Below are positions 1 to 42,959 of a stretch of 42,959 nucleotides of DNA, piece after piece. The DNA is from a virus, in IMG/VR virus record IMGVR_UViG_3300006353_000002, positions 1 through 42,959 of that record; one strand, given 5' to 3'. The position numbers and the translations under genes were made by a program. A model generated the notes under the pieces. That model was not told where the DNA came from. It made no database searches and saw nothing but the letters and a program-made list of their open reading frames with translations. Within the stretch, counting starts at the first letter, position 1; the number at the start of each line of letters is the position of its first letter.

Positions 1-17
1 ATCCATCGCTATACCTG

Positions 18-37
18 AAAACCGCGGCTTTCCGCGG
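18..37 (-). terminator. Rho-independent terminator of tRNA-Val
   Basis: Read on the minus strand just after the tRNA, CCGCGG-AAAG-CCGCGG forms a 6-bp all-GC stem with a 4-nt loop, followed by TTTT. This is the normal layout of a terminator behind a tRNA gene. It lies in chromosomal DNA left of the integration point. Confidence 0.8.
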
Positions 38-43
38 GTCTGA

Positions 44-119
44 TGGTGGGCGGTAACGGGCTCGAACCGCTGACCCTCTCGGTGTAAACGAGATGCTCTA
101 CCAACTGAGCTAACCGCCC
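44..119 (-). tRNA. tRNA-Val (anticodon UAC), integration target
   Basis: The minus strand reads as a complete 76-nt tRNA. The acceptor arm is GGGCGGT paired with ACCGCCC, the discriminator is A and CCA is encoded. The D arm begins GCTCAGTTGGTAGAGC, the T arm carries TTCGAAC, and the anticodon stem TCTCG/CGAGA holds the loop TTTACAC with anticodon UAC, which decodes valine. Nucleotides 1-39 lie inside the 40-bp att core, while nucleotides 40-76 are unique to this end. The gene is therefore a hybrid: its 3' half is chromosomal, and its 5' flank, including any promoter, is now prophage DNA. It is followed by its own terminator at 18-37. Confidence 0.95.
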
Positions 120-120
120 G
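81..120. repeat. attL core, 40-bp direct repeat
   Basis: Positions 81-120 are identical to 42840-42879. The identity stops at both edges (c80 versus g42839, a121 versus g42880). The core covers tRNA-Val nucleotides 1-39 plus one upstream base, so one edge falls immediately after the anticodon loop. That is typical of tyrosine integrases that exchange strands across an anticodon loop, using the anticodon stem as the inverted core sites. Confidence 0.9.
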
Positions 121-137
121 ATGCTCGGGAAACCGCG

Positions 138-165
138 CCTTTAAGCCGTTTTTCGCTCTGGTCAA
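138..165 (-). promoter_or_regulatory. Candidate phage-borne promoter for tRNA-Val
   Basis: On the minus strand, TTGACC (160-165) and TAAAGG (138-143) are separated by 16 nt. Transcription would start near 130, about ten bases before the tRNA 5' end at 119. Because integration replaced everything upstream of the core, this element is prophage DNA and would have to replace the original host promoter. It is recognised only by similarity to -35/-10 boxes. Confidence 0.45.
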
Positions 166-185
166 CATACCACTTCGCGGAACAG

Positions 186-213
186 AGCGGCATCAAGCGG
201 CATCAAGCGGCAT
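186..213. repeat. Tandem 10-bp repeats next to attL
   Basis: The unit AGCGGCATCA occurs at 186-195 and 196-205, with a third partial copy at 206-213. It lies between the att core and the arm-type repeats, where excisionase or a bending protein would bind in related phages. The binding role is inference. Confidence 0.6.
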
Positions 214-217
214 AGAG

Positions 218-260
218 AGTCCCGAAATAGTCCCGAAGCGGTCTGCCCGATAGTCCCGCC
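218..260. repeat. Putative integrase arm-type sites, left arm
   Basis: AGTCCCGAAAT (218-228), AGTCCCGAAG (229-238) and AGTCCCGCC (252-260) are directly repeated. The 21 bp at 218-238 recur exactly at 42756-42776 beside attR. Short direct repeats on both sides of an attachment core, about 100 bp and 65 bp from it, are the expected arrangement of the arm-type sites bound by the N-terminal domain of a tyrosine integrase. Confidence 0.6.
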
Positions 261-328
261 ATGCCGTCGATCGGCCTGAAATCTCAATTCTATCAGCCTT
301 GAAGGGCGCGCAACATCCTAGGGTAATG

Positions 329-603
329 GGTATGCGTGGGAAGTTCCTTATATTTCTCACATTGGCTGTTTTCTGCGGGTTTCCGGCCTAATATTTTTCT
401 TACATGGACCTTACGAGATTAGGTTCCATCACTCTTATATTTAAGATCATAAAACTCATTTATATTCAATGACATAAGATTCATGGCTGGAAAATGTAAG
501 GCGATGTGAGACTGTAAGTCTCATATTTTTATCACGTTATATCACATATTTAAGTGAGCATTTGGCGGGATGTAAGGAATATAAGACTTTTCCCACGCAC
601 CCC
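329..603. other. AT-rich island with iterated motif and flanking inverted repeats
   Basis: This roughly 275-bp stretch is strongly AT-rich in an otherwise G+C-rich phage. It is bounded by an imperfect inverted repeat of about 31 bp (332-362 and 570-600), both arms starting from TGCGTGGGAA read inward. Inside, CTTAYAT occurs at 347, 399 and 434, and its complement ATRTAAG at 494, 570 and 579: three copies pointing one way on the left and three the other way on the right. A 7-bp hairpin TGAGACT-GTA-AGTCTCA lies at 507-523. No open reading frame here looks real. It could be a replication origin, a regulator or partition site, or a MITE-like remnant. Confidence 0.55.
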
Positions 604-850
604 CTGCCCCGTGGGCTTGAAATCGATGGAAACCCGTCATTCCTGACCACTCTACGCATGCGTCATTGGGACTTCCGCAACGTGTGCCGACCAACCTTAG
701 AATTGCGCCCGTTCCGAACCGCATCGTCGGGTGCTTAACTGCATAAAAAATAGGCAGATAACGCGAAAGCGAGGCGTGGGGGCGAGCGCGGCGCGGGGGT
801 CAGGCTTCCGGTGTCGCGGTGTTCAGGGTCGGGGGCTGATTGATGAATGC
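604..850. other. Non-coding stretch, possible cos region
   Basis: About 250 bp contain no credible gene. In P2-like genomes cos lies beyond the 3' end of the leftward portal operon, so it should lie in this stretch or nearby. The 19 bp at 773-791 begin GGCGTGG and, as I recall the cohesive ends of phages 186 and P2, match them at about 13 of 19 positions. The surroundings are G-rich, so chance similarity is possible. Confidence 0.25.
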
Positions 851-882
851 AAAAAAGGGGCCGGCGGTTGCCCGCCAGCCCC
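851..882 (-). terminator. Terminator of the leftward P-Q-dam operon
   Basis: On the minus strand an 11-bp near-perfect stem, GGGGCTGGCGG with CCGCCGGCCCC, has a four-base loop and is followed directly by TTTTTT. It lies 20 bp beyond the dam stop codon and should end transcription of the terminase-portal-dam operon before the att/AT-rich region. Confidence 0.9.
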
Positions 883-902
883 TTGCTGTCTGCCCTCGCG
901 GG

Positions 903-1735
903 TCAGTTTGTGATGATCAGTTCGCGCGCCTTGAAGGCATTGGCCTCAGCATTGCCGCCGATGGTGTAGCGCACGTCTTCCTCGCGGAAGTCGAATCTTG
1001 CGAAAATCCGCCGCACTTCGGGGTGATCGTTGATCGACAGGACGAAGCGCCCATGGATCCCGCGCAGCTGCTCGGCCATTGGCTCGAACTGCCCGCGATC
1101 GAACAGCGCCTTGCCATAGTCCCCCTCGCTGCCGAAGTACGGCGGGTCAAGGTAGAACAGGGTCTGCGGCGTGTCATAGCGCGCGATGAATCGGCCCCAG
1201 TCCATCCGCTCAATCACCACCCCTGCAAGCCGCTCGTGCACGGCCTCGAGCATGGGCCCCAGTTTTGTTACGTCGAAGCGCGCCGGATTACCGGCCGACA
1301 CTCCGAAGTTCCGGCCGGCCACCTTGCCCCCAAAGGCCAGCCTCTGGACATAGAGGAAGCGCGCGGCGCGCTGCAGGTCGGTTAGCGACGCGGGATCCAT
1401 GGAGAGCAGCTTCTCGAAATTGGCCCGGCTGGTGATCTGGAAGCGCAGCATGTCAAGGAAGGCGACGTAGTGGTGCTGCAGCACGCGAAAAAAAGTGCTG
1501 ACGTCCTCCGACCAATCGTTGATCACTTCCACCGGCGGTCGCAGGTTGCGGCGGAAGAACACGCCGCCCATGCCCACGAAGACTTCGGCATAGGTGCGGT
1601 GCGGGATCCCGCCGATCAACGGTACACAAGTCGGCCTGCCAGGTTCTTCTTGCCGCCGATGTAGGGCGCTGGCGGACGCACCGGGTTCACTGCCTCAAGT
1701 CGCACCGCTTCCGGTGCATCGGGATTCGACTCCAT
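903..1735 (-). pseudogene. Dam-type DNA adenine methylase (D12 class), frameshifted
   Basis: The protein belongs to the MethyltransfD12 family, which methylates the N6 of adenine using SAM. It has the alpha-class order: an N-terminal PYIGGKK segment, the SAM motif FVGMGG, and the catalytic LDPPYF toward the C terminus. The reading frame is broken. The segment starting at ATG 1735 carries the GGKK motif and stops at TGA 1616-1618. The remaining 238 residues are open in another frame from about 1619 to 903. Adding one base near 1619-1625 joins them into about 277 residues with a continuous family-like sequence. A TTG at 1619 could start the second piece, but it would lack the conserved N-terminal motif. 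The gene follows the portal gene after 145 bp and precedes a strong terminator. In P2 nothing is present here, so it is probably an acquired protective methylase. A sequencing error is an equally good explanation of the break. Confidence 0.75.
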
Positions 1736-1880
1736 CGCTCTTGTTCCATATTGGCCGCGATGCCGTGCACGGCAGGCGGGATGGCCCCATGGCGGGACCG
1801 GTTGGGACATGGCGACTTCGCTTCGCCGGACTTGGGCGCTTCAACGCCCGGTCCCCCGCCTTTCTCGGGCGAGGCAAATA

Positions 1881-2945
1881 TCAGCGGCCGGACTGGGCCC
1901 CGGCCGGCATCAGCGGCACATAATCCTTGTAAGTAACCACCTGCAGGCCGGTGATCTCGTTGATGCGCAGCATCGCCGCCTTGATCGGCTCGATTTCGTT
2001 GACGAAAAACACGTCGTTCTGGCTGCGCGGGTCGCCAAATCCGCCGTTGTTCTTGGGAATGATGCCGATCATTTGCGGCGGCACCCGGTGCACGGCGAGA
2101 ATATCGTCGCGGGTGATATCCTTGATCCCGATGAACTCGTCTTTAGCCGCCACCTCTGCGATCGGCATGATCTGAACCCCGTCCTTTTTGCCGTTGGGGG
2201 CATGGATGAACAGGTTTTTGAAATTGCCGACGCCTTTGGCCTGGCCCAGCGCCTGCCGTATCGCGTCGGCGTCCTTGTCGCTCATCGTCGGTTCGTTGAG
2301 GTAGAACACGAATCCGGCATGCGCGCCGTTGAGATAATAACGGCGGCGAAACAGCGTCGCATTCTCGTTGAGCAAGCCGCTCTGCAGCGCCGAAAGCCAC
2401 TCCGGCAGCCCATAAACTTCCTGTTCGACGTCGGGCTCCAGCACATGGACCACGCGGCCCGGCGCGAACTCGTGCGCGCCAAAGGGATTGCTGCCCATAC
2501 CGAAGACGCTGGGCTTGACCCAGAAATAGCGACCGGGCTCCACCCCGACCCGCATATGCAGCGCCGGCGCGTGGCGATAGGACAGCACCCGCCCGGCCAG
2601 ATTAGGCACTTCCTCAAGGTAGAGGTTGCCCATTTGCAGGAAATCGAGCGCTGCGCGCTCGTGGGTGGCCGCATCCATCCAGCGGCTCGGGACGAAATGG
2701 CGCTTGAGCAGGTTGATCTTAAGCTTGATCGCGCTCTGGTGGTGCGGCGACATGCGATAGCTTTTGGCGAGGCCCGCCATCGGCACCGGCGGCTCATACC
2801 AGTCACCATTGCGATAGATGCCCTCGAAGAAATCCCACAACCCGCTTGCCAGGATGCTTTCGGCATCGCCGAAACTGAAAGCCTCTATCGCCCCGCCAGT
2901 ACTATTTGGGCCAGCCCCGGCAAGGCGTTGGGTCGAATCGCTCAT
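1881..2945 (-). CDS. Q: Portal protein (P2 gpQ-like)
   Basis: The 354-residue protein resembles the P2/PBSX-type portal (P2 gpQ is 344 residues). It forms the dodecameric ring at the capsid vertex through which DNA is packaged and to which the tail connects. Family-like stretches include SYRMSPHHQSAIKLKINLL near the N terminus and the C-terminal block DITRDDILAVHRVPPQMIGI followed by FGDPRSQNDVFF. The ATG overlaps the terminase stop in an ATGA arrangement, so the two are translationally coupled. A small GC hairpin (GGGCG/CGCCC on the minus strand) lies in the gap between this gene and the methylase gene. Confidence 0.93.
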   Translation of the reverse strand: MSDSTQRLAGAGPNSTGGAIEAFSFGDAESILASGLWDFFEGIYRNGDWYEPPVPMAGLAKSYRMSPHHQSAIKLKINLLKRHFVPSRWMDAATHERAALDFLQMGNLYLEEVPNLAGRVLSYRHAPALHMRVGVEPGRYFWVKPSVFGMGSNPFGAHEFAPGRVVHVLEPDVEQEVYGLPEWLSALQSGLLNENATLFRRRYYLNGAHAGFVFYLNEPTMSDKDADAIRQALGQAKGVGNFKNLFIHAPNGKKDGVQIMPIAEVAAKDEFIGIKDITRDDILAVHRVPPQMIGIIPKNNGGFGDPRSQNDVFFVNEIEPIKAAMLRINEITGLQVVTYKDYVPLMPAGAQSGR

Positions 2946-4816
2946 TGGAAGAACTCCACGCTGGATTGCTTTTGGCTCACGTCGCTCGCGTCCATCGGCT
3001 CGTTGATCAGGCTGCCCAGCACCGCCCAGGCGATGTTGGCATGGCCGTGCACCTGGCTCCGGCCCGAAACATAGGTCACCTGCTTGCCACTGGCGGAAAG
3101 CGCCGGGTGGATTGCCATGAAGGCGCTGGTGACGTCATGCCACCCGGCGTCGTATTCGAAGCGCTTGTTGCGGAAGACGTTCTGCGCCTTCATCACCATT
3201 GCCGCCTTCAGGCCCAGCGAATAGTCGATCCGGCGCACCGCGGGGAACCACTTGGCAACAAGCTCGGCAACGGCCGCGCCGGCGCCCGAGGTGTCGATCG
3301 CCACGTCTTCGAGCTGATACTTGCGCGACAGGCGGCGGAGCTCGCGGTTCTGCCCTTCGAAATCGAGGCCCTTCAGCGCCAGCTTCTCCAGCAGCCGGAA
3401 CTTGCCGCCGGGCTTTGCCGGCGGGGCGATGATCGAGACCGCCGCACCGTCGCGACCGCCCTTGTCGGGATCAAGGCTCAGCCACACCCCGCGCTGGCCG
3501 AACGGGCGCGGCTCTGCCGATCTGTAGTCAGGCCAAGCGTAGAAGCTATCGACCAGGCAAGGATTGAGCAGCGAAAACGGGAAGCTGCTCTCGGTATCGT
3601 CGATAAATTCGCACTCGTAGAGGTTGCGGAATTCTTCCTCGCTGGTCTCGTTGCGCAGTTCGTTGACGTCGAACAGGCCGCCCATCCCTCCTTGTACGGC
3701 CTGCTGCAGGGTCAAAATCTGCGACCAGCTGCCATCGGGCATAATCGCGCCCTGCGCCAGCGCCGCCTTGGAGACATCGAAGTCGCGCTTCTCGGTCGGC
3801 TTGCGGCCAGCGTTCCATTCGTCTCCCGACCAGAAGGGATAGGCCTCGTGTGTGACGGTGCTTGGCGTCGAGAAATAGGTACGCTTGTAGATCTTGTGCG
3901 TCGCCATCGCACTGGCGACGCGCTTGAGCTCGGCGAAGCCTGGCACCCAGAAGAATTCGTCGAAGTAGAAATCGCCGTGCTCGCCCTGAGCGGTGGCCTT
4001 GCTGGTCGACAGGAAATGGAATTCCACCGGCTCGCGGCCCCGGCCTTCGTCATCGGCGCCCATGTCGATAATCATCGGCGCGTCCTGTAGCCCGCCTTTC
4101 AGTTCCACTTTGGCGATCTTGCGCACCCAGGCGACGATGTAGCGCCGAAAAATCAGCGCCTGGCGCTTGCTGGCGGAGAGGAAAATCTGGTTGCGCGGCT
4201 CCCCGGCGACACTGCTCTCGCGCGCCTTCATCAAGGCTTCGCGGGCAAAATACCATGTCGCGCCGGTCTGGCGGCTCTTCAGCAGTTTGCGGGTGCGCTC
4301 ATCGCGGACCTGCCACCATCGCTCTTGGTGGGCGAAATTGTTGGCATGAAAATCCTCCTCGAGCGCGTCCCACTGTTCGTCGGTCAGGAAATTGGCGCCC
4401 TTCGCCTTCTTCGTCGCCGCCCGCTTCTCGTTAGCCTCGGGGCTGTGGCGGGCCTCGATATTCGGATTGAGATCGCTTTCCCTCCCGCTGTCGGCATACT
4501 TCGCGCAGCGGGCCATCCGTTCGATCTGGCGGCCCAGCAGGTCGATTTCCTTGAAATCGTGCCCGGTCTTGTTTTCCTTGGCGATCAGCATGGCATAGCG
4601 CGCATCGATCGCGTCGGCGGCCTTGACGTGGCTGGCAGCCTTGTCCCAACCAAGGCGGTTCTTCCAGCTGCAGACGGTCGAGTATTTCAACCCCAGTTCG
4701 TCACTGATCTGCTGGATCGACCATCCGCGCCAGTAGAGCGAACGCGCGGCAGTGCGCGCCTCGAAAGGGATGGGCGGCGTAGGTGCTGCGGAATTGACCT
4801 GTGGCGGGTCTTTCAT
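2942..4816 (-). CDS. P: Terminase large subunit, ATPase/nuclease (P2 gpP-like)
   Basis: This 624-residue packaging motor is slightly longer than P2 gpP (590). An N-terminal helix-turn-helix (WSIQQISDELGLKYSTVCSW) may contact DNA. Around residue 180 the deviant Walker A LLKSRQTGATW is the P2-type ATP site. The segment SLDPDKGGRDGAAVSI around residue 430 begins the RNase H-like nuclease domain with its acidic residue. It works with gpM to cut cos and drive DNA into the procapsid. It is the first gene of the leftward late operon, divergent from the scaffold gene across a 144-bp promoter region. ATG 4816 is chosen; a TTG three codons earlier (4825) is possible. Confidence 0.93.
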   Translation of the reverse strand: MKDPPQVNSAAPTPPIPFEARTAARSLYWRGWSIQQISDELGLKYSTVCSWKNRLGWDKAASHVKAADAIDARYAMLIAKENKTGHDFKEIDLLGRQIERMARCAKYADSGRESDLNPNIEARHSPEANEKRAATKKAKGANFLTDEQWDALEEDFHANNFAHQERWWQVRDERTRKLLKSRQTGATWYFAREALMKARESSVAGEPRNQIFLSASKRQALIFRRYIVAWVRKIAKVELKGGLQDAPMIIDMGADDEGRGREPVEFHFLSTSKATAQGEHGDFYFDEFFWVPGFAELKRVASAMATHKIYKRTYFSTPSTVTHEAYPFWSGDEWNAGRKPTEKRDFDVSKAALAQGAIMPDGSWSQILTLQQAVQGGMGGLFDVNELRNETSEEEFRNLYECEFIDDTESSFPFSLLNPCLVDSFYAWPDYRSAEPRPFGQRGVWLSLDPDKGGRDGAAVSIIAPPAKPGGKFRLLEKLALKGLDFEGQNRELRRLSRKYQLEDVAIDTSGAGAAVAELVAKWFPAVRRIDYSLGLKAAMVMKAQNVFRNKRFEYDAGWHDVTSAFMAIHPALSASGKQVTYVSGRSQVHGHANIAWAVLGSLINEPMDASDVSQKQSSVEFFQ

Positions 4817-4860
4817 CGCCCCCAAGTGCCACCGGAAACCGACCGCGCGAGGCCGCCACT

Positions 4861-4883
4861 GGCGTTACTGCAGCGCTAACGCC
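4861..4883. promoter_or_regulatory. Dyad in the divergent late promoter region
   Basis: GGCGTTA and TAACGCC form a perfect inverted repeat separated by 9 bp, midway between the divergent terminase and scaffold genes. In P2 this interval holds two late promoters activated by Ogr, which binds a dyad near -55. The phage encodes an Ogr-like protein at 32045, so this dyad is a candidate binding site. It does not match the TGT-N12-ACA site of P2. The half TGGCGTTA recurs at 11404-11411, upstream of gene J. Confidence 0.4.
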
Positions 4884-4960
4884 GCGCGCGCCTTGTCAAA
4901 GGGGCATGATTTGGAGCGTTTCGGGCCATCGCAACCTAACCGCGCGCTCCGGAGACCCCG

Positions 4961-5800
4961 ATGAAAACCAAGCCTTTCCTGCTCGCCACCGCCGGATCGA
5001 CTGTCGATGGCCGCACCATCGACGACAAGATGATCGAGGAAATGGCCTCCAGCTACGATCCCGCCACTTACGGTGCGCGGCTGAATATCGAACACATCCG
5101 GGGAATCACCGGCGACAAGCCTTTCCGCGCTTACGGCGATGTCCTGGCGCTCTCGGTCGGCGAGACCGAGGTGAACTTCAACGGCAAGACTGAGAAGCGC
5201 AAGGCGCTGTTCGGCACTTTCGATGTCAACGACGACGCGAAAAAGCTGAACGACGCCGGCCAGAAGGTCTATCCCTCGGTCGAGATCGAACCGAACTTCG
5301 CCGGCAAGGGCTTCGCCTACCTGATGGGCTGCGCCCTGACTGACAGCCCGGCCTCGATCGCGACCGAGCGGTTGAAGTTCAATCGCTCGCTACCCGGTAC
5401 CATCGGCCTCACCGGCGATGCCGCGGCGACGCTGGAATTCGAGGAAGCGGCTCCTGCCGCCGATGCAGCGGTCGAAGAAATCAAGGGCTTCTTCTCCAAG
5501 CTGGCTGACAAGTTCGGCCTGAACACGGCAACCACTGCCGCCCCCGCTGCCCAGGCCGTCCCGGCAGGAGCCGCGCCCGCCGCAACCCAGTTCGACCCGG
5601 CCAGCTTTGCCGCCGAACTTGGCACGGTAATCGAAGGCGCGCTCGGCAAGCAGCAGGCTGTCTTTGCTGGCCAGATCGGCGAGCTCGCCACGAAGTTCGC
5701 CGCGCTCGAAACCAAACTCGAATCCACCACCGCCTCCGGCCACACCGCCCGACCGCTCTCCACCGGCCCCGGCGGCGAGTACGCCCGCACCGACTGCTGA
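4961..5800 (+). CDS. O: Capsid scaffolding protein/protease (P2 gpO-like)
   Basis: The 279-residue protein matches the P2 gpO family, a fusion of a serine protease and a scaffold that shapes the procapsid and then cleaves scaffold, capsid and portal. The N-terminal half carries the family sequence GARLNIEHIRG, whose His is the expected catalytic histidine. It also has KVYPSVEIEPNF and GCALTDSPAS, where the conserved Ser lies. The C-terminal half is Ala/Pro-rich and ends in a likely helical scaffold segment (FAGQIGELATKFAALETKLE). It begins the rightward late operon, and the next gene (capsid) follows after 57 bp with an AAGGAA ribosome site. Confidence 0.93.
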   Translation: MKTKPFLLATAGSTVDGRTIDDKMIEEMASSYDPATYGARLNIEHIRGITGDKPFRAYGDVLALSVGETEVNFNGKTEKRKALFGTFDVNDDAKKLNDAGQKVYPSVEIEPNFAGKGFAYLMGCALTDSPASIATERLKFNRSLPGTIGLTGDAAATLEFEEAAPAADAAVEEIKGFFSKLADKFGLNTATTAAPAAQAVPAGAAPAATQFDPASFAAELGTVIEGALGKQQAVFAGQIGELATKFAALETKLESTTASGHTARPLSTGPGGEYARTDC

Positions 5801-5857
5801 ATTCTTCCCCACCCAGGGAAACCCCAAATCCGCGCGCCCGATCAAGGAACCTCTCCG

Positions 5858-6988
5858 ATGCGTAACGAAACCCGCCTTCTCTTCAACGCCTACGTCAGCC
5901 ATATCGCGTTGCTCAACGGCGTTCCCAACGCCCTGACCAAGTTCGCCGTGGCCCCGGTCGTCGAGCAAACGCTCGAAGGCCGGCTGCGCGAATCGAGCGA
6001 ATTCCTGAAGGCCATCAACGTCACACCTGTGATCGATCAGTCGGGTCAAACACTCGGCCTTGGCACCACGCGGAGCCTTGCCGGACGCACTGACACTTCG
6101 GGCGCCGGCCGCCGCGATCCGACCGATCCGACTGACAGCGCGGAGACCAACACCTATCACTGCCGCCAGACCAATTTCGACTGGTCGCAGCGCTATGCCC
6201 TGATGGATGCGTGGCGTCACCGCCCCGAATTTCAGACGCTGATGCGCGATGCCATTCTGCGCCAGCAGGCCCGCGACCGGATCATGATCGGCTGGAACGG
6301 CACCTCGGCTGCGGCCACTACAGATCGCACGGCTAATCCGTTGCTTCAGGACGTCAACATCGGCTGGCTGGAGAACATTCGCACCCGCGCGCCGGCGCAA
6401 GTGTTCAACGACGGCAACCTGACGGTGAAGACCAACGGCACCAACAACGCCGCGCTCAAGGCGATCTACGTCAAGCCCGGCGTCGAACTGTTCGATGCCA
6501 ACGCCGCCTACAACGCCGATGGCGGCTCGGCCCATGCCGTCGCCGACTATTCCTCGCTCGATGCGCTCGTGCTCGATGCCAAACGGATGCTGCCCGAATG
6601 GCACCGCGGCAACACCGATCTGGTGGTGATCGTTGGCCACGATCTGGTCGATGACAAATACTTCACCATCGCCCAGACCACTGGCGCGACTGCCACCGAA
6701 GTTGAGGCGATGGATCGGATCATCCGCTCCGACAAGCAGCTGGGCGGCCTGCCTGCGGTCCGCGTCCCGTTCTTCCCGGCGAACGGCCTGCTGATCACCA
6801 CGCTCAGCAACCTGTCGATCTACTGGCAGGAAGGCACCCGCCGCCGCTATCTGAAGGACGAACCCGAAGCCGATCGCATCGCCAACTACGAGAGCGTCAA
6901 CGAGGACTATGTCGTCGAGGACTACGAGCTCGTCAGCCTGGTCGAGAACATCGTGATCGGCGGTGCTCCGGCTCGCCCTGCTCCCTGA
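5858..6988 (+). CDS. N: Major capsid protein (P2 gpN-like)
   Basis: The 376-residue protein is the major capsid subunit of P2-like phages, with an HK97-like fold (P2 gpN is 357 residues). Recognisable stretches are the N-terminal MRNETRLLFNAYVSHIA, QTNFDWSQRYALMDAWRHRPEF in the first third and WQEGTRRRYLKDEPEADRI near the C terminus. In P2 the precursor loses an N-terminal stretch to the gpO protease; the similar start here suggests the same processing. The ribosome site AAGGAA precedes ATG 5858. A perfect 10-bp inverted repeat lies between this gene and the next. Confidence 0.95.
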   Translation: MRNETRLLFNAYVSHIALLNGVPNALTKFAVAPVVEQTLEGRLRESSEFLKAINVTPVIDQSGQTLGLGTTRSLAGRTDTSGAGRRDPTDPTDSAETNTYHCRQTNFDWSQRYALMDAWRHRPEFQTLMRDAILRQQARDRIMIGWNGTSAAATTDRTANPLLQDVNIGWLENIRTRAPAQVFNDGNLTVKTNGTNNAALKAIYVKPGVELFDANAAYNADGGSAHAVADYSSLDALVLDAKRMLPEWHRGNTDLVVIVGHDLVDDKYFTIAQTTGATATEVEAMDRIIRSDKQLGGLPAVRVPFFPANGLLITTLSNLSIYWQEGTRRRYLKDEPEADRIANYESVNEDYVVEDYELVSLVENIVIGGAPARPAP

Positions 6989-7018
6989 TTGAATTGACCG
7001 CATAAACCCCGCCGAACC

Positions 7019-7061
7019 GGGGGGACACCGGCCCGAATTAGGGAGCCACCAGTGTCCCCCC
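7019..7061 (+). promoter_or_regulatory. Stem-loop between capsid and terminase small subunit genes
   Basis: GGGGGGACAC at 7019-7028 pairs perfectly with GTGTCCCCCC at 7052-7061 across a 23-nt loop. It lies after the capsid gene stop and before the ribosome site of gene M. There is no T-run, so it is not a classical terminator. It may lower read-through or protect the capsid mRNA 3' end. Confidence 0.5.
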
Positions 7062-7090
7062 ACCCCGCCGAATTTCAAGGAACCGCGCAC

Positions 7091-7903
7091 ATGGTCTTCA
7101 GCCCCGCCCTCGCCCACCGCCAGCGCAAGCTTGCCCAGCAGGCCGCCGAGGCCGCCGGGCTCCGCTCGGCCGAGGGCAGCGCACCCGCGATGCCCGACGA
7201 GGGCCCGGTTTCCGCCGAGTACCAGGCGCTGCTCGCCCGCCAGCATGACGATCTGCGCAGCCTGCATCAGATCCAGAGCCAGGAGGCGCGCACCGCCCTC
7301 AAGGCGGAACTGATTGACCAGTATCGCCCCTGGGTCGAAGGCGCGCTGGCGCTGGAGGAAGGGGCCAGCGCCCCGCAGGACGAAATCGTCGTCACCACCT
7401 ATCTGTGGGCGGTGGACACCCGCGACTGGGCCTTCGCCTTGCGCCTCGCGGCGCACATCACCGCGCACGGCCTGCAGCTGCCAGAGCGCTTCCACCGCAC
7501 CCCAGGCGGCTTCCTGATCAGCGAGATGGCCAAGGCCGCAATCGATGAGCCCGGCAGCGTCTCCCACGAAGCGCTGCTCGCCGCGATCCACCTGCTCTAT
7601 GCCGCTGGCGATCCGCCGTTCCTGCTCGAACAGACTGCTGGCCCGGCCTGGGACATGAAGGACGAGACCCGCGCCCGCATCCACCGCGCGATGGCCGAAT
7701 CGTGGTCGCGTCTCGCCGACACCTTTGACCCGGCCCAGCCCAGCCTTGCCGCTGGCGGCAAGCCCGCGCTGGTCGATGCGGCGCTGGCCGAATTCACGCG
7801 TGCCACCACGCTCGATCCGAAGGTTGGCGTGAAGAAACAGATCGAAGCGCTGGAACGCGAGGCCAGGAAGCTGGCCGACGCTGCCGGCGCAGGAACGGAA
7901 TAA
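7091..7903 (+). CDS. M: Terminase small subunit/endonuclease (P2 gpM-like)
   Basis: The 270-residue protein fits P2 gpM (247 residues), the small terminase subunit that recognises and helps to cut cos. The N terminus MVFSPALAHRQRKLAQQ resembles the family start, and DEIVVTTYLWAVDTRDWAFALRLAAHITAHGLQLPERF is the diagnostic central block. ATG 7091 is chosen because AAGGA lies ten bases upstream; a GTG at 7052 is in frame but buried in the stem-loop. The C-terminal Ala-rich extension (ALAEFTRATTLDPKVGVKKQIEALEREARKL) is likely helical. Confidence 0.92.
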   Translation: MVFSPALAHRQRKLAQQAAEAAGLRSAEGSAPAMPDEGPVSAEYQALLARQHDDLRSLHQIQSQEARTALKAELIDQYRPWVEGALALEEGASAPQDEIVVTTYLWAVDTRDWAFALRLAAHITAHGLQLPERFHRTPGGFLISEMAKAAIDEPGSVSHEALLAAIHLLYAAGDPPFLLEQTAGPAWDMKDETRARIHRAMAESWSRLADTFDPAQPSLAAGGKPALVDAALAEFTRATTLDPKVGVKKQIEALEREARKLADAAGAGTE

Positions 7904-7922
7904 AGAGCTCGCCCACGGCGCT

Positions 7923-7987
7923 CGGGGGGCGGTGAGGCAGAAGCGGGGGTCGGAAGTCCCCTCGCCCATGCCGATCCCCACCCCCCG
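7923..7987 (+). promoter_or_regulatory. Second GC stem-loop, between M and L genes
   Basis: CGGGGGG at 7923-7929 pairs with CCCCCCG at 7981-7987. A smaller G/C hairpin can form inside the loop. It occupies the 116-bp gap before the ribosome site of gene L, so gene M is bracketed by two G6/C6 stems. Confidence 0.35.
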
Positions 7988-8019
7988 TAAATATCGACCG
8001 TAAAACTTGAAGGACCGCA

Positions 8020-8499
8020 GTGACCGATATCATCTCCACCCCGCCGGCTCCAGCTTCGCCCGAGGGAGCGAAGGTCTTGGGCGACGGCTGGTGGCCAGAT
8101 ATCGACGTCAACCAGCTGCGCGAGGAAGTCCGCCTTGGCGGCACAACCATCCCACACCTTCGCCTGGTCGCGGCTTTGCGCCTCGCTGTGGCGGATGTCG
8201 TCTTCGAACTACAGGATTGGCGCGACCTTGCCGAGGCGGCCGGCGCGGCCAGTCTGGCCGAAGTCGCGCCAGACCGGAAGATCGACGGACAGCCCGCGCT
8301 CGAAGTGCTTTTCTTCCGCGCGGTCAATGCCACGGCCGCCGCCGATCTCGCCGATCGGCACCTCGATCTCACTGCCACCCGCGAAGGCACAGACCGCGCT
8401 GAAACCCGCACCGATCTCGCCAGCCGGTTCCGCCGCGATGCAACCCGCGCGATTCGTCTGATCACCGGCAAGACCGGCACAATGGTGGATCTGGTATGA
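8020..8499 (+). CDS. L: Head completion/stabilisation protein (P2 gpL-like)
   Basis: The 159-residue protein corresponds to P2 gpL (169 residues), the head completion protein added after DNA packaging to close the portal for tail joining. Position after gpM and the block GDGWWPDIDVNQLREEVRLGGTTIPHLRLVAALRLAVADV agree with the family. Translation starts at GTG 8020 behind GAAGGA (8008-8013). The last codon overlaps the ATG of gene X. Confidence 0.9.
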   Translation: MTDIISTPPAPASPEGAKVLGDGWWPDIDVNQLREEVRLGGTTIPHLRLVAALRLAVADVVFELQDWRDLAEAAGAASLAEVAPDRKIDGQPALEVLFFRAVNATAAADLADRHLDLTATREGTDRAETRTDLASRFRRDATRAIRLITGKTGTMVDLV

Positions 8500-8711
8500 G
8501 CGCCGAAACTGTCACCGCCCAGCGCTTCGACGCGGTCGACCAGCTGGTCTGGCGCCGGCGCGGCCGGACGGCAGGCCTTGTAGAACAGGTGCTCGACACC
8601 AACCCCGGCCTCGCCGCGCGCGGTATGCTGCTCGACGCCGGAACCACTTTCACCCTGCCCGCTGCGCCGGCTGCCGCGCCGATGCGTGAAACCGTCAAGC
8701 TGTGGGACTGA
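8496..8711 (+). CDS. X: Tail protein X (P2 gpX-like)
   Basis: The 71-residue protein is the Phage_tail_X family. It has a LysM-like fold, and residues 15-60 (VDQLVWRRRGRTAGLVEQVLDTNPGLAARGMLLDAGTTFTLP) carry the family pattern. It is a small tail assembly protein, in P2 also encoded between head completion and lysis genes. ATG overlaps the L stop (ATGA). Confidence 0.93.
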   Translation: MSAETVTAQRFDAVDQLVWRRRGRTAGLVEQVLDTNPGLAARGMLLDAGTTFTLPAAPAAAPMRETVKLWD

Positions 8712-8715
8712 GCCG

Positions 8716-9057
8716 ATGACCGGAGCCGAGCTTGCCGCAATCATCACTGCCGGCGGCAGCGCTCTCGGCGCGGCGACTGCCACGTTGAAATTCATCTGGA
8801 ACAAGATCGATCGCCGCATCGCGCATGTCGAGAAAGAACTGGATCATTGCCGCACCCGCGAGGAACGCAGTCAGAAGCGGCGCGCGGTCCACACCCTCGT
8901 CATCGAGCTTCTGTGGCAGGAAGTGAAGCGCCTGGCGCCTGGAACCACCCCGCCAGCACTCGCCCGCGCTAAGCGGTTGCTCGACGATATCAAGCGGCTC
9001 GACCGCGACAACATCGAGAGCGACGCGCTCGATATCGAGATGGAGACAGAGCAATGA
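8716..9057 (+). CDS. Membrane-associated lysis-region protein, unknown
   Basis: This 113-residue protein sits where P2 has its holin gene, between X and the endolysin. Residues 3-26 (GAELAAIITAGGSALGAATATLKF) are a hydrophobic, Ala/Gly-rich segment able to insert in the membrane. The rest is charged and helical, with likely coiled-coil character (IDRRIAHVEKELDHCRTREERSQKR). ATG 8716, three codons after the X stop, is preferred over an upstream start that overlaps X. It may be a single-span holin-like protein or a lysis accessory protein. It overlaps the endolysin by ATGA. Confidence 0.7.
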   Translation: MTGAELAAIITAGGSALGAATATLKFIWNKIDRRIAHVEKELDHCRTREERSQKRRAVHTLVIELLWQEVKRLAPGTTPPALARAKRLLDDIKRLDRDNIESDALDIEMETEQ

Positions 9058-9503
9058 ATCTCTCCGCCCACTTCACCTTGGCCGAAATGAGCCGATCCGC
9101 CGGGGCAATTCGGCGCGGGCTCGACAACACCCCGCCGCCACAAGCCATCGCCTCGATGCGCCTGCTCTGCCTAAACGTGCTCGAGCCGATCCGCGCTCAC
9201 TTCGCCCGGCCCGTCGCGATCACCAGCGGCTATCGCTCCCCGGCCGTAAACAAGGCGGTCGGGGGTTCTTCTACAAGCCAGCACTGCAAGGGCGAGGCGG
9301 CCGATTTCACCGTGCCGGGTGTCAGCAACATCGATCTCGCCCAGTGGATCATGCGAAACCTGCAGTATGACCAGCTGATCTACGAATTCGGCGAGGCAGG
9401 CTGGATCCACTGCTCGTGGCGCGATGGCCCGCTGCGCAGCCAGGAACTAAGCGCGGTCAAGCGCGGCGGCAAGACGGTCTACCTGCCGGGGCTTGTGCGG
9501 TGA
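9054..9503 (+). CDS. Endolysin, M15 family zinc peptidase
   Basis: The 149-residue protein is a Peptidase_M15_3-type (D-Ala-D-Ala carboxypeptidase-like) enzyme that would cut peptidoglycan peptide crosslinks at lysis. The zinc ligands are visible in SQHCKGEAADF (His and Asp) and WIHCSW (His), and SGYRSPAVNKAVGG is the family's substrate-side motif. The N terminus (MNLSAHFTLAEMSRS) has no signal peptide, so export should need a holin. P2 uses a glycosidase (gpK) here, so this is an analogous replacement. Confidence 0.92.
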   Translation: MNLSAHFTLAEMSRSAGAIRRGLDNTPPPQAIASMRLLCLNVLEPIRAHFARPVAITSGYRSPAVNKAVGGSSTSQHCKGEAADFTVPGVSNIDLAQWIMRNLQYDQLIYEFGEAGWIHCSWRDGPLRSQELSAVKRGGKTVYLPGLVR

Positions 9504-9778
9504 AGCGCGTCCCGCATCACATCACGATCATTGCCTTCTGCATCGCCGCGATCACCGGTTATGCCCTGCTCAGTGCTTGGGCGATTCTGGTCGGCGCCGA
9601 AGCGGCGATCAAGGGCGACGTCATCGGCACGTGGAAAAGCTTTGCGGTCGGAGCCTTTGGCTTCTGGCTGGGCTCGTCCTCGGGCGGCAAAGCCCGCGAT
9701 GCCCCTCCCCCCGCCGATGCCAAATCGCCGCTCGACCTGACCGGCGCCGAAATCCCGCAACCAGGAGGAACCTCATGA
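9500..9778 (+). CDS. Holin-like two-span membrane protein
   Basis: The 92-residue product starts at GTG 9500, overlapping the endolysin stop (GTGA). Two hydrophobic spans are visible: ITIIAFCIAAITGYALLSAWAILV and SFAVGAFGFWLGSS, joined by a short loop. A polar, Pro-rich tail of about 30 residues follows. Size, topology and position beside the endolysin fit a class II holin. The family is not one I recognise by sequence. Confidence 0.75.
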   Translation: MKRVPHHITIIAFCIAAITGYALLSAWAILVGAEAAIKGDVIGTWKSFAVGAFGFWLGSSSGGKARDAPPPADAKSPLDLTGAEIPQPGGTS

Positions 9779-10227
9779 CTATCCGCCGCGATATTTCCGA
9801 ATTGATTGGTGCGCTGCTGGCCTGCGCGCTGATTGTCATCCTCGCCGCCTGCAGCGGGCTGGGCGAACCGGTGCGCAGCACGGCCCCCGCCGCCGCGAAT
9901 ATTGCCGCATCCGTCGCCGATGCCGCTGGCGCCCCCGCGCCGGTCAGCCTCGCCGATCGCTCCGTTCGCGACGAACAGGCGCTGCTCGCGCTCGAACTGG
10001 CCTACAAGCTGGCGCGAACTGCCGGCGAGATGGGCCTCGATGCCGGAGTGATCAGAGGCCAGCGCGCCCGCGATCTCGCCGCGCTAGACAACCGCGCCTA
10101 CCTGTCAGTCACACTCGCCCGCAGCCTCTACACCGCCGGCAACGAAGCCACCTGGCACGATGCGTTGGCCGAGGCCAACCGCGCGGTTTCCGATATTCTA
10201 CCTTTGCTTTCGGGAGATAGACGATGA
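9775..10227 (+). CDS. Lipoprotein of the lysis cassette
   Basis: The 150-residue protein begins with a signal peptide ending in the lipobox LAAC (ALIVILAACSG; Cys27 is the expected lipidated residue). A low-complexity Ala/Pro linker is followed by a helical domain (DEQALLALELAYKLARTAGEMGL). In this position it may act as an outer-membrane lipoprotein of spanin type, although no paired inner-membrane spanin is obvious. ATG overlaps the preceding stop (ATGA). Confidence 0.75.
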   Translation: MTIRRDISELIGALLACALIVILAACSGLGEPVRSTAPAAANIAASVADAAGAPAPVSLADRSVRDEQALLALELAYKLARTAGEMGLDAGVIRGQRARDLAALDNRAYLSVTLARSLYTAGNEATWHDALAEANRAVSDILPLLSGDRR

Positions 10228-10436
10228 ACCTCGCCTCACTGCTCAAATTGCTGCCTGTCGTCGGCCCGGTTTTGGCGCGCGGGCAGGAATTCATCGACTG
10301 GTATCACGAAGCCAGCGCCTCGCTGCATCTCACCGACCAGCGCGCCGCACAGGATGCGCTCGCCGCTATTCAGGCCGAGAATGACGAGGGCCACCAACGT
10401 CTTCAGGCCAAGGCTGCCGCCGCCGCGAAAAAGTGA
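10224..10436 (+). CDS. Small protein of the lysis cassette
   Basis: The 70-residue protein has a short hydrophobic N terminus (LASLLKLLPVVGPVLA) followed by a charged helical region ending in an Ala/Lys-rich tail. It could be a peripheral membrane protein or an inner-membrane partner of the preceding lipoprotein. It overlaps its neighbours by ATGA and GTGA, so it belongs to the same transcript. Confidence 0.65.
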   Translation: MNLASLLKLLPVVGPVLARGQEFIDWYHEASASLHLTDQRAAQDALAAIQAENDEGHQRLQAKAAAAAKK

Positions 10437-10930
10437 GAAAGCCGGGCAGCCTGCGCGCGGTGTTCGAAACCGCCTTTCCCGATCTCGCGCAGGATCCTGC
10501 GCGGCTGCGCATGTGGATCGAGCAGGGTCACGTCAAATGCTGGGCCGGCGGTGCGGACCGGCTGAATTTCACCCAGGCCTACACCCTCACCGTCGTGCTC
10601 GAGGGCTGGCGCTTGCCTTCGATCCTGATCTGGGCCTTGCTGATCGACTGGCTCCGGATCCAGCAGCCTGATTTACTCACCCCCGGCAAAGCGGAAACAG
10701 CAATTCCCTTCGAGGCCGATATCATCACTGCCGAAGAGGCCGATATCAGCTTCGATCTTGACCTGACCGAGCCGGTCCGCGTCACCCGCCGCGACGATGG
10801 CGGCTTTGACATGATCGTCGTTGCCGAGCCTGATCCGCTGTTTCCCGATCTTGCGCCGCTTCTGCCCGCCCGTCCGCTCCTCGAAACCGTCTGGGTCGAC
10901 GGCGTGCAACTGGTTCCCGACGCGCCCTAA
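10433..10930 (+). CDS. R: Tail completion protein R (P2 gpR-like)
   Basis: The 165-residue protein matches the P2_Phage_GpR family, needed to finish the tail and join it to the head. The N-terminal block (RKPGSLRAVFETAFPDLAQDP) and VLEGWRLPSILIWALLIDWLRIQQPDLL are characteristic. The translation start is GTG 10433, overlapping the previous TGA. The C-terminal section is acidic. It is followed immediately by S, as in P2. Confidence 0.9.
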   Translation: MRKPGSLRAVFETAFPDLAQDPARLRMWIEQGHVKCWAGGADRLNFTQAYTLTVVLEGWRLPSILIWALLIDWLRIQQPDLLTPGKAETAIPFEADIITAEEADISFDLDLTEPVRVTRRDDGGFDMIVVAEPDPLFPDLAPLLPARPLLETVWVDGVQLVPDAP

Positions 10931-11398
10931 ATGCCGCCCTCCTCCACCCTTGGCGCTACCAGCCTCGAAGCCATCGAGCCGTTCATCGGCGAAGTGCTGA
11001 AGGCGGCCGCGCCCGGACAGCGCAAAAAGCTGATGGACAAGCTGATGCGCTTTGCCCGGCGCGCCAATGCCGAGCGGATTGCCGCGAACGTCGAGCCCGA
11101 AGGCGGCGCAATGGCGAAGCGCAAGCCCCGGAAGGGCAAACGTGGCAAGATGTTCAAGCGCATCGGCAAGACCGGCAGTCTGAAAATCCGCGCCAATCCT
11201 GACGCGGGCGAACTCAGCTTCGTCAATGCTGGTGTGGAGCAGACCGCCGCGACGCATCATTTCGGGCTGGTCGGCTTTGTCGGCAAGACGCGCCGCGGAC
11301 GCATCATCCGGACCAAATACGAAGCGCGCCGCCTGCTGGGCCACGGCGCGGAACAGGCCGACTATCTCGACGAAGTTCTGAAGCACTTCAGCCAATAG
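10931..11398 (+). CDS. S: Tail completion/virion morphogenesis protein S (P2 gpS-like)
   Basis: The 155-residue protein belongs to the phage virion morphogenesis family (P2 gpS, Mu gpG-like). Typical features are the basic segment MAKRKPRKGKRGKMFKRIGK and GVEQTAATHHFGLVGFVGKTRRGR. It helps tail tube termination. ATG directly abuts the stop of R without a separate ribosome site, implying coupling. Confidence 0.9.
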   Translation: MPPSSTLGATSLEAIEPFIGEVLKAAAPGQRKKLMDKLMRFARRANAERIAANVEPEGGAMAKRKPRKGKRGKMFKRIGKTGSLKIRANPDAGELSFVNAGVEQTAATHHFGLVGFVGKTRRGRIIRTKYEARRLLGHGAEQADYLDEVLKHFSQ

Positions 11399-11471
11399 AC
11401 CGCTGGCGTTAGTCGCCCGGCAAGGCCGCAGCCCGCTGGTCTTCGCGCGCGGGGCTTCGCATCACCCGGCA

Positions 11472-12368
11472 ATGCCCGCCCTTCCCGACACCGGCCTGAT
11501 GCTCGACCTGTCGCGCCTGCCCGCGCCCGCCGTGCTCGCGCCGCTGGATTTCGAGGCGATCCTGGGCGAGCGCCTCACAGATTTCCAGACCCGCTACCCT
11601 CAGTTTGACACCTTGCTGGAGAGTGATCCTGCGGTGAAGCTGCAGCAGGTCGATGCCTGGCGCGAACTGCTCACCCGCGCTGCAATCAACGATGCCGCGC
11701 GCGGTGTTATGCTGGCATTTGCCACTGGCTCCGACCTCGATCACCTTGCCGCATTCTACGGCGTTTCCCGCCGGGTGATCGAACCCGCTACCGAAACCAC
11801 GCCCGAAGTTCTGGAAAGTGACGCCGAACTTCGCGCCCGCATCCAGATCGCCCCTGAAACGCTGCCGCATGCCGGGGTTACCGGTGGTTTTTACCGCGCT
11901 CGCGCACTCGCCGCCGTGCCCGCGTTGAAAGATGTCGCCGCGATCAAACGCGGCAATGGCCGGGTCGATCTCGTGCTGCTTTCGCGCGAGGGCGATGGCA
12001 CCGTCAGTCCTGAGCAGCTTGCCACGGTCTCCGCGCTGTTCGCCGATGGCGAGACCGTGCAGTTGACCGATATTCTCTCGGTCAGCGCTGCGGCTATTAC
12101 CCCGTTCGCAGCCGAAATTCACCTTACAGTCAAACGGGGCCCTGATCCCCAGGCCGTGCGATCAGCCGCTGAAGCCGCCGTCCGCGCCTATTGCGCCGAT
12201 CGTCACCGGATCGGAGCGCCGGTCTATGTCCAGATGCTTGCGGCCGTCGCCTCGGTCGGCGGGGTCGAGCACGCCTCGGTTGTCTGGCCCATTGGCGATA
12301 TAGATCCCGGCACAGCCGGTGCAGCCTGGCTGTCGTCCGTCACGCTCACCACCGGTCTGACGGCATGA
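11472..12368 (+). CDS. J: Baseplate assembly protein J (P2 gpJ-like)
   Basis: The 298-residue protein is a Baseplate_J-like wedge protein (P2 gpJ is 302 residues), which forms the wedge of the contractile-tail baseplate. It contains ATGSDLDHLAAFYGVSRRVI, LRARIQIAPETLPHAGVTGGFYRARALAA and RIGAPVYVQMLAAVASVGGVEH in family order. It follows S directly, whereas in P2 the V and W genes come first; here those lie at 22957-23942. A 73-bp gap precedes it, holding a GGCGTTA element like the one in the divergent late promoter region. Confidence 0.93.
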   Translation: MPALPDTGLMLDLSRLPAPAVLAPLDFEAILGERLTDFQTRYPQFDTLLESDPAVKLQQVDAWRELLTRAAINDAARGVMLAFATGSDLDHLAAFYGVSRRVIEPATETTPEVLESDAELRARIQIAPETLPHAGVTGGFYRARALAAVPALKDVAAIKRGNGRVDLVLLSREGDGTVSPEQLATVSALFADGETVQLTDILSVSAAAITPFAAEIHLTVKRGPDPQAVRSAAEAAVRAYCADRHRIGAPVYVQMLAAVASVGGVEHASVVWPIGDIDPGTAGAAWLSSVTLTTGLTA

Positions 12369-13699
12369 CGGCAATCGTCGGCCCTCTCCTTCCCGCCAAT
12401 GCCACCGCCTTCGAGCGCGCATTCGAGGCAATCGGCGCGGCGCGCTATCCATTGCCGGTCGATCTCGTGCGCGATGTCTGGGATCCCGACACATGCCCCG
12501 CGCCGCTGCTCGGCTATCTCGCATGGAGCCTCTCGGTCGACTTGTGGGACGAAGCCTGGCCGGAACTGAAAAAGCGCGAAGTCTGCCGCAAGGCGCTCTG
12601 GCTGCACCGAATCAAGACCACGCCTGAAGGCATCCGTGCTCACGTCAAGCTGGTCGATGCCGAAGTTGTCAAGATTATCCGCCCACCTGCGCGTGAACAT
12701 ATGCGCCGGTCGATTACCCGGGCCGAACGCGAGGCTTGGCTCGATCGGCTCCCGCAGGTGCGCATCTATCCATTCCACGAGCGCGCGACCGGCCGCGTAG
12801 CCCACGCTTTCGCCTCTCGGCCCGCCCGCTTGGCGTTCCTCGCTGAAAAGGCGGCGCCCGGAGTATTCGGTATCGAGGATCAGGGTGGACTGCCAATCGG
12901 CGGCTATACCAGTGCACGCGGCCGACTGGCCCAGCGCCGCTTCGTCGTTCACACTCGCGGCTTTCGCCTCTATCGCCGCCGCGCAACATGGATTGATCCG
13001 GCCACCGGTCTGCCTGAAGCCGAAGCGGCAGTGTCGATCTCCGCAGATGGCCTGACCGAGCAGGTATCGATCCGCACCACTGCCGGACCGCGCCGCTTCT
13101 TCGGCCACGCCTTCGCAGGATCGGGATACCTGCTGCGCAGCCGCGCCGATTTTAGCCTGCTTACTGTACGGATTGCCGACGCTGCCAGTTCGATCATGGT
13201 CACACCTGGCGCCCGCCCGGCGGACGTCCTTCCCCGCCGCGTCGCCATTCGGCGCGCCGCGCAGGGCGGCCGCGCTTTCTTTGCGCGCGCCTTTCTCACG
13301 ACTGCCGCAATCACTGCAGTGCCTGCCCCACGACGCAGCGAAGGCCCTCGCCTGGTCTATGACCGCATCGCAGTTGCCGTCCCCGGTCGATTCCACCCAC
13401 GCCTCAAAGCCAGCGCCTTTGCCGGACGGGGCCGCTTCGGCCTGCCAGCCTTCTCCGCCGAAATGCGCATCCGGGTGCCGATGAGCCGCCCGGCGCCGCT
13501 GGCAAATCGCTGGCATGGCCATGGCTGGGCCAAGCCTGCCAATATGACCCCCTTTTGGCGGGCGATCGAGGCCGTTCGCGTCTCGAAAGCGCTGCGCGAC
13601 ACGATCCACGTCACCACTACCACCACCCGCCGTGCCGAATTCGGGCTTGGCCTGCGCTTCGGCGATTTCGATTTCGGTCAAATGAGAAAGGTTTCCTGA
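12365..13699 (+). CDS. I: Tail/baseplate protein I (P2 gpI-like) with long extension
   Basis: Residues 10-140 match the Tail_P2_I family: FERAFEAIGAARYPLPVDLVRDVWDPDTCPAPLLGYLAWSLSVDLWDEAW and RIKTTPEGIRAHVKLVDAEVVKI. P2 gpI has 176 residues, while this protein has 444. The extra 300 residues are Arg-rich and have no family I recognise; they may attach the novel fibre module that follows. ATG overlaps the J stop (ATGA), and the stop overlaps the next ATG by one base. Confidence 0.88.
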   Translation: MTAIVGPLLPANATAFERAFEAIGAARYPLPVDLVRDVWDPDTCPAPLLGYLAWSLSVDLWDEAWPELKKREVCRKALWLHRIKTTPEGIRAHVKLVDAEVVKIIRPPAREHMRRSITRAEREAWLDRLPQVRIYPFHERATGRVAHAFASRPARLAFLAEKAAPGVFGIEDQGGLPIGGYTSARGRLAQRRFVVHTRGFRLYRRRATWIDPATGLPEAEAAVSISADGLTEQVSIRTTAGPRRFFGHAFAGSGYLLRSRADFSLLTVRIADAASSIMVTPGARPADVLPRRVAIRRAAQGGRAFFARAFLTTAAITAVPAPRRSEGPRLVYDRIAVAVPGRFHPRLKASAFAGRGRFGLPAFSAEMRIRVPMSRPAPLANRWHGHGWAKPANMTPFWRAIEAVRVSKALRDTIHVTTTTTRRAEFGLGLRFGDFDFGQMRKVS

Positions 13700-15957
13700 T
13701 GGAACGCCGCGTCAACTTCATCGACGGGATGGACCTCTCCCCCGACGATTTCAGCAACATCCAGCTTTTTGCCCAGCAAAGCTTTGACCACGTGGTTGGC
13801 GACGGCATTACAGCCTCACGCCGCTACGCCGGTTTCGCCACTGGGCAGACCGGTGCGCTGACTATCAGCGCAGAGCCCGGCCGGCTCTATGCCGAAGGCA
13901 AGGTCTACGTTCGCGACACGGCCTTCCCCTACGATTTCACGGCCATGCTCCCCGTCCAGGACCGCAAGGTTTGTACGCTGGTCACGTTCGGCGAGACTGT
14001 GCAGACCGCCGAGACTCCCCGTGAAATCCTGATCGACGTCGACAACCTCACTACCGAACCGCAGTTGGTGGCGATGGAAACAGTGCGCATTGCCCGCCTC
14101 GCGATCGTCCAGGGCGCGGAAAGCCCTGATCCGTCTGCCCCGGTCATCGCCGCGGGCTACACCGCGATTGCCAATGTGGTGCTGTCCACCACCGGCATCG
14201 ACAGCGTCGCCATGATCGATGCCAACAAGCTCGACTCGGTCGCCAGCCTTGCCGCCCGCGCTGCCCAGCTTGAAGGATTCCGCGACAGTGCCGATCCGAA
14301 GATCGCGGGGCTTGCCGGCGATATCGCCGCGCTCACTGAAGGCCAGCGCCGCCTCGTCGGCACAGAGCAATACAGCCGGGTTCTCACGCGCCTTGCCCAG
14401 CTGGAGGCAGGCAAAGGCGTGCCCACGGCGGCTGTCGACAGTTTTGCCGATCTGCTGCTTGACGATGGTGCATCCGACCCAGCCTTTGCAGGCTATGCCG
14501 CGCGCGTGTCCGAAGGCATCCGGCTTCCTGCCGCCGCCAGCGCCACCACCGCACTCAGCCTGAAGAACCCGCTCGATCCGAATGCACGGGTGGTCGGCGG
14601 ACGGCTGCTCCCCGCCTATGACCGCGTCAAGCAGCTGAGCACGGGAACGCCGACAGGCGAAGTCAAGCTCAACAGCTTTTCGTATTCGGCGCACGATTTG
14701 CTCCACAAGACCGACGCGCGCTTCCGCCTGCGCTACGGCCCGTGGTGGGCGCCCAGCTACAATTATGCCTACCTCAAGAACTTCGGCGTTGATTTGCTGC
14801 CGCTGATCTTCGCCTATGACGGTGAAGCCATCGTGCCGGATGCCCTGCTCTCCGAGCAGCTGCTCTACGATTACAATTACGCCCGCCGCCCCGGCTACTG
14901 GTATGACTGGGTGGAAAACACCTACTGGGACTATTTCCCGGCCACATCGACCGTCAATGGCACTCAGGTCGCCGAAACCTTCCTCCAGGCCAACGACATG
15001 GTGCTTGAGGCAATTGGTCTGCCTTTCACCCGCCTCGCCAACGACGGCGATGTGACCGTGGCGATCTGCGAAACCGATCATGGTGTGGCCCGGTTGGACC
15101 GGGTGATCGCCAAGGTCACCGTGCCTCGCAACCAGCTGCAGATCGGCGCTGAGACGATGATCCCCCTCCAGCCCACCCTGCTGACCGGCGGCGTGCGTTA
15201 TGCGCTGGTGATCATTACGGCGGCCGATCACTACCTCGGCACTGTCGCCGGCCAGACCTATCCCCAAGGCACGTTCTTCTATGTGCTCGACGGTCAATAT
15301 CAGCAGGGCGACGGCACCCGTGATCTCGCCTTCTCACTCTATGCCGCCAAATTCCGGCAGTCGCGCGCGGTGATTGATCTCACCGAAGTGACGCTGGCCG
15401 GCGGCATCGGCGATATCGATATCCTCAGCCAGGCCGTGGTCCCCGGCGCCACCCAGATGAGCTTTTTCGTCCAGATCGGCGGCATCTGGCGCGCGCTGGC
15501 CGATGATGCCAACGCTGCCCTGATCCAGGCCGGCGTCATGCAGAACCTGGTGCCGCTGCGCGTGGTGATGACTGGCACGCCCGAAGTCATGCCGATCCTT
15601 GCGCTTGCGGGTAGCCAGGTGAAAGTTTCGCGCCCCGACCTGACTTTCACCTGGTTTTCCGCCATCCGCAATTTGCCCGGCGGCGGCTCCTCGCAGATCC
15701 GCGCAACCTTCCGACTCGAGAATTTCAACGCGGTGCACCACACGCTCACCGCAAAGCTGCGCACCGGCGCGGGCTATGCCACCGAGACCGCGCCCAGTTC
15801 GGTCAGCGATGCCGTGCAAGCCGATGGCTCGATCGAGCGGACGGCCGTGTGGAACCTGGGCGGCGCAGTCACATCCTACCGGCTCAAGCTGACCGGTGTG
15901 ACCGACAACGCCCTGCTGCCGTTCCACGTCGCCTCGCGCCGCGATTACGCCCTCTAA
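13699..15957 (+). CDS. Large tail/baseplate-associated structural protein
   Basis: The 752-residue protein starts MERRVNFIDGMDLSPDDFSNIQLFAQQSFDHVVGDGI. That opening recalls large phage proteins annotated with DUF4815, but I am unsure of the family. It has no signal or membrane segment. A helical, coiled-coil-like section (around residues 175-260) separates an N-terminal domain from a Tyr/Trp-rich centre (YDYNYARRPGYWYDWVENTYWDYFP) and a beta-rich C terminus. The position after gpI suggests it anchors to the baseplate and carries the fibres. Confidence 0.75.
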   Translation: MERRVNFIDGMDLSPDDFSNIQLFAQQSFDHVVGDGITASRRYAGFATGQTGALTISAEPGRLYAEGKVYVRDTAFPYDFTAMLPVQDRKVCTLVTFGETVQTAETPREILIDVDNLTTEPQLVAMETVRIARLAIVQGAESPDPSAPVIAAGYTAIANVVLSTTGIDSVAMIDANKLDSVASLAARAAQLEGFRDSADPKIAGLAGDIAALTEGQRRLVGTEQYSRVLTRLAQLEAGKGVPTAAVDSFADLLLDDGASDPAFAGYAARVSEGIRLPAAASATTALSLKNPLDPNARVVGGRLLPAYDRVKQLSTGTPTGEVKLNSFSYSAHDLLHKTDARFRLRYGPWWAPSYNYAYLKNFGVDLLPLIFAYDGEAIVPDALLSEQLLYDYNYARRPGYWYDWVENTYWDYFPATSTVNGTQVAETFLQANDMVLEAIGLPFTRLANDGDVTVAICETDHGVARLDRVIAKVTVPRNQLQIGAETMIPLQPTLLTGGVRYALVIITAADHYLGTVAGQTYPQGTFFYVLDGQYQQGDGTRDLAFSLYAAKFRQSRAVIDLTEVTLAGGIGDIDILSQAVVPGATQMSFFVQIGGIWRALADDANAALIQAGVMQNLVPLRVVMTGTPEVMPILALAGSQVKVSRPDLTFTWFSAIRNLPGGGSSQIRATFRLENFNAVHHTLTAKLRTGAGYATETAPSSVSDAVQADGSIERTAVWNLGGAVTSYRLKLTGVTDNALLPFHVASRRDYAL

Positions 15958-15970
15958 GGAAAGGCCTGAC

Positions 15971-16144
15971 ATGCCCGCCAAACGCAAAAGCCCCAGCGGC
16001 AATTGGAAAGTGACGCTCACCCGCGTCTTCACGCTTTTCGACTTCACTTATCGCCCGGGCGACGATCACACCGTAGACGACGCCACCCTGGCGCTCTTCG
16101 AAGCCGAAGACGGCCTGGTGGAAAATGCCCAGCCGATCGCCTGA
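15971..16144 (+). CDS. Small protein of the tail module (57 aa)
   Basis: The ATG at 15971 follows GGAAAGG by a suitable distance, and the frame reads 57 residues: MPAKRKSPSGNWKVTLTRVF, then a part ending VENAQPIA. It has a basic start and an acidic end, with no known family. It fills the gap between two tail genes exactly and overlaps the next start by 20 bp, as densely packed phage genes do. Confidence 0.6.
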   Translation: MPAKRKSPSGNWKVTLTRVFTLFDFTYRPGDDHTVDDATLALFEAEDGLVENAQPIA

Positions 16145-16556
16145 GGCCGAATTCGCCACTGAGGCTGGACGCCGCGCCACGCCGGCGCGGATGAACCAGT
16201 TCTCCGACTATCTCGATGGACGCCTGCGCGCCGTCGAAGCGCGGCGCGCAAGCTTTGACGCGGCCATCGCTGAATTGAAGGGCATTGGCCTTGAGCGGGT
16301 CACTGCCGTGCTTCAGCCCTTGCTCGATCAGGCGAGCGACGATGCGGCGGCGATTTCAACCCTGCTGGCAGACCTATCGGCACCAGAATTTCGCGCCAGC
16401 CTCATAGCGGACACCATCGCTGAAATCATTGCGCAAGGCCTGTTCGTTCGCGCCGGCGCGGGCGCCGAAGGGATGACCCTTTATAGCGGCAATGCCCTTC
16501 CCGATCCGCTCCTCGGCCAGCCTGGCGATCTCTATGCCTATGTCGACCCGGATTGA
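16125..16556 (+). CDS. Tail module protein, helical
   Basis: The 143-residue product is mostly helical (RLRAVEARRASFDAAIAELKGIG...LEQ-type heptads) and ends in a short beta-like segment, TLYSGNALPDPLLGQPGDLYAYVDPD, resembling trimeric fibre stems. The start is uncertain: ATG 16125 overlaps the preceding gene and has GGTGG nearby, while ATG 16191 (MNQFSDYL) would give 121 residues. Function is unknown beyond a likely structural role. Confidence 0.65.
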   Translation: MPSRSPEAEFATEAGRRATPARMNQFSDYLDGRLRAVEARRASFDAAIAELKGIGLERVTAVLQPLLDQASDDAAAISTLLADLSAPEFRASLIADTIAEIIAQGLFVRAGAGAEGMTLYSGNALPDPLLGQPGDLYAYVDPD

Positions 16557-16562
16557 CCGGCG

Positions 16563-17588
16563 ATGCTGCGCATTCACTCCGGCCCTGCATTTGTTCCCGC
16601 TCTCGCCGCGCTGGGCGACGGCCTCGGGGGGGCGCGGGCGACGCGGCTCTACCAAAAGCAGCCGGACGGACAGTGGATTACCGACCTGCCTCTCGCAGGC
16701 AGCCTGTCGGCCACTTCGCGCAGCATTGAAGGCCCCGGTGCCAACCAGACTACGGCCAGCCTCTCCGCCATGGCCTCTGGCGGCCAGGGCGCGCTGACGC
16801 TGTCGTGGGCCAAGCTGTCGGGCGGCGCGATCACCGCCCAGTCCATCGGCCCGCTTACCACCGCTTTCAACGCCGCTGGCCTCGCCGAGGGTGAGTCGCG
16901 CACGGCGATCTTCCGTGCCACTGTTACCGATCAGGCTCCAGACAGCGTAATCGCCGGCGAAGTGGAGGTAAGCATCACCCGCTGGTCATTGCCGCACCTT
17001 TCCGCCCCCGCCTCTCTGACCGCATCGACAACGCTGGCAACCTTCGACACGCCCCCTCTCACAGCAACTCGCACTGGCGGCCTCGCCCCATTCACCCTGG
17101 CGTGGAGCAAACGTTCGGGCGGCGCGATCACAGCGCTCTCGCCAGCGGCGCTGACCACGGCCTTTCGCGCTTCCGGCCTCACCACCGGGGAAGTGCGGAC
17201 CGCCGTGTTTGATCTCACCGTCACGGACGCCCGGGGCCAGACCGATATCGCGACAGTGAACGTGCAGATCACGCGTCGATCGCCAGTGACGGTAACGGTC
17301 TTGCCTGGCTTCATTACCGAGAAGGTGGAAGGCAACGCAATTGAGCCGACAAGCTACACCACGCGGACGGCTGCCTCAGCTTCCCCTTCCGGCGGTCTCG
17401 CACCCTATAGCTTCGCATGGACCCTCGGACCGGGCAGCAACCTCGAACTGGTCACCCCCGCCGCACAATCCACACGCTTCCGACAAACTGCCCCGAATAT
17501 CGGCAATTTTGCCACAGCACGCTGCCAGGTCACCGATTCGCTCGGCGCGACGGCGCTGAGCAACCCCGTCACCGTGAACCTAGTCTAG
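16563..17588 (+). CDS. Tail-associated protein with repeated Ig/PKD-like domains
   Basis: The 341-residue protein contains three related beta-sandwich-like units of roughly 85 residues. Each has an Ala/Ser-rich start, a GG(L/Q)xPF-type turn, W(S/A)K-SGGAI in the first two copies and W(T)LGPGS in the third, and a closing (T)VTD strand. The pattern recalls PKD/Ig-like decoration domains on phage tails. These often bind host surface polysaccharide weakly. Exact family membership is inference. Confidence 0.7.
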
Positions 17589-17596
17589 GACCGCCC

Positions 17597-20566
17597 ATGC
17601 CCGCGCCCGCACCCAGCTATGTAAAAATCCAGCAACTGGATCCCGCCTCGCCGCTTTCCGCCGCGGACGTCTTGCCGCTCGGTCAGGGGACAGATGCCCT
17701 GCGCAAGGCCACGCTTGCCACACTGAAGTCGTGGATGCTGCAAGGCTTCGTGCCCGGCGCAGACGGCGCAGACGGCCGCACTCTGCTCCACGGTCCGGCT
17801 GCACCGGTCAATGAGCTCGGCAATGACGGTGACTTCTACATCGACACGGCAAGCCACACCCTGTTCGGCCCCAAAGTCGACGGTACATGGGGCGCAGGCG
17901 TCTCGATACAGGGTGAGCCAGGCGATCCAGGGCCGAAAGGCGACCAGGGCGATCCCGGCCCCAAAGGCGACCAGGGCGATCCAGGGCCGCAAGGCGATCC
18001 TGGCATAAACGGCGGCGGCGCGGCCGAAGCTGGCCTCGCTGCCCTGTTTTCCGCTGCCGGTGGGATGGCGATCGGCGCCGAGATAACCGCAATCCAGACG
18101 GCTGGCTATTCGGTCGCCGGCGTCGGCGCGGCGCGCTACATCTATGATGCGGCCGTGACGGCGCTTTCCGTCGCGGCAAACCCGCGCACGCAGTTTTTGG
18201 CTGGCGACGGGCGCGGCTTCAGGCTCGATCCAAGCCAGCCCATGATTCCGCAAATGTTCGGCGTGCTTGGCTCTCCGGCCAATGACACCGCCGCCATGCA
18301 GGCGTGTTTCGATTATATCAAAGCCGCGCCGACTTACCCGAAGTCGCTGCATATCCCGGCAGGCAACTATCGGGCCAGCATATCAATCTCGGACATGGTC
18401 GGCTGGCGGGTCACGGGCGATGCCTCTGTAAAGTCCATGATTATCGGCATCGGCGGCGCACCCGCGCTGCGCATCAATGGCCTATGGTATAGCACCTTTG
18501 ACAGCATCGGCTTCGCCACTGAAACCGGGCTGGTCGGCATGGGTGTCTGCGAAATCGACGGCAAGATCGGCACCGGCGGCACGCTTGATCCCGGCGCGAC
18601 GCGCGGAACACAGGCGTCGTCGTTCATGCACTGCGGCTTCTTCGGGCGCGGCCTAAACGACGGTCTGAGGTCTACCTACGCCTGCACGCATAACAGGATC
18701 GGTGGCGGCTATGCCCAAGGCGACGGCCTGACGTTCTATAACTGCCACTGGGCCGGTGCTAGTGAGGCCTGCCATTATCAGAATGGCTATAACGCCATCG
18801 CGGTCGGCTTCTACAACGGCGACATGCAGGACTTCAACAAGAACGGGTTGTACGTCAATGTCGGCAGCTTCAACATGTTCGGCACCACGTTCGAATCCAC
18901 GGCTGGCTACGAACAATATCTCAATGACGGCTGGGATATCAGGGTCGGCGACGGCGGTGTTTTCGAAGGCTGTGTTGTCCACGGCGTCAGTTCGGAATCG
19001 ATGCGGTTCCTGCATAACAACGGCCCGGTTTCGACTGATATCCGCGCCTGCGATGGCAGGTTCAATGGCCCGACAAGGCAGTCCAGCCATGCCTATGCGG
19101 TCAATGATATCATCGGCATTAACCCGTCTCAGATTGGTCAGGGCCGGATTTTCGTCTGCACCACGGCTGGCATCACTGGCGGCTCCGAACCGACGTGGCC
19201 TGCGGTCGATGATAACAAATATGCTGGCCTGACCGGGGTCGACGTCGCCGATGGTACAGTCGTCTGGCAGGAATTGATTTTCAATTGGATCGAAGTTGCC
19301 GGGAGCATCAGCTCCATCGATACCAACACGGCGCATAGCTTCTGCGGCCGCACCACTGGCCAGAGCAACCGCGATCTGGGCTATCGCGAAATCACTGGCG
19401 CTTCCGGAACAGTGCAGCTTCGTCTCACCGATGATGTTGTCTTCGTCGCCGGTTTGACCGGCGATCTGGATATCACTCTGCCGTTTCTCCAGATGAAGCC
19501 GGGGAAGAAGGTCAAGGTCTATCGTTTCGACGATTCCGCGTACAAGCTGACTGTTTTCGGTAACTACTACCTGTCGCACTTTGGCTGGATCGAGCTTACC
19601 TCGGCAGGCTACGGCTTCGCCTATGGCATCTATCCGACAGGCGGCGTCTGGAACTTAGTCGCGGATGACAGCGTTGCGACCCAAGGCAAGACGATTACGG
19701 GCACCAGCTACACCGTCGCGCAGAAAGACAACAACAAGTTCCTGACATTTACGTCGAACAGCCCGGTCACCATCACCCTGCCCGACGATTACCCGACTTA
19801 CGGCAAGATACCGTTCGGTGCCGAATACTGGGGTATTCAAGCCGGGGGCGGTGCACTGACTTTCGTTGGCGAGAATGGGGATCAACCCTATGTCCAAGCC
19901 TTCGATAACAAGACAACTTCGCCCGGGCAGGGCGCGATTTTTCATCTCAAGCATCATGCGGGCAGGGGCTGGGCGCTGGCTTGGATGGCTGGCACCGGTG
20001 ATGTCGCCGGGCCTGCTGACTCGGTAGACAACGGGATACCAAGGTTCGACGGAACCAGCGGAAAGGTGTTGCAGTCCAGCCCGACATCAAAGATCGACGA
20101 CAACGGTAACGTCGCCTTCAACGGGCCGATGGTCAATCTCGCTGGCTATACTTCGATGACCATCGGCGGCGTCGGTTCCCGTGCGGGCAGAATGTACCTG
20201 AACAGCCCAACTGGGGTGCCTCTGGGCAGCATGTATGTCGGCCCTGATTACACCACGCTAGACTTTGTTTCCCCTGACGAATCCAAGTACGGCAGCTTCT
20301 ATATTACCAACGATTTCACCAGCATATACTCCGCTGGCGTGCCTCTCATCTTTGAGGTTGGGGGTGAAAAAGTCCGCATCGACCCCAATGGCAACGTCGG
20401 AATCGGGGTCACGGCCTTCGGCACTGCTGCTGCCAAAGTCTTGGGCATGGCGAATGCTACTCCGCCCACCACGTCCCCGGCCGGTATGGGCCAACTCTAT
20501 GTTGAAGGCGGCGCGCTGAAGTTCCGCGGTTCCTCCGGCACTGTCACGACCATCGCTCCGGCTTAG
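17597..20566 (+). CDS. Tail fibre/tailspike with collagen-like stem
   Basis: The 989-residue protein starts at ATG 17597 ([20 protein letters not shown]). The N terminus leads into a [12 protein letters not shown] junction and a collagen-like Gly-X-Y stem of about 34 residues (17912-18014). Next come a region with the look of a right-handed beta-helix (many short strands with Gly/Asn turns, [20 protein letters not shown]) and a C-terminal part with [20 protein letters not shown] followed by [17 protein letters not shown], typical of fibre tips. It is the best candidate for host recognition, possibly with depolymerase activity. No catalytic residues could be assigned. Confidence 0.85.
17912..18014 (+). 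repeat. Collagen-like tandem repeats inside the fibre gene
   Basis: The DNA encoding GDQGDPGPK-type units repeats with a 27-bp period and small synonymous differences. Tandem near-identical units like this can change copy number by slippage or recombination and so alter stem length. Confidence 0.75.
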
Positions 20567-20659
20567 TTGAGGTATTCGCCATGACGATCCCCAGCAAATG
20601 CGCTCACCTTGGTGTCCATACGGGCCGTCAAGCGGAGTTGGACTTCTGATGGTGCGCGG

Positions 20660-20968
20660 ATGAGCAGCTTCAACGCCATCTGGATCGGCTATCCCTTCGC
20701 CCAGGATTTCGAGACCGATCCCGGCGCAATTCCCGCCGGCGCGGGCCTATGGCTGACGCTGCGAGACGCCAGTGGGCGGCGAGAACAATGTTGTCCCCGC
20801 ATCGATCTGACACGCCTTTCGCCCACCAGCTGGCGCCTGTCGCTCACCCAGCAGCAGACCGCCCTGCTGCGACCTGGCGCGGTCTCCGGCGACTTGCGGC
20901 TGCAAATCGGCAACACCGCCCAGCCCTTGGGCCTGCGGATCACGATTCCGGTGGAGCTTGCGCAATGA
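20660..20968 (+). CDS. Small tail module protein, beta-rich
   Basis: The 102-residue product (MSSFNAIWIGYPFAQDFE...) looks like a single beta-sandwich domain (WLTLRDASGRREQ, SWRLSLTQQQTALL, GDLRLQIGNTAQPLGLRITIPV). It resembles small fibre-associated or head-fibre domains of phages. A GCGCGG sequence lies just upstream of the ATG. It overlaps the next gene by ATGA. Confidence 0.65.
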   Translation: MSSFNAIWIGYPFAQDFETDPGAIPAGAGLWLTLRDASGRREQCCPRIDLTRLSPTSWRLSLTQQQTALLRPGAVSGDLRLQIGNTAQPLGLRITIPVELAQ

Positions 20969-21210
20969 ACGAAGCCATCACTCTCAAGCTTCGCCCGGTC
21001 GAGCCGATCCGCGTTGAACGCATTGCCCAGCGTCCGATCCTGATCGAGCGCACCTCACAGGCGGCACCGCAGCTGCGGCTTGGAGACGTCCAGGTGATCG
21101 AAATTGTCGGATATGGCCCGCCTGGCGAGGCTGGGCCTCCCGGCCCCGCAGGAGACGGTGTGGCCGATCCGGGTGATCTGACCCTCTACTTCGAAAACGG
21201 CCTGACCTAG
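20965..21210 (+). CDS. Short fibre piece with collagen-like segment
   Basis: The 81-residue product has a beta-like N terminus (ITLKLRPVEPIRVERIAQRPILIE), a short Gly-X-Y run (GPPGEAGPPGPAGDG) and the end GDLTLYFENGLT. It is probably a trimeric fibre subunit or an assembly piece of the same adhesin complex. There is no recognised family. Confidence 0.65.
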   Translation: MNEAITLKLRPVEPIRVERIAQRPILIERTSQAAPQLRLGDVQVIEIVGYGPPGEAGPPGPAGDGVADPGDLTLYFENGLT

Positions 21211-21222
21211 GAGACATTTGCG

Positions 21223-21780
21223 ATGGCAACCCTCGAAACCCGCCTGCGCGATCTGGCAACTGCCATTGGCACCCAGGCGAAGGCGCTCAAGACGCTGATC
21301 AACGGCAACGCCGCCGATCTTTCTGCGCTGACTACCACGGCAAAGACAAATATCGTCGCGGCGATCAACGAACTGGTGACATCGATCGCGGGCAAGCAGG
21401 CAGCGCTCGGCTTCACGCCGATTGACGCGGCGACCAAAGGTGCGGCGAATGGCGTTGCCAGCCTCGATGGCACTGGCAAAGTGCCCTCCGCGCAGCTGCC
21501 TGCCTTCGTCGACGACGTGCTGGAATATGCCAACTTCGCAGCATTGCCAGGCGCGGGCACCGCTGGGTTGATCTACGTCACGATCGACACCAACAAGACC
21601 TGGCGCTGGTCTGGATCTGCCTACGTCGAGATCTCCGCTTCTCCGGGATCCACAGACGCCGTCACCGAAGGGGCGACCAACCTCTATTTCACCAATGCCA
21701 GGGTCGATGCGCGTCTGCCGACAACGCTGGGCACCGTCGATACGGATTTCGCAGGCGTCTTCACTGCAGCGCTGACCTGA
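21223..21780 (+). CDS. Tail fibre-like protein, paralogue 1
   Basis: The 185-residue product has an N-terminal helical stretch, MATLETRLRDLATAIGTQAKALKTL, and ends with EGATNLYFTNARVDARL, a sequence frequent in phage tail fibres. Its N terminus is clearly related to the next gene's (MATLEARLRDLAS), so both probably attach to the same partner with different distal domains. A ribosome-like GGAGA lies before the ATG. Confidence 0.75.
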   Translation: MATLETRLRDLATAIGTQAKALKTLINGNAADLSALTTTAKTNIVAAINELVTSIAGKQAALGFTPIDAATKGAANGVASLDGTGKVPSAQLPAFVDDVLEYANFAALPGAGTAGLIYVTIDTNKTWRWSGSAYVEISASPGSTDAVTEGATNLYFTNARVDARLPTTLGTVDTDFAGVFTAALT

Positions 21781-21793
21781 GGTCTGAAGGCCA

Positions 21794-22240
21794 GTGGCAA
21801 CGCTCGAAGCCCGCTTGCGCGATCTGGCCAGCACAGTCGCGGCCAAGTTCAACGCCATCAAGGCGGCACTGGCGCCTGCCGGCGGGACCACCGGCCAAGT
21901 GCTCACCAAATCCAGCAATACAGACTATGCTTATGGCTGGGTCACACCCGCATCCGCCCCTCCCGCTTTCGCTTCTGTCGAAATTAATCTTGGCTATCCG
22001 GCTCGCCGCGCTGGAACGTTCCAGATTTCCGGCCTCGCCGGGCTAACCATCGGTAAGCCGGTGCAGATCTGGCTGGCTCGTGGGCCCTACACCGGCAAAG
22101 GAACAGCGGCGGGCGAAGAAGGCATGTACGCCGGACAGATCACTGGCGCGGTTACAGCCGCCGACACGATTTCCGCCAGCTTTGCCTTCAGCAGCCGCAT
22201 CGGCGGGGTGATCAAGTTCAATTACCTCATAGGAGCCTGA
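21794..22240 (+). CDS. Tail fibre-like protein, paralogue 2
   Basis: The 148-residue product starts at GTG 21794 with a copy of the preceding gene's N terminus, then GGTTGQVLTKSSNTDYAYGWV, a well-known fibre motif. A distal beta domain follows (VEINLGYPARRAGTFQI...IGGVIKFNYLIGA). It lies 13 bp after the first paralogue and 1 bp before the next gene. Confidence 0.75.
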   Translation: MATLEARLRDLASTVAAKFNAIKAALAPAGGTTGQVLTKSSNTDYAYGWVTPASAPPAFASVEINLGYPARRAGTFQISGLAGLTIGKPVQIWLARGPYTGKGTAAGEEGMYAGQITGAVTAADTISASFAFSSRIGGVIKFNYLIGA

Positions 22241-22241
22241 T

Positions 22242-22886
22242 ATGCCTGTTCTCGAAAATGCTACCGGCACAGCTGCAGAAGTCGATCCGACGATGAAGGC
22301 GGCGCGCATAACGCTGCGCCCGCTCGAATGCCTAACCTGGTTGCCGGTGGCGGCGCGATCTGGCGGGTTGACTGGCGTGGCAGCCAACGCTGCCTTATTC
22401 TCATTCCGGAACCTCGCCGGTAACCCCGTGATCGTTCGCCGTGTCGGAATCGGCTTCATCTGCACCACCGGCTTTACCGCTGCGCAGGAACTGGCCTGGG
22501 GACTGAAAGTCGCCCGCGCCTTCACCGCATCGGATTCTTCGGGCACGGCGGTGGCGCTCGCCGGAAATAATTGCAAAGCGCGGACTTCGCTTGGAACGCT
22601 GACATCGAACGATTGCCGCATTTCAGCCGCTGCGGCGCTGACTGCCGGCACCAAGACGCTCGACACGAATGATCTCGGCGTGGTTGGCGCATATGCTGCC
22701 GCGACGACGCCGGGAAATTTGCTTCCGACGTCGCTCAACAACCTGCTGAGCCATGATGCGGGCGATTATCCTCTGGTACTGGCGCAGAATGAGGGGTTCA
22801 ACATCATGAACCTGGTGGCGATGGGTGCAGCCGGCGTCGGCACGCTCTACGTCAACTTCGAAGTCGCCGAAGCCGCGAACTACTGA
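22242..22886 (+). CDS. Virion structural protein of the fibre module
   Basis: The 214-residue product is beta-rich and free of signal or membrane segments. The C-terminal pattern LVLAQNEGFNIMNLVAMGAAGVGTLYVNFEVAEAANY is of the type seen in many phage structural proteins of unknown role. Two cysteines (FICTTGF, NDCRIS) are present. It closes the adhesin block before the V gene. Confidence 0.6.
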   Translation: MPVLENATGTAAEVDPTMKAARITLRPLECLTWLPVAARSGGLTGVAANAALFSFRNLAGNPVIVRRVGIGFICTTGFTAAQELAWGLKVARAFTASDSSGTAVALAGNNCKARTSLGTLTSNDCRISAAAALTAGTKTLDTNDLGVVGAYAAATTPGNLLPTSLNNLLSHDAGDYPLVLAQNEGFNIMNLVAMGAAGVGTLYVNFEVAEAANY

Positions 22887-22956
22887 GCGCCCTTGATCGG
22901 CCAGCAACGCCAGCAGTGCGTTGCGCCCGCGCGCGCCGTGGCCCCATCGCACCGGC

Positions 22957-23562
22957 ATGCCAGATGTAGTCGGCGATCCCCTGCAAATCATCCGCGTCGG
23001 CCGCGTCGCGTCGGTGAATCTTGCCCAGGCGACATGCACGGTCGAAATCGGCGACCCCGATGCTGGTGGATTTGCCACTGACGATATCCAGTGGCTGGCA
23101 CAGCGCGCCGGCGAAACCAGCACTTGGTCCCCGCCCAGCATCGGCGAGCAGGGCCTGCTGATCTGTCCGGATGGCGATATCGCCCAGGCCGTCTTCGTCC
23201 CCGGTCTTTTTTCGACCTCATTCCCCGCACCCGGAGCGAGCGAACGGGAATTCACCCGCTATGCTGACGAAGCCGAATTCGGCTATGATCCAGAGAGCCA
23301 CCACGCCGATATCACTTTGCCCGCCGGGGCGACGCTGACAATCCGCGCCACTGGCGGCGCATCCATCGATGTGAATGCCGGCGGGCTCGATATCGATGGC
23401 GATCAGCGCAACACCGGCATGATCGATGCGCTCAAGGAAATCACGAGTCAGATCGACGTCTGGTTCCGCCGCGTCCTGTCGCTGCGCCGCCACACCCATT
23501 CCGCCGCCTCGCAGCCGTGGACGGGCGACGTTCCGCCGCCGCCTGTGGATCCTGAGCCATGA
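22957..23562 (+). CDS. V: Baseplate spike protein V (P2 gpV-like)
   Basis: The 201-residue protein (P2 gpV has 211) is the trimeric central spike that punctures the outer membrane. The N terminus IIRVGRVASVNLAQATCTVEIGDPDAGGFATDDIQWL is the OB-fold of the family, followed by GEQGLLICPDGDIAQAVFVPGLFS and a beta-helix part (HADITLPAGATLTIRATGGASIDVN). ATG 22957 is chosen by homology; the ribosome site is weak. In P2 the gene precedes J; here it lies beyond the adhesin module. Confidence 0.92.
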   Translation: MPDVVGDPLQIIRVGRVASVNLAQATCTVEIGDPDAGGFATDDIQWLAQRAGETSTWSPPSIGEQGLLICPDGDIAQAVFVPGLFSTSFPAPGASEREFTRYADEAEFGYDPESHHADITLPAGATLTIRATGGASIDVNAGGLDIDGDQRNTGMIDALKEITSQIDVWFRRVLSLRRHTHSAASQPWTGDVPPPPVDPEP

Positions 23563-23942
23563 GCGGCGTCTCGCGCCTTGCTGGAACCGCGCTGAGCGGA
23601 AATGATCATCTTGCCCAGTCGATCGGCGATATCCTCACCACGCCGATTGGTAGCCGGATTATGCGCCGCGACTATGGGTCGATGCTGTTCGAACTGATCG
23701 ATCAGCCCCTCAATCCCTTCACGCGTCTGCTCGTGTTTGCCTCCTCCGCACTCGCGCTCCGTCGCTGGGAACCGCGCCTGCGCCTCAAACGCATCCAGCT
23801 TGCCGCCCCTGCCGAAACGCCGGGCGCAGCAACTCTGCTGATCGAGGGCGAGCGCACCGATCTTTCGCCCGCCACTACCCGCGTCACCCTGTCCATCCCC
23901 ATCCGCGCCGGCGGGGTAGTGCCCCAGCCCGCCGCTGTTTAA
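23559..23942 (+). CDS. W: Baseplate wedge protein W (P2 gpW, T4 gp25-like)
   Basis: The 127-residue protein has the gp25-like pattern LAQSIGDILTTPIGSRIMRRDYGSMLFELIDQPLN followed by RWEPRLRLKRIQL. This is the lysozyme-like wedge family that triggers sheath assembly at the baseplate. ATG overlaps the V stop (ATGA), and the sheath gene follows after 12 bp behind AAGGAG. Confidence 0.94.
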   Translation: MSGVSRLAGTALSGNDHLAQSIGDILTTPIGSRIMRRDYGSMLFELIDQPLNPFTRLLVFASSALALRRWEPRLRLKRIQLAAPAETPGAATLLIEGERTDLSPATTRVTLSIPIRAGGVVPQPAAV

Positions 23943-23954
23943 AGGAGCCGAACC

Positions 23955-25112
23955 ATGCCCTTCCTCCATGGCGTAAAGGTTATCGAACTCACCACCGGCA
24001 GTCGCCCGATCAAGGAAATCGCCACTGCCATCATCGGCCTCCTGTGCACTGCCAGCGCTCCAGTCGGGCAGGCCACCACTGATCTCAATGCCGCTTTCCC
24101 GCTGGATAAGCCGGTACTGGTCACAGATATCCGGGCTGCCATCGCCAAGGCCGGGACTGGCGGCACGCTCAAGCCTGCGCTCGAAGCCATTGCCGATCAG
24201 ACCGGCGCGATCGTCGTCGTCGTGCGTGTAGCAATCGGCGTGGACGCCGACGCTACCGAAGAGAACTGCATCGGCACGTCGACCGCCGGCGGCTACACCG
24301 GCATGCAGGCGTTCCTCGCCGCGCAGGCGCAGCTGGGTGTCCGGCCACGCATTTTCGGTGCACCGGGCCTCGATACTCAGGCAGTCACTACCGAATTCGC
24401 CATCATCGCCCGCAAGTTGCGCGGCATGCTCTATGCCATGGCTGAAGGCGCGGATACCGCCGCCGCGATCCTCTACCGCGACAATTTTGCCGCGCGTGAA
24501 GTCATGCTTCTCTGGCCGGGTTTCAAGTCGAACTTCCCTGGCGACACTGTCGCCCGCGCGTTGGGCCTGCGCGCCCGCATTGATCGTGAAGTGGGCTGGC
24601 ACAAGACCCTGTCGAACGTCGCCGTCGATGGCGTGACAGGTCTGGCCAAAGACGTCTTCTTCGACATCAACGGCGAGGACAACGACGCCTTCCTGCTCAA
24701 CCAGGGCGAAGTCACCACGATGATCCGCCACGAAGGCTATCGCTTCTGGGGCAACCGCACCTGCTCAGACGAACCGAAGTTCGCCTTCGAGAGCGCAGTG
24801 CGAACGGCGCAGGTGCTGCAGGATGAGATCGCCGCCGGCCTGTTCTGGGCGATCGACAAACCGCTCACCGGCGTGCTGGTGAAAGACATCATCGAGACGA
24901 TCAACGCGCGCTTCCGCCGCCTGGTGGCCACCGGATTCCTGATCGGTGCGTCGGCCTGGTTCGATCCCTCGCTCAATGACGAAGTCGATCTGGCCGCCGG
25001 CAAGCTGACGGTGGACTACGATTTCACCCCCGCCGCGCCGCTGGAGGGGCTCACACTCAATTCGCGGATCACCGACCGCTACTACGCCAGCTTCGCCGAC
25101 CTGGTGGTCTGA
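23955..25112 (+). CDS. FI: Tail sheath protein (P2 gpFI-like)
   Basis: The 385-residue protein matches P2 FI (396), the contractile sheath subunit. Family landmarks are HGVKVIELTTGSRPIKEIATAIIGLLCTA at the N terminus, AREVMLLWPGF in the centre, and NRTCSDEPKFAFESAVRTAQVLQDEIAAGLFWAIDKPLT towards the C terminus. A strong AAGGAG precedes the ATG, as expected for an abundant protein. Confidence 0.96.
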   Translation: MPFLHGVKVIELTTGSRPIKEIATAIIGLLCTASAPVGQATTDLNAAFPLDKPVLVTDIRAAIAKAGTGGTLKPALEAIADQTGAIVVVVRVAIGVDADATEENCIGTSTAGGYTGMQAFLAAQAQLGVRPRIFGAPGLDTQAVTTEFAIIARKLRGMLYAMAEGADTAAAILYRDNFAAREVMLLWPGFKSNFPGDTVARALGLRARIDREVGWHKTLSNVAVDGVTGLAKDVFFDINGEDNDAFLLNQGEVTTMIRHEGYRFWGNRTCSDEPKFAFESAVRTAQVLQDEIAAGLFWAIDKPLTGVLVKDIIETINARFRRLVATGFLIGASAWFDPSLNDEVDLAAGKLTVDYDFTPAAPLEGLTLNSRITDRYYASFADLVV

Positions 25113-25156
25113 TCCGCTCGTCCGAAACCCCACGCCATTCCTGAGGAGTCCCTCCC

Positions 25157-25666
25157 ATGCTGCCCAAAGTCCTCAAGAACATGAACCTGTTCAACGATGC
25201 TAATTCCTACCTCGGCATCGTCCAGGAACTCACACCGCCCAAGATCAGCCACAAGATGGAAGACTATCGCGCCGGCGGCATGCTCGGCCCGATCAAGATC
25301 GACATGGGGCTTGAAGGGCTCGAATGCGACTGGTCGCTAGGTGGACACGATATTCAGACGATCCGCCAGATGGGGGCGCTCCAGCACGATGCCGTGCTGC
25401 TGCGCTTCATGGGCGCCTACCAGAGCGACGATGACGGCTCGGTCGCTGCGGTCGAGATCGTCATGCGCGGCCGCCATCAGGAGCTTGATCGCGGCGGCGC
25501 CAAGCCCGGCGATAAGACCGATTTCAAGGTCAAAACCGTGCTCAGCTACTACGAGGAATTCGTCAACGGTCAGCAGCTGCTGCAGATCGACATGGCCCGC
25601 GCAATCTACGTGGTAGGCGGTGTCGACCGTTACGCCGAAATCCGACAGGCCCTCGGCCTCGTCTGA
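25157..25666 (+). CDS. FII: Tail tube protein (P2 gpFII-like)
   Basis: The 169-residue protein equals P2 FII (172) and forms the inner tail tube. LPKVLKNMNLFNDANSYLGIVQELTPPKI at the N terminus and YYEEFVNGQQLLQIDMARAIYVVGGVDRYAEIRQALGL at the C terminus are diagnostic. TGAGGAG precedes the ATG. Confidence 0.96.
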   Translation: MLPKVLKNMNLFNDANSYLGIVQELTPPKISHKMEDYRAGGMLGPIKIDMGLEGLECDWSLGGHDIQTIRQMGALQHDAVLLRFMGAYQSDDDGSVAAVEIVMRGRHQELDRGGAKPGDKTDFKVKTVLSYYEEFVNGQQLLQIDMARAIYVVGGVDRYAEIRQALGLV

Positions 25667-25746
25667 CCAAGCTTCGCCGGGGCGGGTTCCAGCGCGGTTC
25701 CAACCCCGGCGGAGACCATCAGGAACCGCGCCCGGAGTGAAGTCCC

Positions 25747-26136
25747 ATGGAAACCGCGCAGAGCAACACCACAAGCCCAGCAGAGGCCGAGAAGCCCGCC
25801 GCTGCATCCCCAGCCAAGTTCGAGACCATCCCGCTCGAGACGCCCGTTCGGCGCGGCGAGCAGACCATTGCCACCGTCCAGTTGCGCAAGCCGCAGGCGG
25901 GCGAAATGCGCGGGCTCAACTTGCAGTCGATCATCCAGGGGGAAGTCAATGATCTGCTCTCCCTGCTGCCGCGCATCACAGTGCCGCCGCTGCTGCCGCA
26001 GGAAGTCGAGGCGCTCGATCCCGCAGACCTCGCCGCCATGGCTGGAGGCATTCGCGGTTTTTTTATGAGCCGGGCCGAACAGGAAGCAATGGCGAAGTTC
26101 TTCGGGATCGAGGCACCGGAGACATCGACGGCTTGA
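25747..26136 (+). CDS. E: Tail assembly chaperone E (P2 gpE-like)
   Basis: The 129-residue zero-frame product is the tail assembly chaperone, E-type. It has the block VQLRKPQAGEMRGLNLQSIIQGEVNDLLSLLPRITVPPL, which coats the tape measure during tail building. The slippery heptamer T-TTT-TTT (26058-26064) sits in its 3' third, in the correct phase for a -1 shift into E'. The E frame ends 72 bp after the site. Confidence 0.92.
   Translation: METAQSNTTSPAEAEKPAAASPAKFETIPLETPVRRGEQTIATVQLRKPQAGEMRGLNLQSIIQGEVNDLLSLLPRITVPPLLPQEVEALDPADLAAMAGGIRGFFMSRAEQEAMAKFFGIEAPETSTA
26058..26064 (+). promoter_or_regulatory. Programmed -1 frameshift site (T7 heptamer)
   Basis: T TTT TTT is in phase with the E frame (codons GGT TTT TTT ATG). 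A -1 slip gives TAT GAG CCG and an open frame up to 26267. P2 uses T TTT TTG at the same place between E and E', so position and phase support a functional site. Confidence 0.85.
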
Positions 26137-26267
26137 TCGCCGATATCGCCTTCATCTTCCATTGGCCGCTTTCGGAGATTGAGCGCCTCGACATCGCCGA
26201 CCTGATCCACTGGCGGGATATGGCGGTGACATGCTGGAACCGCGCTAACGAACAGAAGGCCGAATAG
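26064..26267 (+). CDS. E': E' extension, made as E-E' by -1 frameshift
   Basis: The -1 frame after the heptamer encodes 67 residues (YEPGRTGSNGEVLRDRG... IDGLIADIAFIFHWPLSEIERL, then LIHWRDMAVTCW). The segment from IADIAFIFHWPLSEI is the Phage_P2_GpE family (PF06528), the conserved T extension of tail chaperones. There is no start codon of its own before the conserved part, so the product should be a fusion of about 172 residues starting at 25747. The tape measure GTG follows immediately after its stop. Confidence 0.88.
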   Translation, partial: YEPGRTGSNGEVLRDRGTGDIDGLIADIAFIFHWPLSEIERLDIADLIHWRDMAVTCWNRANEQKAE

Positions 26268-28742
26268 GTGGACAAGAAGCTCTCCCTGATCATCCAGTTC
26301 GCCGGCGTCGACAAGCTGACGGGGACGATGAAAAATATCGTCGGGCTCGGCAAGACGGGGGCGCAGTCGCTCGCCGGAATGGCCCGCGAGCAGCGCGATC
26401 TCAACCGGCAGATCGCAGACTATGACAGGAAGCTGAAAGGCGCGACCGGCAACGTCAACGCTCTGTGGAGCGCGCAGAAGAAGCTGCTCACCCAGCAGGA
26501 GGCGCTCGGCAGCCGGATGGCCCGCCAGAAGCAGCTCCTCGCGATCGATAACCGCACCGCCGCGATGAGGAGCACCGGCCAACGTTACGTCAGCGAGGGC
26601 CGCTCCACCCTGATGTGGGGGGCGATGCTCGCCGCGCCGGTGATGGAAATGGCACGCGAGGCCGGCGAGGTCCAAGCGCTGACCAACAAGCTTCGCATCC
26701 TCGGACTGGGTGATACTGCCGTCCGCGATCTGCGCGCATACGCCGAAGCGATGAATGTCGCCGGCTCCTCGGTGAAGGACAACCTGCGCTACATCCTCGA
26801 AGCCCAGGGGGCGTTCCGCGAGACCGGGGCGCATTCTCTGGAAGAGGAGCTCAAGGGTGCCCGGCTCTTTGCTCCCGTGATGGCAAAAATCCATGTGGCG
26901 ATGCGAGCCACCGGCCAGGAGCTATCCGACGAACAGGGGCGGTACTTGCTTCGCTTTGTCGAGCAGGCCGGCGGGATGAACGATGCACGTCGTGCAAAAG
27001 AAATCGCAGATGGGGTGTTTCGCGCGCTGCAGAGCTCCGGCGGCAACGTCAAACCCGCAGACTATCAGTCTTTCATGGCCCGTGCCGGGTCATCAGGGAT
27101 GAAGCTCTCTTCGCGATCGCTCTTTGCCGATTTCGAACCGCTGATCGCCGAACTCAAGCAGTCCGCAGGCGTCGGCCTCATGGGCACTTACATGCGCATG
27201 AACGGCATGACCAAGAACAACGCCGCCAATGCCGAAATGCTGCGGCTCGGCCTGTGGGACAAGAACAAGGTTGTGCTCAATTCGCTTGGCGGGGTGAAAA
27301 GCTTCGTCAACGGCCAGAATCCGCTCGGTGAGCAGCGCGCCCAGATGCTGGCGACCGATCCGGTCGAATTCTATCGCAATGTCATCCTGCCTGCCTACCG
27401 CGAAAAGGGTGTCACTGACGTCACCCGCGAGAATGTCCTGCTGTTCGGGCGCACCGGAAGCCTGCTGTTCAATCTCATCGACAAGCAGCTGCCGACTATC
27501 CTAAAATCTCGCCACGCCTACCAGAAGGCGCAAGGCATCGACCAAGCCTATGCCACATCGCAAACTGGATTCGACGGTGCGATGGGTAGGATGGGAGCGG
27601 CATGGTCCGATTTCCTTGTCGTCGCAGGAACCAAGGGCGGGCTGCTCGATGCCTTCACCAGCGGGTTGACCACAACGACCAATGCCCTTCGCAGCCTCAC
27701 CGCTTTCGGCAATGCCCACCCAACTGCATTCCGCTGGATCGGCACGGCTGTTGTCTCGCTAATCGGCATGAAACTGGCACTGGGCGCGGTGAAGCTGCTG
27801 TTCGGCGGGCTGCTAGGGCCAGCGGCGACGCTGTGGGGCCTGTGGAGCAAGTTCCGCCTGATGGGCGGTCTGATCGAGGCGTTGCCGCTGCTCTCCTCCG
27901 GCCTCGGCATCGCCCGCATTGCCGTGCTTGGCCTTAGCCGCGCATTCATAGCTGCGGGCATTGCCATGATGACAACGCCAGTGGGTTGGGTCATCGCCGG
28001 GGTGGCTGCCATAGCTGCTGCGGCTTACCTCATTTATCGCAACTGGGGGCCGATCAGCGCGTTCTTCCGAACGCATTGGACGCGCATCCGCAACCTGTTC
28101 CTGGCAGGCACGGTGATTTTCACGCCGTTCGTCGCCGCGATCATGTGGGCAGCCTCCGCTGTCTACCGCAACTGGGACCGGATCGGGGCCGCCACGATGG
28201 CAATGGTCGGCAGGGTAAGGGGTATCGTCGGACCGTTCCTCGCGCCATTTATTCAAATCAACACCTTCCTGGCAGGTCTCGCAGGCAAATTCTTCGGCTA
28301 CGGCGCGCAGGCAATCTGGGGCCTGGTCAAGGGTATCTGGTCAGTCCAGGCGCAAGCGACGCAGGCTATCCTCGGCGTCGCCGACCGGATCGGCGCATCG
28401 TTCGCCAATGCTCTCGGGATTAAGAGCCCGAGCAGGCTTTTCATGGCCTATGGCGGTCACATCGCCGATGGTCTCGCGCTCGGCATTGATCGAGGCGCAC
28501 GCCGTCCGATTAGTGCAAGTGGACGCCTAGCCGCCAGTGTGGCCGGTGCTGGCGCGCTCGCCATTGCCAGCCCACCCATCGCCCGATCGGGCGTCGGCGC
28601 CGTCAGCGCAGCGCCTGTCACTATCAACATCACCATCCAACAGCAGCCCGGCGAAGACGGCGAAGCGCTCGCCCACCGCGTTGCAGACCTGATCAAGCGC
28701 AAAACCGACGCTGCTCGCCGGGGAAGCTACTATGATGCCTGA
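26268..28742 (+). CDS. T: Tail tape measure protein (P2 gpT-like)
   Basis: The 824-residue protein (P2 gpT has 815) sets tail length and is ejected with the DNA. It starts with a helical, coiled-coil N terminus (LNRQIADYDRKLKGATGNVNALWSAQKKLLTQQ). The P2-type middle contains MREAGEVQALTNKLRILGLG-like sequence. Hydrophobic spans lie around residues 500-620 (IGTAVVSLIGMKLALGAVKLLFGG, GWVIAGVAAIAAAAYLIYRNW). The tail IKSPSRLFMAYGGHIADGLALGI is a common tape-measure C-terminal motif. Start is GTG 26268, directly after the E' stop. Confidence 0.95.
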   Translation: MDKKLSLIIQFAGVDKLTGTMKNIVGLGKTGAQSLAGMAREQRDLNRQIADYDRKLKGATGNVNALWSAQKKLLTQQEALGSRMARQKQLLAIDNRTAAMRSTGQRYVSEGRSTLMWGAMLAAPVMEMAREAGEVQALTNKLRILGLGDTAVRDLRAYAEAMNVAGSSVKDNLRYILEAQGAFRETGAHSLEEELKGARLFAPVMAKIHVAMRATGQELSDEQGRYLLRFVEQAGGMNDARRAKEIADGVFRALQSSGGNVKPADYQSFMARAGSSGMKLSSRSLFADFEPLIAELKQSAGVGLMGTYMRMNGMTKNNAANAEMLRLGLWDKNKVVLNSLGGVKSFVNGQNPLGEQRAQMLATDPVEFYRNVILPAYREKGVTDVTRENVLLFGRTGSLLFNLIDKQLPTILKSRHAYQKAQGIDQAYATSQTGFDGAMGRMGAAWSDFLVVAGTKGGLLDAFTSGLTTTTNALRSLTAFGNAHPTAFRWIGTAVVSLIGMKLALGAVKLLFGGLLGPAATLWGLWSKFRLMGGLIEALPLLSSGLGIARIAVLGLSRAFIAAGIAMMTTPVGWVIAGVAAIAAAAYLIYRNWGPISAFFRTHWTRIRNLFLAGTVIFTPFVAAIMWAASAVYRNWDRIGAATMAMVGRVRGIVGPFLAPFIQINTFLAGLAGKFFGYGAQAIWGLVKGIWSVQAQATQAILGVADRIGASFANALGIKSPSRLFMAYGGHIADGLALGIDRGARRPISASGRLAASVAGAGALAIASPPIARSGVGAVSAAPVTINITIQQQPGEDGEALAHRVADLIKRKTDAARRGSYYDA

Positions 28743-29163
28743 TCACCTTCTCGCCATCGGCATGTTCGTCTTCGGCATTGATCGGCTCTCGTTCGAATCG
28801 CTCGAACGCACGGCCGCATGGCGCCACGGTATGACAGACCGTTTTGGCGCCCGCGCCGCCGGGCAGTATCTCGGCCCAGGCGAGGAGAAAATCACCTTGA
28901 ACGGCATGCTCGTGCCGGAAATCGCCGGCAGCTTCGGCGAGATCGAGCACTTGCGCGAAATGGCCGGCGCGGGCGAGATTTACCCGGTGGTGCTGGGCGA
29001 CGGCACCGTGCTGGGCCACTTCCGCATTGCGCAGGTCGATGATCGCTGGTCAAACCTGATCGGCGGCGGGCGGGCACGCACAACCGAATTCGCGGTCGAT
29101 CTGATCCGCTTCGATGATGAGACGGGCGCCGATCGCCACAGTGAAGCCGGCAGCTGGATCTGA
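28732..29163 (+). CDS. U: Tail terminator-type protein U (P2 gpU-like)
   Basis: The 143-residue protein is P2_GpU: LLAIGMFVFGIDRLSFESLERTAAWRHG and GPGEEKITLNGMLVPEIAGSFGEIEHLREMAGAGE are family blocks. In P2 gpU is needed for tail completion. ATG 28732 and ATG 28735 are both usable, and the gene overlaps the end of T. Confidence 0.93.
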   Translation: MMPDHLLAIGMFVFGIDRLSFESLERTAAWRHGMTDRFGARAAGQYLGPGEEKITLNGMLVPEIAGSFGEIEHLREMAGAGEIYPVVLGDGTVLGHFRIAQVDDRWSNLIGGGRARTTEFAVDLIRFDDETGADRHSEAGSWI

Positions 29164-30164
29164 TGAAAGACAATATTGCCAGCTTCAGCCTGGTGGTGAA
29201 CGGCACTGACTACGCCGCCACGATCATCAAGCGCCTCAATGCCCTCAGCCTCGAAGAAAAGCTGGAAGACGGGGCCGACACCCTCTCATTCACTCTTGCC
29301 AACCACGATGGCAGGCTCGCCCCGATCAAGCGCGGGGTTTACGCCACACTGGCGCTGGGATGGAAACAGGGCGCCGAAGTCTCCTCCGGCTTGATCTCGA
29401 AGGGCCGCTTCCTGGTCGACGAAGTCGTCAAGGAAGGCGATCCGGCAGTGGTCCGCGTCCGAGCCCGCTCAGCCGATCTCACCGGAGCCTATCGCAAACG
29501 CCGCGATGCTGGATGGAAACGGACCACGCTGGGCCGGGTGATCAGCGATGTGGCAAAGGCCAACGGGCTGGAAGCACGTGTCCATGCCGATCTGGCGAGG
29601 ATCCCGGTCGCATCGATCGAGCAGGCGGCAAAAAGCGACATGGCTTTCGTCCGCGATCTGGGAAAACGCCACGATGCCGTCGCCACGGTGAAGGACGGCA
29701 AGCTGCTGTTCCTCCCCATCGGCAAGGGAGAAAGCGCCACGGGCAAGCCCCTGCCCGCGCTGAAGCTGATCCGCCGCCAGGTCTCGCGCTGGTCCGCCAC
29801 CGAAGCTGACCGAGAGGATCATGACGGCGCAGAAGCCCAGTGGCATGATCGCAAGGCGGCACGGCGCAAAACGGTCAAACATGGCAAGGCTGGCAATCCC
29901 CGCCGGATCCAGCGCAGCTTTTCGAATGAGGCCGAAGCGAAGGAAGCCGCCCGCGCCGAAGCCAGCCGGGCCGCGCGCGGCAAGTTCACCTTCACCTGCG
30001 ATCTGGCGCTGGGCGATCCCGCCTATGCCCCCAACCTGAAAGTGACGCTTGTAGGCTGGGACAGCCAGATTGACGCTACGACCTGGCTGATCACGTCCGC
30101 CACGCACACGCTCGACGCGACGGGCGGCTATGTCACCGCGCTGGAGATGGAGTCTTTGGGCTAG
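29163..30164 (+). CDS. D: Baseplate hub/late tail protein D (P2 gpD-like)
   Basis: The 333-residue protein is P2 gpD (late control D, T4 gp27-like hub), which joins the tube to the spike. It carries DGADTLSFTLANHDGRLAPIKRG near the start, FLVDEVVKEGDPAVVRVRARSADLTGAYRKRRDAGW in the middle and TTWLITSATHTLDATGGYVTALEMESL at the end. In P2 it is the last structural gene and is followed by ogr; here ogr has moved to the early operon. Its last 32 bp overlap a gene on the other strand. Confidence 0.94.
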   Translation: MKDNIASFSLVVNGTDYAATIIKRLNALSLEEKLEDGADTLSFTLANHDGRLAPIKRGVYATLALGWKQGAEVSSGLISKGRFLVDEVVKEGDPAVVRVRARSADLTGAYRKRRDAGWKRTTLGRVISDVAKANGLEARVHADLARIPVASIEQAAKSDMAFVRDLGKRHDAVATVKDGKLLFLPIGKGESATGKPLPALKLIRRQVSRWSATEADREDHDGAEAQWHDRKAARRKTVKHGKAGNPRRIQRSFSNEAEAKEAARAEASRAARGKFTFTCDLALGDPAYAPNLKVTLVGWDSQIDATTWLITSATHTLDATGGYVTALEMESLG

Positions 30165-30843
30165 CCAATGCTTCAAGTTCCGCTTGGGTCACTCCGGCAG
30201 ACATAGCAGCAGAGACAAAACCAAGGCTGCACAACATCACGCCACTCTGTGCCCGTTCGGTAGATCGCTGCAGTTCCGCCATAGTCGAAACCCGTGCCTC
30301 GCCATCGATGACTGACTTGAGTGTCCCCGCCGCATTCCATCGCTCAACATATGTGTCCGCGCATCTTTCGAGTGTGGTCTTGAACTCATCCTCGTTTTTT
30401 TCATCAAGGCCATCGGGCACTTCAAAATCGCGAATTTTCGATGCCACCGGCAAGCATGCGGATTCCGCCACCTCTGCCGCGCGGTAAGCTCTAATCGGGT
30501 CACCGCGTTTCAACTCTGGCTCAAGTGCGCTGCTGGCGGCATCGCAATCCTTTACCGTCGCCATCAGCAGCGCGTAGCTCGTCAGCATTTCCATTTTTGT
30601 TCTGACCCTTTCGGGGTCAACAGTCGGGGCTGGTGAAGGAGATGGCGAGGGCGGCATTGAGGAAGGACTGGCATCCACCGGTACCTCAGCTGCAGGCGGA
30701 GGAGCGGGCAAGTAAGGTCCGACTATCGCCGAAAACGCCAAAACAGCAATGATAGGTCCGAGGATCAACCATATCCGTCGGTTGCGAGAGGCACGGAGCC
30801 GGGCCTCTTCGGCCCATTTGGCAAGTTGTTCGTCCGAAACCAT
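30133..30843 (-). CDS. Membrane-anchored periplasmic protein, unknown; lysogenic-conversion candidate
   Basis: The 236-residue product has a short charged cytoplasmic N terminus ending RASRNRR, one membrane span (residues 24-45, IWLILGPIIAVLAFSAIVGPYL) and a Pro/Ser-rich linker (residues 46-76). A helical C-terminal domain with four Cys follows; by the positive-inside rule it faces the periplasm, where it could hold two disulfides. No family is recognised. It begins 6 bp after the repressor stop, so it is very likely co-transcribed with it and expressed in the lysogen. Superinfection exclusion or host-envelope modification is a reasonable hypothesis. It converges on gpD with a 32-bp overlap. 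Confidence 0.75.
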   Translation of the reverse strand: MVSDEQLAKWAEEARLRASRNRRIWLILGPIIAVLAFSAIVGPYLPAPPPAAEVPVDASPSSMPPSPSPSPAPTVDPERVRTKMEMLTSYALLMATVKDCDAASSALEPELKRGDPIRAYRAAEVAESACLPVASKIRDFEVPDGLDEKNEDEFKTTLERCADTYVERWNAAGTLKSVIDGEARVSTMAELQRSTERAQSGVMLCSLGFVSAAMSAGVTQAELEALASPKTPSPAR

Positions 30844-30849
30844 TGAAAT

Positions 30850-31524
30850 TCACATCCTCCGCACCACCGCCACCACCCGCCCGATGATGTGGAGCTCGCC
30901 ATCGAACGCCGTCTTAGGTGGCACACTGGGATTGTCCGACAGGATTTCTACTCCGCCATTCGGCAGAGGCCGCAGACGCTTGATCATGCCCACTTCGCCA
31001 TAGACGCAGGCCCAAATCTGGTCAGCCATTCGGGCCGTGTTCTGCGATCGGTCGACCAGCACAACGTCGCTGGTGTGAATTGTCGGGTACATCGATTCGC
31101 CGATGCCAGTGGCGGAAAAAAGATGCTCGGGCGCGGTGTCGGTGAAATGCCGGAGCCATTCGCGCGAGAAGCTCACCTTGCGGACCGAAACTGCCGAGTC
31201 GAGATAGCTGCCGCCCAGCCCGAACGCCACATCGATCTCGTCAAGTTGCACCGCATCGGGGGACGGTGCGAAACCGCGAAAGCCGGTTCGGCGATCAGCT
31301 ACTAAATCGCTCGCGCTATCATCATCAGTATCCCCGCGAAGAAAGGCAGGGGTGGTATTCAATACGCTGGCAATGCGATCGACAAATCGTGTGGTGCGCG
31401 TCTCGCCGGTCAAAAGTCGGGCGATCGAGGGCTGCTTTAAGCCAACCAGGGCCGCCAATTGCGACTGATTGACCCGTTCGCGGCGCATAACCGACTCGAG
31501 TCTCTCGGGTACGATTTCCCACAT
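30850..31524 (-). CDS. CI-like repressor, HTH plus S24 peptidase domain
   Basis: The 224-residue protein maintains lysogeny. An N-terminal HTH (residues 17-40, RVNQSQLAALVGLKQPSIARLLTG) binds the operators. The C-terminal half is the LexA/S24 fold with Ser144 in GESMYPT and Lys182 in GMIKRL as the expected dyad. No Ala-Gly or Cys-Gly cleavage dipeptide lies upstream of Ser144, so self-cleavage under SOS is not assured. It faces the Cro-like gene across 84 bp carrying the operator and a perfect TATAAT for its own promoter (31578-31583 on the minus strand). Confidence 0.92.
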   Translation of the reverse strand: MWEIVPERLESVMRRERVNQSQLAALVGLKQPSIARLLTGETRTTRFVDRIASVLNTTPAFLRGDTDDDSASDLVADRRTGFRGFAPSPDAVQLDEIDVAFGLGGSYLDSAVSVRKVSFSREWLRHFTDTAPEHLFSATGIGESMYPTIHTSDVVLVDRSQNTARMADQIWACVYGEVGMIKRLRPLPNGGVEILSDNPSVPPKTAFDGELHIIGRVVAVVRRM

Positions 31525-31571
31525 GGGGGCTGCCTACCGGTGGAGAATTGAGGGCGCATGCAACTTTACCG

Positions 31572-31607
31572 TTGACTATTATACGTATCCGTATATTCGT
31601 GTCTCTC
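31572..31607. promoter_or_regulatory. Lysogeny operator with divergent promoters
   Basis: The inverted repeat TATACG-TATC-CGTATA at 31580-31595 is the likely repressor/Cro operator. Rightward, TTGACT (31572-31577) and TATTCG (31594-31599) are 16 nt apart. Leftward, TATAAT (31583-31578) has GAGACA 16 nt upstream. Both polymerase sites overlap the palindrome, so one bound dimer could decide between them. Confidence 0.7.
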
Positions 31608-31608
31608 G

Positions 31609-31899
31609 ATGGCACACAATCCTCTCTTGCCCACCCGCTTCGAAGCCTTGGAAATGGTTGTTCGAGCTTATGGTTCACAGCAGGCCACGGGGACCGCCCT
31701 CGGCGTCGCCCAACCTGTCGTCTGGCGCTGGATCCACCAATCGAAGCAACTCCCCGCCGAGCATGTCCTCAAGGCCGAGGCCGATACCGGGGTCTCGCGC
31801 CACTGGCTGCGGCCTGACATCTACCCTTTCGGCCACCCGCCAGCGCCGGAAGCTTCGCGCTTTGCCGGCGTCGATCAGCGCGCCCGGAGGGTGGCGTGA
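31609..31899 (+). CDS. Cro-like HTH regulator (YdaS type)
   Basis: The 96-residue protein has the YdaS/Cro pattern: FEALEMVVRAYGSQQATGTALGVAQPVVWRWIHQSKQLPAEHVLKAEADTGVSRHWLRPDIYP, a helix-turn-helix with a WI recognition helix. It begins the rightward early operon and should counter the CI-type repressor. There is no ribosome site before ATG 31609, and the candidate -10 lies about 9 bases upstream, which predicts a leaderless or almost leaderless transcript. It overlaps the next reading frame by GTGA. Confidence 0.88.
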   Translation: MAHNPLLPTRFEALEMVVRAYGSQQATGTALGVAQPVVWRWIHQSKQLPAEHVLKAEADTGVSRHWLRPDIYPFGHPPAPEASRFAGVDQRARRVA

Positions 31900-32042
31900 G
31901 CGCATCTTTCACAAATTGGACCATCCGCCCCACCCTGAAGGGGCGGACACCTTTCGGCCGGGGCAGGCCAGCGATCCAGTCCAGACAGCACCTCCAGCCC
32001 CGGCCGCTTTTGTCTTTCAATGATTTCCGGGGGGAGTGCTGA
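31896..32042 (+). CDS. Possible small basic protein (48 aa)
   Basis: From GTG 31896, overlapping the Cro stop, 48 codons are open to TGA 32040-32042, three bases before the next ATG. The product (SASFTNWTIRPTLKGRTPFG... then FNDFRGEC) is basic with no recognised family. Its fit between two genes is good, but coding evidence is otherwise thin. Confidence 0.35.
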   Translation: MSASFTNWTIRPTLKGRTPFGRGRPAIQSRQHLQPRPLLSFNDFRGEC

Positions 32043-32044
32043 CG

Positions 32045-32431
32045 ATGTCCGGTGAAGGTGTGATCCATTCGGTGCCCATGCTGGCCCAGCGCCAACGACG
32101 CAGCCTGATTGCCTGCCCGGTCTGCAATGCAACCTGCCGCATCTATTCGATCAACGATGTCACCCTGACGGTGAAAGACCTCTGGATCACCTGCAACAAC
32201 ATCACTTGCGGCCACACTGCGCGGCATCAGATTTCGCTCGTTTATGTGATCTGCCCTTCGCAGATCCCGCACGATCACCTCGATCTGCCGCCGCCGCCGC
32301 CCGGGCTCCACCGCCACGTCTATCCCGCCGGTCCCGCCGGGGGAGCACCGGACGCCAACCAGATCGATATTCTCGACTGGCTGGCGTCCGGCACCGATGA
32401 AGACCCGCCGCCCGAAGAACTGGCCGCCTAA
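32045..32431 (+). CDS. ogr: Ogr/Delta-like late transcription activator
   Basis: The 128-residue protein has the Ogr/Delta zinc-finger core: CPVCNATCRIYSIND, then WITCNNITCGHTARHQISLVYVI. The spacing CxxC...CxxxxCG matches P2 Ogr and P4 Delta, which bind zinc, contact RNA polymerase alpha and turn on late operons. A C-terminal Pro-rich extension (HDHLDLPPPPPGLHRH) is unusual, as P2 Ogr has only 72 residues. ATG 32045 is preferred because GGGGGAG lies about 8 bases upstream; a GTG at 32036 is possible. Location in the early operon differs from P2. Confidence 0.85.
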   Translation: MSGEGVIHSVPMLAQRQRRSLIACPVCNATCRIYSINDVTLTVKDLWITCNNITCGHTARHQISLVYVICPSQIPHDHLDLPPPPPGLHRHVYPAGPAGGAPDANQIDILDWLASGTDEDPPPEELAA

Positions 32432-32509
32432 CCACCTTCCCTGCCGCCATTTTCGCAATCACGAACCGCCAAGCGGCGGCCGACTTCCTGCACCCCGAGG
32501 ACGCCCGTT

Positions 32510-35212
32510 TTGGACCATACTTTCGCCTCGAAAATCGTCGACACGCTCAAGGCGAAATACCGCTTCAGGAAGGCGAACGCGCGCTGGCTGCAGGAAGGCC
32601 AATGCCCCGATTGCGGCGAGTGGGAACTGTTCACTGCCGCCATCGATCCCAAGATCGTCCGGTGCGGGCGCAGCAACAATTGCGCTTTCGAGATCAGCGT
32701 GCGCGCCGCCCTGCCCGATCTGTTCGAAGACTGGTCGGGCCGCTTCAAGCAGACCGAAGAAGACCCGAACGCCGCCGCCGACGCCTACCTTCGCTATGAG
32801 CGCGGGCTTGATATTTCCGGGCTGCGCGGGGCTTTCGCCCAGGAATACATAAAGGGCGGGGATGCTCGCGATGGCGGCCTGTTCGGCTCGGCCACCGTCC
32901 GCTTTCCCCTGCCCGGCGGTTCATGGTGGGAACGCATCATCGATCGCCCCGGCCGCTTCGGCAAAAAGGCGCGCTTCAAGTTCGGCGGAACCCACGGCGG
33001 CCACTGCTGGGCCCACCCGGAAGACAGTTTTCTAGAACTCGCCCAGGCGGCGGAAATATGGATCGCCGAAGGTATTTTCGACGCGCTCGCGCTGCGCCAG
33101 AACTTTGAGCGGCTTCATAAGGCTGGCGGGATCAAACGCGCCGCCGTCTCGGCGATGAGTGTCAATGTCTGGCCGGAACATTTCCTCGAAGGCCTGAAAC
33201 AGGCGCTCGCCGGATCCAAGAACCGCCCGCTGATCGTCTTCGCTTTCGATGGCGGCAAGGCCGGTGTCGACTACACCCGCAAATTTGTCGCCCGCGCCCG
33301 GGCTGATGGCTGGCTCGCCGCCGCCGCCCAACTTCGCCCCGATGGAGACGGCGACAAGCTTGATTGGAACGACCTGCACCTGCGCCAGCTTGAATGGCGT
33401 GGCGAAGACGACGAGGCTCCACTCGGCGAGAAGAAGCTCGAGGAATATCGCTGGAACGGCGACATTACCACCGCGCTCACAGCCCGCGAAAAGGCTTGGC
33501 TGATCTATCGCCGCCGCAAGCTGCAGGCCTTCGACTTCCGCTTTGACAACCGCATCTGGTGGGCGCGCTACAAAGCCGACGCCGAAGACCCGGCCGGCGG
33601 CGACATCACTCTCGAAGAGATCGCCAACTGCGCCTTCCGCATTCTTTACCGCGAACGCGACGAAGCCGCCGACGAATCGAACTTCTTCCTCGAAATGGCC
33701 TTCCCGGGCGGCATGCCCGGCGCAAAGGCGCGCTTCTCTGCGGCATGCTGCGCGGCCAGCGGCGAATTCAAGAAGCGGCTCTTCGCCTTCAACGGCATGT
33801 GGCTTGGCAGCCAGGAGCAACTTGACAGGCTGATGCGCAGCCAGACCCGCCGCCTCAAGACCGTCGAGCCGCTTCATTTCACCGGCTACAGCCCGGCCCA
33901 CAAGGCCTGGGTGCTGGGCGATCTCGCCGTTCACGATGGCCGCGTCATCAAGCTGGGGCCGGAGAAATACTTCGATTTCGGCAAGAGCGCGGTCAAGTTG
34001 CGCACTGACGAGCGCATGCTCTCCATCACGCATTCGCCCGACTGGGCTCATTTTGACTGGCTGGCGGACCTGTGGGCCGCATGGGGGCCGGAAGGGCTGA
34101 TCGCCCTGTCCTTCTTCACCCTGTCGCTATTTTCCGTGCAGATCCGCGAAGAGCATGCATCGCTCGGATTCCTGGAAATCCAGGGCGAGCCGGGATCCGG
34201 CAAAACCACCCTGGTCGAGTTCCTGTGGAAACTGCTGGGGCGCTCCGGTTACGAGGGCTTCGACCCCAACAAGGCGACCAGCGCGGCCATCGCCCGCAAC
34301 TTCATGAAGGTCTCGGGACTGCCGGTTGGCTTAATCGAAAGCGGGCGCGACCCCGAAAAGGTCAGCCACTTCCGCCAGTTCGATTTCGCAGAGCTGCTCA
34401 CCCTGTTCAATGGCCGCAGCCCCCGATCGACCGGCGTCAAGAATTCGGGGACGGAAACCTTCGAGCCGCCGTTCCTTGGCGCGATCTACCTTATGCAAAA
34501 CGATTCAATCGACGCGATGCCGGCGGTGCTGGAACGCATCATGTCGATAAGGATCGACAAGGCACGGTGGACTGCCGAGACCAGCGCGGCGGCAAAGCGG
34601 ATCGAGCGTTGGGATGCCGAACCTGCCTCGGGCTGGATACTGCACGCTACGCGCCGCGCAGCCGCCTGGTGGGATGCCTTTACCACCAGCTTCGCTCGCC
34701 ACGACGCTGGCATGCCGAAGCGCCACTCGGACCTGCACAACGCCCGCATCGTCAAATGCCATGCCCAGCTGGCCGCCGGGCTCGACGCACTGACCACCTT
34801 GATCCCCGAACAGCGTCTGCCGAAAGCATGGCTGGAGCAGACCCACGCGACGATCGGCGCCCTCGCGATCGAGCGCCAGCTTGCCAGCGGTTCCGATCAC
34901 CCGGTGGTGCTGCGCTTCTGGGACATCGTCGATCACCTTCTGGCCAACGAGACCAACGATCAGTGGGGCGAAGGCCGCTCGCTCAACCAGAGCCGCAAGC
35001 CCGAGGAACTCTACGCCATCAACCTGGTCGAATTCGAACGGCGCGCCCGCATGGCCAACTTGTCGCCCCCGGCTGACACCGACCTCAAGAAGCACCTGAA
35101 AAGCAGCCGCGCCCGCAAGTTCATCGCCGCGAAGAGCGTCAACAACCCCGCTGATCGCGGCGTCCACTGCTGGGTCTTCGATAATCCCAACAAACCCGGG
35201 CCGCTGATTTAG
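32510..35212 (+). CDS. DNA primase-helicase (replication protein)
   Basis: The 900-residue protein combines three parts. The first is an N-terminal zinc-binding module (Cys32, Cys35, Cys52, Cys58). The second is a Toprim primase core with IAEGIFDALAL (about residue 185) and VFAFDGGKAG (about residue 243). The third is a C-terminal helicase with Walker A GEPGSGKTT (about residue 560). It should prime and unwind DNA during phage replication. This is unlike P2 gpA, a rolling-circle nickase, and closer in logic to P4 alpha or T7 gp4. Start is TTG 32510 with GAGGA about nine bases upstream; no ATG nearby gives the zinc motif. Confidence 0.9.
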   Translation: MDHTFASKIVDTLKAKYRFRKANARWLQEGQCPDCGEWELFTAAIDPKIVRCGRSNNCAFEISVRAALPDLFEDWSGRFKQTEEDPNAAADAYLRYERGLDISGLRGAFAQEYIKGGDARDGGLFGSATVRFPLPGGSWWERIIDRPGRFGKKARFKFGGTHGGHCWAHPEDSFLELAQAAEIWIAEGIFDALALRQNFERLHKAGGIKRAAVSAMSVNVWPEHFLEGLKQALAGSKNRPLIVFAFDGGKAGVDYTRKFVARARADGWLAAAAQLRPDGDGDKLDWNDLHLRQLEWRGEDDEAPLGEKKLEEYRWNGDITTALTAREKAWLIYRRRKLQAFDFRFDNRIWWARYKADAEDPAGGDITLEEIANCAFRILYRERDEAADESNFFLEMAFPGGMPGAKARFSAACCAASGEFKKRLFAFNGMWLGSQEQLDRLMRSQTRRLKTVEPLHFTGYSPAHKAWVLGDLAVHDGRVIKLGPEKYFDFGKSAVKLRTDERMLSITHSPDWAHFDWLADLWAAWGPEGLIALSFFTLSLFSVQIREEHASLGFLEIQGEPGSGKTTLVEFLWKLLGRSGYEGFDPNKATSAAIARNFMKVSGLPVGLIESGRDPEKVSHFRQFDFAELLTLFNGRSPRSTGVKNSGTETFEPPFLGAIYLMQNDSIDAMPAVLERIMSIRIDKARWTAETSAAAKRIERWDAEPASGWILHATRRAAAWWDAFTTSFARHDAGMPKRHSDLHNARIVKCHAQLAAGLDALTTLIPEQRLPKAWLEQTHATIGALAIERQLASGSDHPVVLRFWDIVDHLLANETNDQWGEGRSLNQSRKPEELYAINLVEFERRARMANLSPPADTDLKKHLKSSRARKFIAAKSVNNPADRGVHCWVFDNPNKPGPLI

Positions 35213-35238
35213 CGCCCCCTGATCTGAGGAGAAGCACG

Positions 35239-35811
35239 ATGCAACAGCCCTCGATTTATGAATGCGCCCGCTGCGGCGTCACCGCGCACGGCCAGTCTGC
35301 GCCCGCAGGGTGGAGCTTCCAGCCCGGCATCGGCCTGATCTGCGATGACTGCGCCAGCGCATATTTTGCCGGCAAGCAGGAACTCGCCACCATCGCCGAG
35401 CGATCCTTTCGCCGCGCCCAGGGTGCCGCCAGCAAGGCCATTGCCGCCGGGCGGATGAACCCCGGTGAGGCCGAGGCCCGCTTGCGCCCCTGGCTCGCCA
35501 TTGCCGCCGCCGCCGGCGCCGACCTGCCCCAGCTGATCGAACACTTCACTCCGCTGTTCTGGTCCGGCGAAGGCCCCGCGCCGGATAGCCGCCGCATTCC
35601 TTCCGATCAAATCTGCCCGCGCGCCGAATGGGTGCCCGTCCTGGTCGAAACCCGCGCAGCCGCGATCGACCGCCACGCGGCCGACCCCAGCAGCGAAAAC
35701 GCCGAAACCGCCCGCGACTTGCTCGCACTGGGCAATGCCCTCGCCTTCACCGGCCAACCCGCAATCCCGCCCTTCATGCCAGTTGCCCGGGACGAAAGGA
35801 TCGCCGCATGA
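35239..35811 (+). CDS. Unknown protein with N-terminal zinc ribbon
   Basis: The 190-residue product has a CxxC pair at residues 9/12 and another at 35/38 (ECARCG and ICDDCASAYF), suggesting a zinc ribbon. A mostly helical Ala-rich body follows. It lies behind the primase-helicase gene with GAGGAG before the ATG and overlaps the next gene. It may be a replication or transcription accessory protein; I do not recognise a family. Confidence 0.75.
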   Translation: MQQPSIYECARCGVTAHGQSAPAGWSFQPGIGLICDDCASAYFAGKQELATIAERSFRRAQGAASKAIAAGRMNPGEAEARLRPWLAIAAAAGADLPQLIEHFTPLFWSGEGPAPDSRRIPSDQICPRAEWVPVLVETRAAAIDRHAADPSSENAETARDLLALGNALAFTGQPAIPPFMPVARDERIAA

Positions 35812-36023
35812 ACAAGAACCGCATCCGGCCAATGGAGCTCAGGCCGGAACAACCCCGACACATCACCACTCATTTCGACGAACAGGCCCTGATCGAGGCG
35901 GCGCGCCGCACTGATCGTATTGTCGGCAATGCCACCCTGATCGTCCTCGGCCCGTGGTTCCTGTGGTTCGCCTGGCAGGTATTCCACGGCCTCGCCGCGA
36001 AAGGGCTGCTGCCATGGCAATGA
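35808..36023 (+). CDS. Small single-span membrane protein
   Basis: The 71-residue product has a polar N terminus of about 40 residues and one hydrophobic span, NATLIVLGPWFLWFAWQVFHGLAA, near the C terminus. Starts at ATG 35808 overlapping the previous stop (ATGA). Unknown function; small membrane proteins in early operons may act in exclusion or replication-membrane contacts. Confidence 0.65.
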   Translation: MNKNRIRPMELRPEQPRHITTHFDEQALIEAARRTDRIVGNATLIVLGPWFLWFAWQVFHGLAAKGLLPWQ

Positions 36024-36208
36024 CCCTGCGCGACCGTCACGCGGCTCAGATGGCCCGCAAGGCCGAGCTCGACGCGCTCAGGCTGCGGCGCAGTCTGACT
36101 GATGCAGAACACGCCGAGGACGAGCGGCTCACCGCTGCCGCCTACATGCGCGAATGGAGAAAGCAGCTGATCGAGCAGGAAAGCACGGCGGAAAGGCGGG
36201 CGGCATGA
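36014..36208 (+). CDS. Small charged helical protein
   Basis: The 64-residue product (MAMTLRDRHAAQMARKAELDALRLRR...) is almost wholly helical and rich in Arg, Glu and Ala. It overlaps both neighbours. No family recognised; possibly a nucleic-acid or protein-binding accessory. Confidence 0.6.
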   Translation: MAMTLRDRHAAQMARKAELDALRLRRSLTDAEHAEDERLTAAAYMREWRKQLIEQESTAERRAA

Positions 36209-36516
36209 ACGCTCCCTCATCTCGCGCCATGGCCGATATCGCCGCCCTGCGCCGCGAACAGATCGAACGCTTTGGCCACACGCCCGAAGCGGACGCCAGC
36301 CGGTCCATCTTCCACTTCGCCAAACAGCTGCAGTCCTACGCCGCCGCTGTGATGGAAGACGCTCAGTTCGGCAAACCGGCCGCGCAGATGCGTATCCACA
36401 CAACCAAGCTGGGCGCGCTGGCCGTCGCCACGATCGAGCGCCTCGATCTCGAAATCGCCAAAGACGCCGAACGCGAAGCGCAGGCCAACACGCAGGAGCA
36501 AGACCCGCCATGGTAA
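36205..36516 (+). CDS. Unknown early protein, helical
   Basis: The 103-residue product has helices separated by the loop GHTPEADAS, ending in an acidic, Gln-rich tail. No known motif. ATG overlaps the preceding stop, and the end overlaps the next ATG, consistent with one early transcript. Confidence 0.6.
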   Translation: MNAPSSRAMADIAALRREQIERFGHTPEADASRSIFHFAKQLQSYAAAVMEDAQFGKPAAQMRIHTTKLGALAVATIERLDLEIAKDAEREAQANTQEQDPPW

Positions 36517-36857
36517 ATCTCGCCATCCTTCACACTCAGGCCAGCGACTGGATTGGCCAGACCTGGGCCCAGCGCCTGAAGGCCTGCGCCGAAACGCTTT
36601 ACGTCCATGGCGCCATCGATTTCGACACATGGAACACTGCTCTCGATCGTCTCGACGAGGCCAGCGAACTGCACCGCAGCGCCGGACTGGGCAATACCCC
36701 TGCCAAAAGCAGCACCGGCCACTTCTGCCTCATGCCCAAATGCACCGCCGCCGCCCCGGTCGGCACAGCCTTCTGCCTCGATCACCGCGGCGGCAAGCAG
36801 CCCAATTACGCGAACCTCAACCTCGGCAGTGCCGCTGAGTGCGAAGGACGCAATTGA
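36510..36857 (+). CDS. Unknown early protein with C-terminal Cys/His cluster
   Basis: The 115-residue product has a helical first half (WAQRLKACAETLYVHGAIDFDTWNTALDRLDEASEL) and a possible zinc site, FCLMPKC...AFCLDH, in the second. The stop overlaps the methylase start (TGATG), so it may be coupled to it. Function unknown. Confidence 0.65.
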   Translation: MVNLAILHTQASDWIGQTWAQRLKACAETLYVHGAIDFDTWNTALDRLDEASELHRSAGLGNTPAKSSTGHFCLMPKCTAAAPVGTAFCLDHRGGKQPNYANLNLGSAAECEGRN

Positions 36858-38530
36858 TGCGCGGCCTCATCATCGACAATTTCGCCGGCGGCGGCGGTGC
36901 GTCCACCGGGATCGAGGCCGCAATCGGCCGCTCGGTCGACATCGCGATCAACCACGATCCCGAAGCCATCGCCATGCACGCCGCAAACCACCCCGGCACG
37001 CGGCACTATTGCCAGGACGTGTGGGAAGTCGATCCGGTCGATGCTTGCCGGGGCGGCGATGGTCGCGTCCAGCCAGTTTCGCTCGCGTGGTTCAGCCCGG
37101 ACTGCAAGCATTTCTCCAAGGCGAAGGGCGGCAAGCCGCGCGAGAAGAAGATCCGCGATCTCGCTTGGGTGGTTCATCGCTGGGTCGAGGCGCTGATGCC
37201 CTTTGATGCCCACCCCGACGTGATCATGCTCGAAAACGTCGAGGAATTCCGCACATGGGGGCCGCTGCTCGACGATGGCAAGCCTTGCCCCGCCAGCAAG
37301 GGCCTGACGTTTGACAGCTGGGTCAGCCAGCTGCGCGGCGCGGGCTATGCCGTCCAGTGGAAGGAACTCAAGGCCTGCGATTTCGGCGCGCCGACAAGCC
37401 GCAAGCGCCTGTTCCTGATCGCGCGGCGCGATGGCCAGCCCATCGTTTGGCCGGAACCGACGCACGGCCCGCTGCGCCCCCACCGCCACCGCACGGCGGC
37501 CGACATCATCGACTGGACGCTGCCGTGCCCCAGCATCTTCGAGCGCGCCCGTCCGCTGAAAGATGCCACCTGCCGCCGCATCGCCACCGGCATCATGCGC
37601 TACGTGGTGAACGCCCAACGGCCCTTCATCGTGCCGGTGACCAACACCGGCTGGAACCCCGACCGGCTGATCCCGGTCGACCAGCCCCTGCCGACGATCA
37701 CCACGGCCAAGGGCGGCGAAATGGCAGTGGTTGCGCCGTTCTTTGCCCGCACGGCCCACGGCGATCAGGATGCAACCGGTAAGAAGCGCGGGCGCGAATG
37801 GCACGGCCCCGAGGAGCCCTATCCCACCGTCACCACTTCGGGCGATTCCGTGCTGATCTCTCCTACCCTCATCCAGACCGGCTACGGCGAGCGTGAAGGC
37901 CAGTCCCCTCGCGTCCCGGGCATCGATAAGCCTCTCGGAACTGTCGTCGCCGGCGGCGGCAAGCACGCGCTGGTCACTGCCTTCATGGCCCAGCACAACG
38001 GCGGCCCGCGCAATCTGAATATCGCCGGCCGCGCCGCCGAAGCACCGCTCAGCACGATTTCCACGCGCGGCACTCAGCAGCAGCTGGTCACCAGCCACCT
38101 AGTCAAGCTGCAGAACAACCAGAGCGCCAAGCCGGTGGATGCGCCGATCGACACCATCCTGTCGGGCGGGCTCCATTTCGCCGAAGTCCGCGCCTTCCTG
38201 ATCAAGTATTACGGAACCGAGCAAAGGCCAGACTTATTCGAACCGCTGAGCGTCATTACCACGAAACACCGCTTCGGCCTCATCACCGTGCCGATCGACG
38301 GCGCCGAATATGCCATCGCCGATATCGGCATGCGCATGCTCTCCGCACGCGAGCTCTACAAGGCCCAGGGATTCGATGACGACTACGTGATCGATTTCGA
38401 ATTCAACGGTCGCCCCCTGACCAAAACCGCGCAGGTCCGAATGGTCGGCAACTCAGTCAGCCCGCCACCTGCCGAAGCCCTGGTCAGGGCCAACCTGCCT
38501 GAACTGTGCAGCGAACGGAGGGCGGCATGA
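36857..38530 (+). CDS. DNA cytosine-C5 methyltransferase (Dcm-like), repeat-rich target domain
   Basis: The 557-residue protein has C5-methyltransferase motifs in order: SAM motif I NFAGGGGAS (residues 8-16), catalytic Cys83 in SPDCKHFSK (motif IV), ENVEEF (motif VI), SRKRLFLIARR (motif VIII) and VRMVGNSVSPPPAEAL (motif X). Motif IV is SPDC instead of the usual PPC. The target-recognition region (about residues 255-480) consists of six degenerate copies with a PLPTITT-like core, which is far larger than in plain Dcm. No restriction nuclease is nearby, so host-defence protection of phage DNA is the likely role. Confidence 0.88.
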   Translation: MRGLIIDNFAGGGGASTGIEAAIGRSVDIAINHDPEAIAMHAANHPGTRHYCQDVWEVDPVDACRGGDGRVQPVSLAWFSPDCKHFSKAKGGKPREKKIRDLAWVVHRWVEALMPFDAHPDVIMLENVEEFRTWGPLLDDGKPCPASKGLTFDSWVSQLRGAGYAVQWKELKACDFGAPTSRKRLFLIARRDGQPIVWPEPTHGPLRPHRHRTAADIIDWTLPCPSIFERARPLKDATCRRIATGIMRYVVNAQRPFIVPVTNTGWNPDRLIPVDQPLPTITTAKGGEMAVVAPFFARTAHGDQDATGKKRGREWHGPEEPYPTVTTSGDSVLISPTLIQTGYGEREGQSPRVPGIDKPLGTVVAGGGKHALVTAFMAQHNGGPRNLNIAGRAAEAPLSTISTRGTQQQLVTSHLVKLQNNQSAKPVDAPIDTILSGGLHFAEVRAFLIKYYGTEQRPDLFEPLSVITTKHRFGLITVPIDGAEYAIADIGMRMLSARELYKAQGFDDDYVIDFEFNGRPLTKTAQVRMVGNSVSPPPAEALVRANLPELCSERRAA

Positions 38531-38535
38531 TGTCG

Positions 38536-38937
38536 TCAATCGAACGCCATCGCCGCTTCCACCATGAACGCGGAGCGCGTCATCTTCCGGGCCTCGGCCT
38601 TTTCATCGATCGCCGCCAGCGCGCGTTCGTCGATGCTGAGATTGACGCGCATCTGGCGCCCGGCCGGAAAGCGCGCGCGCAAGGCCATCAGCATGTTGCC
38701 ATCGTCGCCAGTGCGCCTGTCAACGATCTCCGAAATCTGCAGCATCGAACGGGCGGGCGGAATTTCGATTCCGCGATCGACGTTCGAGGCAATCCAGTCG
38801 CGCAACACCGCCTCGGCGGTCTTCGCGGCCTCGATCAGATTGTCCCCCTCATGAAACGCGGCAAAGCCGGGCAAGTCCTCGACAGTGAAGCCGAAGCCGT
38901 CCGCCTCGGGGTGAACTTCAGCAATGTAAATCGTCAT
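38536..38937 (-). CDS. hicB: HicB-type antitoxin
   Basis: The 133-residue protein has the HicB N-terminal domain (MTIYIAEVHPEADGFGFTVEDLPGFAAFHEGDNLIEAAKTAEAVL, a partial RNase H fold) and a C-terminal ribbon-helix-helix (QMRVNLSIDERALAAIDEKAEARKMTRSAFMVEAAM). The first part neutralises HicA and the second binds the operator. It follows hicA after 30 bp in the reversed order of the operon and lies opposite to the surrounding early genes. Confidence 0.92.
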   Translation of the reverse strand: MTIYIAEVHPEADGFGFTVEDLPGFAAFHEGDNLIEAAKTAEAVLRDWIASNVDRGIEIPPARSMLQISEIVDRRTGDDGNMLMALRARFPAGRQMRVNLSIDERALAAIDEKAEARKMTRSAFMVEAAMAFD

Positions 38938-38967
38938 GGCGCGGTTCCTTCCTTGGTGGCGGGGGGC

Positions 38968-39150
38968 CTATTTCAGCCCCGCCGCCTTGCGCAGTTTGTG
39001 CTCAATCCCCCGGCCAAGATCGGCGCGGGGATGCGGAACGGAAATCGACAGGCAACCCGGCTTCACGAAAATGTGATGGCTTCCCGAAACCCGGTCGAGC
39101 GTCCAACCGGCCTTTTCGAGGTCTTTGATCAGGTTCCGGCTGCTGCCCAT
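38968..39150 (-). CDS. hicA: HicA-type mRNA interferase toxin
   Basis: The 60-residue protein is a HicA: KDLEKAGWTLDRVSGSHHIFVKPG with the catalytic His in SHHIF (His25/26), and a C-terminal VPHPRADLGRGIEHKLRKAAGL. It has a double-stranded RNA-binding-like fold and cuts mRNA. With HicB downstream it forms a complete addiction module that would favour prophage retention. Its promoter (TTGACG-N16-TAAAAT) and operators lie at 39170-39230. Confidence 0.93.
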   Translation of the reverse strand: MGSSRNLIKDLEKAGWTLDRVSGSHHIFVKPGCLSISVPHPRADLGRGIEHKLRKAAGLK

Positions 39151-39169
39151 CGCTCTAACTCCGTTCCAA

Positions 39170-39230
39170 TGCGCACCATTTTACACAACGGGATGCGCTC
39201 GTCAAGTCTTTTTGTGTATTTTATTGCGCA
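39170..39230. promoter_or_regulatory. hicAB promoter with paired inverted operators
   Basis: On the minus strand TTGACG (39205-39200), 16 nt and TAAAAT (39183-39178) form the hicAB promoter. Two 19-bp elements with identical ends, TGCGCA-N7-ACACAA, occur in opposite orientation at 39170-39188 and 39212-39230, one covering the -10. HicB's ribbon-helix-helix is the natural binder. The right element ends 18 bp before the start of the methyltransferase gene on the plus strand, so that gene may share the control. Confidence 0.65.
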
Positions 39231-39248
39231 CAGATTTAGGAGAGCGGC

Positions 39249-39944
39249 ATGACAACTAGAGTCCAGATCGGCCCCGCCACGCTCTACTGCGGCGATGCCT
39301 ACGAAATCCGCCCCACCTTGGGCTGGATGGACGCCGACGTCACCGATCCTCCTTACAAGTTCCGGGCGGAGGGCGGGGGGCACTACCGCAAAAGCCGGAC
39401 AGGCATGGACGACATCATCGCGGACGGGCTCGACCAGGGCTTCGATCACTCGATCGTGAACTCCCTGCTCTGCGGTGCGGCGGTCGTCTTTTGCCACAAC
39501 GACCAATTGCCGAAGCTGCTTCCTTACCTAGACGGCTCGTTCAAGCGCCAAGCTGTGTGCACCTGGCGGAAGAAGAACCCGCAGCCGGTCGCGAACAAGC
39601 ACTACCGCCCGGTCTGCGAGTTCTACATTCATGCCTGGAACGACGGCTTTCACCCGCGGGGGAGCCTCGAAGACCTTGATCGACAGATCACCGCGATGTC
39701 ACCGCGCGGAGGCGCGAAGTTCGGCCACGCGACAGTGAAGCCCGACGAGGTGATGGATAAGATCATGCGCAATGTCGCCGGCACGCGCATCTGCGACCCC
39801 TTCATGGGCACCGGATCGACCGGCGTCGCCGCGATCCGCGCCGGCAAGACCTTCACCGGCATCGAACACAATCCGAAGCACTTCCAGACCGCCATTGACC
39901 GCTGCCGCGCGGCCGTGGCCGAAACAGAGAGGACCGCTGCGTGA
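39249..39944 (+). CDS. DNA N6-adenine/N4-cytosine methyltransferase, beta class
   Basis: The 231-residue protein has the beta-class order: catalytic TDPPYKF near the N terminus (motif IV), GHATVKPDEVMDKIMRNV, and SAM motif CDPFMGTGSTGVAAIRAG near the C terminus. It carries no nuclease domain and is divergent from hicAB across the operator region. AGGAG precedes ATG 39249. It is likely to modify phage DNA against restriction or to affect gene control. Confidence 0.92.
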   Translation: MTTRVQIGPATLYCGDAYEIRPTLGWMDADVTDPPYKFRAEGGGHYRKSRTGMDDIIADGLDQGFDHSIVNSLLCGAAVVFCHNDQLPKLLPYLDGSFKRQAVCTWRKKNPQPVANKHYRPVCEFYIHAWNDGFHPRGSLEDLDRQITAMSPRGGAKFGHATVKPDEVMDKIMRNVAGTRICDPFMGTGSTGVAAIRAGKTFTGIEHNPKHFQTAIDRCRAAVAETERTAA

Positions 39945-40195
39945 CAATCCACCTCCCCACCCCGGCCCATGAGGCGTTCAAGAACGACTTCACCGACATG
40001 CTCCGCAAGCATCAGGACGCGCTCACCCCGCCCGAAATGCTGGCCGTAGCCGCCCAGTTCACCGGTATGCTTCTCGCCCTTCAGGATCAGCAGACCATGA
40101 GCGTTGAACGCGCCATGCAAATCGACATGAAGAACCTGGAAATCGGCAACACCCAGATTGTCGAAGACCTCATGCAGAGCGAGGGCCGGGCATGA
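39941..40195 (+). CDS. Unknown early protein (84 aa)
   Basis: The 84-residue product from GTG 39941 is helical with a central segment LTPPEMLAVAAQFTGMLLALQDQ. It overlaps the methyltransferase stop (GTGA) and the next ATG. There is a similar short protein beside many phage methylase genes, but I cannot name a family. Confidence 0.6.
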   Translation: MTIHLPTPAHEAFKNDFTDMLRKHQDALTPPEMLAVAAQFTGMLLALQDQQTMSVERAMQIDMKNLEIGNTQIVEDLMQSEGRA

Positions 40196-40518
40196 CTTAC
40201 GCCCACTTCGGCTACGAAAGCCGCGCCAACGGCAAGCACGTCCTTCTGATGGATTTCTGGCTCACCATCACCCGAGATCCGGATGGCGGCAGGCCTGGCG
40301 TCAGAGTGTCTGCCCGCTACCCCAATCTCTCCCGCAACGAGCGCACCATCAACCTCAAGATGGAACTGCCTCTGGCCCTTTTCGAAACACCCGTGATAAA
40401 GGCCTCAATCAAGATTGACGAGCCCGAACAGGCCATTTCGATCGATGCCACCTCGATCGCCGAAGCGGTCCGGCAATGCATTGGCATGGACGTCGATATC
40501 ACGGTCGGAGACGGCTGA
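40192..40518 (+). CDS. Unknown early protein, beta-rich (108 aa)
   Basis: The 108-residue product looks alpha/beta (VLLMDFWLTITRDPDGGRPGVRVSARYPNLSRNERTINLKMELPL and a C-terminal helix SIAEAVRQCIGMDV). No motif recognised. Stop and start overlap with both neighbours. Confidence 0.6.
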   Translation: MTYAHFGYESRANGKHVLLMDFWLTITRDPDGGRPGVRVSARYPNLSRNERTINLKMELPLALFETPVIKASIKIDEPEQAISIDATSIAEAVRQCIGMDVDITVGDG

Positions 40519-40673
40519 TGCACCCGGATATTTTCGAGAAGCTGCTCGATTGCTGGCGCGGCGGAAACTCCCTCCGCGAAACCCGCGCCATCATCACCCG
40601 CAATTTTGGCACCACCCTGGCGATCGAGACCATCCGCCATCACTTCGCCCAATTCTGCGAGGAATTCGCATGA
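40518..40673 (+). CDS. Small HTH-like protein (51 aa)
   Basis: The 51-residue product (HPDIFEKLLDCWRGGNSLRETRAIITRNFGTTLAIETIRHHF) looks like a compact helix-turn-helix of the transposase or sigma-like kind, with the recognition helix around IETIRHHF. It could be an early DNA-binding regulator. It starts at ATG 40518 right on the preceding TGA. Confidence 0.6.
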   Translation: MHPDIFEKLLDCWRGGNSLRETRAIITRNFGTTLAIETIRHHFAQFCEEFA

Positions 40674-40903
40674 ACAGCACCCGACCTGAACCCACCTCCC
40701 GCGAAGGCCGCCAGGCACTTCGCGCACTGCGAGATTGCACTCGCATCCGCCTCACCTTCGATTCCGGTGCCTACCTCGAACTTTTCGAACATGGCTACGC
40801 CGACTGCGCCCCGGTCGAAGGCAACGACAACGCCCTGGACTACACCATAACGGATAACGGCCGCTGGGCCGCCCGGCAATTCGCCCAGTGCGGTGCCCTA
40901 TGA
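40670..40903 (+). CDS. Unknown small protein (77 aa)
   Basis: The 77-residue product (TREGRQALRALRDCTRIRLTFDSGAYLELFEHGYADCAPV..., starting MNSTRPEPTS) looks like a small alpha/beta fold with no known motif. It overlaps neighbours by ATGA. Confidence 0.6.
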   Translation: MNSTRPEPTSREGRQALRALRDCTRIRLTFDSGAYLELFEHGYADCAPVEGNDNALDYTITDNGRWAARQFAQCGAL

Positions 40904-41169
40904 GCCGCTACTACAATCCCTTGCGCCGGGGGCCAGACCATAACCGGGCCAGACACCGCATCATTACGGCCCGCAACGCCATCTGGCAGGCGGCAAGGGA
41001 GCGATTCCACCGCTACTCGGTCGGCGAGGATCGGCGCGAACTGCGCAAATGGCTGGGCGAAGACTACCCGTGGTATGCCAGGCGCGAAAAGATGCGTTCC
41101 GTCAGCATCTTCAAGCGCCGCGAAAACCCAACCCGCCGCCGCCTCGATGATCGGGATATTCCTTTCTAA
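40900..41169 (+). CDS. Unknown basic small protein (89 aa)
   Basis: The 89-residue product is strongly basic (RGPDHNRARHRIITARNAIWQAARERFHRYSVG, ...KMRSVSIFKRRENPTRRRL), suggesting a nucleic acid or RNA polymerase contact. ATG 40900 overlaps the previous stop, and its stop overlaps the next ATG by one base. Confidence 0.6.
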   Translation: MSRYYNPLRRGPDHNRARHRIITARNAIWQAARERFHRYSVGEDRRELRKWLGEDYPWYARREKMRSVSIFKRRENPTRRRLDDRDIPF

Positions 41170-41438
41170 TGTCTATTTGGCGGGAAAAAGCGCGCAGGCT
41201 CATTACCGAACTGACGGAGCACCTCCCGTCAGATGCAACACTTGCGGAGCGACGCAGGGCTCTATGGGGCAGAGGTTGGCCTGCGCATGGAGGAACTTCT
41301 TGGGGTCGGAAAATGTGGGGCAAGGAAGTCCGCGCATACCTCGCTCGTCATGGCGCTCCGCTGAAAGAAACACACCCCGGATTCGAATGGCCGGCCGACA
41401 TTACCTTCCCCTACCGGGAACCCAGAGAGCAAAAATGA
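41169..41438 (+). CDS. Unknown small protein (89 aa)
   Basis: The 89-residue product has a helix-rich basic first half (REKARRLITELTEHLPSDATLAERRRALWGRGWP), a Trp/Gly-rich turn and an aromatic end FEWPADITFPYREP. No family recognised. It overlaps the xis-like gene by ATGA. Confidence 0.6.
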   Translation: MSIWREKARRLITELTEHLPSDATLAERRRALWGRGWPAHGGTSWGRKMWGKEVRAYLARHGAPLKETHPGFEWPADITFPYREPREQK

Positions 41439-41701
41439 ATCCCGCCCAGCCTCCCATCCTCCTTACCGAAGCCGAAGCCGCGGAGGCGCTCCGCCTCTGC
41501 ACTCGCAAGCTGCGCGAGGCGCGGCAGCAGGGCATATTGCGCTACCTGTTGATCGGGCGCGCGGTTCGCTACACCATGGAAGACCTCGAATCGTTCGTAG
41601 CCACTCTCCGCGAGGTGCAGCCAGCATGCCAGCCCGGCCCCCAGCCGAAAACTCGCCGTCGCGGCGGAGCGGAAATCATCCCTTTCAGCGCCCGCCGCTG
41701 A
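41435..41701 (+). CDS. AlpA/excisionase-type HTH protein
   Basis: The 88-residue protein has a MerR-like winged helix core: PILLTEAEAAEALRLCTRKLREARQQGILRYLLIGRAVRYTMEDLESFVATL. This is the excisionase (DNA-binding, xis family) pattern. It lies directly before int, as expected for a recombination directionality factor, and may also regulate early genes. The 10-bp tandem repeats beside attL are its most likely targets. Confidence 0.8.
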   Translation: MNPAQPPILLTEAEAAEALRLCTRKLREARQQGILRYLLIGRAVRYTMEDLESFVATLREVQPACQPGPQPKTRRRGGAEIIPFSARR

Positions 41702-41723
41702 TCACGGCTACGCGCGTGGCGCA

Positions 41724-42805
41724 ATGAGCACCTATCGCCACAAAGGCTCCCCCTTCTACCACTACGATTTCCAGTTCCGGGGGCAGCGGTTCCACGGTTC
41801 GACCGGCTGCGACACAAAGCGCGCCGCCGACGAATACGAGCGTCGCGAGCGCCAGAAGGCCGCCCTGCCGGAACAGCGCCGCCCGCCGATCACGCTAGAC
41901 GAAGCCTGCGGCCTTTATCAGGACCAGGTCGAGACCAAACCCAGCTGGCCCACCATCCGCTACATCATCAGCGCGCTGATCGCCGGGATCGGCAAGAACC
42001 GCCTGCTTTCCTCGATCACCCAGCGCGACCTTCAGGTCCACTTTGCCAGGCGGCGCGCCAAGCCGGACGGCAGCCGATCGAACGCCTCGATCAACCGCGA
42101 GGTAGAGAACGCCCGCGCGATCTGGCGGCTTGCCGATCGCACCCGCTACGATGTCGGCGAAATGCCCGACTGGAAGGCGCTACGGCTCAAGGTTCCGCGC
42201 ACTGCCCCTCGCGAGCTCGAGGCCGCCAGCGAGGAGGCCCGCCTGTTCCGGCATCTGCGCGAGGATGTCCGCGATGCCGTCGATTTCCTGCTCAAGTCCG
42301 GTTGGCGGCGCGCCGAAGTGCTGGCCTGCGCTGGGCCGATGTCAATTTCCCGGCCAAGACCGCCACTACGAAAATCAAGGGCGGCGACACCGTCGTCCGC
42401 CCCCTCACCACTGCCTTGGTCGAGCTCCTCGCCCGTCAGCCCCAGGCTGGGCCTTTCGTCTTCACTTATATCTGCCAGCAGAGCCGCGCCAAGCGCCGCA
42501 AGGGCGAGAGATATCCGCTGACCCCCACGGCACTGCGCAAGCCCTTCGCACAGGCCCTGAGCGCCGCCAAAATCGATAATTTCCGGATCCACGACCTGCG
42601 CCACACGCGCGGCACCCGGATAGTCCGCGCCACCGGCTCCCTCGCCGCCGCCAAGAAGGCCCTCGAGCACCGCTCATTGAGCACCACCCTGCGCTACGCC
42701 CACGTCCTCGACGAAGACGTCCGTAACGCCCTGGAAGCGAGCGACGCTGCACCAAAGTCCCGAAATAGTCCCGAAGTCCCGAAGACAAAAGGCAAGAAAG
42801 CCTAA
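41724..42805 (+). pseudogene. int: Tyrosine integrase, broken by a single-base frameshift
   Basis: The gene would encode about 360 residues. The N-terminal domain (MSTYRHKGSPFYHYDFQFRGQRFHGSTG) should bind arm sites, and the core-binding domain follows. The first catalytic Arg lies in SGWRRAEVLA (about residue 194). After GTG CTG GCC (ending 42326) the frame slips. Adding one C would restore the family's EVLALRWADVN, and the rest continues one frame back with the catalytic Lys (TKIKGG), HDLRHTRGT (HxxR), LEHRS (His) and Tyr in TTLRYAH. The upstream frame runs on to 42521 as nonsense. As it stands, the enzyme lacks its catalytic C terminus. The gene carries arm-type repeats in its 3' end and stops 35 bp before attR. 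Confidence 0.85.
42756..42784. repeat. Putative integrase arm-type sites, right arm
   Basis: AGTCCCGAAAT (42756), AGTCCCGA (42767) and AGTCCCGAAG (42775) lie head to tail within the last codons of int. The first 21 bp equal 218-238 next to attL. See the left arm entry for the interpretation. Confidence 0.6.
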
Positions 42806-42839
42806 TACTTTCAATACCCTGCAAGCATCGCCACATCAG

Positions 42840-42879
42840 GGTGTAAACGAGATGCTCTACCAACTGAGCTAACCGCCCG
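42840..42879. repeat. attR core, truncated 5' half of tRNA-Val
   Basis: This is the second copy of the 40-bp core. On the minus strand it contains tRNA-Val nucleotides 1-39 only, fused to phage DNA instead of the 3' half, so it is not a functional tRNA. The original chromosomal 5' flank of the tRNA gene lies to the right of it. Confidence 0.9.
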
Positions 42880-42900
42880 GCACTGTGGCCGAAGACCGCG

Positions 42901-42929
42901 CGCTTAGCGCAAGCTTTGCTTTTGCGGAA
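42901..42929 (-). promoter_or_regulatory. Candidate native tRNA-Val promoter (chromosomal)
   Basis: On the minus strand TTCCGC (42924-42929) and TAAGCG (42901-42906) are 17 nt apart, and transcription would start about 16 bases before the truncated tRNA. Both boxes match the consensus only partly. If active, the transcript would run leftward through attR into the antisense of int. Confidence 0.3.
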
Positions 42930-42959
42930 GAGGGTTCATACGAGCCGCGATGCGCCGCT

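Follow-up and report, generated by a model that had tools for sequence, protein, structure and literature searches.

Rolling-circle replication in phages is classically exemplified by P2. Direct iterons lie beside an AT-rich element at the origins of iteron plasmids (RepA) and of lambda-type replicons (O protein). The satellite P4 has two cis regions, its iteron reads GGTGAACA(G/A) (ori1/crr type I), and its alpha protein has a C-terminal winged helix. Alpha is a primase-helicase that reportedly recognizes its own origin (Ziegelin et al. 1993, cited by title in PMC8965321). In PICI origins, an AT-rich stretch is always flanked by two sets of iterons (PMC6092414), and the same paper reports a plasmid replication assay for EcCICFT073. 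The Rep helicases of SaPIs recognize short iterons by their C-terminus, the SaPI origin lies directly 3′ of the initiator gene, and the primases of SaPIbov1 and SaPI5 are of the AEP type (PMC7581432). A literature search retrieved no description of an origin in complete or primase-type P2-like phages, and the Smp131 paper describes cos and att, with no replication origin found in its searched passages (PMC3931495). The iteron-origin layout thus appears so far to have been described for phage satellites and not for P2-like phages, a provisional statement because the search covered few subscription journals.

The window analyzed here, i.e. the whole stretch of 42,959 nt (about 43 kb) of the IMG/VR record IMGVR_UViG_3300006353_000002, is a virus contig with a P2-like prophage. 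It carries PF05929, PF05125, PF05944, and PF03237, its portal/terminase genes (Q, P) diverge from the scaffold, capsid, and small terminase genes (O, N, M), and it has a P2-type cos, as in the Peduoviridae type. The prophage is integrated in tRNA-Val: the attL core (81-120), placed within this gene by the tRNA call, forms a perfect 40-bp repeat with 42840-42879, the two flanking the prophage. Because relatives of the portal protein sit in Altericroceibacterium, Novosphingobium, and Sphingobium records, the host is likely a sphingomonad. The cos region (737-804, strongest conservation at 769-794) is a GC-rich element that recurs downstream of portal/Dam genes in about 10 relatives and resembles the cos sequence quoted for P2 and Smp131 (PMC3931495). 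The predicted initiator, a Toprim primase-helicase (phrog_1139), is encoded at 32510-35212 on the plus strand. The integrase gene is spread over two frames, one matching the phrog_1 integrase (41724-42521) and one matching PF00589 positions 42-170 (42302-42805); the split within 41724-42805 is due to a prophage frameshift or to misassembly. An exact 21-bp repeat, AGTCCCGAAATAGTCCCGAAG, occurs at 218-238 and 42756-42776 on either side of the att cores and looks like integrase arm-type sites.

Between attL and cos, at 329-603, lies the putative replication origin, a non-coding island of 275 bp with a G+C content of 0.36 (record mean 0.63, s.d. 0.039). The lowest-G+C 275-bp segment of the record begins at 312, and the island contains no ORF of at least 70 aa, in agreement with the preliminary description of an AT-rich island that no listed gene explains in a G+C-rich phage. 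The mirrored motifs noted there, three CTTAYAT copies on the left (347, 399, and 434) and three ATRTAAG copies on the right (494, 570, and 579), were all located. As AT-rich DNA could by itself have produced such motifs, their frequency was compared with expectation: six copies were seen and 0.16 expected in the island, and none of 5,000 dinucleotide shuffles gave six. Six of the eight matches in the whole window fall inside the island, as do 11 of 17 matches to the looser 8-mer YCT(T/C/A)AY(A/C)T. An inverted repeat at the edges, first described as 31 bp long and near-perfect, does exist (328-362/570-604), but it measures 35 nt and is imperfect, with 77% complementarity and a perfect core of only 10 bp (TGCGTGGGAA/TTCCCACGCA). 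The internal hairpin described together with it was confirmed at 504-513/517-526 and is an inverted pair of the iteron itself (TCTCACAT/TCTCATAT).

When read as 9-mers of the form YCTTAYATT, the repeats form two sets, mostly pointing inward and centered on two AT-rich 25-bp imperfect tandem repeats (435-484), a putative unwinding element. Behind a GGGAA cap, each set opens with two iterons in exact 9-bp register, at 346/355 in the left set and at 586/577 in the right. The caps are the perfect cores of the edge inverted repeat: TGCGTGGGAA at 333-342 on the plus strand, and at 590-599 a minus-strand copy that reads TTCCCACGCA on the plus strand. In the left array, the outer pair CCTTATATT TCTCACATT (346-363, plus strand) is followed on the same strand by CCTAATATT at 387, TCTTACATG at 398, and TCTTATATT at 433 (together 387-441). 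The right array consists, on the minus strand, of CCTTACATT (501-493) and TCTCACATC (511-503), both within 493-511, and of the outer pair TCTTATATT CCTTACATC (569-586); inside it, TCTCATATT (519-527, plus strand) has the reversed orientation and pairs with TCTCACATC in the hairpin. Beside the iterons, TTTCTGCGGGTTT (371-383) recurs near the island ends in about 10 related phages.

Islands of like design were found in other phages, although a DNA search with the island against phage and plasmid records gave no matches. The portal relative L021 has a homologous island in the corresponding position; its distance to cos is about 165 bp, as in the window, and identity is 79% over the left 99 bp. 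The left cap is kept there, while CTTAYAT is replaced by CTAACAT at every copy, and CCTAACATT is the counterpart of YCTTAYATT. Three further relatives (L010, L016, and L022) carry AT-rich islands at the matching position, each with other repeats, and islands are also present in the published phages of this primase family Dobby, Smp131, ESSI2_ev239, phi3, Halomonas 4908, and Mae-JY29, in phages 2F_1, UFJF_PfPro, and PaBSM, and in further IMG/VR contigs. One island was recognized per phage. (C)GGGAAA-type caps are present in most of the relatives' islands, which end in same-register iteron pairs (end iterons were identified by eye). The 9-bp repeat varies between phages, yet all copies within one island change in concert, and therefore we regard the iterons as sites of one changing protein. 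None of the 28 islands examined contained a DnaA box, and no IHF site was consistent across them. The central (A)TCAATGA element, located at 463-474 in the window within the tandem repeats, recurs in about two-thirds of the 28 islands and is compatible with an IHF site in some of them only.

The preliminary description had proposed that conservation confined to phages with this primase would support an origin, and such a distribution was observed. Of 21 P2-like phages that have the phrog_1139 primase and whose sequence extends 2.5 kb or more past the portal gene, 19 carry an island in that downstream region (counted partly by eye), and none was detected by the automatic score in 20 P2-like relatives lacking this primase. 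The automatic score compared the 7-mer repeat content of AT-rich segments with that of Markov shuffles (pass at z of at least 8). It was passed by 22 of 50 primase contigs versus 0 of 20 others, and, among contigs that satisfy the 2.5-kb requirement, by 14 of 21 versus 0 of 13 (p = 1.6 × 10−4); by-eye inspection was applied to primase contigs, so the fair comparison is given by these automatic figures. One of the 22 (G018) owes its score to dense short inverted repeats of another kind (16980-17360 of its contig C1), which were set aside as a different kind of sequence. Most primase contigs without an island stop short of the region, and many contigs end between portal and cos; in the complete primase phages G052 and G063, no island was recognized. 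An exact 8-mer scan of whole genomes had been swamped by repeats in coding regions and overlooked the degenerate iterons of the window. The detectors then used (7-mer, mismatch, and inverted-pair, restricted to AT-rich sequence) are not sensitive enough for degenerate islands, examples being the window and G009 islands, and the final count was therefore made partly by eye. The inverted-pair detector alone reached scores of up to 27 in controls and was kept out of the statistics. The primase and the P2 rolling-circle initiator gpA did not co-occur: among 40 P2-like contigs picked by portal similarity, 17 encoded the phrog_1139 primase, 16 gpA, and none both (p = 7 × 10−6). There was no gpA in 30 further primase contigs (0/30), and the gpA family PF05840 had 0 matches in the window.

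A structural model of the window primase (pLDDT 88) has a zinc/Toprim primase part at the N-terminus and a helicase core; at the C-terminus is a unit (residues 834-891) whose strand-helix-helix-hairpin order corresponds to a winged-helix topology. Foldseek placed SCCmec Cch (5dgk, E = 5 × 10−15) and SaPIbov1 Rep (8tch, E = 5 × 10−12) on top, with TM-scores by query of 0.33-0.37, the primase part having no counterpart there. The isolated C-terminal model had no significant match in the PDB, and no P4 alpha structure was among the best 50 fold matches listed.

Comparing primase sequences with iterons in 25 phages that have both island and primase, we found residue 886 to be the best associated with iteron base 2 of 900 primase columns, which were the only phage protein columns covered. 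Its z of 7.5 exceeded the permutation 95% maximum of 5.4 over the 900 columns, in a permutation that ignores shared ancestry. The residue lies in the second wing strand, directly before a conserved CWVF. His accompanies C at base 2 in 11 of 12 cases (the exception, G065, has mixed repeats), Lys accompanies GGT, Arg accompanies CGT, and other residues occur with CAT and CGG. Two phages outside the discovery set, 2F_1 (Lys, GGTTAC) and UFJF_PfPro (Arg, TGTCAG), obey the same rule. A tree built without the C-terminus gave only four independent base-2 contrasts, of which three agree with residue 886 and one is silent. Judged from these sequence comparisons, residue 886 likely reads iteron base 2. 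Residues 81-140, which had appeared as a covarying region in a first domain test with 16 phages, were dropped as they were not confirmed with 25.

The island very probably serves the P2-like prophage as its vegetative replication origin, one of the iteron type on which the phage's primase-helicase would act. An iteron-like origin for this enzyme was among the possibilities named initially, and it is now strongly supported: the reading is built on the architecture of the island, its restriction to phages with the phrog_1139 primase in the sample, the concerted change of the iterons, the association of residue 886 with base 2, and the structural similarity of the primase model to Cch and SaPI Rep. 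Binding, melting, loading, and bidirectional (theta-type) replication at the island are what we infer from it. Copies of the primase-helicase would bind the 9-bp iterons via the C-terminal winged-helix domain, and the two inverted bound arrays would face the central AT-rich stretch, which the bound enzyme would melt near 435-484. It would then load itself as two helicase rings, with the fused Toprim domain making primers. Initiation would require neither DnaA nor a P2 gpA nick, and replication would proceed in both directions.

Island and primase fit the SaPI/PICI scheme, in which C-terminal iteron recognition and two iteron sets around an AT-rich stretch are known. The shared features are short, element-specific iterons in two sets that flank an AT-rich stretch (PMC6092414) and, as far as the model indicates, a predicted initiator helicase whose fold matches SaPIbov1 Rep and Cch, both self-loading initiator helicases. 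In contrast to SaPIs and PICIs, the carriers are complete P2-like phages, the primase fused to the helicase is of the Toprim (DnaG-like) type and not, as in SaPIbov1 and SaPI5, of the AEP type, and the island mostly lies beyond int and att, next to cos. It is directly 3′ of the primase gene only in phi3 and PaBSM; in most primase phages it is not adjacent to that gene, and in the window the two are far apart (329-603 and 32510-35212). By analogy, the island would work like a SaPI/PICI or P4 origin, but we do not class it as a SaPI/PICI replicon, since in the window the initiator gene is not immediately followed by the origin and the carrier is a complete phage. With P4, the system has in common a primase-helicase (here the predicted initiator), replication in a P2 context, and iterons close in form to the P4 repeat; it differs in having one recognized island per phage instead of two cis regions, and P4 is a satellite whereas the phage here is of the helper type. 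P2 is the same phage type by capsid, portal, terminase, and cos, but neither the window nor any primase phage tested encodes gpA. Iteron plasmids and lambda-type replicons likewise have iterons next to an AT-rich element. There, however, a non-helicase initiator has host DnaB loaded, whereas in the present phages the presumed initiator is a helicase in its own right, the 9-bp arrays are inverted, and DnaA boxes are absent from the 28 islands.

Among other explanations, the one that survives best is that a different phage protein (a repressor, a partition/centromere protein, or Cox) binds the array, which would then be a regulatory or segregation site traveling with the replication module. Inverted iteron arrays are typical of partition and operator sites too, and the island is near att and cos. 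Yet the occurrence of the island follows the primase and does not extend to gpA phages with shared structural genes, and the best-associated primase column falls in the predicted DNA-binding wing, in a comparison confined to primase columns. The centromere-like or regulator site of the preliminary description explains less than the origin reading, and we regard it as unlikely. Considerably less probable is a role in packaging, as a terminase-binding (cosB-like) region beside cos. The distance of about 165 bp to cos in the window and L021 would suit such a region, but primase-less relatives retain cos without an island, the island of phi3 and PaBSM adjoins the primase gene, and the repeats vary between phages.

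The two remaining proposals of the preliminary description have almost no probability left. A mobile element bounded by terminal inverted repeats, such as a MITE, would account for the long edge inverted repeat, the small size, and the lack of an ORF, but the record has no second copy, phage and plasmid records gave no matches, an exact-pattern scan with a 21-base end pattern had 0 matches in genome contigs (host chromosome not included), and in relatives the island occupies a single syntenic position and has different repeats. In viral contigs, the end pattern and a gapped inverted-repeat pattern had one match each, both attributed to chance, the latter being inside an unrelated ORF. A structured RNA is suggested by inverted repeats able to fold, but Rfam gave no match above noise in the island, the hairpin is accounted for as an inverted iteron pair, and arrays in both directions with concerted letter changes suit double-stranded binding sites.

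Taken with the origin reading, the distribution of islands suggests, for many P2-like phages across several proteobacterial groups, a mode of replication other than that of P2, from an apparently unmarked origin. Beyond this, we lean slightly towards a broader view, in which a large P2-like branch would have given up the rolling-circle mode of P2 and taken on a self-loading primase-helicase of the satellite type, together with a cognate iteron origin that diverges fast. The wing code, with residue 886 reading iteron base 2, would set origin specificity and thereby define replication-compatibility groups among co-resident prophages and satellites.

Two side observations concern the recorded hosts of primase phages. 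Bacillus phage ZY1 (OR820920) is P2-like and recorded for Bacillus pumilus; its primase has a C-terminus that strongly resembles the one of Halomonas phage 4908, but no island was found in its linear record, whose ends, like the recorded host, merit a second look. In Microcystis phage Mae-JY29, the island (12240-12320) is almost identical to that of L010/G004, and the cos core is tandemly duplicated. The named host of Mae-JY29 is a cyanobacterium, whereas its kin are sphingomonad phages, and its true host may be an associated bacterium.
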